This document shows positions 1 to 39,979 of a stretch of 39,979 nt of DNA, one piece after another. Origin of the DNA: Phragmitibacter sp. (lineage in GTDB: Bacteria; Verrucomicrobiota; Verrucomicrobiia; Verrucomicrobiales; Verrucomicrobiaceae); contig JANYJH010000025.1 in assembly GCA_025361865.1 (NCBI GenBank), positions 1 through 39,979 of the forward strand, given 5' to 3'. The notes beneath the pieces were generated by a model. It saw only the letters and a list, made by a program, of their open reading frames with translations. It was not told the origin of the DNA and made no database searches. The position numbers were made by a program, and so were the translations under genes. The stretch's first letter is position 1. Each line of letters begins with the position of its first letter.

Positions 1-699
1 GCCATGCATGGATGCTTAGGAAAATACGCCAACTCCACCGCTACTGCCCAGTTGATCTCTGGGGAGCAGTTCACCACGCTCCAGGCCACCTCCACGGAAT
101 GGGATACCACGAAGGGCGCCCTGGGGCCGCTCCTCCGCGCGCAATCCCACGCCACGGATGATGCGAATGTGGCTTCCACGGTGCTGACGAAGAACATCTC
201 CCACTTCATTCAGGTCTTTAACCTCGCGGTGGATCGCGGCATCTTCTCCGCTGCAGATCGCGCCTATTATCAACTCCCCGTCAGCAGTGCCACCGTGCCC
301 GCGCTGGATAACCTAGCCTCCCTGGAACTGTGGGCCGGACGACTCATCAAAGGGGATGCGGACCGCGTCACCGCCGGTGGGGAGCCGATGGCCATGCCGG
401 GCATCCCGGACGTGGTCTCCGCCCTGAATCTTTTCACTCACGCTGGAGATGAGCAAAGCACCGCGAAGACGGCCTATGATGCGGCCCAGGGTGCCGTGGC
501 CGCCCTGCGCCCCACGGTGGACCTGCGCGTAAAGGATATTTGGGACACCATTGAGTTTAAGCTCCGCGCCTTGGACGCTCCTGGTCTCCGCCGCGCCGCC
601 CAGGAATGGGGCGTGGTCTATGCCGCAGACTCCACCCCGCCAGTGCCGCCCGCACCCACGCCACCCCTCACCCCCCCGGTAACTCCGCCGCATCCCTGA
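1..699 (+). CDS. Unrecognised protein, probably 5'-truncated by window edge
   Basis: The frame is open from the first base, so the ATG at base 4 may be internal and the protein may begin upstream. About 231 residues are visible. They are rich in Ala, Thr and Leu, look mostly helical, and end in a Pro-rich tail (residues about 213-231) made of short PP and TPP units. I see no catalytic motif, signal peptide or membrane segment in the visible part and do not recognise the family. The stop lies 37 bases before the start of the large CheB/CheR kinase on the same strand, so the two may be co-transcribed. Any link to the kinase is inferred from position only. Confidence 0.6.
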   Translation, partial: AMHGCLGKYANSTATAQLISGEQFTTLQATSTEWDTTKGALGPLLRAQSHATDDANVASTVLTKNISHFIQVFNLAVDRGIFSAADRAYYQLPVSSATVPALDNLASLELWAGRLIKGDADRVTAGGEPMAMPGIPDVVSALNLFTHAGDEQSTAKTAYDAAQGAVAALRPTVDLRVKDIWDTIEFKLRALDAPGLRRAAQEWGVVYAADSTPPVPPAPTPPLTPPVTPPHP

Positions 700-736
700 C
701 GCGGCTTTTGCCAAAGGCGTCCACAGACCCATTCAG

Positions 737-3700
737 ATGAAAAAGGAAACCCCCACTCCATCCCACTCATCCGAGCCCTCACTGAGCCCGCCAGCGGCTC
801 AGCAGCAGACCGTTGGCCATGCCCCAGCGGAGGCGGCTCCGGCCTCCGCAGCCTCAGATAATGAGGGAGCAGTCACCATAGGGGGGCGGGTCTCCGCGTT
901 TCCCGTCGTCGGCATCGGCGCATCCGCAGGGGGCTTGGAGGCGCTGCAGGAGTTCTTCGCCGCTCTGCCGGTGGATACGGGCTTGGGCTTCGTCGTCGTG
1001 CAGCATCTGTCTCCCACGCATCCGAGTGACCTCGCAGAGATTCTCGGGAGAGCGACGCTGATGCCCGTGGCAGAAGCCACGGACGGCATCGAGCTGCTGC
1101 CGAACCATGTCTATACCATACCGCCCGGACAGGACATGACCCTTACGGAGGGTCGGCTTCAGCTTCATGCCATCGCATCGGGGAGGGTGGCGCATAACAT
1201 CGATCTCTTCTTCCATTCGCTGGCGGCGGACTGCGGACATAAAGCGCTGGGCGTGGTGCTGTCCGGTCTGCTGATGGATGGCGCGATGGGACTGGAGGAG
1301 ATCAAGATCGCGGGCGGCATCACCTTTGCCCAGGATGGGAGCGCCCAGCATCGGAGTATGCCGCAGAGTGCGGTGAAGGCCGGAGGGGTGGACTTCGTGC
1401 TGCCGCCGAAGGAGATCGCCCAGGAACTGGCGTTGATTTCCCGTCATGCCTATCTCCGGGACGGGAAGGGGAAGTCCGTGGTCGTGTCCAGCGTGCCCAC
1501 GCCGGAGCAGGGAGGGCTGGAGGGGTATGCGCGGATCATCCGGCTCATGCAAGTGGCCACGGGGATGGACTTCGTTAATTACAAGGTGAGCACCCTGCAC
1601 CGTCGCATCATGCGTCGCATGGTTTTGCATAATCTCTCCACCCTGCGGGAGTATGAGCAGCATCTGGAGAGAGTGCGGGGTTCCATTGATCTGCTCTTCC
1701 AAGACTTCCTCATCGGGGTCACCAGCTTTTTCCGGGATGCCGCGGCCTATGAGGCGGTCGCGCAAACCGTCATGGCACGTTTGGTATCAGATACGGCCCG
1801 GAGGGAGTCATTGCGGATGTGGTCCGTGGGCTGCTCCACCGGTGAGGAGGCGTATTCGCTGGCCATGATCTTCACGGAGGTGGCAGAAAAGCTGGGCAGT
1901 CCGGTGAGGCTCCATCTTTTCGGCTCAGATGCGAACAAAGCGGCCATCGAGAAGGCCCGCGCGGGCTGGTATCCGGCCAGTATTTCCCAAGAGGTCAGTG
2001 AGGAGAGATTGAAACGTTTCTTCACGCCCGAGGAGGGGGGTTACCGGGTCACGCGGAGGCTGCGGGAGTGCTGCATCTTCTCCGCTCATGACGTGCTGCA
2101 AGACGCGCCGTTCTCCCGGCTGGATTTCATCTCCTGCCGGAATCTGCTCATCTACCTGGAACCGGTGCTTCAGAAACGGGTGTTCTCCTTCTTGCACTAC
2201 GCCTTAAAGCCGGGCGGCATGTTGTGGCTGGGCAGCGCAGAAGCAGTGCATAGCGCCTCCCCGTTGTTTAAGATCGCGAGCATCCCGTATCATATTTATC
2301 TGCGGAGAGAGACCAGCACTGACCGCGAGGCGAAGGTCCGCTTTCCGGTGAAGCGCAGCCCGCCTGCACCTTCCCGCCACGAACGACCGCTGCTATCCGT
2401 CCCGCGCCCGACCACGCTCACGAAGGAAGCGGAGGGCATCCTGCTAACCCTGTTTTCCCCTCCGGGAGTGGTCATCAGCGCGAGTATGGAGATACTGCAA
2501 TACCGGGGGGACACGGGGGCCTACCTCGCGCCGCAGTCCGGGACTCCCAGTCAGAATTTGTTAAAGATGCTGCGGGAGGGGCTGCTGGTAAGCGTCCGTA
2601 ATGCCATCCTCCGCGCCGGTGAACTGGGGGAGAAGGTCACGGTGGAAGACCTGCGGGTGAAAATAGAGGGCGGTGTGCGCGTGGTGAACGTGGAGGTCAT
2701 CCCCATCACGAGCAGTCAGGGTCAGGGAAACGGTTACCTAGTGCTCTTTCTGGAATCCACGACGCCGCTAACTCCGCCGCACCAGGCGAAGCCGTCCTCT
2801 CTGGCCGGGCTGAGGGCGGACGGGCCGGAAGTGGCGCACCTCTCGGCAGAGAACACCCGGCTCACGCATGAGTTGGGTGCCACGCAGACCTACTTAAAAT
2901 CCCTCGTTCAGCAGCAGGAGCTGACGAATGAGGAACTGAACGCCGTCAATGATGAGTATCAGTCTTCCAATGAGGAGATGCAGAGCGTCAATGAGGAGCT
3001 GCAATCCTCGAAGGAGGAAATCCAGTCCAGCAATGAGGAGTTAATGACCCTCAATGACGAACTCAATTCCCGGAACACCGACCTCAATGAGTTAAACACC
3101 GCCCTGCGTGTCTTCGGAGAATACACGGCGAGCATCGTGAAGAGCATCCGCAGTCCGTTGCTAGTGTTGGATTCCCGCCTGTGCGTGAAGACGGCCAGCA
3201 GCGTCTTCTATGACAACTTCCGGGTCACGCGGGAAGCCACCGAGGGACGGCTCATCTTCGATCTGGGGAACGGACAGTGGAACATCCCCGCACTGCGAAA
3301 TCTCCTGGAGGAGATCTTGCCCCGCCAGCAGGTGATGAATGACTTCGAGGTGGAGCATAACTTCGATCATCTCGGGGTGCGCCGCATGATCCTGAATGCC
3401 TGCCGTCTTCCGCAGGGAGCGGGGAAGGAGCCGCTCGTGGTGCTGGCCATCGAGGACATTACGGACCGGAAGCTGGCTGAGGAAGCGCGTCTGAACCATG
3501 AGCAGCTCTACCGCACCATCGGGGAGAGCCTTGACTACGGCATCTGGATCTGTGCGCCGGACGGACGGAACCTTTACGCGAGTCCGAGCTTCCTCAAACT
3601 GGTGGGCCTGACGCAGCAGCAGTGCTCAGATGAAGGCTGGGGTTCCGTGCTCCATCCTGAAGAATCCGCGCAGACGATGGCGAAGTGGCAGGAGTGTGTG

Positions 3701-5743
3701 CGCACGGAGGGGAAGTGGGATCACGAGCACCGCTACCTAGGAACGGACGGCCAGTGGCATCCCATCCTCGCCCGCGGCCTGCCCGTGAAGAATGCGGAGG
3801 GGAAGGTGATCAGTTGGGTGGGGATCAATCTGGACATCAAACGCCTGAAGGAGGTGGAGCATTCTCTGAAGGTCAGCGAGGAGCGCTTCCGCATGATGGC
3901 GAATGCCATCTCCCAACTGGCGTGGATCGCGGAGCCGGATGGGCGGATCACTTGGTTTAATCAGCGCTGGTATGACTACACGGGCACCACTCTGGAAGAG
4001 TCAAAGAACTGGAGCTGGCAGACGGTGCATGATCCGGCGGAGCTCCCGCGAGTGATGAAGGTCTGGCAGGGCGCGCTGGCCAGTGGAGAGGGGTTTGAGG
4101 TCACCTTCCCCCTTCGCGGTGCAGACGGGACGTTCCGGCAGTTCCTCACGCGCGCTGTCCCCTTAAAGGATGAGGAGGGGAACGTGCAGCAATGGTTCGG
4201 GACGAACACGGATGTGAATGACAGTGAGTGCGCCCGACAGGCGCTCCTTCAGAGTGACCAACGCCTCCGTCTGGCCACGGATGCAGCGGAACTGGGGATC
4301 TGGAGCTGGGACCCGGTGAAGGATGTGGCCACCTGGGAGAATGACCGTCCGTTTGAAATCTTCGGACTGCCGAGAACGGAGCCTGCGCTCAGCGGGGAGC
4401 GCTTCGCGAAGGAGTTCCTGCATCCCGATGACGCGCTTATCTTCCAACAGGCGGTGGAGGGCACCGTCCTCAATGGGCAGCCCTTCTATTTTCAAGGCCG
4501 CGCTCACCGGACGGATGGGCAACTGCGCTGGATCAAGTTCACCGGCAAGGTGGAGGAGGGGAAGGAAGGCGGGCTGGCGCAGCATCTTGTCGGCACCGTG
4601 GAAGACATCACGGAGCGTAAGGCGGCGGAGTCCGCGTTGCTGGCTAGTGAAGCCCGTTTCCGGGCGGCGGTGGGCCTGGTGAGCAGCCTCGTGTGGACGA
4701 ACAGCGCGGATGGTAAGATGATCGGTGAGCAGCCGGGCTGGGGGAATTTCACCGGTCAGACCGTCGCGGAATCCCAAGGCTACGGCTGGGCGAAGGCCAT
4801 CCATCCCGAGGACGCGCAGCCGACCCTAGATGCCTGGGAGAAGGCCGTGGCGGAGAAGCGGGTCTATGAGTTCGAGCACCGCGTGCGGCGGCGGGATGGG
4901 GCGTGGCGCTTATGCACGGTGCAAGCCCAGCCGCTGCTGAACGAGAACGGCCTCATTACCGAATGGGTGGGCGTCCATACCGACATCACGGAGCGCAAGC
5001 AGCGTGAGGAAGAAATCCGCGTCTTGAACCAGACTCTGGAATGCCGCGTGCTGGAACGCACGACCGCTCTGCAAGCCGCGGTGGATGCGCTGGAGACGGA
5101 GATCGCCGCACGGGAACGGCTGGAAGTTGAAATCCTGGAGATCAGCGAGCGCGAGCAGAGTCGGGTGGGGCAGGATTTGCATGACGGGCTGTGCCAGGAG
5201 CTGGCGGGAACGGCCATGCTGGCGAATGTGCTGGCCATGAGACTGAAGAAGGAGGGCCACCCTTCTGCCGCTGCGGCCGAGGATGTCGCCCAGTGTGCGG
5301 TGACTTCCATCGAGACCACGCGCGGCATTGCCAAAGGGCTCTATCCCGTGGAGCTAGGCCGTGCCGGCCTGCTCGTGGCTTTGGAGAATCTGGCGCAGCA
5401 GGCCACCCAGCGGCTGGGCATTGACTGCCAGTTCATCCATGACGGCCATCCCGTGAAATGGAAGGCCACCGTGGAGATCCACCTTTACCGGATCGTGCAG
5501 GAATGCATCAACAACGCGCTCAAGCATGGAGAGGCGAGCCAAGTCATCATCGAGTTCCTGCGCAGTGGTGAAGAGAATCTGCTGACCGTGACCGATAACG
5601 GTGTGGGCTTGGCGGAGGCCGTGAAAACATCCGGCATGGGGATGCAGACCATGAGCTACCGCGCGCGGGTGATCGGCGCGACGCTGGACTTTTCCCGTCC
5701 GCCGGAAGGTGGCTGCCGCGTGACGTGTCGGCTGGGGAAGTGA
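737..5743 (+). CDS. CheB-CheR-multi-PAS hybrid sensor histidine kinase
   Basis: This 1668-residue protein reads as a chain of signalling modules. A Pro/Ala-rich leader (1-50) is followed by a CheB methylesterase domain (about 55-235) with its likely triad S63 (GASAGG), H90 (VVQHLSP) and D181 (LLMDG). A CheR methyltransferase (about 264-522) follows, with the SAM-binding motif GCSTGEEAYS and the SCRNLLIYL segment. Next come a long Glu/Asn/Ser-rich coiled coil (about 700-790), a PAS-like segment (about 800-910) and four PAS domains (about 918-1421, each closing with a DIT/DIK-type PAC end). A HisKA_3 domain with phospho-acceptor H1482 (LHDGL) and a HATPase_c domain (NNALKHG, DNGVGL) end the protein. 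It has no membrane segment, so it is probably cytosolic. No chemoreceptor or other che gene lies nearby, so the CheB/CheR substrates are unknown. It probably phosphorylates a NarL/FixJ-type regulator; the only one in view starts at 17625. The ATG is 37 bases after the preceding stop. Confidence 0.93.
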   Translation: MKKETPTPSHSSEPSLSPPAAQQQTVGHAPAEAAPASAASDNEGAVTIGGRVSAFPVVGIGASAGGLEALQEFFAALPVDTGLGFVVVQHLSPTHPSDLAEILGRATLMPVAEATDGIELLPNHVYTIPPGQDMTLTEGRLQLHAIASGRVAHNIDLFFHSLAADCGHKALGVVLSGLLMDGAMGLEEIKIAGGITFAQDGSAQHRSMPQSAVKAGGVDFVLPPKEIAQELALISRHAYLRDGKGKSVVVSSVPTPEQGGLEGYARIIRLMQVATGMDFVNYKVSTLHRRIMRRMVLHNLSTLREYEQHLERVRGSIDLLFQDFLIGVTSFFRDAAAYEAVAQTVMARLVSDTARRESLRMWSVGCSTGEEAYSLAMIFTEVAEKLGSPVRLHLFGSDANKAAIEKARAGWYPASISQEVSEERLKRFFTPEEGGYRVTRRLRECCIFSAHDVLQDAPFSRLDFISCRNLLIYLEPVLQKRVFSFLHYALKPGGMLWLGSAEAVHSASPLFKIASIPYHIYLRRETSTDREAKVRFPVKRSPPAPSRHERPLLSVPRPTTLTKEAEGILLTLFSPPGVVISASMEILQYRGDTGAYLAPQSGTPSQNLLKMLREGLLVSVRNAILRAGELGEKVTVEDLRVKIEGGVRVVNVEVIPITSSQGQGNGYLVLFLESTTPLTPPHQAKPSSLAGLRADGPEVAHLSAENTRLTHELGATQTYLKSLVQQQELTNEELNAVNDEYQSSNEEMQSVNEELQSSKEEIQSSNEELMTLNDELNSRNTDLNELNTALRVFGEYTASIVKSIRSPLLVLDSRLCVKTASSVFYDNFRVTREATEGRLIFDLGNGQWNIPALRNLLEEILPRQQVMNDFEVEHNFDHLGVRRMILNACRLPQGAGKEPLVVLAIEDITDRKLAEEARLNHEQLYRTIGESLDYGIWICAPDGRNLYASPSFLKLVGLTQQQCSDEGWGSVLHPEESAQTMAKWQECVRTEGKWDHEHRYLGTDGQWHPILARGLPVKNAEGKVISWVGINLDIKRLKEVEHSLKVSEERFRMMANAISQLAWIAEPDGRITWFNQRWYDYTGTTLEESKNWSWQTVHDPAELPRVMKVWQGALASGEGFEVTFPLRGADGTFRQFLTRAVPLKDEEGNVQQWFGTNTDVNDSECARQALLQSDQRLRLATDAAELGIWSWDPVKDVATWENDRPFEIFGLPRTEPALSGERFAKEFLHPDDALIFQQAVEGTVLNGQPFYFQGRAHRTDGQLRWIKFTGKVEEGKEGGLAQHLVGTVEDITERKAAESALLASEARFRAAVGLVSSLVWTNSADGKMIGEQPGWGNFTGQTVAESQGYGWAKAIHPEDAQPTLDAWEKAVAEKRVYEFEHRVRRRDGAWRLCTVQAQPLLNENGLITEWVGVHTDITERKQREEEIRVLNQTLECRVLERTTALQAAVDALETEIAARERLEVEILEISEREQSRVGQDLHDGLCQELAGTAMLANVLAMRLKKEGHPSAAAAEDVAQCAVTSIETTRGIAKGLYPVELGRAGLLVALENLAQQATQRLGIDCQFIHDGHPVKWKATVEIHLYRIVQECINNALKHGEASQVIIEFLRSGEENLLTVTDNGVGLAEAVKTSGMGMQTMSYRARVIGATLDFSRPPEGGCRVTCRLGK

Positions 5744-5775
5744 ACTGAGCCTCGTCCTCTTGGGCGGTAAACTTG

Positions 5776-5820
5776 ACGGCCATGCAGCACCTATAGCGCT
5801 GCATGGCCGTTGTTGTTTTT
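5776..5820 (+). terminator. Rho-independent terminator after the hybrid kinase
   Basis: A perfect 13-bp inverted repeat (arms 5776-5788 and 5798-5810, loop of 9) begins 33 bases after the kinase stop. It is followed by TGTTGTTTTT. Stem and T-rich tail point to an intrinsic terminator for the plus strand, separating the kinase from the next gene. Confidence 0.85.
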
Positions 5821-6005
5821 GGGGGTTTAGTAAGCCATTCGAGCTCAGATTTCACGAATGACTTATGCCTCCACCTTAACGAAGGAAAGGGCCTTTGAAA
5901 ATCGGGATGAGGCCTGACGGGGCTATCAGGGAAAGGAACGGCAGCCGTAATCACCCTCAAGGACCCAGCCAGCGGTGAGTGCCCTTGCGATAACCTGTCG
6001 CAAGT

Positions 6006-6518
6006 ATGAATATCAAAGAAAATCTCAACATCTACCTCCATGATCACATGGCAGGGGCCACTGGCGCTTTAGAACTGCTGGGTCACTTAGTGAGTGTAGC
6101 GCCGTCGCTCTCCCAACAGGTTCAGTTGTCGAAGCTGAAGGATTCTATCGAGACGGATTATGACGTGCTCGTGGAGATGGCGGAGCATTTGGGCATCGAG
6201 GAGAACGGGCTGAAAAAGGCCGTCGCCTGGATGGGGGAAAAGATCGCACGTCTAAAGCTCTCCTTTGCCAATGACGGAAGCGCGCTGGGCATGTTTCAAT
6301 CCCTGGAGGTGCTCGCCCTTGGGATCACGGGAAAGCGCGCCTTATGGGAGGCGCTGAAGGCTACGACTCCGCTGTGTCTGTCCAACTTCCCCTTTGATTT
6401 CGAGGATCTGAAGCTCCGCTCAGACGCCCAGCTTCAGGTGGTGGAAACCATGCGGATAGCGGCGGCCCGTGAAGCCTTTCAGGAGCCAGAGCCTGCTGAA
6501 CTCAGCACTGTCAAATAA
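6006..6518 (+). CDS. Conserved-looking small helical protein, function unknown
   Basis: This 170-residue, mostly helical protein has no signal peptide or membrane span. Its opening (NIYLHDHMAGATGALELL) and middle (LKKAVAWMGEKIARLKL, then ALGITGKRALWEAL) resemble uncharacterised four-helix proteins that I recall from soil bacteria. They look ferritin-like in pattern, but I see no complete EXXH metal-site pair. It follows the kinase terminator by about 185 bases and so probably has its own promoter. Another helical protein starts 16 bases downstream, which suggests a two-gene unit. The ATG at 6006 has no clear Shine-Dalgarno sequence, as for most genes here. Coding status is well supported by length, composition and spacing; function is unknown. 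Confidence 0.75.
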   Translation: MNIKENLNIYLHDHMAGATGALELLGHLVSVAPSLSQQVQLSKLKDSIETDYDVLVEMAEHLGIEENGLKKAVAWMGEKIARLKLSFANDGSALGMFQSLEVLALGITGKRALWEALKATTPLCLSNFPFDFEDLKLRSDAQLQVVETMRIAAAREAFQEPEPAELSTVK

Positions 6519-6534
6519 CCCTACAACTACCCTC

Positions 6535-7131
6535 ATGGACACCCAACACCAAGCCAACATCCTTCGCACTTACGTCAACGACATGATCGCCGTGGAGAGC
6601 GATGTCTCCCAAGCCATCACCGGACAACTGGACGATGATAAGGTGCACGAAGAGCCCGCTGTTTACATGCTGCTCAAAGAACTGGCGGACACTTCCCGCG
6701 CGCGGCTCGCCAAGCTGGAGAATCTTTCCGAGGCCCTCGATGGCAAGCTCGGGGCCATGGTCAAGGAGGCCGTGGCGACCACCACTGGCTACCTGGCCGG
6801 CCTTTACGGAATGGTGCGGAAACATCCAGTCTCCAAGATGCTGCGGGATGATCAAGTGGCCCTGAATCTCACCGCCACGGGCTACAGTATGCTTTACACC
6901 ACCGCGGTCACGTTTGACCACGAAGACGTGGCCGTCCTCGCCTTGGAACACCTCAATGAGATTCTTCCCCAGTTCGTTCGCGTGACCCGTCAGATCCCCA
7001 GCGTGGTGGTCATGGAACTGTCAGAGGGCATTCCCAACGCCGATGCTGAAGACCTAGCTACGGAGGCCATTGAGGACGCTTGGATGGAAGCCTGGGATCA
7101 AGATGCGGAAGTGCTGAACGTCATCCTGTGA
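6535..7131 (+). CDS. Small helical protein, function unknown (partner of the upstream gene)
   Basis: I chose the ATG at 6535 over an in-frame ATG at 6469, because 6469 lies inside the upstream gene. The product is 198 residues, acidic and mostly helical, with no signal peptide or membrane segment. The helix pattern (residues about 1-30, 45-75, 80-105, 115-155) is reminiscent of ferritin-like or DUF892-like bundles, but I cannot point to a full di-iron site. It sits 16 bases after the previous helical protein and 43 bases before a GlsB/YeaQ-type membrane gene, so the three probably form one stress-type operon. That grouping is inferred from spacing and strand. Confidence 0.72.
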
Positions 7132-7174
7132 AGAACTTAATCAATCAGTCGAAACCACCCACCCTACCAAACCT

Positions 7175-7429
7175 ATGCACTACATCTGGATGCTCATCAT
7201 TGGCCTCGTCATCGGGGCCGTCGCTAAACTCCTCACCCCCGGTCGTGATCCTAGTGGTTGCGTCGTCACCATTCTCATCGGCATCGTGGGGTCCTTCCTT
7301 GCCGGCTTTCTAGGCCGCTCCTTCGGCTGGTATGCCGAAGGAGAACCCGCAGGCTTTATCGCTTCGGTCTTGGGAGCTATCCTGCTGCTTTCGTTGATGC
7401 GCCTCATCACGAAAGGGACGGCTCGGTAA
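7175..7429 (+). CDS. GlsB/YeaQ/YmgE family small membrane protein
   Basis: This 84-residue protein has three hydrophobic segments (about 3-17, 29-46 and 60-76). It shows the family's Gly-rich pattern: [16 protein letters not shown], then [16 protein letters not shown] and a C-terminal [13 protein letters not shown]. These small inner-membrane proteins (once called transglycosylase-associated) are common among general-stress genes; their molecular role is unclear. It is the last gene of the 6.0-7.4 kb plus-strand group. Its stop is one base from the stop of the convergent LigD polymerase gene, leaving no room for a separate terminator between them. Confidence 0.88.
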
Positions 7430-7430
7430 G

Positions 7431-8348
7431 TTAGGCGAACTTCACCTTGCCAAACGCAGGTAATTTCTGCTTCAAGGTCAGCACTGGGGCGAACAGATCA
7501 CCCCACTTGCTGACCCGCTTCAGCACTTCCTCAGGCTCGAAGGCGAGCGGCTTACTTTTACGTCCCGCCTTCTCCACTTCGCTCCATTGCAGGGGAGTGG
7601 AGATGGTCGGTGAATCCTTCGCCCGTAGGGAATAGACGCACACAGTCGTCTTCTTATCATCGTTCTGACTCCAGTCGATGAAGACCTTTCCTGCTCGCAG
7701 GCTCTTCTTCATCTCCGATACGACCAAGGCCGGGAACTGTGCCACGAGGGACACGGCCACATGATGGGCGAAGGCCTTGGTCTTCTCATAAGTCATGGCG
7801 GTGTTCAGCGGCACGACCAGTTGCATCCCTTTGGACCCTGATGTCTTCGGAAAACACTTCAGTCCCAGCGCCTCAAACATGTCTCTGATGAGGAGAGCCA
7901 CTTCGCAGCACTTCACCAAATCCGCAGGGGGGCCGGGATCAAGATCGAAGACCAAGGCCGTAGGACGGAGCAAGGCGGGCGCGCGGTGCTGAAAGGTATG
8001 CAGTTCCAGATTGGCGATGTTTGCCGCCCAGAGCAGAGAGGGCAGATCATTGAGCAGGCAGTAGTCAATCTCCCCGCCATCGGACTTGGCGACCTTGGCC
8101 GTCTTGATCCATTCCGGAGCGTGAGAGGGGCACTGCTTTTCATAAAAGAACAGGCCGTTGACGCCATCAGGATAGCGCTTTAGCGAGACGGGGCGCCCCT
8201 TAAGATGAGGCAGCAAGACGGGAGCGATGGAGGCATAGTAGTTCAGCACCTGCCCTTTCGTGAACCCCGTGTCTGGATAGAATATCTTCTCCAGATGAGA
8301 CACGGCCACCTCGCGGTTTTCTACTTTCAGGATCGTCTTGGCTTTCAT
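7431..8348 (-). CDS. ligD: LigD polymerase domain protein (NHEJ primase/polymerase)
   Basis: This 305-residue stand-alone protein has the archaeo-eukaryotic primase-like polymerase fold found in bacterial LigD. Visible family marks are LEKIFYPDTGFTKGQVLNYY near the N terminus, FDLDPGP (metal-binding Asp pair), TSGSKGMQLVVPL and the later VFIDWSQND (third acidic residue and nucleotide site). Such domains add ribo- or deoxynucleotides at broken DNA ends during non-homologous end joining. In many bacteria this domain is fused to the ligase; here it is a separate gene whose ATG overlaps the end of the phosphoesterase-ligase gene by 4 bases, so translation is probably coupled. It is the last gene of the minus-strand repair cluster. 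Confidence 0.93.
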   Translation of the reverse strand: MKAKTILKVENREVAVSHLEKIFYPDTGFTKGQVLNYYASIAPVLLPHLKGRPVSLKRYPDGVNGLFFYEKQCPSHAPEWIKTAKVAKSDGGEIDYCLLNDLPSLLWAANIANLELHTFQHRAPALLRPTALVFDLDPGPPADLVKCCEVALLIRDMFEALGLKCFPKTSGSKGMQLVVPLNTAMTYEKTKAFAHHVAVSLVAQFPALVVSEMKKSLRAGKVFIDWSQNDDKKTTVCVYSLRAKDSPTISTPLQWSEVEKAGRKSKPLAFEPEEVLKRVSKWGDLFAPVLTLKQKLPAFGKVKFA

Positions 8349-9940
8349 GGGAGGCTGGCGGCTTCGCGGATGACTTTGGCTGGCTCCTTATCCTCGCGCA
8401 GCCCCAGATAGACGGGTTGGCGGAGGCGTTTATCCTTGGTCCATTCCGCAAACTTTAACTCGCAGACCAGGGTGGGCTTGATCCAATGGCATTTCTTCAT
8501 CACCGCAGCGGTGATTCCCTGACCATACCGTCCGACCCGCTCTTCAGGAAGATCGGAGAAGGGACAGGTCTTCTGCGCCTGCTCCCCGAACTGCTCCGCA
8601 AGATCACTGAGCACGGCGGCACTGAATCCCGTGCCCACTTTTCCAGCATAGACGAGCTTATTCTTTTCATACACGCCCACGAGCAAAGCACCCATGTGCT
8701 GCCGCGCTCCGCTGGGCTCCGTGTAACCTCCGATGACAAACTCCTGCTGCTTCACCAGTTTCAGCTTGATCCAAGCCCCACTCCTGCGCCCCGATTCATA
8801 AAGGGAGCAGGAGCGTTTTCCGATCAGCCCTTCAAGGCCCAACTTCTTCGCCTGCTTTAAGAGCGGTCCGGACTCGCTTCCCAGAGTGGGTGAGAAGCGG
8901 ATCATGCCCGATGAAGTGGCCAATAACTTCTCCAGCTTTCCCCGTCGTTCTTCCAACGGGAGATGCACGAGGCTCTTCCCGCGCAGGCTGAGCAGATCAA
9001 AGACATAGTAACGTAAGGGCGGACGCTCCTGACCGAGTTCATAGGCTTGGAGCAGTTGAAAAGAGGAACGTCCTTTCGGGTCCAAGGCCACGATCTCCCC
9101 ATCCCAAATAGCCTCCACTTTCGTGAACTCCTGAAAGGCCTCGACGACTTCAGGGAACTTGGCCGCGAGATCATGATTCGTGCGGGAGAGCAACCTGACC
9201 GCGCCGCCCTTCAGGTAGGTCACCGCTCGGAACCCGTCCAGTTTGACCTCATAGAGCCAGTCACCGCTCGGCGCTCCGTCTGCTGATTTCGCTTTCATCG
9301 GTTCGATGAATTCAGCTTCAATCAGCGCGGGCGTTGTCTTGAGCTTGGGCTTAGGCTTCTTCTTCGGAACTTTGACTGAAGAATTCCCCCCAGGGTTTCC
9401 CTTGGATAACTCAGCCAACGTCTTGCCCGAAAGGGCGGAGAGATCCTGCTTCTCCTTGCTGAGCTTCGGGTGGTCTTCTCCGCCCCGGATGATGAGCCAT
9501 TGTTCCTCATCCTTCAGCCTTACCAGATACCATTCGCCACTGAGCTTATGCCCGGTGAGGACGAAGTGCAGCTTACCTCCGGCCAGTTCCTTCTTGGGGG
9601 ACTTGCTCAGAGGTTCATAGGTTCCCCGATCCCAGATTTGCACGGTTCCTCCGCCATATTGCCCTTTGGGAATGGTGCCTTCAAAGTCGATATAGGAAAC
9701 GGGATGATCTTCGACCTTGATGGCCAGTCGTTTTTCACCCTTGGCCATCGGCATTCCTTTCGGCACGGCCCATGAGATCAAAGTTCCACCGAGCTCCAAG
9801 CGGAAGTCATAATGGAGGCGGGATGCGTCATGCTTCTGAATAACGAACCGAGCCTGTGGCCCCGAGCCCTTCGCCAATCTTGCTGGGGGTTCTCGCGTGA
9901 CAGCGAAGTCTCGCTTCCGACGGTATTCGGTGAGAGACAT
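8345..9940 (-). CDS. ligD: LigD: 3'-phosphoesterase plus ATP-dependent DNA ligase
   Basis: The 531-residue protein starts with the LigD phosphoesterase domain (about 20-170; RFVIQKHDASRLHYDFRLE, then GTIPKGQYGGGTV). A Lys/Pro-rich linker leads to the ATP-dependent ligase core (about 215-525). The adenylated lysine is K233 in YEVKLDGFRAV, and later parts include WDGEIVALD, GLIGKR and the OB-fold region IKLKLVKQQEFVIGGY. It seals double-strand breaks and trims 3' ends in NHEJ with Ku. It lacks the polymerase domain, which is encoded by the next gene with a 4-base overlap. Its start is 8 bases after the Ku stop. The order phosphoesterase-ligase-polymerase matches the domain order of Pseudomonas-type LigD, as if one polypeptide had been split or never fused. 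Confidence 0.95.
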   Translation of the reverse strand: MSLTEYRRKRDFAVTREPPARLAKGSGPQARFVIQKHDASRLHYDFRLELGGTLISWAVPKGMPMAKGEKRLAIKVEDHPVSYIDFEGTIPKGQYGGGTVQIWDRGTYEPLSKSPKKELAGGKLHFVLTGHKLSGEWYLVRLKDEEQWLIIRGGEDHPKLSKEKQDLSALSGKTLAELSKGNPGGNSSVKVPKKKPKPKLKTTPALIEAEFIEPMKAKSADGAPSGDWLYEVKLDGFRAVTYLKGGAVRLLSRTNHDLAAKFPEVVEAFQEFTKVEAIWDGEIVALDPKGRSSFQLLQAYELGQERPPLRYYVFDLLSLRGKSLVHLPLEERRGKLEKLLATSSGMIRFSPTLGSESGPLLKQAKKLGLEGLIGKRSCSLYESGRRSGAWIKLKLVKQQEFVIGGYTEPSGARQHMGALLVGVYEKNKLVYAGKVGTGFSAAVLSDLAEQFGEQAQKTCPFSDLPEERVGRYGQGITAAVMKKCHWIKPTLVCELKFAEWTKDKRLRQPVYLGLREDKEPAKVIREAASLP

Positions 9941-9948
9941 GGCTTTGT

Positions 9949-10800
9949 TCAGGCAGCCCGGCGGGGTTTACGACTCTTCTTGGCGGCTGGCTTCTTCTTG
10001 GCGGACGCAGCGTTTTTCGGCGGAGCCTTGGCACCCTGACGGATGCTTTCTTGAAGCACGGATACGAGGTCAATCACATTGCCCATCACCTTCTTGGTCG
10101 CTTTCTTTGCGACCGTCTTTCCGCCGTGTTGGATCTTGTCATCAATCAACTCTTGGATGGAGGCCCGGTATTCATCTTTATAAGCTTCAGGGGTCCAATG
10201 CTGCGTCATGGTTTCAATCAGCGTCTTCGCCATGTCGAGTTCGTTCTTGGCGATCTTGGACTCCTTCGGCTGCTTGAAATCTTCCACATCCCGGAGTTCT
10301 GAGGCGAAGTGCATTAATTCGAGCATGAGGCCTTCGTTTTGCGGCTTCACCGCCGCGAGGTGTTGCTTCGTCTTGAGCACTACGCGGGCAATGCCGATCT
10401 TTCCCGTGTCCTTCAAGGCGTTCCGCAGCAACACATACGCCCGGTCTGCGCCCTTCTGTGGCTCCATGTAATAGGGCTTGTGGAAGAACACTGGATTGAC
10501 TTCATCCAGTTCCACGAAGGCCATGATGTCCACGGTTTGGGTGGCCTCGATGTCCACCCGCTTAAAGTCCTCCTCCTTCAGCACCACATACTTGCCTTTC
10601 TCGTGCTCATAGCCTTTCACGATCTGATCCCAAGGCACTTCCTTCCCGTCCTTCTCCGCCACCCGTTTGTAGTTGACCGGACTCAAGTCACCCGCCCGTA
10701 GCAGACGGAATTTCAAGTCCTCCGTGTAAGTGGCTGGATACAAGGTGATGGGAATGTTCACCAGACCGAAACCGACGGAACCTTTCCAGATGGGACGCAT
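9949..10800 (-). CDS. ku: Ku protein (bacterial NHEJ end-binding)
   Basis: This 283-residue Ku homodimer-type protein would ring broken DNA ends and recruit LigD. I chose the ATG at 10800 because Ku proteins begin close to this motif (MRPIWKGSVGFGLVNIPI); an upstream in-frame ATG at 10848 would add 16 unlikely residues. The core beta-barrel and dimerisation region are present (GKEVPWDQIVKGYE, YYMEPQKGADRAYVLLRNAL, LMLELMHFASELRD). The C terminus (about 255-283) is a Lys/Ala/Pro-rich basic tail of the kind known to add DNA binding in some bacterial Ku proteins. It is followed at 8 bases by the ligase gene. Confidence 0.95.
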   Translation of the reverse strand: MRPIWKGSVGFGLVNIPITLYPATYTEDLKFRLLRAGDLSPVNYKRVAEKDGKEVPWDQIVKGYEHEKGKYVVLKEEDFKRVDIEATQTVDIMAFVELDEVNPVFFHKPYYMEPQKGADRAYVLLRNALKDTGKIGIARVVLKTKQHLAAVKPQNEGLMLELMHFASELRDVEDFKQPKESKIAKNELDMAKTLIETMTQHWTPEAYKDEYRASIQELIDDKIQHGGKTVAKKATKKVMGNVIDLVSVLQESIRQGAKAPPKNAASAKKKPAAKKSRKPRRAA

Positions 10801-10831
10801 AGAATGAAGAGTAAGTGTTTGGCAAGGCCAA

Positions 10832-11047
10832 CTAACAGAGGGAGGCATGATCGCTTGGTTTCACATGGATCGTGAGGGGGAGGAGAATCTCCTGATCATG
10901 CGCCTCCAGAAAGTCCTCAACGGCACGCATCACGGCGAGTGGCAGTTCGGAGCAGTCCTCCACAAATTGAGGTTCTCGAAGAATCACATCGCCTTCAGTG
11001 CGAAGCGTGAACTCAAGGCGTTTCAGTAGTGGAGGAGAAGTCGTCAT
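10832..11047 (-). CDS. Small protein between DUF72 and Ku, function unknown
   Basis: A 71-residue ORF lies between the DUF72 and Ku genes on their strand, 31 bases before the Ku start and 59 after the DUF72 stop. The sequence is balanced and protein-like (a beta-type start, LEFTLRTEGDVILREPQFVED, split by a helical LPLAVMRAVEDFLEAHDQ segment) and ends in a hydrophobic strand (ILLPLTIHV). I do not recognise it. A shorter plus-strand ORF in the same place (10847-11029) is less protein-like. Position in the repair cluster is the only hint to its role. Confidence 0.55.
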   Translation of the reverse strand: MTTSPPLLKRLEFTLRTEGDVILREPQFVEDCSELPLAVMRAVEDFLEAHDQEILLPLTIHVKPSDHASLC

Positions 11048-11106
11048 GGCATTTCATTCGGAACCGGTCAGAGAGTTGCGTGCGCCCTGATGGGCCTCTC
11101 AGGGCA

Positions 11107-12024
11107 TCATCGCTTACTTGTGATATTCACGGCATTGAGCTGAGCCATGAATTCCTTCGCGTTCTTGATGGCAAAACCATCGCGGTCATTGTTGAAGTAA
11201 GCCCAGACGCGTTTGCAGCCGCTCGCTCGGATGCGCTGCGTCCAGACGGCCAGTTCCTCTGCGGTGTAATCATGCCGATACCAGGCGGTCAAACCGTGAA
11301 AGCGAACGTAGATTTCATCCGCCGTGACGACGAGTTCATCCGGCAGCTTCGGGCCGCTGCATGAACAGAAGATCGTGCCATTCTTCTTAAAAGCGGCATA
11401 GACTTTCTCGTTCCACCAACTGCGGTGCCGGAACTCCACCACGTTCCGCCGTGCGGGGTCGAGCTGGCTGAGAAGGGTTTTCAACCGGGCCGCTGTGTAG
11501 TGGTAACTGGGCGGCAACTGGAATAAGAAGCAGCCCATGCGTGGGCCGAGAAGATCGGCGATGTAACCAAAATCTTTGATCAGAATTCTCGTGCGGCTGA
11601 ACTGTTTCACATGGGTGATCAGCTCACAGGCTTTCACGGTATAGACGAACTCTCTGCTCCCCGCCTGTTTCACCCATGCTTTGACGGCATTAACGGTCGG
11701 CCACGCATAGAAGGGGGCGTTGAGTTCCACGGTCGGGAAGTTATAGGCATAGTGCGTGAACCATTCTTTCGTCGGCATGTCTTGCGGATAAAAGGCACCG
11801 CGCCAGTGCCAGTAGAACCAGCCGGAGCAGCCCACATTAACAGCGGGAAGATCGTGATTGAACGGAGCCGGAGCGGGAGCCGAGGCAAGACGGGCATCAT
11901 GCATCTTTAGGGCTCGTCCGGCATTGGCTTCCCTTTGTTTCTCGCGCTTCTCCTTTTTACGGGTCCGCCTTTCCTCCGCTGTGAGGACGGGCTTGAGCTT
12001 AGTGATGGGTGTCTCTTTCTTCAT
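11107..12024 (-). CDS. DUF72 (YecE-like) TIM-barrel protein with a basic N-terminal extension
   Basis: The DUF72 core covers about residues 55-305: NVGCSGWFYWHWRGAFYP, an ELNAPFYAWPT segment, FVYTVKACELITHVK, LFQLPPSYHYT, VVEFRHRSWW and YVRFHGLTAWYRHDY. These are hallmarks of the YecE/DUF72 family, whose biochemical activity is not established. I chose the ATG at 12024, which has an AGGA about 11 bases upstream; an in-frame ATG at 12153 would extend the protein by 43 residues. The N terminus (about 1-50) is very basic (TAEERRTRKKEKREKQREAN) and could contact nucleic acid or fold as a helix. It heads a co-directional row with the 71-aa protein, Ku and LigD, so a repair-related role is possible but unproven. 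Confidence 0.9.
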   Translation of the reverse strand: MKKETPITKLKPVLTAEERRTRKKEKREKQREANAGRALKMHDARLASAPAPAPFNHDLPAVNVGCSGWFYWHWRGAFYPQDMPTKEWFTHYAYNFPTVELNAPFYAWPTVNAVKAWVKQAGSREFVYTVKACELITHVKQFSRTRILIKDFGYIADLLGPRMGCFLFQLPPSYHYTAARLKTLLSQLDPARRNVVEFRHRSWWNEKVYAAFKKNGTIFCSCSGPKLPDELVVTADEIYVRFHGLTAWYRHDYTAEELAVWTQRIRASGCKRVWAYFNNDRDGFAIKNAKEFMAQLNAVNITSKR

Positions 12025-12202
12025 CTCGCACTGTCCTGGCTCTGAGGATTCGCTGGACTGTCTGTCCGTGGATGGGCCGTCTATGAAATGAGCGCCTATT
12101 AAAACCGCCGAAGGACTACCGGAATCCGATTCTATACGGAATGGCTCATCCACGGTGCTTCATCGGTGATGAGTCGAAGCCTATAAAAAATCAAAAACGA
12201 CT

Positions 12203-13003
12203 ATGTATCACCACATTAAAAAACTCATGTATACCGTCCGCATCGGGACGCCGGACCCACGGTTTGGCAACATGCTGCTGGAACAGTTTGGCGGCGCTAA
12301 TGGCGAACTCGCCGCCGCTCTTCAATACTCGATCCAGGGGCTGAACTGTGAAGACCCGGCCCGCAAGGACTTGCTCATGGACATCGGCACGGAGGAACTG
12401 AGCCATCTGGAAATCGTCGGCACGCTGGCGCGGATGCATTTGAAGCCTATGAAGACCGCCCGCGAGGCGGCGGAGGCTGATCCACTGGTGGCCATTGCCG
12501 GTGGGGGTGGGGTGACGCTCTGCAACTCGATGGGGAATGCGTGGACGGCGGATTACCTGAAAGTGACGGGTGAGCTGGATGTTGACTTGCGCAGTAACAT
12601 CGCTGCGGAAGCGCGCGCGAAGATTGTCTATGAACGCCTGATCAACTTTTGCGATGATCCCGGCACCAAGGACGCGCTGCAATTCCTGATGACCCGTGAG
12701 ATCACTCACTTGAAAGCCTTCATGGCCGCGCTGGAGAGTATGGGGAAAGACCCTTTGGTCATTGGCTTGATTCAGCCGACGCCGGGCATCGTCGAACAGT
12801 TTTACAATGATTCGACGGGTGAAGGAGATGATGGAGAGACGGATGAGCGAGGCCCGTGGAATGAAGGTGATGACATTGAATTCATCGAAGGGCCTGCGCA
12901 GCCCATCGCGGCGGCGACTGAGGAGGAAGTGACTAAAGAGATTCACCAAGCCGCCCGTCGCACCTCTGCCAAAAGCTCACGCACCAAGTCAAAGCGCGCC
13001 TAA
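12203..13003 (+). CDS. Manganese (non-haem) catalase
   Basis: This 266-residue ferritin-like protein matches the dimanganese catalase family, which disproportionates hydrogen peroxide. By comparison with the known Lactobacillus enzyme the metal ligands are E35 (GGANGELAA), E65 and H68 (TEELSHLEIV), E136 (AAEARAKIVYERL) and H169 (TREITHLKAF). All are present, so the enzyme should be active. The C terminus carries an acidic stretch (about 200-220) and then a short basic Ser/Lys-rich tail not needed for the core. The gene is divergent from DUF72 across 178 bases. A TATAAA at 12182-12187 lies close to the start, but I cannot assign a promoter with confidence. Confidence 0.93.
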   Translation: MYHHIKKLMYTVRIGTPDPRFGNMLLEQFGGANGELAAALQYSIQGLNCEDPARKDLLMDIGTEELSHLEIVGTLARMHLKPMKTAREAAEADPLVAIAGGGGVTLCNSMGNAWTADYLKVTGELDVDLRSNIAAEARAKIVYERLINFCDDPGTKDALQFLMTREITHLKAFMAALESMGKDPLVIGLIQPTPGIVEQFYNDSTGEGDDGETDERGPWNEGDDIEFIEGPAQPIAAATEEEVTKEIHQAARRTSAKSSRTKSKRA

Positions 13004-13021
13004 GCTGCTAATAGGAGGGTG

Positions 13022-13043
13022 GTAGCTGTATTTGAGCAGCTAC
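13022..13043. terminator. Hairpin between convergent catalase and kinase genes
   Basis: A 7-bp perfect stem (13022-13028 with 13037-13043, loop of 8) lies in the 52-base gap between the two convergent stops. It has no real T-run on either side, so termination here is plausible from position but weakly supported. Confidence 0.35.
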
Positions 13044-13055
13044 TGCCTCTCATCC

Positions 13056-16004
13056 TCACCTAAGCGTTTTAGGAGCGACCTTGTTTCGCAGTCCTTTCAT
13101 GGCGCAGATGACCGTGCAGCCATTGGGTTGGGACTTCACTTCCAGTTCTGCTCCCACCAGCCCAGCGCGGTAGCGCATAAGGTGGAGCCCCATGCCGTCC
13201 GTGGGGGCGGTATGATCGAAGCCGCTGCCATCATCAGTAACGTAGATGATGCCGTGGCCCTTCACGGTTTTGCATTCGATGAGGATGCGTTTGGAGTTTC
13301 CATGCTTGAGCGCATTGGTGACGGCTTCCTGCACGATGCGGTAAAGGTGGATCGCGGTGTGATCTTCGTTGCAGAACGTGAGAGCCTCTTGAGATCTGAA
13401 CTCGCAATCCACACCGAATAACCGCGCGGTGCGCTCCGCCAAGCTCTGCAAAGCGGTGATCAACCCTCCGGTTTCGAGTTCCACGGGGTAGTAGCTCTTT
13501 GCCAGATCGCGCGTGGCTTCGAGGGCTTCTTGCAACAGGACGGAAAGCTCACCGACGCCCTTCGCTTCAGGGTGCTGTTCATTCATTAGTTTCACTGAGA
13601 GGACTTTGCAGAGGAAGCCGATGCCGACGAGTTGTTGGCTCAGTTCTTCGTGCAGATGCAGGCCGAGCCGACGCTGCTCCTTTTCGGCGATGCCGAGCAC
13701 TTCGTCTTCCAAGCGCTGTCTCTCGTTCATCTCATGGCTGAGTTCCTCATTGGCCTTCCGTAAAGCCGTGGTGCGCAGGACCACGCGCTTTTCCAATTCA
13801 TCGTTTAGACGGTGCAAGGCATTCTGGGCGCTTTTGATTTCCGTAATGTCCCGCGCCACGCCAATGATGCCGATGACCTTCCCGTCCTTGTCAAGCCGGG
13901 GTGTCTTAGTGGTTGAGAGGATGATTTTCTGGCCTCCAGGACAAGTAAAGACTTCCTCCACGGTATGGGTGCAGCCGGACTCAATCACGGATCGGTCCTC
14001 AGACATGAAGCCTAAAGCTTCCTTCTGGTCCGGGTGGCATTCCATGTCCGTATAACCGATCAATTCATCCCAAGAGCGTCCGTGCAGCTTCAGGCCCGCT
14101 GGATTCATGAAGAGGAGGCGGGATTTACAGTCTTTGACAAAGATCATATCAGCGGAGTGATCCGTGATGGAGCGCAGGATTTCTTCATTCCGTCGGAGGT
14201 CTTCAGAGGTGCGATTACGTTCAGTGACATCTGAGAAGGCGATCACGACTCCCGTGATCGTGTCACCGGAACGGAGAGGTGCGGCATTGTAGATGACCGG
14301 GAAAAAGGTTCCGTCCTTATGAATGAAGTAATCCTCCTGATCGGTCAGAATGACGCCCTTTTGCAACACCTGAACAGCGCTGGATGAGGACACGGGAAAA
14401 GGTGTGCCATCCGGGCGGTGATGATGGGTATAATCATTCATGTTCTGGCCCAGCAATTCCGCGCTAGTCCAGCCAAACAAGCGTTCTGCCGCCGGGTTAA
14501 TAAAAGTGACCAACCCTTGAGTGTCCACGGCGTAAAGTCCCTCTGCCATACTGTCCATAATCGCAGACTGGAAGGCCAGAGCGTGTTCCAATTTACCCTG
14601 ACTCTTTACTAAGGCAGCATTGGCCCGCTTTTGTTCAGTGATGTCCAGATAAGCACCAACGGAACCGCGTGGCGCGTGGCGTTTGTCAAAGAGCGGCATG
14701 GCATTCCCATAGATGTAGCGCACCTCACCATCGGCAAAGATCAACTCCTGTTCCTGACCGATGACCATCAAGCCAGTGCGGGCGGCTTTCTGCATGGCCA
14801 ACTCCGAGGGTGGGACATTCTCTCCATTCACGCGCACCATAAAATTTCGCGGAAACTGGGCCGTGGGCGCGGACTTGGAAAGATTGCCATCACGCGGAAT
14901 ACGCAGCAACTCGTGGAACAGATCATTGCCCCGGATGGTGCGGCATTCGCGATCTTCCGCGAAGGCCACCAGCGCGGGAATGGCGGACATGGTGGCTTCC
15001 AGATCCGCATTTCTTTCCCGCAATGAATTTTCCGCCTGTATCCGAGCGGTAACAGTGCCAGCGACCGTGAGACTGGTGAGTGCGATGGTCCACAGAAAGC
15101 TCATCAGGAAGAGGAGGGAATCCAAATCAGTCGTCATCGCCATCGGCCCTATTTTCTGCGTCGTGTAATAGATCGCAAAGCTGGACAGCACCCCGATGGC
15201 TAACACGGTGCCGCGCATCCCCATGCGCATGGCGATCCAGATCACGGGAAGGATGGAGAGGAAAGGCCGACCCACGGAACCTAAAACACCTGAAAAGATG
15301 ATCCAGCACAACCCTGTTAGGAACGAGAATGCGAGGGCTCCTTCCACCCAACTCGTGTGATGCACTTTGATCTTTTCAGGCCGCATCACTGCCAGCACGA
15401 CGGGCGTGAAAAGGAAGATGGCTGAGGCATCCCCGAACCACCACAAGCGCCAGATAAGGAGATAATCAGACCATGAAGCGATGCCCGCCGCGCATACCGT
15501 CAGTGGCCCAATCAAAGCGCTAAGTGAGGCGGCGGTCAGAGCCATCAGCGCGAACTGGAATACGCCCAGCCTGCCTGCCGCCATTTCCTTTGCCATGCCT
15601 GTAACCACATCCTCAACGGGGGAGCGGGCCAGCCAGCGATGACTCATGAACCAACCCGCGACGGCTTCCAACGTGTTCCCACTGGCAATGACCGCTGAAA
15701 CTAAGAGGATCGTGAAGGGGCTGGCGGCGTGATTTTCCGTGAAGACCACGACGTTGACCAAGAAGGCTCCGAGCCATACTCCGGGCCACAACCGCCAGCC
15801 TTCCATCCTCAGCAGCATGAAGGCTAGAGCAATCCCAGCGGGGGGCCAGATGGGCGTGGCATTCGACTTCTCAAAAGCCAGCATCAGACCCAACTTCGCT
15901 CCCAAGAAATACAAAGCCGCGACCACTGTGATTTGCATCAGCAGTGATCGCGGCAGGGCGGGCATGGAGAGGTTCTGCATGATGAGAAGCGAATTCATCG
16001 CCAT
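13056..16004 (-). CDS. MASE1-domain membrane sensor histidine kinase with PAS domains
   Basis: The 982-residue protein begins with a multi-span membrane region (about 20-320; eight or so hydrophobic segments) with the MASE1 signature PIWPPAGIALAFMLL and WWFGDASAIFLFTPV. Three PAS-type domains follow (about 335-465, 475-600 and 605-735; each ends in a DIT/DVT motif). A coiled coil leads to a HisKA_3 domain with phospho-acceptor H785 (LHEEL) and a HATPase_c domain (NALKHGNS, DDGSGFD). The C-terminal third resembles that of the CheB/CheR hybrid kinase at 737-5743 (shared LYRIVQE and YPVELE/G segments), so they are likely relatives. The divergent response regulator at 17625 is its natural partner. 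Its ATG is preceded by one arm of a 19-bp inverted repeat. It converges on the catalase gene. Confidence 0.93.
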   Translation of the reverse strand: MAMNSLLIMQNLSMPALPRSLLMQITVVAALYFLGAKLGLMLAFEKSNATPIWPPAGIALAFMLLRMEGWRLWPGVWLGAFLVNVVVFTENHAASPFTILLVSAVIASGNTLEAVAGWFMSHRWLARSPVEDVVTGMAKEMAAGRLGVFQFALMALTAASLSALIGPLTVCAAGIASWSDYLLIWRLWWFGDASAIFLFTPVVLAVMRPEKIKVHHTSWVEGALAFSFLTGLCWIIFSGVLGSVGRPFLSILPVIWIAMRMGMRGTVLAIGVLSSFAIYYTTQKIGPMAMTTDLDSLLFLMSFLWTIALTSLTVAGTVTARIQAENSLRERNADLEATMSAIPALVAFAEDRECRTIRGNDLFHELLRIPRDGNLSKSAPTAQFPRNFMVRVNGENVPPSELAMQKAARTGLMVIGQEQELIFADGEVRYIYGNAMPLFDKRHAPRGSVGAYLDITEQKRANAALVKSQGKLEHALAFQSAIMDSMAEGLYAVDTQGLVTFINPAAERLFGWTSAELLGQNMNDYTHHHRPDGTPFPVSSSSAVQVLQKGVILTDQEDYFIHKDGTFFPVIYNAAPLRSGDTITGVVIAFSDVTERNRTSEDLRRNEEILRSITDHSADMIFVKDCKSRLLFMNPAGLKLHGRSWDELIGYTDMECHPDQKEALGFMSEDRSVIESGCTHTVEEVFTCPGGQKIILSTTKTPRLDKDGKVIGIIGVARDITEIKSAQNALHRLNDELEKRVVLRTTALRKANEELSHEMNERQRLEDEVLGIAEKEQRRLGLHLHEELSQQLVGIGFLCKVLSVKLMNEQHPEAKGVGELSVLLQEALEATRDLAKSYYPVELETGGLITALQSLAERTARLFGVDCEFRSQEALTFCNEDHTAIHLYRIVQEAVTNALKHGNSKRILIECKTVKGHGIIYVTDDGSGFDHTAPTDGMGLHLMRYRAGLVGAELEVKSQPNGCTVICAMKGLRNKVAPKTLR

Positions 16005-16101
16005 GTTCAGGGTTCAGCGTTCCGCAGGTCATGCACGCAAGAACAACCAAGAAAATGCGGACACCGTAAAATTTATCCGGCTGAACGCTGAATCCTGAAC
16101 A
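16004..16101. repeat. Long inverted repeat before the MASE1 kinase start
   Basis: Arms of 19 bases (16004-16022 and 16083-16101) are inverted copies with a single mismatch that would be a G-U pair in RNA, around a 60-base spacer. Each arm is built from two TTCAG/CTGAA units. On the minus strand this sits in the 114-base gap between the SRPBCC gene and the kinase and reaches the first base of the kinase start codon. It could fold in the mRNA leader or terminate part of the transcription from upstream. A related unit (TGTTCAGTGTTCAGC) occurs at 30042-30056. Confidence 0.7.
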
Positions 16102-16118
16102 CTGAAAATCACTTTACG

Positions 16119-16610
16119 TTAGTAGCGGGTCCACTGCTGCCAGACCTCCTCCGCTTCCAACTCTTGAATCTTACCGCGCCAGCCACCCGTGGGCTGCTCA
16201 CGGTGCTCGATAAAGTCCTGAAAGCGCCGGAGATCATGGTCAACCCGTGTGCCCGTCGCCCCCAGAAAATCAAAGAACCTTTCGATCCACCCCTCCGGCT
16301 GGTAATCTAGCCTGAGGATGATGCGGGTGCGTTGGAGGCTGATCTCTTCAAACAAGATCGCCCCGGAAATGGGACGACCCACGGTGCTGCGCCAAGAGAT
16401 GAATTGATCAGGAATCTGCTCAGTGATCTCGGATTCCCACTCGATCATCTTTCCGTAAACATCCGCCTGCCAGTAAACGTGCTCATCATCCAATTGCTGA
16501 ACGAGCACGATTCCCGGCATGAAGCGGGGGAAGTCCTCGAACTGAGTCCACTGGTTATACACCCGACGAAGCGGCGCATGAATGATGATTGATTTTTCAA
16601 TGTGTTTCAT
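16119..16610 (-). CDS. SRPBCC-fold (cyclase/dehydrase-like) protein
   Basis: This 163-residue protein has the helix-grip pattern of the polyketide cyclase/dehydrase group: EKSIIIHAPLRRVYNQWTQF, FPRFMPGI, ISWRSTVG and a closing helix with RVDHDLRRFQDFIEHR. Such folds bind hydrophobic ligands; the ligand here is unknown. I chose the ATG at 16610, where the conserved strand begins. A longer frame to 16694 would overlap the neighbouring gene's end and adds non-conserved residues. It is a paralogue of the next upstream gene (shared strand order, WTxF, FPxFM and AWRSAVG/SWRSTVG motifs), 40 bases apart, and both read toward the MASE1 kinase. Confidence 0.87.
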   Translation of the reverse strand: MKHIEKSIIIHAPLRRVYNQWTQFEDFPRFMPGIVLVQQLDDEHVYWQADVYGKMIEWESEITEQIPDQFISWRSTVGRPISGAILFEEISLQRTRIILRLDYQPEGWIERFFDFLGATGTRVDHDLRRFQDFIEHREQPTGGWRGKIQELEAEEVWQQWTRY

Positions 16611-16650
16611 AGTGAACTCAATTTTATTTGGATGATCCGAAGCACTGAAG

Positions 16651-17229
16651 TCAGGCCACTGCCGCACCTTCGTAGTTCGACCATTCGAGCTCATAGGCGA
16701 TGTGCAGCTCCGTCACGCTACGGAAGCTTCGCAGGCTCCAGTCAAGGCATTGCGTGAGCGAGTTCAGAGGATTGCCAGACCAGCGATGGGCTCCGCGCGG
16801 ACTCAAATCGAACTGAATATGGATCCGGGTGAGAAGCTGGTTTACGGCCTCGAACTGCACCTCTCCAGAGTTGGGATAACGGTGTCCAACGGCACTTCTC
16901 CAGGCGATGATTTCATTGGGGATTTGCATCACCATTTCGGCTTCCAACGGCACGGTCTCGAAGCCGATACGGATAGGCCAGACCATGCGACTTTCATCAA
17001 GCCGTGCCACTACGTCCTCGCCTCTCATGAAATGTGGGAAAGCCTTGAATCGTGTCCACGCCAGATAAACGGCAGCGAGGGGGGCCTGGACTTCGATGGA
17101 TTGCGTAACCTGGGTGAGCGGTTCTTTTTCGAGTTCGAGGCGCTCGATATGCAGTGTTGAAAACTTATCAGAAACATCCGGTGTATTCTGCGTGGTGTGC
17201 GGGTGATCACGACTGACGATGCTCGGCAT
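16651..17229 (-). CDS. SRPBCC-fold protein, tandem paralogue
   Basis: This 192-residue protein carries a variable N terminus (1-45), then the SRPBCC fold: TQSIEVQAPLAAVYLAWTRF, FPHFMRGED, IIAWRSAVGHRY and LTRIHIQFDLSP. I chose the ATG at 17229 because AAGGAG stands 4 bases upstream; an in-frame ATG at 17361 has no such site. It precedes the second SRPBCC gene by 40 bases, so the pair probably arose by tandem duplication and is co-transcribed. No catalytic residue is evident; ligand binding is what the fold suggests. It is divergent from the response regulator gene. Confidence 0.83.
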   Translation of the reverse strand: MPSIVSRDHPHTTQNTPDVSDKFSTLHIERLELEKEPLTQVTQSIEVQAPLAAVYLAWTRFKAFPHFMRGEDVVARLDESRMVWPIRIGFETVPLEAEMVMQIPNEIIAWRSAVGHRYPNSGEVQFEAVNQLLTRIHIQFDLSPRGAHRWSGNPLNSLTQCLDWSLRSFRSVTELHIAYELEWSNYEGAAVA

Positions 17230-17624
17230 CTTGCTCCTTGATTGCCACGCTGGAGGGGAAGGGTGCAGGTATTCGTTTTTGTTTGGTTTGGGGGCATGGG
17301 TCCGAACCGAGTGGGAAGGGGCCAGTGACCAGACTGTCTGACGAGTTGATGCAGTTTTCATGGGGCTCAGTAAAGGGTTAGAGATTTGCTGTTCTGAAGA
17401 GCCTAAGATGAACCAAAACCATGCTCTATGTCGAAGTGTTTCTGGCCTCTGGAGAGTGCCTTACCCGCCCTTCAGGGTCGTGCCTGATAGAGAGCAGCCT
17501 CCACGCGGGAATATTCGTTGACCCTACTAAAAAATGGATGCTTGTGTTGGGCACGTAGGGCTCTGTTTTATCTGGCGAGCCTGCCTTGGAAGCACCATCC
17601 ACGATCTACCCCCCTTCATTTCCG
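17230..17624. other. Divergent intergenic region between SRPBCC and response regulator
   Basis: This stretch of 395 bases separates two divergent transcription units and must hold promoters for both. I could not identify -35/-10 boxes with confidence. It contains an in-frame minus-strand extension to 17361 and a plus-strand TTG extension at 17586, both judged non-coding. A short 6-bp repeat pair (CCCTAC at 17523-17528 and its complement near 17560) is too weak to call an operator. Confidence 0.5.
17234..17239 (-). promoter_or_regulatory. Ribosome binding site AAGGAG for the second SRPBCC gene
   Basis: On the minus strand AAGGAG lies 4 bases before the ATG at 17229. Few genes in this window have a clear site, so it decides this start. 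Confidence 0.65.
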
Positions 17625-18326
17625 ATGAGCAAATCAACCACTGCTGACCACGCCGAATCTGCCGCCAAAGTGGAGGCCAAACGAATCCTCATCGTGGATG
17701 ATCATCCTGTGTTCCGTCGCGGCATGATCGCGTTGCTGGCAGAACAGAAGGACTTCAACATCTGTGGCGAAGCCGAGAATGCGGCGCAGGCACTCAGCGT
17801 CATGCGGGATGTGAAGCCGGAGGTAGCGCTGGTGGACATCTCCATGCCAGGCATGAATGGGATTGAATTGATCAAGATGATGCTCTCGGAGGAGCCAAAG
17901 CTTTCCATCGTCATCCTCTCCATGCATGATGAGTCGCTCTATGCGCTGCGAGCCTTGCGAGCTGGAGCCAAAGGCTACGTGATGAAAGCGGAGGCCATAG
18001 ATCACGTCGTCAAAGCAATCAGAAAGGTGATTGATGGGGGACTTTACATCAGCTCGAAGCTCAGTGAGCGCTTGGTCTTCAAGGCCATTCAGTCTGACAA
18101 TAGCGACTCGGTTTCTCCCGTGGATAAACTTTCTGATCGTGAGTTGGAAGTCTTGCAACTGATGGGTAAGGGCTCCAGCACGCGGGACATCGCCGGCGCG
18201 CTGCATCTGAGCATCAAGACCATCGAGACGCATCGCTCCCACATCAAGGAGAAGCTGGGGTTCAAGGATGCCGCAGAACTGGTGCGCTTTGCTTTTGAGT
18301 GGGCCTCGCTTCAGCAGCCGGAATAA
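17625..18326 (+). CDS. NarL/FixJ-family response regulator
   Basis: The 233-residue protein has an N-terminal receiver domain (about 23-140) with the acidic pair in LIVDDHP, phospho-acceptor D71 (LVDISMPG), the conserved Ser in IVILSMHDE and Lys in GAKGYVMKAEA. A LuxR-type HTH follows (about 165-228; LSDRELEVLQLMGKGSSTRDIA, then LSIKTIETHRSHIKEKLG). It should bind DNA as a dimer after phosphorylation. I chose the ATG at 17625 over an in-frame TTG at 17586. HisKA_3 kinases typically pair with this class, and it is divergent from the MASE1 kinase group. It may also serve the CheB/CheR kinase, as no other regulator is in view. Confidence 0.94.
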   Translation: MSKSTTADHAESAAKVEAKRILIVDDHPVFRRGMIALLAEQKDFNICGEAENAAQALSVMRDVKPEVALVDISMPGMNGIELIKMMLSEEPKLSIVILSMHDESLYALRALRAGAKGYVMKAEAIDHVVKAIRKVIDGGLYISSKLSERLVFKAIQSDNSDSVSPVDKLSDRELEVLQLMGKGSSTRDIAGALHLSIKTIETHRSHIKEKLGFKDAAELVRFAFEWASLQQPE

Positions 18327-18483
18327 AGATTGGTTGTCTCTACCACATCAGGCGCAGCCCTGAACGCCCCCTCATTTCGTGGGGCCATCCATCCAAGTCG
18401 GTTTCGGCTCACGAAAGCCTGATGACCTCCAGCACCCTCATGGTCTGGCAGCGCAACGTGAACCACCAAAACTACAAACGATT

Positions 18484-19008
18484 ATGAAAACAAAACAAAC
18501 ACTGCTTCTCCCGATCCTAGCCCTTGCTCTCTGCGGCTCTTCCCTTTTCCACTCATCAGCGATGGCGGAAAAATCTAGCCTCGAATCCAGCGACGAAAAG
18601 TTCATTAAAACGGCGGGCATGGGAGGCATGGCTGAAGTGAAATTGGCCGAGCTGGGAACGCAGAAGGCCTCCAGTTCAGCCGTCAAGGAGTTCGCCGAAA
18701 TGATCGTCAAGGATCACACGGCCGCGAACGCGGAGCTGAAGAAACTGGCTGACAGCAAAGGCGTGGAACTCTCCGCCGTGATCGATCCGAAACATGCCGA
18801 GAAGTTCCAGAAGCTGGAGAAATACAGCGGAGCGGATTTCGACAAGGAATTCACCTCGGAAATGGTGAGTGGCCATAAAACCACCGTGAGCGACTTCGAG
18901 AGCGCAGCTAAAAATGCGAAAGATGGCGAGGTGAAAGCCTTCGCTGACAAGATGCTCCCCACGCTACGTGCCCACTTGGACAAGGCCAAGGAACTCAACT
19001 CCAAATAA
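18484..19008 (+). CDS. Exported DUF4142 (ferritin-like) protein
   Basis: This 174-residue protein has a Sec signal peptide (KTKQTLLLPILALALCG, likely cleavage near AMA at about 27). The DUF4142 core follows: FIKTAGMGGMAEVKLAELG, SSAVKEFAEMIVKDHTAANAEL and a late FADKMLPTLRAHLDKAKEL. DUF4142 proteins are periplasmic four-helix bundles common among stress genes; their biochemical role is not settled. I chose the ATG at 18484 because it starts the signal peptide; the frame is open upstream to 18379 but without protein-like sequence. It is 157 bases after the response regulator and may be its target, by position only. Confidence 0.92.
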   Translation: MKTKQTLLLPILALALCGSSLFHSSAMAEKSSLESSDEKFIKTAGMGGMAEVKLAELGTQKASSSAVKEFAEMIVKDHTAANAELKKLADSKGVELSAVIDPKHAEKFQKLEKYSGADFDKEFTSEMVSGHKTTVSDFESAAKNAKDGEVKAFADKMLPTLRAHLDKAKELNSK

Positions 19009-19028
19009 CACCCTCGCTTGATTTCAAG

Positions 19029-19056
19029 GATGGTCGCCTCATCGTAGGCGACCATC
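19029..19056. terminator. Bidirectional hairpin between convergent DUF4142 and YihY genes
   Basis: A perfect 11-bp stem (19029-19039 with 19046-19056, loop of 6) lies just past the DUF4142 stop and includes the last bases of the convergent yihY gene. Neither side has a strong T-run. Position and stem strength support a shared terminator, but efficiency is uncertain. Confidence 0.5.
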
Positions 19057-19984
19057 ACTTCTGGGGACCATGAGCCGTCGGCTTCTCCACCAGTTTGACG
19101 CTTTCTGCACCCCGACTTGGTTGGATCTGGGACTCATCCCAGCAGTATGAGCCAGCCATCGTGGCATAGGCCTTAGTGATTTCAGCACCGAAGAAAAGGA
19201 TCTGCGCGCTATAGTAAACCCAGAGCAGAACCACCACCAGGGAACCTGCTGCGCCATAGGCGGAAGCCACGGCGCTCGTGCCCAGATAAAGACCGATGAG
19301 GTGCTTTCCCAGGTTAAACAGCAGAGCAGTGATGACGGCTCCAATCCAAACATCACTCCAGCTAATCTGGGCATCAGGCAGCACCTTAAAAATCAGCGCG
19401 AAGAGCACGGTGATGACGCCAAAGGAAAGCAAGAGGTTCATCACCCGGCCCACGATGGCGCTCGGGGGTAGCACGCCTTCCACGAAATGACCCAGCGACG
19501 CTAGCCAAGCGCTCAGGACCAGAGAAATTAGCAACAGGAAGCCGACGCCAAGGGTCATGGCAAACGAGACGAAGCGATGGCGCAGCAGCGTGATCCATGC
19601 CTGTCCCGGCTTCTGGGTCACGCCCCAAATCTTGTTCAAAGAATCCTGCAACTGCCCGAAGACACCGGATGCGCCGAAGACCAGCGCCACGATGCCCATC
19701 AGCGTCGCGAGCAGTCCGGCTCCCGGTTTGTTCGCGTGCTCGATCATCGTTTGAATGGCCGCTCCACCTTCCTTTCCTACTAGGCCGCCGATCTGTTCCA
19801 CGATCTGTCCTCTCGCGGCTTCCTCTCCGAACACAAAGGCGGAGATGGCGATGGAAATGAGTAGCAGAGGAGCCACGGAGAACACCGCGTAATAGGATAG
19901 CGCGGCGCCCATCGTCGGAGCATCATGTTCCAGCCAAGCAGCCCCGGCGTTCTGGGTGATTTTGATCAGTGTTTTCGGATTCAT
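19055..19984 (-). CDS. YihY/BrkB-family inner-membrane protein
   Basis: The 309-residue protein has six likely membrane spans and the family's hallmarks: TMGAALSYYAVFSVAPLLL, an ASGVFGQLQDSLNKIWGV segment, the LPDAQISWSDVWIGA loop and YGAAGSLVVVLLWVYYSAQI near the end. The family was once annotated as RNase BN, which is wrong for E. coli YihY; the function is unclear. A hydrophilic C-terminal tail of about 35 residues follows the last span. It is divergent from the acidic protein and cardiolipin synthase-like gene across 148 bases. Confidence 0.94.
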   Translation of the reverse strand: MNPKTLIKITQNAGAAWLEHDAPTMGAALSYYAVFSVAPLLLISIAISAFVFGEEAARGQIVEQIGGLVGKEGGAAIQTMIEHANKPGAGLLATLMGIVALVFGASGVFGQLQDSLNKIWGVTQKPGQAWITLLRHRFVSFAMTLGVGFLLLISLVLSAWLASLGHFVEGVLPPSAIVGRVMNLLLSFGVITVLFALIFKVLPDAQISWSDVWIGAVITALLFNLGKHLIGLYLGTSAVASAYGAAGSLVVVLLWVYYSAQILFFGAEITKAYATMAGSYCWDESQIQPSRGAESVKLVEKPTAHGPQK

Positions 19985-20132
19985 GAATCATCGGGGTTGA
20001 TAACTGCCATCCCTTCGTTTCCAAGACGCGACCTGCGCTCAACAAAATTCGCGTTGGCCTTTTCACAAACAGTAAGGTTACGCGCAAAAGGGAGTGATGC
20101 TGCGAATCAGGAGAAACAACCGTTGCCCACTT

Positions 20133-20489
20133 ATGAAAACGCCTCCCATACGAAAAACGTCAGCCGTTGATCAAGGCCACGATACGGACGCCATCCGTGA
20201 TGCCACTATTATATCCCAAGCGGATGAGCAGGATCTGCTCTCAGAAGATGGACAGGGCAATCTTCCCATGCCACCGGAGATCGTCACGCCAGTGCTCGAT
20301 ATACTGGAAACGTGGGATGAAGCTCCCGGTTCGTTCGGTCATCGCGTGGGTCGTCTGTTGCCTGATGATGAGGCTGGGTATTCGCAAAGCCTTGTCGAAG
20401 AAGGCTTGGATGAAGCGGAGGAAGATCTGCGGTCATTGGAAGATCAGCAGCTCGGACTGGAAGCCAAGGACGAGGAGTTGGAAGACTAA
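20133..20489 (+). CDS. Small acidic protein upstream of cardiolipin synthase, unknown
   Basis: This 118-residue, strongly acidic protein (many Glu and Asp, Leu-rich C-terminal helix LVEEGLDEAEEDLRSLEDQQ) has no signal peptide or membrane span. I chose the ATG at 20133; an in-frame ATG at 20094 adds 13 basic residues unlike the rest. The stop lies 9 bases before the phospholipase D gene, so co-transcription is likely. I do not recognise the family and propose no function. Confidence 0.65.
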   Translation: MKTPPIRKTSAVDQGHDTDAIRDATIISQADEQDLLSEDGQGNLPMPPEIVTPVLDILETWDEAPGSFGHRVGRLLPDDEAGYSQSLVEEGLDEAEEDLRSLEDQQLGLEAKDEELED

Positions 20490-20498
20490 CCGCTGCTC

Positions 20499-21785
20499 AT
20501 GTCTTCAAAAAATCAATCCGGTGCTGGAAATGGAGTCCTCGTGGGAACGGCGGTGCTCAGCGGTCTCGCGGCGGTGATCATCGCAAAGAACTTTCTGGAT
20601 AAGGAGAAGGCGGTCCAGCATCGTATCAGCACCGACTATGGTGTCGGCGACGGCGCATTCCGCAGGACCATGAGCCAACTTCTGGGGCCACCACTGTTGG
20701 ATGGGAACAAGATCGAAGCGCTCCAGAATGGCAACGCGATCTTTCCCGCGATGCTGACCGCCATCGCTTCTGCTCAACACTCGATCACGTTCGAGAACTT
20801 CGTGTTTACCGAGGGCTACATCGCAGAGTTATTCGTGAATGCTTTGGCGGAGCGAGCCCAGCACGGCGTGAAGGTTCACTTCCTTCAAGACGCACTGGGG
20901 TGCGACTGCCTGCACGGGCCTCTCTTCCGCACGCTGAAGCGCAGCGGTGTAGAAGTGGAGATTTTTCGTTACCTGCATCTCTTCCAATTCAATCACCGCA
21001 CGCACCGCAAGCTTCTCGTGGTGGACGGGCGCGTCGGCTTCATCGGCGGCGTCTGTATCTCGGATGATTGGGATGGGGATGGCCATACGGCGGGGCATTG
21101 GCGGGATTCTCATTACCGCGTGGAAGGGCCGGCGGTGGCGCAGATGCAACAGGCGTTCATGGACAACTGGATTCGCACGCGATCCGCCATCCTGCATGGC
21201 GACGCCTATTTCCCCGAGCTTCCGCCAGTGGGTGACACGCTTTGTCAGGTGTTTCGCAGTTCATCGTCTGATGGTGCGGACAGCGCGCGGCTCATGTTCC
21301 TGTTCTCCATCGCCGCTGCGCGTGATTCGATTCTGATCGCGAATCCCTATTTCATTCCTGATGCGTTGACGATCCAAATGCTGCTGGAGGCGAGGCAGCG
21401 GAACGTGGACATTCAAATCATCGTGCCTTGTGAGAAGATCGACCAACGCCTCGTGCGCATGGTGGGCCGTTCTTGTTGGGGTCCGCTCTTGGAGGCCGGC
21501 GTGCGTTTCTTTGAATACCAGTCCGCGCTGCTTCACTGCAAATACTTCATCGTGGATCATCAATGGGTCTCGGTGGGTTCCAGCAATCTGGATGATCGTT
21601 CACTTTGTCTGAACGAGGAGGCGAACCTGAATGTGTTGGATCAAACCTTTGCCGCGCAGCAGGCGGAAGTCTTCGCTGCGGATAAGCGAGACTCACGGGA
21701 GATCACGCTTCATGACTGGCGGCATCGGCCTTGGTCAGAAAAGATTCTCGGCCATGCAGGCAGCGTTTTCCGCTCCCAAATGTGA
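20499..21785 (+). CDS. Cardiolipin synthase-like phospholipase D protein
   Basis: The 428-residue protein has one N-terminal hydrophobic segment (about 11-29) and two HKD phosphodiesterase motifs: H169/K171/D176 (HRKLLVVD) and H346/K348/D353 (HCKYFIVD), each followed by the expected Gly/Ser/Asn region (GFIGGVCI; VGSSNLDDRS). This is the layout of bacterial Cls enzymes, which join phosphatidyl groups to form cardiolipin at the inner membrane. The spacing fits Cls better than a nuclease. The last 51 bases overlap the end of the convergent nuclease-like gene, so both C termini are encoded on opposite strands of the same DNA. Confidence 0.92.
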   Translation: MSSKNQSGAGNGVLVGTAVLSGLAAVIIAKNFLDKEKAVQHRISTDYGVGDGAFRRTMSQLLGPPLLDGNKIEALQNGNAIFPAMLTAIASAQHSITFENFVFTEGYIAELFVNALAERAQHGVKVHFLQDALGCDCLHGPLFRTLKRSGVEVEIFRYLHLFQFNHRTHRKLLVVDGRVGFIGGVCISDDWDGDGHTAGHWRDSHYRVEGPAVAQMQQAFMDNWIRTRSAILHGDAYFPELPPVGDTLCQVFRSSSSDGADSARLMFLFSIAAARDSILIANPYFIPDALTIQMLLEARQRNVDIQIIVPCEKIDQRLVRMVGRSCWGPLLEAGVRFFEYQSALLHCKYFIVDHQWVSVGSSNLDDRSLCLNEEANLNVLDQTFAAQQAEVFAADKRDSREITLHDWRHRPWSEKILGHAGSVFRSQM

Positions 21786-22550
21786 ACAGGCGAAGGCTTC
21801 CAAGGGCCGTTGCCGATGTGTCAGGCGAATATCAGTGAGGATAGGCAGATGATCTGAGGCGATCCTGGCCAAGGGCGTGCGCACGATCTCTGAAGACACG
21901 GTTTCCAGATCAGGTGAGACAAAAATGTAGTCCAGTCGGAGCAGCGGATACCACGAGGGAAACGTGCGCCCCTTACCGGGCAGGTGCGCATGGGTATCTC
22001 GCATTCGCTTGAAGAGCTTCCGGTAAACTCGCGAGCTGGGCAGCGCATTGAGGTCACCACATAAGATCGTCTTGTGTGCGCACTCAGGATTGTCGAGCCA
22101 CGAGGGTCCCAGCAGCGCTTCCACTTGGCGGTCGCGCTCTTTGGGACTGAGTCCCAGATGGGTGTTAATGATGTTCACTGCTACGTCGTCTTTGGTGAGT
22201 GAAACCCATAAGGCACCGCGTGGCTCGAAGGCCAAGAACGACCTGACCGTGGGCAGTGTGCCCGCATGACGGATCTGCATGGGGAAACGGCTCAGGATGG
22301 CATCCCCGTATTGTTCCTCCTTCACACGAAAGGCTGGTTGAAAATGGAAATACATGCTGAGCTTTTCCGCGATCAGCATCGCCTGATCTAAGCCTCCGCT
22401 GCGTGCCCGACCTTGATCCAATTCCTGCAAGGCCACTACATCCGGCTGCTGCTCCCTGATGACATCCGTGATGCGCGCGAGGTTCCTTTTCCGGTCCGTG
22501 CCCACGCAACTGTGGACATTGTAGCTCATCATCCGCAAGGTCTTGTTCAT
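21735..22550 (-). CDS. Endonuclease/exonuclease/phosphatase-family protein
   Basis: This 271-residue protein shows the EEP fold: MSYNVHSCVG with the first metal Asn, VVALQELD (metal Glu), INTHLGL (catalytic His), LCGDLNALPSS (Asp/Asn pair), LDYIFVS and a final SDHLPILTDI (Asp-His). The full motif set suggests a metal-dependent phosphodiesterase. Substrates in this superfamily range from DNA to phospholipids and inositol phosphates, and none can be chosen from sequence. It has no signal peptide. It overlaps the FAD-Rieske gene by 4 bases upstream and the cardiolipin synthase-like gene by 51 bases at its end. Confidence 0.93.
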   Translation of the reverse strand: MNKTLRMMSYNVHSCVGTDRKRNLARITDVIREQQPDVVALQELDQGRARSGGLDQAMLIAEKLSMYFHFQPAFRVKEEQYGDAILSRFPMQIRHAGTLPTVRSFLAFEPRGALWVSLTKDDVAVNIINTHLGLSPKERDRQVEALLGPSWLDNPECAHKTILCGDLNALPSSRVYRKLFKRMRDTHAHLPGKGRTFPSWYPLLRLDYIFVSPDLETVSSEIVRTPLARIASDHLPILTDIRLTHRQRPLEAFACSHLGAENAACMAENLF

Positions 22551-24058
22551 ACAGAATCCTCGTCAGTGAGAGGGGTGAGTGGCTTCTCCGCCGGGCCTGC
22601 GCGGACTTCGCCAGCGGCACTGAAGCGGGAACCGTGGCAGGGGCAGTCCCACGTCTTCTCCGTCACGTTCCAACACACCACACAGCCCATGTGCGGGCAG
22701 ATGGGCGAGAGCAAACTCAGCTTGCCCTCGGGATCACGATACGCCGCCGTCTTGCAGCCCTTATGCCAGAGAATCTTCCCCTCGCCGCACAGTAGGGATG
22801 AGGCGGTAGTGTCGCTGGCCCCCGTCAGCATTCGTTTTAAAAGGTAATAAGGATAATCCTTGTTCTCTTTCAGATAGTCCCAAGTGAGCGGGCACTTTTT
22901 GCGATCCACGCTAAAAAGATCACGCCAAGGATTCTGAATGCCCAGCACGTAGTCCCGGAACATCATGCCTGAAAGCGTGCCGAAGGTCATACCCGTGCCG
23001 GAAAATCCCGTGGCCACGAATTGCCCTTCCCCGGTTTCTCCAATGTAGGGAAGCCCGTCCAATGTCTCGATCACCTGCCCTGACCAGTGATGATCCTGCA
23101 CCGCTTCCGGGAAGATTCCGCGCAGCTTTTGACCCAAGGTCTCGAAGCAATGTCGCGTGTCACAGTCCTGCCCCGTCTTGTGATCTTCTCCGCCGAGGAT
23201 CACATACTTCCCGTCATGGCGATGATCAATGCGGAGATAGAGATAGGGATCAGACGTGTCCCAGAACAGCGCCTCAGGAACCGCGCTATGCAGCTTCGCT
23301 CCTACGGCATAAGTGGAATAGGCGGCCAGCTTTGTTTGTAATAAAGCCGCACTCAGCGCATTGCGATTGCCCTGCAGCGGCACCTGTGTCGCGATGAAAA
23401 GGTGATTGTAGTGAACCGTAAAACCTTCTCCAATCGCCCGCTGAGGGTCGTCCTCAAAGTCCAGCACCTCGGAGTTCTCATACACATGAGCGCCTGCGCG
23501 ATGCAGGCTCGCTGCCAGTCCCGTGAGATATTTATAAGGATGGAACTTCGCTTGGTTGGCATAGCATATCGCAGGCTGCTTCACGATGGGAGCACTACTT
23601 ATAAACGTGGCATCGAAATGAAGTTTGCGCGCCAGTCGTGCTTCCATCCGCAGACGACTCGCATCCACCGGTTCCCCTTCGATGCTGGCATAGAGATAGC
23701 CCGGCACATGCTTGTAATCACAGTCCAGTGACTCATCCAGCACGTTTTGTTCAATTTGCATCATGGCTGCTTTCTGAGCGTCCCACACGGCCTCTGCATG
23801 ATTTTCTCCAATATCATCCACCAGATCAATGAGCCGCTTATCCGTCGGATATGTCAGATGCGCTGTCGTGCGCCCGGACTCCCCGCGACCTATCCAGCCC
23901 TTCTCCAGCAAGGCCACCCGCGCACCCGCCTTCTGCAAGAGATGCGCCGCCGTCAGTCCTGCGATCCCACCGCCCACCACGAGCGCATCCACCCGAAACA
24001 CCCCTTTCATTTGCGGAAAGGGTTTTGGATGTCCATCGAACCAGCATGATTCATTCAT
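22547..24058 (-). CDS. FAD-dependent oxidoreductase with C-terminal Rieske [2Fe-2S] domain
   Basis: The 503-residue protein has a DAO-type FAD domain (about 24-390): the dinucleotide motif VVGGGIAGLTAAHLLQKAG, then WIGRGESGRTTAHLTYPTD and, near the end, YIGETGEGQFVATGFSGTGM. A Rieske domain (about 415-500) carries the cluster ligands C454/H456 (CPHMGC) and C472/H475 (CPCHG). Such fusions are known in several bacterial groups and oxidise unknown substrates, passing electrons to the iron-sulfur cluster. It begins 5 bases after the zinc-ribbon gene and ends in a 4-base overlap with the EEP gene, so the three are probably one operon. Confidence 0.94.
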   Translation of the reverse strand: MNESCWFDGHPKPFPQMKGVFRVDALVVGGGIAGLTAAHLLQKAGARVALLEKGWIGRGESGRTTAHLTYPTDKRLIDLVDDIGENHAEAVWDAQKAAMMQIEQNVLDESLDCDYKHVPGYLYASIEGEPVDASRLRMEARLARKLHFDATFISSAPIVKQPAICYANQAKFHPYKYLTGLAASLHRAGAHVYENSEVLDFEDDPQRAIGEGFTVHYNHLFIATQVPLQGNRNALSAALLQTKLAAYSTYAVGAKLHSAVPEALFWDTSDPYLYLRIDHRHDGKYVILGGEDHKTGQDCDTRHCFETLGQKLRGIFPEAVQDHHWSGQVIETLDGLPYIGETGEGQFVATGFSGTGMTFGTLSGMMFRDYVLGIQNPWRDLFSVDRKKCPLTWDYLKENKDYPYYLLKRMLTGASDTTASSLLCGEGKILWHKGCKTAAYRDPEGKLSLLSPICPHMGCVVCWNVTEKTWDCPCHGSRFSAAGEVRAGPAEKPLTPLTDEDSV

Positions 24059-24063
24059 CGCGT

Positions 24064-24294
24064 TTAACCCTCGGGGGGTGCTTCGCTAGTTTCCTTCCGC
24101 GAGCAAGAGTCGCTGCAGAACAGATGGCTTGATCTCTCTACGCCGTGCCCGAGAACCTTGCAGCCGCAGTGCTCGCACAGAGGAGCGAGTTCTTGGATGG
24201 CACACATAAAAGTGTCAAAGACGTGATTCTCGCCGTTCATGATGACCGTGAAATTTTTTTCATTTTCAGTTCCGCAAATTTCGCATTGAGTCAT
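24064..24294 (-). CDS. Small Cys-rich zinc-ribbon protein
   Basis: This 76-residue protein has paired cysteines: CEIC near the N terminus, CEHCGC in the middle and FCSDSCS near the end, plus C31 in FMCAIQ. It begins with an AAGGAG site 6 bases upstream of the ATG, one of the few strong sites in the window. The pattern fits a structural zinc site of the treble-clef or ribbon type. I recall similar unnamed proteins in stress or accessory operons but cannot give a function. Its gene is 5 bases before the FAD-Rieske gene and 67 after the ABC1 kinase gene. Confidence 0.85.
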   Translation of the reverse strand: MTQCEICGTENEKNFTVIMNGENHVFDTFMCAIQELAPLCEHCGCKVLGHGVERSSHLFCSDSCSRKETSEAPPEG

Positions 24295-24300
24295 GACTTA

Positions 24301-24306
24301 CTCCTT
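24301..24306 (-). promoter_or_regulatory. Strong ribosome binding site for the zinc-ribbon gene
   Basis: AAGGAG on the minus strand, 6 bases upstream of the ATG at 24294. It confirms the start and suggests efficient translation of the small protein within the row of minus-strand genes. Confidence 0.7.
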
Positions 24307-24361
24307 TTCACACCTATTCGCATGAAGGGTTGGCGATGGATGGGTATCAAGAAAAATTTGG

Positions 24362-26020
24362 TCAATGCTCCGACCGATCATTGCGCAAGATTTGAAGCGC
24401 CAAGGCCAAGCCGCCGCCAGTCGCGAGGAAGAAAAAGAGCATGGCCACGCCGGGATAGCCAAAGATGCGGAAGGGTGTGTCCACGCGCATGAGCAGAGAT
24501 GCCCCCACGATCAGGGAGGCGAGGATAAGGCCCAGGGTAATGCGATTCGCAATCTTTTGCAGCGTAGTGACGATGAGCGTTTCATTGAAGGAATCGACCT
24601 TCACCCGCAGCTTGTTTTCAGCGACGAGATCTAGCAGTTGATTGAGACGGCTGGGCAACTTCTCCAAGAATTCCTTCCCCTCTAGCATCAGGCCGAAAAG
24701 GTTTCCCGATGAGAATCCTTTCAGCGCCTGCTCATGCATGATCTCGGCAGAGTTACGCCTTACGGATTCATTCGGATCAAACTCGGGCGAGAGGGTGCGG
24801 CCCACCAGATCGAGATTGAGCAGGGTCTTACCGAGCATGGTGAATTCAGGTGGGACACGCAAGTTGCACTCGCCAGCGATGCGCTGCACATCCAGCAGGA
24901 CGCGACCAATCTGAAGCTCTTGCAGGTTCGCGGTGCGCTGTTGATTGACGAGATCAGCGAGGTTGCGTTTGAAAGTAAGAGTATCGTAGTCTTCGGCGCG
25001 CTCGCCCATTTTTTCAGCGATCTGGGCAGCGCGATCCCCATTGCCTTCGCTGATGCTGAGCAGAAGCTTGAGCAACTGATCTTGCATGGCCGATCCAATG
25101 CGGCCCACCATGCCGAGATCGAGCAGGGCAATCTGGTGATCCTCGGTGAGGAAGACATTGCCGGGGTGCGGATCAGCATGAAAGACGCCTATGACGAGAA
25201 TTTGATGCAGATACGCTTTGAAGAGTTCTTCAGCGAGGGCATCTCCATCCACATCCAACCGGACGAGAGGACTAAACTTGGTGATCTTCTGACCGGAGAC
25301 ATGCTCCATCGTGAGCACCCGACCGGATGAGTAATCCTCCACCGGCGCGGGGATGAGGATGCGTTTGAAGTTCGCGAGGTGCTCGCGCATGAGCCGTAGA
25401 TTGGCCGCTTCGAGGCGGTAGTCGAGTTCCCGAAGCAGGGACTTGCGCAATTCTTCGACGATCAAAGTCAGTCCATATCGGCGACCGAAATCCGTGTGCG
25501 CGTCCATGAACTGAGCAAGTTCAGACATAGCTTCTAAATCTTCCGAGACGGTTTCACGAGCGTCTGGGCGCTGGACCTTGACGACCACCTGCTGCCCGCT
25601 TCGCAGCACAGCTCTATGGACTTGTCCAAGGGAAGCCGCAGCGATGGGGACGGGGTCGAACTCAAGGAAGGCTTTGGATATTCTCGCCCCAATTTCGACC
25701 GCCACTATGGCTTGCACTTGAGAAAAAGGAAATGGTTCAACGCCGTCCTGAAGCCGCGAGAGAGCATCCATGTAGCCCTGAGGCACGAAGTCTGAGCGCG
25801 TGGAAAGGAGCTGCGCGAGCTTGATATAAGTGGGGCCAAGCTTTTCGATATCCTTAGCCAGTTCCTTGGCTTCCAGCGGGACGGGTTGGGCAGGCGCGTG
25901 GGGCAGGGGATCGTCAATGATGGGCGCTTCTTTGATGAGATCGCCGTGCCCATATTTATGAAACAGCATCAGCAGATCACGGTAGCGTTTGAGGTTTTGC
26001 GGCTTGAGGGAAAGGCTCAT
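24362..26020 (-). CDS. ABC1/UbiB-family atypical kinase
   Basis: The 552-residue protein has the ABC1/AarF/UbiB core: KLGPTYIKLAQLLSTR (the family's KxGQ region, here K67-L-A-Q), the Ala-rich loop AAASLGQVHRA, VVVKVQRP (ATP-binding Lys), FHADPHPGN (catalytic loop) and LLDLGMVG (metal Asp). Two hydrophobic C-terminal helices (about 490-512 and 522-545) anchor it to the membrane. Family members support ubiquinone or other isoprenoid-lipid metabolism as ATPases rather than protein kinases. No ubiquinone gene is nearby. The Gly-to-Ala change in the KxGQ motif is unusual. It may lead the row with the zinc-ribbon, FAD-Rieske and EEP genes. Confidence 0.94.
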   Translation of the reverse strand: MSLSLKPQNLKRYRDLLMLFHKYGHGDLIKEAPIIDDPLPHAPAQPVPLEAKELAKDIEKLGPTYIKLAQLLSTRSDFVPQGYMDALSRLQDGVEPFPFSQVQAIVAVEIGARISKAFLEFDPVPIAAASLGQVHRAVLRSGQQVVVKVQRPDARETVSEDLEAMSELAQFMDAHTDFGRRYGLTLIVEELRKSLLRELDYRLEAANLRLMREHLANFKRILIPAPVEDYSSGRVLTMEHVSGQKITKFSPLVRLDVDGDALAEELFKAYLHQILVIGVFHADPHPGNVFLTEDHQIALLDLGMVGRIGSAMQDQLLKLLLSISEGNGDRAAQIAEKMGERAEDYDTLTFKRNLADLVNQQRTANLQELQIGRVLLDVQRIAGECNLRVPPEFTMLGKTLLNLDLVGRTLSPEFDPNESVRRNSAEIMHEQALKGFSSGNLFGLMLEGKEFLEKLPSRLNQLLDLVAENKLRVKVDSFNETLIVTTLQKIANRITLGLILASLIVGASLLMRVDTPFRIFGYPGVAMLFFFLATGGGLALALQILRNDRSEH

Positions 26021-26147
26021 AAATTCAGGATTGAGTTTGTTGCTTGCTCCAACATATCGCGTCCTGCCAAGTAGGTGGTCTTGAGCCTTTGCATCTTTCC
26101 ACTAAGGAGACATCCAATGTCAGGGCGAAATTCGATGGAATGGCGAG

Positions 26148-28319
26148 ATGCACTTCCAATCCCCCAACAGCCCTCCCATTTCACTTCCCGCTATCAATGC
26201 GGAAACGCTCGTTCGTCCCGGTCAACCCCATCCCTTAGGGGCCACGATCACGGAAGAGGGCGTGAACTTCGCGGTCTTCTCTGCGAATGCGACGAAGATC
26301 GAACTCTGTCTTTTCGACGGACCGAAGCAGCAGAAAGAAACTCGTTTTGAACTGCCGGAACGGACCAATAACATCTGGCATGGTCTGTTCCCCAACCTTA
26401 AGGCGGGGCAGTTGTATGGCTATCGCGTGCATGGCCCTTATCGTCCTGAAGATGGGCATCGGTTTAATGCGAACAAGGTCTTGCTGGACCCGTATGCGAA
26501 GGCCATAGGCCGTCCGCTCGTGCGCTGGGGGCCGGAGGTCTTCGGCTATCGCTTGGCTTCGGCTTCACGCGCTGATTTGAGCTTTAGCCGACACAGTTCC
26601 GCTTCCGTCGCCCCACTAGGGATGGTCATGGATACGCAGTTTGATTGGGGTGACGATACGCAGCCTCAGACTCCGTGGCATCGCACTATGATCTACGAAG
26701 CTCATGTGAAGGGCTTCACGAAGAGGCTCGAAACGCTGCCCGAGCATCTGCGGGGAACTTATGCGGGCTTGGCCTCGGATGAGGCGATGGATTACCTGAC
26801 CAAGCTGGGAGTCACGGCTGTCGAACTGCTGCCTGTGCATCATCATCTGGATGACTCGTTTTTGTTGGATCGCGGACTGAAGAACTACTGGGGCTACAAC
26901 ACGTTATCATTCTTTGCCTTTGAGCCGAGCTATGCCTCGACGCCTGATCCCCACGCGGCCATGCGGGAGTTCAAGGGTATGGTCAAACGGCTGCATCAGG
27001 CCGGAATCGAAGTCATCCTAGATGTGGTTTACAATCACACCGCAGAGGGCAATGAGCGCGGCCCGACGCTCTCATTCCGAGGCTTGGACAATGCTTCCTA
27101 CTATCGGCTCTCAGAGCAGTCGCGACGTTACTACGATGACTTCACAGGCTGTGGAAACACCCTGGGTATGCACGATCCAGCGTGCTTGCGTCTGCTCATG
27201 GACAGCCTCCGCTACTGGGTCACGGAGATGCATGTGGATGGCTTCCGCTTTGATCTGGCCAGTGCGCTAGCGCGAGAACTCTACGGTTGGGATAAGCTGG
27301 GATCGTTCTTTGATGCCATCGCGCAAGACCCTGTGCTTTGCACCGTGAAGCTCATCGCAGAGCCGTGGGATCTCGGTATGGGCGGCTATCAGGTGGGAAA
27401 CTTTCCTACGGGCTGGGTCGAGTGGAACGGGAAGTATCGCGATGAAGTCCGACGCTTCTGGAAAGGCACGGACACGGCCAGTGAACTCGCGGGCAGACTA
27501 AGTGGAAGTGCTGATCTCTATCAGCACAGCGGGCGTCACCCTCATGCAAGTATCAACTTCATTACTGCGCATGACGGCTTCTGTCTGCGTGATCTGGTGA
27601 GCTATAATGACAAGCACAATGAGGCCAATGGCGAAGAGAATCGCGATGGGGCGAACGATAACGAGAGCTGGAACTGTGGCGCGGAGGGTGACCCCGCGCC
27701 GGAGGAGGTGATGACCCTGCGTTTACGTCAGGCGAAGAACTTTCTAGCCACACTCTTCCTGTCTCAAGGAGTGCCCATGATGCTGGCTGGCGATGAACGC
27801 TGGCACACCCAGGGTGGCTGCAACAACGCTTACTGTCAGGACAACGACATCTCTTGGCTCTCCTGGAATCTGGAGGGGCCAGCGCAGGAACTACTGGAGT
27901 TCACGCGCACGCTCATCGCGCTTCGCAAAGAGCAACCCGTCCTCACGAGGAAGCATTTCCTGACGGGTCAACCAGCGGGTGAGAACTTGCCGAAGGATGT
28001 CATTTGGTGGAACTCTGAAGGTCGCGAAATGGAGGATGAAGATTGGCAGGAGTCCTTCACGCGTTGCTTCGCCATGATCCTTCCTGGTGCGGCCCTCACG
28101 GAGATCGGCCAGGATGGGAGGCCGCGTTTCAGTGACTCCCTGATGATCCTGATGAACGCCCATCATGAAGACCTGAACTTCATCCTTCCTCCCACGGATC
28201 AGCAGCCATGGGAATGTCGTTTGTCCACGGTCGCTTTAGCTCCGCATGAAGCTCAAAACGACCTTCCCCAGATCATCATCCCCGCGCGTTCCCTAGCCGT
28301 CTTTACCGCGAAAGAGTAG
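26148..28319 (+). CDS. glgX: Glycogen debranching enzyme GlgX (GH13)
   Basis: The 723-residue protein has an N-terminal CBM48-like domain (PHPLGATITEEGVNFAVFS) and a GH13 barrel with all four conserved regions: DVVYNHTAEGN, VDGFRFDLAS (nucleophile D369), LIAEPWD (acid/base E405) and FITAHDG. The MYEAHVKGFT-like and GYNTLSFFA parts fit isoamylase/GlgX, which removes phosphorylase-limit branches during glycogen breakdown in the cytosol. No other glycogen gene is in view. The ATG at 26148 gives a normal N terminus but lacks a good ribosome site; the strong AAGGAG at 26104-26109 faces an out-of-frame ATG at 26117. The gene ends with a 17-base overlap with the convergent peptidase gene. Confidence 0.95.
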   Translation: MHFQSPNSPPISLPAINAETLVRPGQPHPLGATITEEGVNFAVFSANATKIELCLFDGPKQQKETRFELPERTNNIWHGLFPNLKAGQLYGYRVHGPYRPEDGHRFNANKVLLDPYAKAIGRPLVRWGPEVFGYRLASASRADLSFSRHSSASVAPLGMVMDTQFDWGDDTQPQTPWHRTMIYEAHVKGFTKRLETLPEHLRGTYAGLASDEAMDYLTKLGVTAVELLPVHHHLDDSFLLDRGLKNYWGYNTLSFFAFEPSYASTPDPHAAMREFKGMVKRLHQAGIEVILDVVYNHTAEGNERGPTLSFRGLDNASYYRLSEQSRRYYDDFTGCGNTLGMHDPACLRLLMDSLRYWVTEMHVDGFRFDLASALARELYGWDKLGSFFDAIAQDPVLCTVKLIAEPWDLGMGGYQVGNFPTGWVEWNGKYRDEVRRFWKGTDTASELAGRLSGSADLYQHSGRHPHASINFITAHDGFCLRDLVSYNDKHNEANGEENRDGANDNESWNCGAEGDPAPEEVMTLRLRQAKNFLATLFLSQGVPMMLAGDERWHTQGGCNNAYCQDNDISWLSWNLEGPAQELLEFTRTLIALRKEQPVLTRKHFLTGQPAGENLPKDVIWWNSEGREMEDEDWQESFTRCFAMILPGAALTEIGQDGRPRFSDSLMILMNAHHEDLNFILPPTDQQPWECRLSTVALAPHEAQNDLPQIIIPARSLAVFTAKE

Positions 28320-29364
28320 CTGTTGGCAGGTGATGGCAGACGCAATGCACAAAGTAGAGCTTCTCCATCACCTTAGCCGATAAGACGAAGGGATACAGCG
28401 GACGCTGCCCAAAGGACTGCGAGACTTCATTAAGTCCAGGAGACATCCTTGACCACTGGTGAATGAGGGAGATGAAGGCGTCGTATTGTTGGTTACCGTA
28501 AGGATCGGGAAGCTCAGGGATCGTCCATTCGAGATCCTTCACCTTCAGCGGACAGGTGCGTGGATTGTCCAATCCGAAGGACTGCGCCGTCTCCACCGCA
28601 TCTATGATCAGGAAGTAATGAGCCCACGTTTCAGCCCAGTCTTCCCACGGGTGCATGGTGGCATAGGCTGTGATGAAGGACGTTTCCCAGCCTATGGGAG
28701 CGCCTTGGTTATAGTGGACCCTAATGGCGGCATCGTAATCCACGCTCTCATCTCCAAAGACGCCACGGAAGACCTGATGAAGCTCGATATTCAGCTTGGG
28801 ATCATCAAACCACAGCCACCAAAAGTAGTGGGCAATCTCGTGACGGAAATGTCCGAGCAAGGTCCGATAAGGCTCACCCAAATTCTCTCGGTTAAGTTCA
28901 CGAATCGCATCATCCGCCTCTTCGATGTTCAAGGTGATGATGCCAAAGTCATGGCCCGTGAGCACAGGCTGATTGGGTTGTGGAGATAGAAAATCGAAGA
29001 CCAGTCCGCGCTGTGATTCCTTGCGTGAAGGAATCAAAATCAGGGTCTTAATGAGCGAGTAAAGCGCCCGTCGTTTCGCCGCTTCAATCTTCGCCCAGCG
29101 TGTCTGATTGATGGCCAATGACAAGCTGGGGATCACGCGATTAAGTCGGCAGGAAGGGCACAGCGAAGGCCCATTTCCAGCGGGCACGACCCAGTTGCAC
29201 ACTTGGTAGTCAAAGCCATTGGCACACCTTTGCCATTTTTCTCCGGGCGTGATTTCGACCATCTCCTCTGTTTCATAGTCATAGCCCACTTCACGGGCAC
29301 AGGCCACGCATTGAGAGTTGTCGAAGAAGAGGGTGTTCTGGCATTTGCACGTAAAGTATTTCAT
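28303..29364 (-). CDS. Putative zinc-binding metallopeptidase (COG4307-like)
   Basis: The 353-residue protein starts with a zinc-ribbon segment (TCKCQN, CVAC, then CANG, VCNW and CPSCRLN, about 5-80). The catalytic part carries H175-E-I-A-H179, the HExxH zinc site, in FRHEIAHYFWWLWF, with later acidic and aromatic stretches (WEDWAETWAHYFL) that may give the third ligand. This layout matches a family annotated as putative zinc-binding metallopeptidase; substrates are unknown. No signal peptide is seen, so it is probably cytosolic. It converges on glgX with a 17-base overlap and is divergent from the CsbD-like lipoprotein. Confidence 0.9.
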   Translation of the reverse strand: MKYFTCKCQNTLFFDNSQCVACAREVGYDYETEEMVEITPGEKWQRCANGFDYQVCNWVVPAGNGPSLCPSCRLNRVIPSLSLAINQTRWAKIEAAKRRALYSLIKTLILIPSRKESQRGLVFDFLSPQPNQPVLTGHDFGIITLNIEEADDAIRELNRENLGEPYRTLLGHFRHEIAHYFWWLWFDDPKLNIELHQVFRGVFGDESVDYDAAIRVHYNQGAPIGWETSFITAYATMHPWEDWAETWAHYFLIIDAVETAQSFGLDNPRTCPLKVKDLEWTIPELPDPYGNQQYDAFISLIHQWSRMSPGLNEVSQSFGQRPLYPFVLSAKVMEKLYFVHCVCHHLPTATLSR

Positions 29365-29524
29365 TTACTGACGATCTTCGTATCTCGCCCAGTGCTTGGC
29401 TGTTGCCATGATAAATAAACACGCTGGAGATCGCCAGACACGTCCAAGTGAAAACCCATATGCGATTACTGGGGTGAATTGCTGATGAAAAGTCATCCGC
29501 ATACCAACCAACATCCATCAAATC

Positions 29525-29869
29525 ATGAAAATGAACTTCCTCTTATTAACAGCAGTCTGCATGACGGCTCTTCTGAGTTGCCGTGAAAACAAAACGGAAC
29601 GTGTCCGCGTTATCGAAACATCGGATGTCAAAGAGTCAGTAAAGGAGCGAGCGGAGGATCTGCGGGATAACGTGCATGCCTCGCCCGGCAAGCTCGCTTG
29701 GAAAGGAAACTGGAACGAGGTCAAAGGTGGCTTAAAGAAGAAATTCGGACAGCTCACAGATGACGACTTGCTCTATCAGGAGGGCAAGGAAGATGAACTT
29801 CTCGGTCGCTTGCAGCAGAAGTTGGGTAAGACGCGATCTGAGGTCGAAGACATTCTGTCCACGCGATAA
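29525..29869 (+). CDS. CsbD-domain lipoprotein
   Basis: This 114-residue protein has an N-terminal lipoprotein signal (hydrophobic [11 protein letters not shown] with lipobox LLSC, Cys at about 19). After a charged linker comes a CsbD-like domain (about 62-112: [20 protein letters not shown], then [17 protein letters not shown]). CsbD proteins are small stress-induced proteins usually lacking a signal, so this membrane-anchored form is unusual. The start may be the ATG at 29525 or the one at 29531. It precedes an ECF sigma factor gene by 187 bases, with a probable terminator between. Confidence 0.88.
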
Positions 29870-29900
29870 ATACGGTCAGTCCCGGCGCGCATATTACTGA

Positions 29901-29942
29901 AATCGGCGGTGTTCCTCGTGGGCCCCGTCGATTTTTCGTTTC
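29901..29942 (+). terminator. Probable terminator after the CsbD-like lipoprotein gene
   Basis: A 9-bp stem with one G-U pair (29901-29909 with 29925-29933) starts 32 bases after the stop and runs into TTTCGTTTC. The loop is long (15), so the call is moderate. It would separate csbD from the sigma factor gene. Confidence 0.5.
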
Positions 29943-30041
29943 AAGACATGAATACGGAGTTCGCATCCCCCCGAAGCAATGAGCGCAATCTGGAGGATAA
30001 AGCCCTCATGGTGTGCCCCGATTGCGGAAAAAGCGGTCAAA

Positions 30042-30056
30042 TGTTCAGTGTTCAGC
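30042..30056 (+). repeat. TTCAG repeat unit before the sigma factor start
   Basis: TGTTCAGTGTTCAGC ends directly at the sigma factor ATG. It resembles the arms of the inverted repeat at 16004-16101, which are made of the same TTCAG pairs, and hints at a dispersed short repeat. Confidence 0.45.
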
Positions 30057-30674
30057 ATGAATGCAACCCTCGAACATATTCACGAAACCGAATCTGCTAG
30101 CGACGAAGAATTAATGGCCGCATTGGCCCAAGGCAACTCTGGACACGCCCTCCAGGCGCTCTACGACCGCTACCGCGCCCTCTTGCGCAGCGTCGTGATG
30201 CGTATTATGCAGGATGAGGCGGAAGCCGACGACATCTTACAGGACGTCTTCATTCAAGTCTGGGGGCGTGCCTCCAACTATTCGCCTGATAAAGGAAGGC
30301 TCCAAGCATGGCTCATCGTAATGGCTCGTCGTCGCGCCTGGGATCGTCTCAGACAGCGCTATGCCTATCGCAGAATGACCACCACCTTTGAGGAACAAGA
30401 ACGCCCCTTTGATGGGTCACGAGGGAAATGCCATGTGGAGCAGGAAGTGGGCAGCAATGATCTGCGTGATGTCCTCTGCCAGATGCTCCGCAAGCTTCCG
30501 CAAGAACAAGCCGAAGCCGTGGAACTAGCCTTCTTCGAGGGCCGGAGTCAGCGCGACATCGCCGCTTACCTGCGCCTTCCTTTGGGAACCGTCAAAACGC
30601 GTATTGAACTGGGGCTCTCCAAACTTGAAAAAGCCATGCAAGGCCTTGGCGAGATTGAGCATTGGGTGGCCTAG
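30057..30674 (+). CDS. ECF-type RNA polymerase sigma factor
   Basis: The 205-residue protein has sigma-70 region 2 (about 22-90: LYDRYRALLRSVVMRIM, DEAEADDILQDVFIQVW, LQAWLIVMARRRAWDRLR) and region 4 (about 140-195: LRKLPQEQAEAVELAFFEGRSQRDIA, LPLGTVKTRIELGLSKLEK). It lacks regions 1 and 3, as ECF factors do. I chose the ATG at 30057 since residues before it are not sigma-like. No anti-sigma gene follows: the next gene, 21 bases on, is a hydrolase lipoprotein. A short upstream frame with a CPDCG motif overlaps the start, but its reality is doubtful. Confidence 0.92.
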   Translation: MNATLEHIHETESASDEELMAALAQGNSGHALQALYDRYRALLRSVVMRIMQDEAEADDILQDVFIQVWGRASNYSPDKGRLQAWLIVMARRRAWDRLRQRYAYRRMTTTFEEQERPFDGSRGKCHVEQEVGSNDLRDVLCQMLRKLPQEQAEAVELAFFEGRSQRDIAAYLRLPLGTVKTRIELGLSKLEKAMQGLGEIEHWVA

Positions 30675-30695
30675 TTAACCAAATATCTCAAACCT

Positions 30696-31565
30696 ATGAA
30701 CGCATCCCGACCTTCGCTCGCCACGCTCTTTCCGCTTAGTAGGCTCGCTTTATTGAGCGCTGTTCTGATGCTCGTGGGCTGCGCCGCCTATGCCCCACCA
30801 CATGCGGGAGAGCGTATTTATCGGGACGTGCTCTTCGCCTCACCGCACGGTCAGGACTTGCATATGGACTTGTATGTTCCACAGACGGCGAAGCCCGCAC
30901 CCGTCGTGGTGTGGATCTTTGGCGGTAGCTGGAAATTCGGCAGCAAGGGCTTCCATGTGAATGTGCGGGAGTTGACCCGTTCCGGTATCGCAGTGGCCTC
31001 GATTCAATACCGTCTCAGCGGCACGGACAAGTATCCCGCTCAACTGGATGACTGCCGCACAGCCGTAGAATGGCTGCGCACGCATGGTCGCGAATACGGC
31101 CTCGATCCCCAGCGCATCGGGCTCAGCGGTGAATCTGCGGGTGGCCATCTGGCAGCACTTTTGGGCACCGTGGAAGGTGCACCGCGTATTCGTGCCGTGT
31201 TCGCCATGTATCCGCCTACGGATCTGGTGACTATGGGTCGCAAATACTCGAAACCAGATAAGGAGAGTGATATTGAAAAGCTCCTGGGTGGGCCGATTGA
31301 GCAAAAGCTGGCACTGGCGCGTGAGGCCAGTCCTGTGAACCACGTCAGTTGCACGTCGCCGCCTTTCCTGATGATGCATGGAAGTCGGGACACGCTCGTG
31401 CCTTTGGAACAAAGCGAAGTCTTGCAGCGTCGGCTTGTTCAAGCTCACGTCGAAGCCAAGCTCATCGTGGTGCCAGATAAAGGCCACTGGTTTAGCCTAG
31501 ATGCGGGCCAGACGGCAGAGGTAGCGCGCTTTTTCCAAAAGCACTTTTCGCAGACGCCTCAATGA
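30696..31565 (+). CDS. Alpha/beta-hydrolase lipoprotein (BD-FAE/esterase type)
   Basis: The 289-residue protein has a lipoprotein signal (LLSAVLMLVGC, Cys at about 29) and an alpha/beta-hydrolase fold. The catalytic triad is S147 (GESAGG), D232 (HGSRDTLVP) and H264 (KGHWF); the oxyanion region reads WIFGGSW instead of the common HGGG form. It resembles BD-FAE-like esterases that deacetylate or cleave small esters. It would sit in the outer membrane or periplasm. It starts 21 bases after the sigma factor stop, so they probably share a transcript, and its end overlaps the convergent DUF3833 gene by 7 bases. Confidence 0.91.
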   Translation: MNASRPSLATLFPLSRLALLSAVLMLVGCAAYAPPHAGERIYRDVLFASPHGQDLHMDLYVPQTAKPAPVVVWIFGGSWKFGSKGFHVNVRELTRSGIAVASIQYRLSGTDKYPAQLDDCRTAVEWLRTHGREYGLDPQRIGLSGESAGGHLAALLGTVEGAPRIRAVFAMYPPTDLVTMGRKYSKPDKESDIEKLLGGPIEQKLALAREASPVNHVSCTSPPFLMMHGSRDTLVPLEQSEVLQRRLVQAHVEAKLIVVPDKGHWFSLDAGQTAEVARFFQKHFSQTPQ

Positions 31566-32116
31566 TCCTTATGGAACAGCTCCGTGATTTCGGTGATGAT
31601 CACACCAGCCTTCGTGATCGTGTCTCGATTCACCATCGTCACGCCATCCGGTTGTAGGAACATCCATTGAGACATGTGAACGTGGCCCAATGGATTGCCA
31701 GGCAGGGCATCCAGTGTGAACTCCAAATGGAAAGCGTTCCCGCTGACCTCTCCGCGAGCCGTGCCCACTATGCCAGTGCCGGTGGCTGAGTAATGACGTT
31801 CATCCAAGCGATGAATCAGCCACGAGCGATGCTTCTTCTTGCCCTCCGCAAACAAAAGCTCTTGCTCGAAATGAAGCGTGCTGCCATCCCATTTTCCGTT
31901 GGTCTCCGTGTGAAGAATCTCCTTCGGCTCGCCCGAACGTTTCTCAAAGATGCCCCATGAGTTGGTGTGACCTGCGAAGTATTTCTCCGGTTTAAAGACG
32001 GGTTTCCCATCCTTAAAAGTTTCCAATGGCTTGCTTGCACAACTGGCAAGAGCCAAGGCCATCGCGGGGATGATAAGAAAACGTGATAGAGCAATGAGCA
32101 GAGATGAAGGCGACAT
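31559..32116 (-). CDS. DUF3833-family lipoprotein
   Basis: The 185-residue protein has a lipoprotein signal (FLIIPAMALALASC, Cys at about 26). The DUF3833 core follows, including YFAGHTNSWGIFEKRSG, WDGSTLHFEQELLFAEG, YSATGTGIVGTARGEVSGNAF and SQWMFLQPDGVTMVNRDTITKAG. Its function is unknown. It is downstream of the AsmA-like gene by 28 bases on the same strand, so the two may be co-expressed. The convergent esterase gene overlaps its end by 7 bases. Confidence 0.88.
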   Translation of the reverse strand: MSPSSLLIALSRFLIIPAMALALASCASKPLETFKDGKPVFKPEKYFAGHTNSWGIFEKRSGEPKEILHTETNGKWDGSTLHFEQELLFAEGKKKHRSWLIHRLDERHYSATGTGIVGTARGEVSGNAFHLEFTLDALPGNPLGHVHMSQWMFLQPDGVTMVNRDTITKAGVIITEITELFHKDH

Positions 32117-32144
32117 AGGTTTTAGAGGTTCGAGTTTGACGGGA

Positions 32145-33545
32145 TTACCAAAGAAATTTCAAGACCTCGATCACGTCCTTCCCGGGGTTCAGGATCACAG
32201 CGAGCAGCTTCTTCGCGTAGAAGGCCTCGGCTGCGGCGATGAGGCGCGGCTTCAAATCATCCTCGGGATGTTTTAAGCTGCCGGACAACTTTAGCGGAGT
32301 CCAAAAAAAGGCTCCTCTCTTCTCCTTGAATACTTCTTCGCGTGCCCCCGGAAAGCTGGTGAGAACCTCGCCAGAGACACCCAGTTGGAGCCTCGCTTGC
32401 AAGGCTCCTTCTTTGACAGTGAAGCGTCCCTCAACGCGCAGGAGACCGGTAACCTCAAGCTCGAATTCCGTGGCTTCCAACTTCGCGCCATCCCATGAGA
32501 AATCACCTTCTAGTTGGTTGAACTTAAGCTGACGGAACTGCTTCTTCTCTGTGAACTCGGCCACCCGGTTCAAAGCGGGAACATCGTGAAGTAGGGCACT
32601 GGTGAAGCGGATTCGGCCCTTCACTTGGGCATGAGCTTTCTCCTTAAGTTGCTGCGTGACTTGAGTGTCCGAGACAAACGTCGCCTCAAACTTGGAGCGC
32701 AATTCCTCTGACAGGAAGGCATGGGTCGGACACTTTTCAAAGCGCAGCTTCAGGTTCAATGAAGGGTTCTCTACAAACTCGAAAAGCCCGGTAGCGTGAA
32801 TTTCGCTTTCATGGCCGAGCGTCAGCACGGCCTCCTGAATCTCCAAGGAGTGCGAGGAATCCAGCATCCGCAGGTAGGTTACTTGAGCTTGAGGCCAGCC
32901 GCTTTGCTGAAACGTCCCGCCATGCCCGACGGCCTGAAAGTTATCACCCGAGTGCGTGATCTCCGTGGAGACGTTCAAGAGTCTGCCCAAGTTCTCTTCA
33001 GATTTACCCCACAGCACATCAGCTCGTGCGATGACGAGTTTTTGAATCTCCGTCTTTAACAAAGGCTCCTTCTCGGCGGGTGGTTCCAAGGTAGGTGGTT
33101 CCTTGAATGGGGTCGTCAGATGTTTGCTCGCCGCAGCCCCAAAAGCAGCCTCAATATGTTCTGCACAAAGCTCCCTGATCAGCCATTTGCCTTGCAGGAC
33201 TTCACTGAGTGCTCCGTCTGCCTTGATCTGATGAACCCGTAGTTCAGTGAGAGATCGCGGGGGCTCGGTCTTGCAAATCATGCCTTCACAAGAGACGCTG
33301 AGTCCATTCCAATCAAAAGGTAGAAAGCCCACCTTCCCTTTCATTTTTCTGGCCGTATTCCGTGCAATCATCAACTGAATGTCCTCACGTTCCAGAGCGG
33401 ATTCGATCGCTCGCCGTCCCCATAAGAAATATGCCAGTGTGACCAGTATGCTCATCCCAAGGATGATCCCCAATGTTCTGAAACGCCCACGGCTTCCGAG
33501 GATGCCGTGGGCGTGCGCTGCCGGATTCGAGGGTTTGTCTGACAT
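32145..33545 (-). CDS. AsmA-like membrane-anchored protein, function unknown
   Basis: The 466-residue protein has one N-terminal membrane span (about 24-43, RTLGIILGMSILVTLAYFLW). A long beta-rich body follows with the repeating strand pattern of AsmA/DUF748-type proteins, e.g. VGFLPFDWNGLSVSCEGM, LRVHQIKADGAL and the late LEATEFELEVTGLLRVEGRFTV. This group is placed at the envelope and linked to lipid transport between membranes. The assignment is by pattern, not by a strict motif. Its neighbours (DUF3833 lipoprotein, secreted low-complexity protein, Mla operon nearby) fit an envelope role. Confidence 0.65.
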   Translation of the reverse strand: MSDKPSNPAAHAHGILGSRGRFRTLGIILGMSILVTLAYFLWGRRAIESALEREDIQLMIARNTARKMKGKVGFLPFDWNGLSVSCEGMICKTEPPRSLTELRVHQIKADGALSEVLQGKWLIRELCAEHIEAAFGAAASKHLTTPFKEPPTLEPPAEKEPLLKTEIQKLVIARADVLWGKSEENLGRLLNVSTEITHSGDNFQAVGHGGTFQQSGWPQAQVTYLRMLDSSHSLEIQEAVLTLGHESEIHATGLFEFVENPSLNLKLRFEKCPTHAFLSEELRSKFEATFVSDTQVTQQLKEKAHAQVKGRIRFTSALLHDVPALNRVAEFTEKKQFRQLKFNQLEGDFSWDGAKLEATEFELEVTGLLRVEGRFTVKEGALQARLQLGVSGEVLTSFPGAREEVFKEKRGAFFWTPLKLSGSLKHPEDDLKPRLIAAAEAFYAKKLLAVILNPGKDVIEVLKFLW

Positions 33546-33571
33546 GATTTAAGAGCCCAATGGAAGCCTGG

Positions 33572-34369
33572 TTACTTTCCTTTGGCTCCGCCGGAACCGC
33601 CCGATGTGCCACCACTTGACGTGCCGCCTGATGTTCCACTACCTGTTCCCCCACTTGAAGGAGGCGTTCTGGGCGTTGCCCCATTTGCTGAAGGCGTCGT
33701 AGGCGTCGCGCCGTTCGCAGAAGGAGTGGTCGGTGTGCCACCATTCGCGGGAGGATTTGTCGGCGTGCTTCCAGTGCCGGAGGATTGACCGTTACTGCCG
33801 TTTCTCACTCCATTCTGATTCGTGCCATTGGTGTTGGTCCCGTTCTGGTTATTGACACCGTTTTGCATATTGGTGCCATTTTGCTGTTGGGGATTCGTTT
33901 GGTTTTGCGAAGCCCCGTTGTTGTTCCCCTGAGTGTTTATGTTGCCAGAAGCATTGAAGCCCCCGTTGAGACCGCCTCCTTGCTGGTTAAAAGGGGGCAG
34001 GACGATGGTATTGCCTGTGCCATCCACGAGGTTATTGGGCGCGGCCGTCAACTGCCCGTCCATGCTGAGCATGCTTCCCGAGGGGATGTTCTGCGGTGCT
34101 CCATTGAAGCCCACGAATCCCAGCGGCGTAACGCGGAAACTCATTTCCCGAGTCAGTGGTGTCGCACGACCACCGCTGACCACATAGACGTTTCCATTGA
34201 GGAAGATGAAACCGCTTGGTGCTTGCTGCGGTGCAAGGCCGGATCGGTTTTCTCCGGTAATGTTTTCGGAAGCGTTTAGACGCTCCTGAGTTGTGGTGCT
34301 CGTAGTCTGAGCAGAGGCTGTCGCCATCAACAACAGTTGGGCGAGTGGAAGAATAAGAAGGGTTTTCAT
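33572..34369 (-). CDS. Secreted low-complexity protein with DUF6799-like domain
   Basis: The 265-residue protein has a Sec signal (LLILPLAQLLLMATASA, cleavage about residue 20). A globular part (about 50-108; FIFLNGNVYVVSGGRAT, EMSFRVTPLGFVGFNG, GSMLSMDGQL) resembles DUF6799. From about residue 125 it becomes low complexity: Asn/Gln/Gly-rich, then Thr/Pro with tandem TTPSANGA units, and finally Gly/Ser/Thr. The tail may be a flexible spacer or surface polymer. Function is unknown. It lies 26 bases before the AsmA-like gene on the same strand. Confidence 0.75.
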   Translation of the reverse strand: MKTLLILPLAQLLLMATASAQTTSTTTQERLNASENITGENRSGLAPQQAPSGFIFLNGNVYVVSGGRATPLTREMSFRVTPLGFVGFNGAPQNIPSGSMLSMDGQLTAAPNNLVDGTGNTIVLPPFNQQGGGLNGGFNASGNINTQGNNNGASQNQTNPQQQNGTNMQNGVNNQNGTNTNGTNQNGVRNGSNGQSSGTGSTPTNPPANGGTPTTPSANGATPTTPSANGATPRTPPSSGGTGSGTSGGTSSGGTSGGSGGAKGK

Positions 34370-34712
34370 AAGGCTTGGTGTTTTGTTTTTTTAGTAGGGT
34401 TTAGCTCTTAAGTATTCGAGAATGAGACTGATTTTGGATGGGTCATTCATTGAGGCGATGCGCGCTGAGCCCCATAAATAGTGTCATCATTACTCTAGCC
34501 TCCTGGTCAGCTCAGACCTTCGCTATGGAAATCCTACTAATCTTCGGTGAGCGACTGAAGGGTCGGTTAACAGCATTTTACAGAAGGTTACACGCAGTGG
34601 GCAGCGCTGAACCGAATGGGTTAAACACCTTATGGCGTGGTTATTCCCGTCGAAGGTGGATCACCAATGCCAGTGCTCATCTTAACAACAGTCAAATAAC
34701 ACTCATCAGACT
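34370..34712. other. Divergent intergenic region, no gene supported
   Basis: These 343 bases separate the secreted low-complexity gene (minus) from the outer-membrane barrel gene (plus). The sequence is AT-rich next to the minus-strand start (T-run around 34381-34396). A 92-codon plus-strand frame (34438-34716) ends in an ATGA overlap with the barrel gene start, but its residues (Arg/Leu-rich, no domain) look non-coding. Promoters for both genes should be here; I cannot place them. Confidence 0.5.
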
Positions 34713-35639
34713 ATGAAACACATCTTCTCATTACTCCTTCCAGCAGCCTGCATTTTGCTGGTTGGTATCCCTGCTTTTGGCGGAAACGGTGTCACGGTTG
34801 ACAAAACGGTCAGCACCATGAACTCGACGGATGACAGCCTCATCCGTGATTTCTTCCAACCCGCCGTTGATCTCCGTTACACCTATGATGACGGGATGGA
34901 CCTCAAGCATTCCAGCGGCCAGCTCTCCATGCATGAAGCAGAGATCACCGTGCCCATTCCGCTAGTGACCTCCCCAAACTTCTACCTGATGAGCGATCTT
35001 TACTATCGCTACTACCAAATGGACGTGAACACCGCCGAGTTCAGCGGACGCTTTGATCTCCACTCCGCACGCGTGCCCATACAGGCCGCTTGGTTGTCTG
35101 CGGACTCGCCTTGGTTCGTCTATGCCCTCGTAGCCCCAGGCATCTCCTCTGAGTTCAAGAACTCGAATGAAGATTCCTTGGATATGTCTGTGAGCTTGGA
35201 TGTAGGCTACCGCTTCTCTCCCCGCTTCGTGTTGGCCGTCGGCGCCTATTACACACGCGATTATGGCGATGACCTCGTGCTGCCCAGCATCGGCATTCTA
35301 TGGGCTCCAACGGACAAGTATTCGCTTAGTCTCACCTCCGCAGGCATCATTGGCACATACAAATGCAATGACGACTGGCGCATCAAGCTAAAGGGCATTC
35401 CTTACGGCGGACGCTGGTTCATAGACAACAACGGCAACAAACAAAAGATCGAGCTAAGCGGCGGCAAGGTGGGCGTGGACATCGAGCACCGCATCTACAA
35501 GCAAGCCTGGCTCAGGCTCGGCGCAGGTGCGAATGTGTTTAGCAATCTCCGTGTCGAGGACGCTCGTGGTCGGGAAGTGCTTGATCGTGATCTGAAGCCC
35601 GCCCTCTATGTCACAGGTGCATTGCATTGGGCGTTCTAA
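34713..35639 (+). CDS. Outer-membrane beta-barrel protein (DUF6268-like)
   Basis: This 308-residue protein has a Sec signal (FSLLLPAACILLVGIPAFG, cleavage near residue 24). It has many alternating amphipathic strands and ends in a C-terminal Phe (TGALHWAF), typical of outer-membrane barrels. Motifs such as YLMSDLYYRYYQ, RFVLAVGAYYTRDYGDD, LPSIGILWAPTDKYSLSL and WRIKLKGIPYGGRW resemble the DUF6268 family. Transport or structural roles are possible; none is shown. It faces the mla operon, with two hairpins between. Confidence 0.78.
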   Translation: MKHIFSLLLPAACILLVGIPAFGGNGVTVDKTVSTMNSTDDSLIRDFFQPAVDLRYTYDDGMDLKHSSGQLSMHEAEITVPIPLVTSPNFYLMSDLYYRYYQMDVNTAEFSGRFDLHSARVPIQAAWLSADSPWFVYALVAPGISSEFKNSNEDSLDMSVSLDVGYRFSPRFVLAVGAYYTRDYGDDLVLPSIGILWAPTDKYSLSLTSAGIIGTYKCNDDWRIKLKGIPYGGRWFIDNNGNKQKIELSGGKVGVDIEHRIYKQAWLRLGAGANVFSNLRVEDARGREVLDRDLKPALYVTGALHWAF

Positions 35640-35767
35640 GGGCTTCCGCCTTTGAATATTTCTTTCCTCATCCCGTAGCGATTCCACAGGATTCCTGAAA
35701 GAAACGATGACTTTAGAAATCCCTTTAAGTGAACGGTGGGTTCAATCGGAAGCCGCTAGTAAAAACA

Positions 35768-35804
35768 AATCTTCTGCGGCTGACCGAACGGGCCGCAGAG
35801 GATT
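35768..35804 (-). terminator. Terminator of the mlaEFD operon
   Basis: A 13-bp stem with one G-U pair (35768-35780 with 35792-35804, loop of 11) lies about 90 bases past the mlaD stop. Read on the minus strand it is followed by a TTTGTTTTT run. This is a convincing intrinsic terminator for the mla operon. Confidence 0.75.
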
Positions 35805-35845
35805 TACGTCCGTCATTCTGCAAAACACCTTCCAGGATGGTCAAA

Positions 35846-35865
35846 CCCCTTTCTGATCAAAGGGG
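35846..35865. terminator. Small G/C-A/T hairpin after mlaD
   Basis: CCCCTTT (35846-35852) pairs with AAAGGGG (35859-35865) around a 6-base loop. It is followed by TTT on the minus strand and sits between mlaD and the stronger terminator, so it may act as an additional stop or RNA-end stabiliser. Confidence 0.4.
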
Positions 35866-35894
35866 AAATTTATAACCTCCTTCTCCAACTGAGG

Positions 35895-36905
35895 TTAATT
35901 TCGTGTGGTTTTCATTTTCGCTGTGGGAGTCGTTTGGATATTCTGATTCGGCCCTTCATATTTTTTAGTGGTAGGCCAGATCAAACGCCAAGGTTGACGC
36001 TTTAGGGTGTCGGTAGCCTGTTCCAGATTACCTGCGGTAACTGTGAGTTGGCTACTTAAGCGGGTGATCTCCGACTCAAGCTTTTCTGAGGTGCGGCGAA
36101 AATTCCGCAGCATGGTGGGGATGTCTTTGTTGTCTGCCAAATCGGAAGTAAATTTCTCGGCATGGTTCAATGTCTTTGACAAATCACCCTCTGGACTGGT
36201 GAGATCGGCGATATGATCAAGCGATTTGGCAAATTTCCCATCGTCACCAGTCAGCGTTTCAATGTTCTGCAATGATCGATTGAGTGAACCGTTGTGACCA
36301 GTGATTTCAGTGAGATTGAAACCCAATTTCTTAAACTCTGCCAATGTCATGGAAAGGTCTGATTTTTCGGCAGTGATACGCCCGAGATTATCTGCAGTCT
36401 TCTGCAAGCTGCCCAGCGTGGCGGTGGCCTTTGTGAGGACGGGATCAAGCTTTTCGAGAATACTCGGGACTGCATCAGCCAAGCCCGGCTGTCGTTCACC
36501 GAGGAATGTTGTGCCATCCTGTGCGAGCCCGCTGGCTTCCTCTCCGTTCGTGAAGTCAATCACGGGTTTGCCGAGAAGACTGGGTTGCGCGATTTGCACT
36601 TTCACTTTCGCATAAATATTTGCAGACTTGGCGACTTGAACTTCCACAAGCGTCTCCAGTTTTGGCTTAGGACGTTCATTTTCGGGAACTGGGGAATAGA
36701 GCTTGCTGACTAGTCCAATTTTCCGGCCAGCCAAGAGAACAGGAGCCCCGGGTTCAAGGCCACTCGCATTATCGTAATAGATGCGGAATACCTTTTGAGA
36801 AACGAAGACGCCGGGCGAACCAAGGTAAAGCAACAGACAAACCAGTCCGGCGAGAGTGAACACGACGAGCAGACCTGTGCGAATTTCATTGCGCAATAGA
36901 TTCAT
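35895..36905 (-). CDS. mlaD: MlaD-like MCE-domain protein
   Basis: The 336-residue protein has one N-terminal membrane span (about 10-30), then an MCE domain (about 38-118: FRIYYDNASGLEPGAPVLL, GRKIGLVSKLY, then VQIAQPSLLGKPVIDF). The rest (about 145-315) is a long helical region with repeated LxxLT and leader-like heptads, as in longer MCE proteins that form tubes or needles across the periplasm. It works as the substrate-binding part of an Mla-type lipid ABC transporter with the next two genes, which it overlaps by 4 bases. Compared with E. coli MlaD (183 aa) it is much longer. Confidence 0.92.
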   Translation of the reverse strand: MNLLRNEIRTGLLVVFTLAGLVCLLLYLGSPGVFVSQKVFRIYYDNASGLEPGAPVLLAGRKIGLVSKLYSPVPENERPKPKLETLVEVQVAKSANIYAKVKVQIAQPSLLGKPVIDFTNGEEASGLAQDGTTFLGERQPGLADAVPSILEKLDPVLTKATATLGSLQKTADNLGRITAEKSDLSMTLAEFKKLGFNLTEITGHNGSLNRSLQNIETLTGDDGKFAKSLDHIADLTSPEGDLSKTLNHAEKFTSDLADNKDIPTMLRNFRRTSEKLESEITRLSSQLTVTAGNLEQATDTLKRQPWRLIWPTTKKYEGPNQNIQTTPTAKMKTTRN

Positions 36906-37684
36906 AGTAGTGGCGTGTCTTCAAGGATTGGCCCTTGAGTGTTTCCTGAGATGAACTGCGATACGACGGGATCGTCTGTATTTTTAAAATGCTCTGGAGT
37001 ATCCTCTGCAATGATCTTGCCTTTGTAGAGCATTGCCATGTGAGTGCCAATTTTAAAGGCGCTCTCCATCTCATGGGTGACGATAATAGAGGTAGCTCCT
37101 ATTTTTTCGCTGAGCGAAATGATGAGATCATCAATCACGGAGCTAATGACCGGATCAAGCCCAGCAGTGGGCTCATCATAGAGGATCAACTCAGGGTCCA
37201 TAATGATGCCACGGGCAAGCCCGATTCGTTTGCGCATCCCTCCGCTGAGTTCGGAAGGCATCTTATCACGGGCCTCCGCCATCCCCACCAGCGTGAGCTT
37301 TTCATCCACGAGTTGATCTATTTCCTTGCGTGTTTTCCGGGTAAGTTCTTCAAGTGGAAGCGCGAGATTATCCCGCACGCTAAGAGAACTGATGAGCGCA
37401 CTGTATTGATAGACCATCCCAATCTTTTGACGTATGCGATTCAATCTTCTACGGGGCATACGGGTTACATTGTGCCCCTTGAAGAAAACATCCCCACTGG
37501 TCGGTTTGAGAATGCCTAAGATGAGTCTGAGTAACGTGCTCTTACCACTGCCTGACTGGCCTAAGACCACTAGGCGCGCTTTGGAAGGAACCTGAAGGTT
37601 TAAATCCGAGAGTATCTCTTTCTCACCAAATGCCAGACGCAGATCACGCAGTTCGGCAAGAGCTATGGGGGCCACGTTGCTCAT
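36902..37684 (-). CDS. mlaF: MlaF-like ABC transporter ATPase
   Basis: This 260-residue ABC ATPase has Walker A (GQSGSGKST), the signature LSGGMRKR and Walker B with LILYDEPTAGLDP, plus the H-loop in IIVTHEM. The GGMRKRIGLARGI form is typical of MlaF. It powers phospholipid movement by the MlaE permease with MlaD. It overlaps mlaE and mlaD by 4 bases each, so translational coupling is likely across the three-gene operon. Confidence 0.95.
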   Translation of the reverse strand: MSNVAPIALAELRDLRLAFGEKEILSDLNLQVPSKARLVVLGQSGSGKSTLLRLILGILKPTSGDVFFKGHNVTRMPRRRLNRIRQKIGMVYQYSALISSLSVRDNLALPLEELTRKTRKEIDQLVDEKLTLVGMAEARDKMPSELSGGMRKRIGLARGIIMDPELILYDEPTAGLDPVISSVIDDLIISLSEKIGATSIIVTHEMESAFKIGTHMAMLYKGKIIAEDTPEHFKNTDDPVVSQFISGNTQGPILEDTPLL

Positions 37685-38472
37685 TTGTCAAAAACTGCCA
37701 CCAACACAATATTGCAGAGCGTATCAAACCCGATGACTGTAGTGATGGCCGTGACGACACTGGAAGTCGTTGCCCCACCCACACCCGCGGCACCTCCGCT
37801 CACCGTAAGTCCCTTATAGCAGGAAACTAACCCGATAATAAGACCAAAGAGAAAGCTCTTGATCGTCCCCGCGATGATGTCGCGGATGAGAATGTTTTCG
37901 AGTGCTGTGTTCACAAAGTGACGAAATGGCATGTCAAAAGCCCATCGTGAAATAAGCGCGCCACCACTCATTGCAGTGACATCGGAGATGACTACCAAGC
38001 ACGGCAACAGTAGAAATACTGCCAGCACACGAGGACCCACTAGGAAACGCAAAGGCCCGATTCCCATCGCATCAATGGCCTCGACTTCTTCAGAAACGAC
38101 CATCGTCCCCAACTCCGCAGTATAGGCCGCGCCAATCCGTGCGGCTACCATAATTCCCGTCATTAGCGGCCCCAGTTCACGAGTGAACGCGACTCCCACC
38201 AAACCTGGCACGAGTTGTTCCTGTCCAAAAGTCTGCAATTGATAGCCCGTCAGCAGCGCCATGGTCAGCCCGATAAAAAAGGAAACCAAGGCAACCAAAG
38301 GCACGGAACCTACTCCAGTGCGATCCGTTTGAGCAAAGAAGATACTGAGCCTGAAAGGAAGACGCCCCCGCATCATCCGGTCCCCCATTTCCTCAATAGA
38401 ATGGAGAAGAAGCCAGACTATGTTCCCCAAGTGCTGAAGAACGGACTGGATGGCAGGCCAAGGGTGGAGCAT
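37681..38472 (-). CDS. mlaE: MlaE-like permease
   Basis: This 263-residue permease belongs to the MlaE family, with about five membrane spans. Visible motifs are an N-terminal amphipathic region, SVPLVALVSFFIGLTMALL, the LGPLMTGIMVAARIGAAYTAELGTM core (with the conserved acidic TAELG) and VVTAITTVIGFDTLCNIV at the end. It forms the membrane part of the Mla-type lipid transporter. MlaB and MlaC homologues are not in the window, so the operon is a minimal EFD form. Its start is about 75 bases from a minus-strand terminator. Confidence 0.93.
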   Translation of the reverse strand: MLHPWPAIQSVLQHLGNIVWLLLHSIEEMGDRMMRGRLPFRLSIFFAQTDRTGVGSVPLVALVSFFIGLTMALLTGYQLQTFGQEQLVPGLVGVAFTRELGPLMTGIMVAARIGAAYTAELGTMVVSEEVEAIDAMGIGPLRFLVGPRVLAVFLLLPCLVVISDVTAMSGGALISRWAFDMPFRHFVNTALENILIRDIIAGTIKSFLFGLIIGLVSCYKGLTVSGGAAGVGGATTSSVVTAITTVIGFDTLCNIVLVAVFDK

Positions 38473-38550
38473 ACGTGTCAGAATCGCATGCTGCCCCGTG
38501 AATGGTCGTAGAGAGCCAGTGGATTAGTTTGACTGGCTGTTAACTAAAAA

Positions 38551-38577
38551 AAACCCCACGCCTTTCGGCGGAGGTTT
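38551..38577 (-). terminator. Strong minus-strand terminator upstream of mlaE
   Basis: AAACC/GGTTT and CGCC/GGCG arms pair across an internal loop (38551-38577, TTTC tetraloop). On the minus strand an eight-T run (38546-38553) follows. It would stop minus-strand transcription entering from the tRNA side before mlaE, yet no minus-strand gene is recognised there, which hints at a short untranslated RNA. Confidence 0.7.
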
Positions 38578-38585
38578 CCTTCCTT

Positions 38586-38663
38586 GAACTGAACCAACTT
38601 GCCCATGCAACTCAGTTCCCTTCAGCCCGAACGTGCTGGCCTGCTCGACAGGGGTGTCCAGCA
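38586..38663. ncRNA. Possible structured non-coding RNA or leader
   Basis: The non-coding gap of about 500 bases between mlaE and hsdR (38473-38978) holds two further hairpins next to the terminator: a 7-bp stem 38586-38592/38612-38618, and a hairpin with 6 + 4 bp and a 5-base bulge (38634-38663, TGCTGG and CCTG with CAGG and CCAGCA). On the minus strand they precede the strong terminator, the layout of a small RNA. I do not recognise a family. It may equally be an end of a mobile element. Confidence 0.35.
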
Positions 38664-38774
38664 ACCCATGCGAAGCCTCGTTACCAACATCTCGCGGCGC
38701 TTTGCCTAGGTCAATCGAGCTTTGTGGGCGACAAGGAATGACATGGTTTGCTAGCCGAAGACAAGCTGCTTACC

Positions 38775-38821
38775 GATTTGTAATCAGCAGGTCGTCGGTT
38801 CGAGTCCGACAGTCGGCTCCA
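38775..38821 (+). tRNA. tRNA-Thr(UGU) 3' fragment, probable attachment-site scar
   Basis: Bases 38775-38821 match the anticodon-loop-to-CCA part of a tRNA-Thr: loop TTTGTAA (anticodon TGT), 3' anticodon arm TCAGC, T-arm GTCGG/TTCGAGT/CCGAC and acceptor end GTCGGCTCCA. Upstream there is no D-arm and the 5' anticodon strand pairs only 3 of 5 positions. AGCCGA at 38753-38758 could pair with the acceptor end, but with too few bases between for a D-arm. This is not a working tRNA gene as it stands. Such 3' fragments arise where an element integrates into a tRNA gene and duplicates its end. Confidence 0.75.
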
Positions 38822-38838
38822 TGCAGGACATGCATGGA
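38818..38838. repeat. Inverted repeat at the tRNA fragment's CCA end
   Basis: TCCATGCA and TGCATGGA are perfect 8-bp inverted copies around GGACA (38818-38825 and 38831-38838). One arm includes the CCA end of the fragment, so it may be a recombinase arm site or a tRNA-end terminator. Confidence 0.5.
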
Positions 38839-38978
38839 AGCCTTAATTTGAACCCCACAGCTTTCATCAGGCTGTCTTGTCGGGGCATTCGATTGCGGCA
38901 CCTGTCTAGAAAGCGACTGGGTTTCGCATAAACACACCTTGCCCCTTGGCGTATTCCTCGCTTTGATGGTGAACATCT

Positions 38979-39979
38979 ATGATGCCACCGCCAAACCAAA
39001 ACCCAGAGCAATCCGCGCGTGATCGTATCGACACGATGCTGGAGGATGCAGGCTGGATGGTGCAGGACAAGAAGGCGATCAATTTCAATGCCGGTCCTGG
39101 CATCGCAGTGCGGGAGTATCAGACCGACATCGGCCCTGCTGACTATGTGCTCTTCGTTGACGGTCATGCTGTTGGCGTAATCGAAGCCAAGAAAGAGGAC
39201 CTTGGCCAGAACCTCACCACTATCGAGGAGCAGACCGAGGGCTACGCCAATGCGAAGCTGAAGTGGGTCAAGAACCACCATCCACTCCCGTTCCTTTACG
39301 AAAGCACGGGCAAGATTACCCGTTTCACCGATGCTCGTGATCCGAAACCGCGCTCGCGCGAAGTGTTCTCGTTCCACCGACCCGAGACCATGCGCGACTG
39401 GGTGGAGGTAGGCACCTCGCTCCGCACAAAGCTGAATGCCATGCCCTTGCTCAATCCGCAGAAGCTTCCGGCTTCTGCACTTGGTCTGAGGGACTGCCAA
39501 GAAATCGCCATCACTAAACTTGAAGTTTCTCTCAAGAATAACAAGCCGCGAGCGCTCATTCAGATGGCCACGGGTTCCGGTAAGACCTTCACGGCCATCA
39601 CGGAGATCTATCGTCTCCTGAAGTTCGGCAAGGCCAAGCGTATCCTCTTCCTTGTTGATACCAAGAACCTCGGCGAGCAGGCTGAGCAGGAGTTCATGGC
39701 TTACACGCCGACTGACGACAACCGCCGCTTCACCGAGCTTTACACCGTCCAGCGCCTCAACTCGTCGTTCATCTCCCCGCACGCGCAGGTTTGCATTTCG
39801 ACGATTCAGCGCATGTATTCGATCCTCAAGGGCGAGGAATTGCCGACGGGCGCAGAGGACGAAAACCCGGCCGAGCGGCGAACGCTCAGCAAGACGCCGC
39901 TACCCGTCGTCTACAATCCCACGCTTCCGCCCGAATTCTTCGACATCGTCATTATCGACGAATGCCACCGCTCGATTTA
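38979..39979 (+). CDS. hsdR: Type I restriction enzyme HsdR subunit, 3' end beyond window
   Basis: The frame is open from the ATG at 38979 to the window end (333 codons), so the gene continues outside. The N-terminal PD-(D/E)xK nuclease shows E46, D55 (GPADYVLF) and E69-A-K71. The helicase part starts with Walker A ATGSGKT (K205) and reaches the DECH box at D327 (IIDECHRS). The ALGLRDCQEIAI segment before Walker A is typical of EcoEI-type HsdR. HsdR cleaves and translocates unmethylated DNA with HsdM and HsdS, which should lie to the right. A second ATG at 38982 is also possible. A 332-codon minus-strand frame over the same DNA is a shadow. Confidence 0.93.
   Translation, partial: MMPPPNQNPEQSARDRIDTMLEDAGWMVQDKKAINFNAGPGIAVREYQTDIGPADYVLFVDGHAVGVIEAKKEDLGQNLTTIEEQTEGYANAKLKWVKNHHPLPFLYESTGKITRFTDARDPKPRSREVFSFHRPETMRDWVEVGTSLRTKLNAMPLLNPQKLPASALGLRDCQEIAITKLEVSLKNNKPRALIQMATGSGKTFTAITEIYRLLKFGKAKRILFLVDTKNLGEQAEQEFMAYTPTDDNRRFTELYTVQRLNSSFISPHAQVCISTIQRMYSILKGEELPTGAEDENPAERRTLSKTPLPVVYNPTLPPEFFDIVIIDECHRSI

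Follow-up and report, generated by a model that had tools for sequence, protein, structure and literature searches.

What brings a DUF72 gene and a 71-aa open reading frame (ORF) into the company of a bacterial end-joining operon, and do their products assist in the joining, as the first-pass annotation supposed? Ku and LigD proteins carry out bacterial NHEJ, with Ku holding the broken ends, the polymerase (Pol) filling or extending them, the 3'-phosphoesterase (PE) cleaning the 3' ends and the ligase sealing, and DUF72, the family of E. coli YecE and Thermotoga TM1631, is widespread and without known activity, any enzymatic one included to our knowledge. The question arises from five minus-strand genes in the ORF list of the window, that is, the whole stretch of 39,979 nucleotides analysed, given here together with the N-terminal extension of the DUF72 protein:

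11107..12024, minus strand: DUF72 (PF01904) protein, 305 aa; Pfam 197.1 bits against a cut-off of 25.3
11845..12024, minus strand: basic N-terminal extension of the DUF72 protein (~60 aa); pattern in 13 sequences, AlphaFold2 helix at residues 16-47
10832..11047, minus strand: 71-aa protein ORF; no Pfam/NCBIfam match, supported by dN/dS, relatives in two other genomes
9949..10800, minus strand: Ku, DNA-end-binding protein, 283 aa counted from the ATG that homologs use; TIGR02772, 311 bits against a cut-off of 150; PF02735
8345..9940, minus strand: LigD-type 3'-phosphoesterase and ATP-dependent ligase (PE-ligase) without polymerase domain, 531 aa; PE domain TIGR02777 (205 bits, cut-off 144) and PF13298, ligase domain TIGR02779 (302 bits, cut-off 228), PF01068 and PF04679
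7431..8348, minus strand: stand-alone LigD polymerase (primase-polymerase) domain protein (Pol), 305 aa; PF21686, 297 bits; TIGR02778, 295 bits against a cut-off of 215

The cluster proved to be arranged as first described, with gaps of 59, 31 and 8 bases followed by a 4-base overlap, and a search of its intergenic gaps for terminator-like sites gave none, which is consistent with a single transcript without proving one. An alternative upstream start of the DUF72 gene lies at GTG 12153; the alignment to homologs begins no earlier than about residue 3 of the protein read from ATG 12024. Profile matches around the cluster mark the window itself as a stress island. The Mn catalase gene at 12203-13003 was considered as a member of the system and rejected, being ku-proximal only in the window genome and in G116.

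A Ku beta-barrel protein, an ATP-dependent ligase with a PE domain and a LigD-type polymerase on a separate gene are encoded contiguously in the window. The PE-ligase translation displays the ligase motif KLDG and the PE H/H/D motif, that of Pol the DLDPG metal motif, and Ku is 75-77% identical to the Ku of the same-family genomes G002 and G012. The separation of ligase and polymerase, singled out in the first-pass annotation, is real but not unusual: of the 15 genomes of the family that carry ku, 14 have both the split and the order ku-PE/lig-pol, and the split, common in the class, is thereby ruled out as a special feature of the window genome. Judged from these sequences, ku, PE-ligase and pol make up an NHEJ operon of the ordinary kind, conserved in the family, in which Ku, Pol, PE and ligase would divide the work as outlined above, and the upstream DUF72 and 71-aa genes would represent two lineage-specific additions in the window genome.

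The smaller of these additions is, on codon evidence, a real gene, because its relatives align over 64 codons with the same end point and show an excess of third-position changes with a dN/dS of ~0.1 (0.11/1.14) between the two. Only two convincing relatives were recovered by genome search, in G002 and G012, both of the same family and both also carrying ku-ligD; plasmids and viral contigs yielded none, profile scans gave no Pfam or NCBIfam match, and comparison of the AlphaFold2 model (pLDDT 76, best of five, the others 45-49) with the PDB gave no significant fold match (best E 1.5). The relatives are surrounded by unrelated genes, lying in G002 at C1:4223706, 1.17 Mb from ku at C1:5389057, and in G012 on C2, with ku on C7. 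The suggestion that the 71-aa protein helps end joining does not survive this genomic context, an outcome that the first-pass annotation had itself named as refuting and which rules the protein out as an NHEJ factor; it is probably a passenger, with a role unrelated to NHEJ or unknown. The strong form of the original idea, in which DUF72 and the 71-aa protein are both dedicated accessory subunits of a five-gene NHEJ operon, draws on the tight same-strand spacing in the window genome and on the family-level proximity of DUF72 to Ku, yet the five-gene order around ku, checked for conservation, occurs in no other genome examined, and many genomes that lack Ku have DUF72. We regard it as most improbable overall and, for the 71-aa gene, as already largely refuted.

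Across the class, the proximity of DUF72 to ku is non-random. Genome searches covered Verrucomicrobiota and plasmids. Of the 61 genomes of the class that carry ku, 17, from 11 families, have DUF72 no more than 5 kb from it, the distance taken as proximity, against 0.41 expected, the 17 being not fully independent, with five from family f14; within 1 kb, seven genomes are found against 0.15 expected. No other non-core gene group recurs around ku as widely as DUF72 (13 families, the runners-up reaching 8 and 7), whose arrangements include (i) DUF72-41bp-LigD-7bp-Ku in G354, (ii) DUF72-SDR-ku-PE/lig-pol, all in one direction, in G224, (iii) pol-31bp-DUF72 in G027, (iv) DUF72 divergent from ku in G371, and (v) DUF72 convergent with a ku that is without ligD in f14. 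The ku-linked proteins span several deep clades, and most of those outside the window's branch share 21-35% identity with the window protein. When the ku search was repeated for the whole phylum, nearly all the genomes it returned were already in the sample, and it therefore provides no independent replicate. No published description of a DUF72-Ku/LigD link was found in the literature.

The window's own DUF72 subfamily behaves differently from the family at large. Of the bacterial family's 15 genomes with ku, only the window genome and G027 have DUF72 next to it, and in G027 the protein belongs to a different subfamily (27% identical); the window's subfamily was not found beside ku in the other 14, and in G116, G224, G001 and G070 it is not adjacent to ku. 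Support for the claim that DUF72 may assist end joining comes from the protein family, near ku in 17 of 61 genomes, and not from the window ortholog, which is beside ku only in the window genome. This restricted distribution would suit a chance shuffling of genes in one lineage that placed DUF72 beside the ku operon with no functional meaning in the window, an explanation made improbable by how strongly DUF72 is over-represented near ku across the class. In favour of a link with Ku, DUF72 is present in ~31 of 33 ku-bearing and 51 of ~151 ku-less genomes in a class sample uncorrected for phylogeny or genome size. Of 14 control genomes nine carry DUF72, only one of them with Ku, and it therefore cannot be NHEJ-specific.

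A weightier alternative is stress-island clustering, in which ku/ligD and DUF72 would be separately useful general-stress cargo, alongside PAS kinases, DUF892, Mn catalase, CsbD, BrkB, SDR and ECF sigma, sharing regulation or mobility without acting on the same DNA ends. The window is such an island, rhizobial relatives of its DUF72 reside in similar islands without Ku, and the stress genes DUF892 (7 genomes, 4 families, none within 1 kb) and BrkB (4 genomes, 2 families, one within 1 kb) are also enriched near ku, so that island clustering explains part of the DUF72 signal. On the other hand, DUF72 surpasses DUF892 and BrkB in genomes (17 versus 7 and 4), in families (11 versus 4 and 2) and within 1 kb of ku (7 genomes versus 0 and 1), and the tight same-strand arrangements in G354, G224 and G027 also speak against pure cargo; we consider this alternative quite possible, somewhat short of even odds.

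The protein itself matches TM1631 (1VPQ; 1vpq_A, phmmer E=1.4e-18) over residues 57-296 and, by homology, would belong to the TIM-barrel family; a single-sequence structure model was poor (pLDDT 44). TM1631 was predicted, on computational grounds only, to be an endonuclease-IV-like DNA-binding protein in which N44, K72, Q114, R145 and R191 coordinate DNA phosphate (PMC3828134). The counterparts in the window protein are N102, K131, Q169, R199 and R241, and across 39 aligned DUF72 proteins the equivalents of N44, K72, R145 and R191 are identical in all and that of Q114 in 38. Pfam gave only DUF72 at E<=0.1, with no match to Endonuclease IV / AP endonuclease 2 (PF01261, AP_endonuc_2), to which DUF72 is related in structure at most (PMC3828134); its structure has been reported to lie close to that of UV-damage endonuclease (PMC11791011). 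The basic N terminus, noted from the outset, holds up as a conserved trait of one subfamily that includes other Verrucomicrobiae and Rhizobiales, with the pattern err-rr--rR-kQR-aN--RA-kMH--R partly conserved across 13 sequences. AlphaFold2 predicts one helix spanning residues 16-47, a stretch modelled with more confidence than the rest of the protein (mean pLDDT 83-87 over residues 11-30 and 63 over 31-40). Verrucomicrobiae and Rhizobiales are intermixed in the N-extended clade, whose internal support is too weak to orient any transfer; viral contigs searched for DUF72 relatives gave none.

We favour, at a probability of roughly 0.45, a reading in which DUF72 is a TIM-barrel protein acting on DNA lesions or DNA ends, repeatedly recruited beside NHEJ genes in stress islands and not a dedicated NHEJ subunit. 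Its putative invariant phosphate-binding pocket, accompanied in the window's subfamily by the basic N-terminal helix, would bind DNA at sites of damage or at ends, and the protein's part in end joining, possibly a catalytic step, would consist in trimming, opening or protecting ends before or alongside Ku-LigD joining. A shared use under DNA-damaging stress would have drawn DUF72 genes repeatedly to ku/ligD, the protein serving as a stress or DNA-repair accessory that may also work without Ku, and not as an obligate NHEJ subunit. The broader proposal, that DUF72 proteins make up a widespread, so far unrecognised group of TIM-barrel enzymes which process DNA ends or lesions and were independently recruited several times as Ku-LigD accessories, appears rather unlikely. 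The link to Ku/LigD, reproducible within one class of bacteria, together with the invariant phosphate-site residues yields a specific and cheap hypothesis of DNA-end or lesion processing, for which organisms and gene pairs suited to testing are now named.

Compared to known systems, the locus resembles the split, 'nonconventional' form of bacterial Ku-LigD NHEJ (PMC7719229) in its contiguous, same-strand Ku, PE, ligase and Pol; Pol has a gene of its own apart from PE-ligase, as usual in the class, and the window adds the upstream DUF72 and 71-aa genes. With archaeal and Streptomyces NHEJ, whose domains reside on separate genes (PMC5124664), it shares a polymerase apart from the ligase within one cluster, but keeps PE fused to the ligase, Pol alone being separate. 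DUF72 has independently been reported as enriched near archaeal and bacterial polB2, and likewise stands there beside a DNA-damage operon, one encoding a translesion polymerase whereas the window has Ku/LigD (PMC11791011). The N-extended DUF72 proteins of Rhizobiales plasmids are ~58-67% identical to the window protein, basic N terminus included; linkage of this subfamily to Ku was sought there and discarded, none of 15 plasmid loci having Ku within 9 kb and two having an ATP-dependent DNA ligase no more than 2 kb away, and these genes sit in stress islands. Relative to TM1631, the window protein keeps the equivalents of N44, K72, Q114, R145, R191 and Y48, replaces Y47 by F, and adds the 60-aa basic N-terminal predicted helix.

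The window spans the whole of contig C329 (39,979 bases), one of 455 contigs in a metagenome-type assembly that is 91% complete with 3% contamination. The cluster comprises five minus-strand genes, whose order and spacing, as claimed in the first-pass annotation, are confirmed by the ORF coordinates:

12024-11107, minus strand, DUF72 protein, unambiguous domain call
11047-10832, minus strand, 71-aa ORF without a domain match
10800-9949, minus strand, Ku, unambiguous domain call
9940-8345, minus strand, PE-ligase (LigD-type 3'-phosphoesterase and ATP-dependent ligase), unambiguous domain call
8348-7431, minus strand, Pol (stand-alone LigD polymerase), unambiguous domain call

From DUF72 to Pol the genes are separated by 59, 31 and 8 bases and finally overlap by 4 bases, with no terminator-like sites found in the gaps and promoter-like sites at chance level. 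The pol gene converges with a Transgly_assoc membrane protein gene (7175-7429), the two ends lying one base apart (7429-7431). Beside the latter, two adjoining plus-strand ORFs (170 and ~202 aa; 6006-7131) have no Pfam or NCBIfam match, and three minus-strand ORFs (466, 265 and 332 aa; 32145-34369 and 38784-39782) have no Pfam match.

The NHEJ core of the window is ordinary. Ku occurs in 15 of 68 genomes of the Verrucomicrobiaceae, ~55-77% identical to that of the window (nearest, genomes G002 and G012), and 14 of the 15 display the one-strand order ku, PE-ligase, pol, with Pol encoded by its own gene. The split of ligase and polymerase is therefore real but inherited, and represents no novelty of this locus; the rest of the class displays both split and fused LigD, and LigD as separate genes has already been described (PMC7719229, PMC5124664).

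The 71-aa ORF is a real protein gene, as judged from two relatives, 53-56% identical and aligning up to its end, which differ from each other mostly at third positions (dN/dS ~0.1). A BLAST search of 143 genomes and a profile search of 384 genomes of the class gave convincing relatives only in G002 and G012; weak matches in G081 and G298 were not accepted. Both G002 and G012 carry ku-PE/lig-pol and thus provide a fair test of linkage, yet the relative lies 1.17 Mb from ku in G002 and on a different contig from ku in G012. In our reading of the loci, the neighbours include a peroxiredoxin in G012 and several pseudopilin-like proteins in a row. The suggestion that the 71-aa protein assists end joining was consequently dropped.

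The companion suggestion, that DUF72 assists end joining, is supported as an association at the level of the DUF72 family, so that the original interpretation stands in part. Within the Verrucomicrobiaceae, besides the window, only G027 places a DUF72 gene against the NHEJ operon, 31 bp after pol, and its product, 27% identical to the window protein, belongs to a different subfamily. Across the class, all Ku and DUF72 genes were located in 61 ku-bearing genomes, and their distances were compared with those expected if the genes were placed at random, copy numbers and genome sizes unchanged. DUF72 lies within 1 kb of ku in 7 genomes (0.15 expected), within 3 kb in 13 (0.28 expected) and within 5 kb in 17 genomes from 11 families (0.41 expected). 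The arrangements include (i) DUF72 upstream of the NHEJ genes in one direction (G000, G354, G224, G301, G278, G140), such as DUF72-41bp-LigD-7bp-Ku in G354 and DUF72, SDR oxidoreductase, ku, PE/lig, pol with short gaps in G224; (ii) downstream of pol (G027, G270); (iii) divergent from ku (G371); and (iv) convergent with ku without adjacent ligD (G220, G314, G348, G367, G181), all in a single family, f14. In the f14 loci L079-L083, ku and DUF72 form a two-gene unit, tail to tail and 3-349 bases apart, with no ligase nearby. In G224, the SDR gene shares the strand of DUF72 and ku, and contig C10 carries three different DUF72 genes (96994, 114142, 128386) in ~32 kb, with ku-ligD at 98720 among them.

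Clustering of the ORFs around ku ranks DUF72 (21 genomes, 13 families) directly behind Ku and LigD, the next groups spanning 8 and 7 families. An ORF cluster that includes SDR oxidoreductases is found repeatedly close to ku, in 7 families (e.g., L084:7270-8145), and bacterial DNA topoisomerase IB-type genes do likewise in 7 genomes of 4 families (L087:4605-5699, Pfam-confirmed; L085:3480-4568; L047, L066, L091, L034, L037). In the tree of DUF72 proteins, the ku-linked ones are spread over several deep clades, so that a repeated origin of the proximity is probable. Among sampled genomes of the class, DUF72 occurs in ~31 of 33 genomes with ku vs 51 of ~151 without, raw counts that ignore relatedness and genome size and are only supporting.

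The window is a general-stress island, comprising a hybrid CheB/CheR/PAS kinase, a MASE1-PAS kinase, a LuxR regulator, DUF4142, BrkB, CsbD, an ECF sigma factor and Mn catalase; the hybrid (737-5743; 1668 aa) joins a CheB methylesterase and a CheR methyltransferase to several PAS domains and ends as a histidine kinase. Clustering of stress genes is almost as likely an explanation of the DUF72-ku link as functional cooperation. When the distance test was repeated, DUF892 (146 copies; 7 genomes, 4 families), BrkB (113 copies; 4 genomes, 2 families) and Mn catalase (11 copies; 2 genomes, 2 families) all lay within 5 kb of ku more often than by chance, so that island clustering makes up part of the DUF72 signal. 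Nevertheless, DUF72 (114 copies) displays a clearly stronger signal than DUF892 and BrkB at similar copy number, above all within 1 kb (7 genomes vs 0 and 1, respectively); counting genomes as independent, the excess over BrkB gives p=0.001 and that over DUF892, a modest difference, p=0.04.

In the window's own DUF72 subfamily the N terminus is extended by a basic stretch, for which 13 sequences from Rhizobiales and Verrucomicrobiae give the partly conserved pattern err-rr--rR-kQR-aN--RA-kMH--R. The stretch is predicted to be helical, and the single-sequence model, poor as a whole, is most confident there. The nearest relatives of the window protein in the class (G116, G272, G224) are 70-72% identical and those on Rhizobiales plasmids ~58-67%, a patchy distribution across phyla that suggests lateral transfer. 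On 15 Rhizobiales plasmid loci no Ku was found within 9 kb of the N-extended DUF72; an ATP-dependent ligase lies within 2 kb in 2 of the 15, and the annotated loci are rich in stress genes. A Mesorhizobium plasmid locus (L102) carries an SRAP (SOS response-associated peptidase) gene ~1.3 kb upstream of DUF72; SRAP and DUF72 have been named together as polB2 neighbours (PMC11791011).

We favour the reading that DUF72 acts on damaged DNA or DNA ends, an activity that would be useful with NHEJ and not restricted to it. To judge from the literature searched, in which no paper treating DUF72 and LigD together was found, the repeated closeness of DUF72 to ku in Verrucomicrobiae has apparently not been described before; it makes the function of a large uncharacterised family testable. 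DNA binding and catalysis, both inferred, would fit the location of DUF72 near polB2 operons and its structural closeness to UV-damage endonuclease (PMC11791011), as well as the conservation of a putative phosphate site. The Thermotoga DUF72 protein TM1631 has been compared with endonuclease IV, with Asn44, Lys72, Gln114, Arg145 and Arg191 proposed to hold a DNA phosphate and Tyr47/Tyr48 to enter the helix (PMC3828134). In an alignment of 39 DUF72 proteins, TM1631 included, the residues equivalent to Asn44, Lys72, Arg145 and Arg191 are identical in 39/39 and Gln114 in 38/39; the Tyr48 equivalent is kept in 34/39, and Tyr47 is mostly replaced by Phe.
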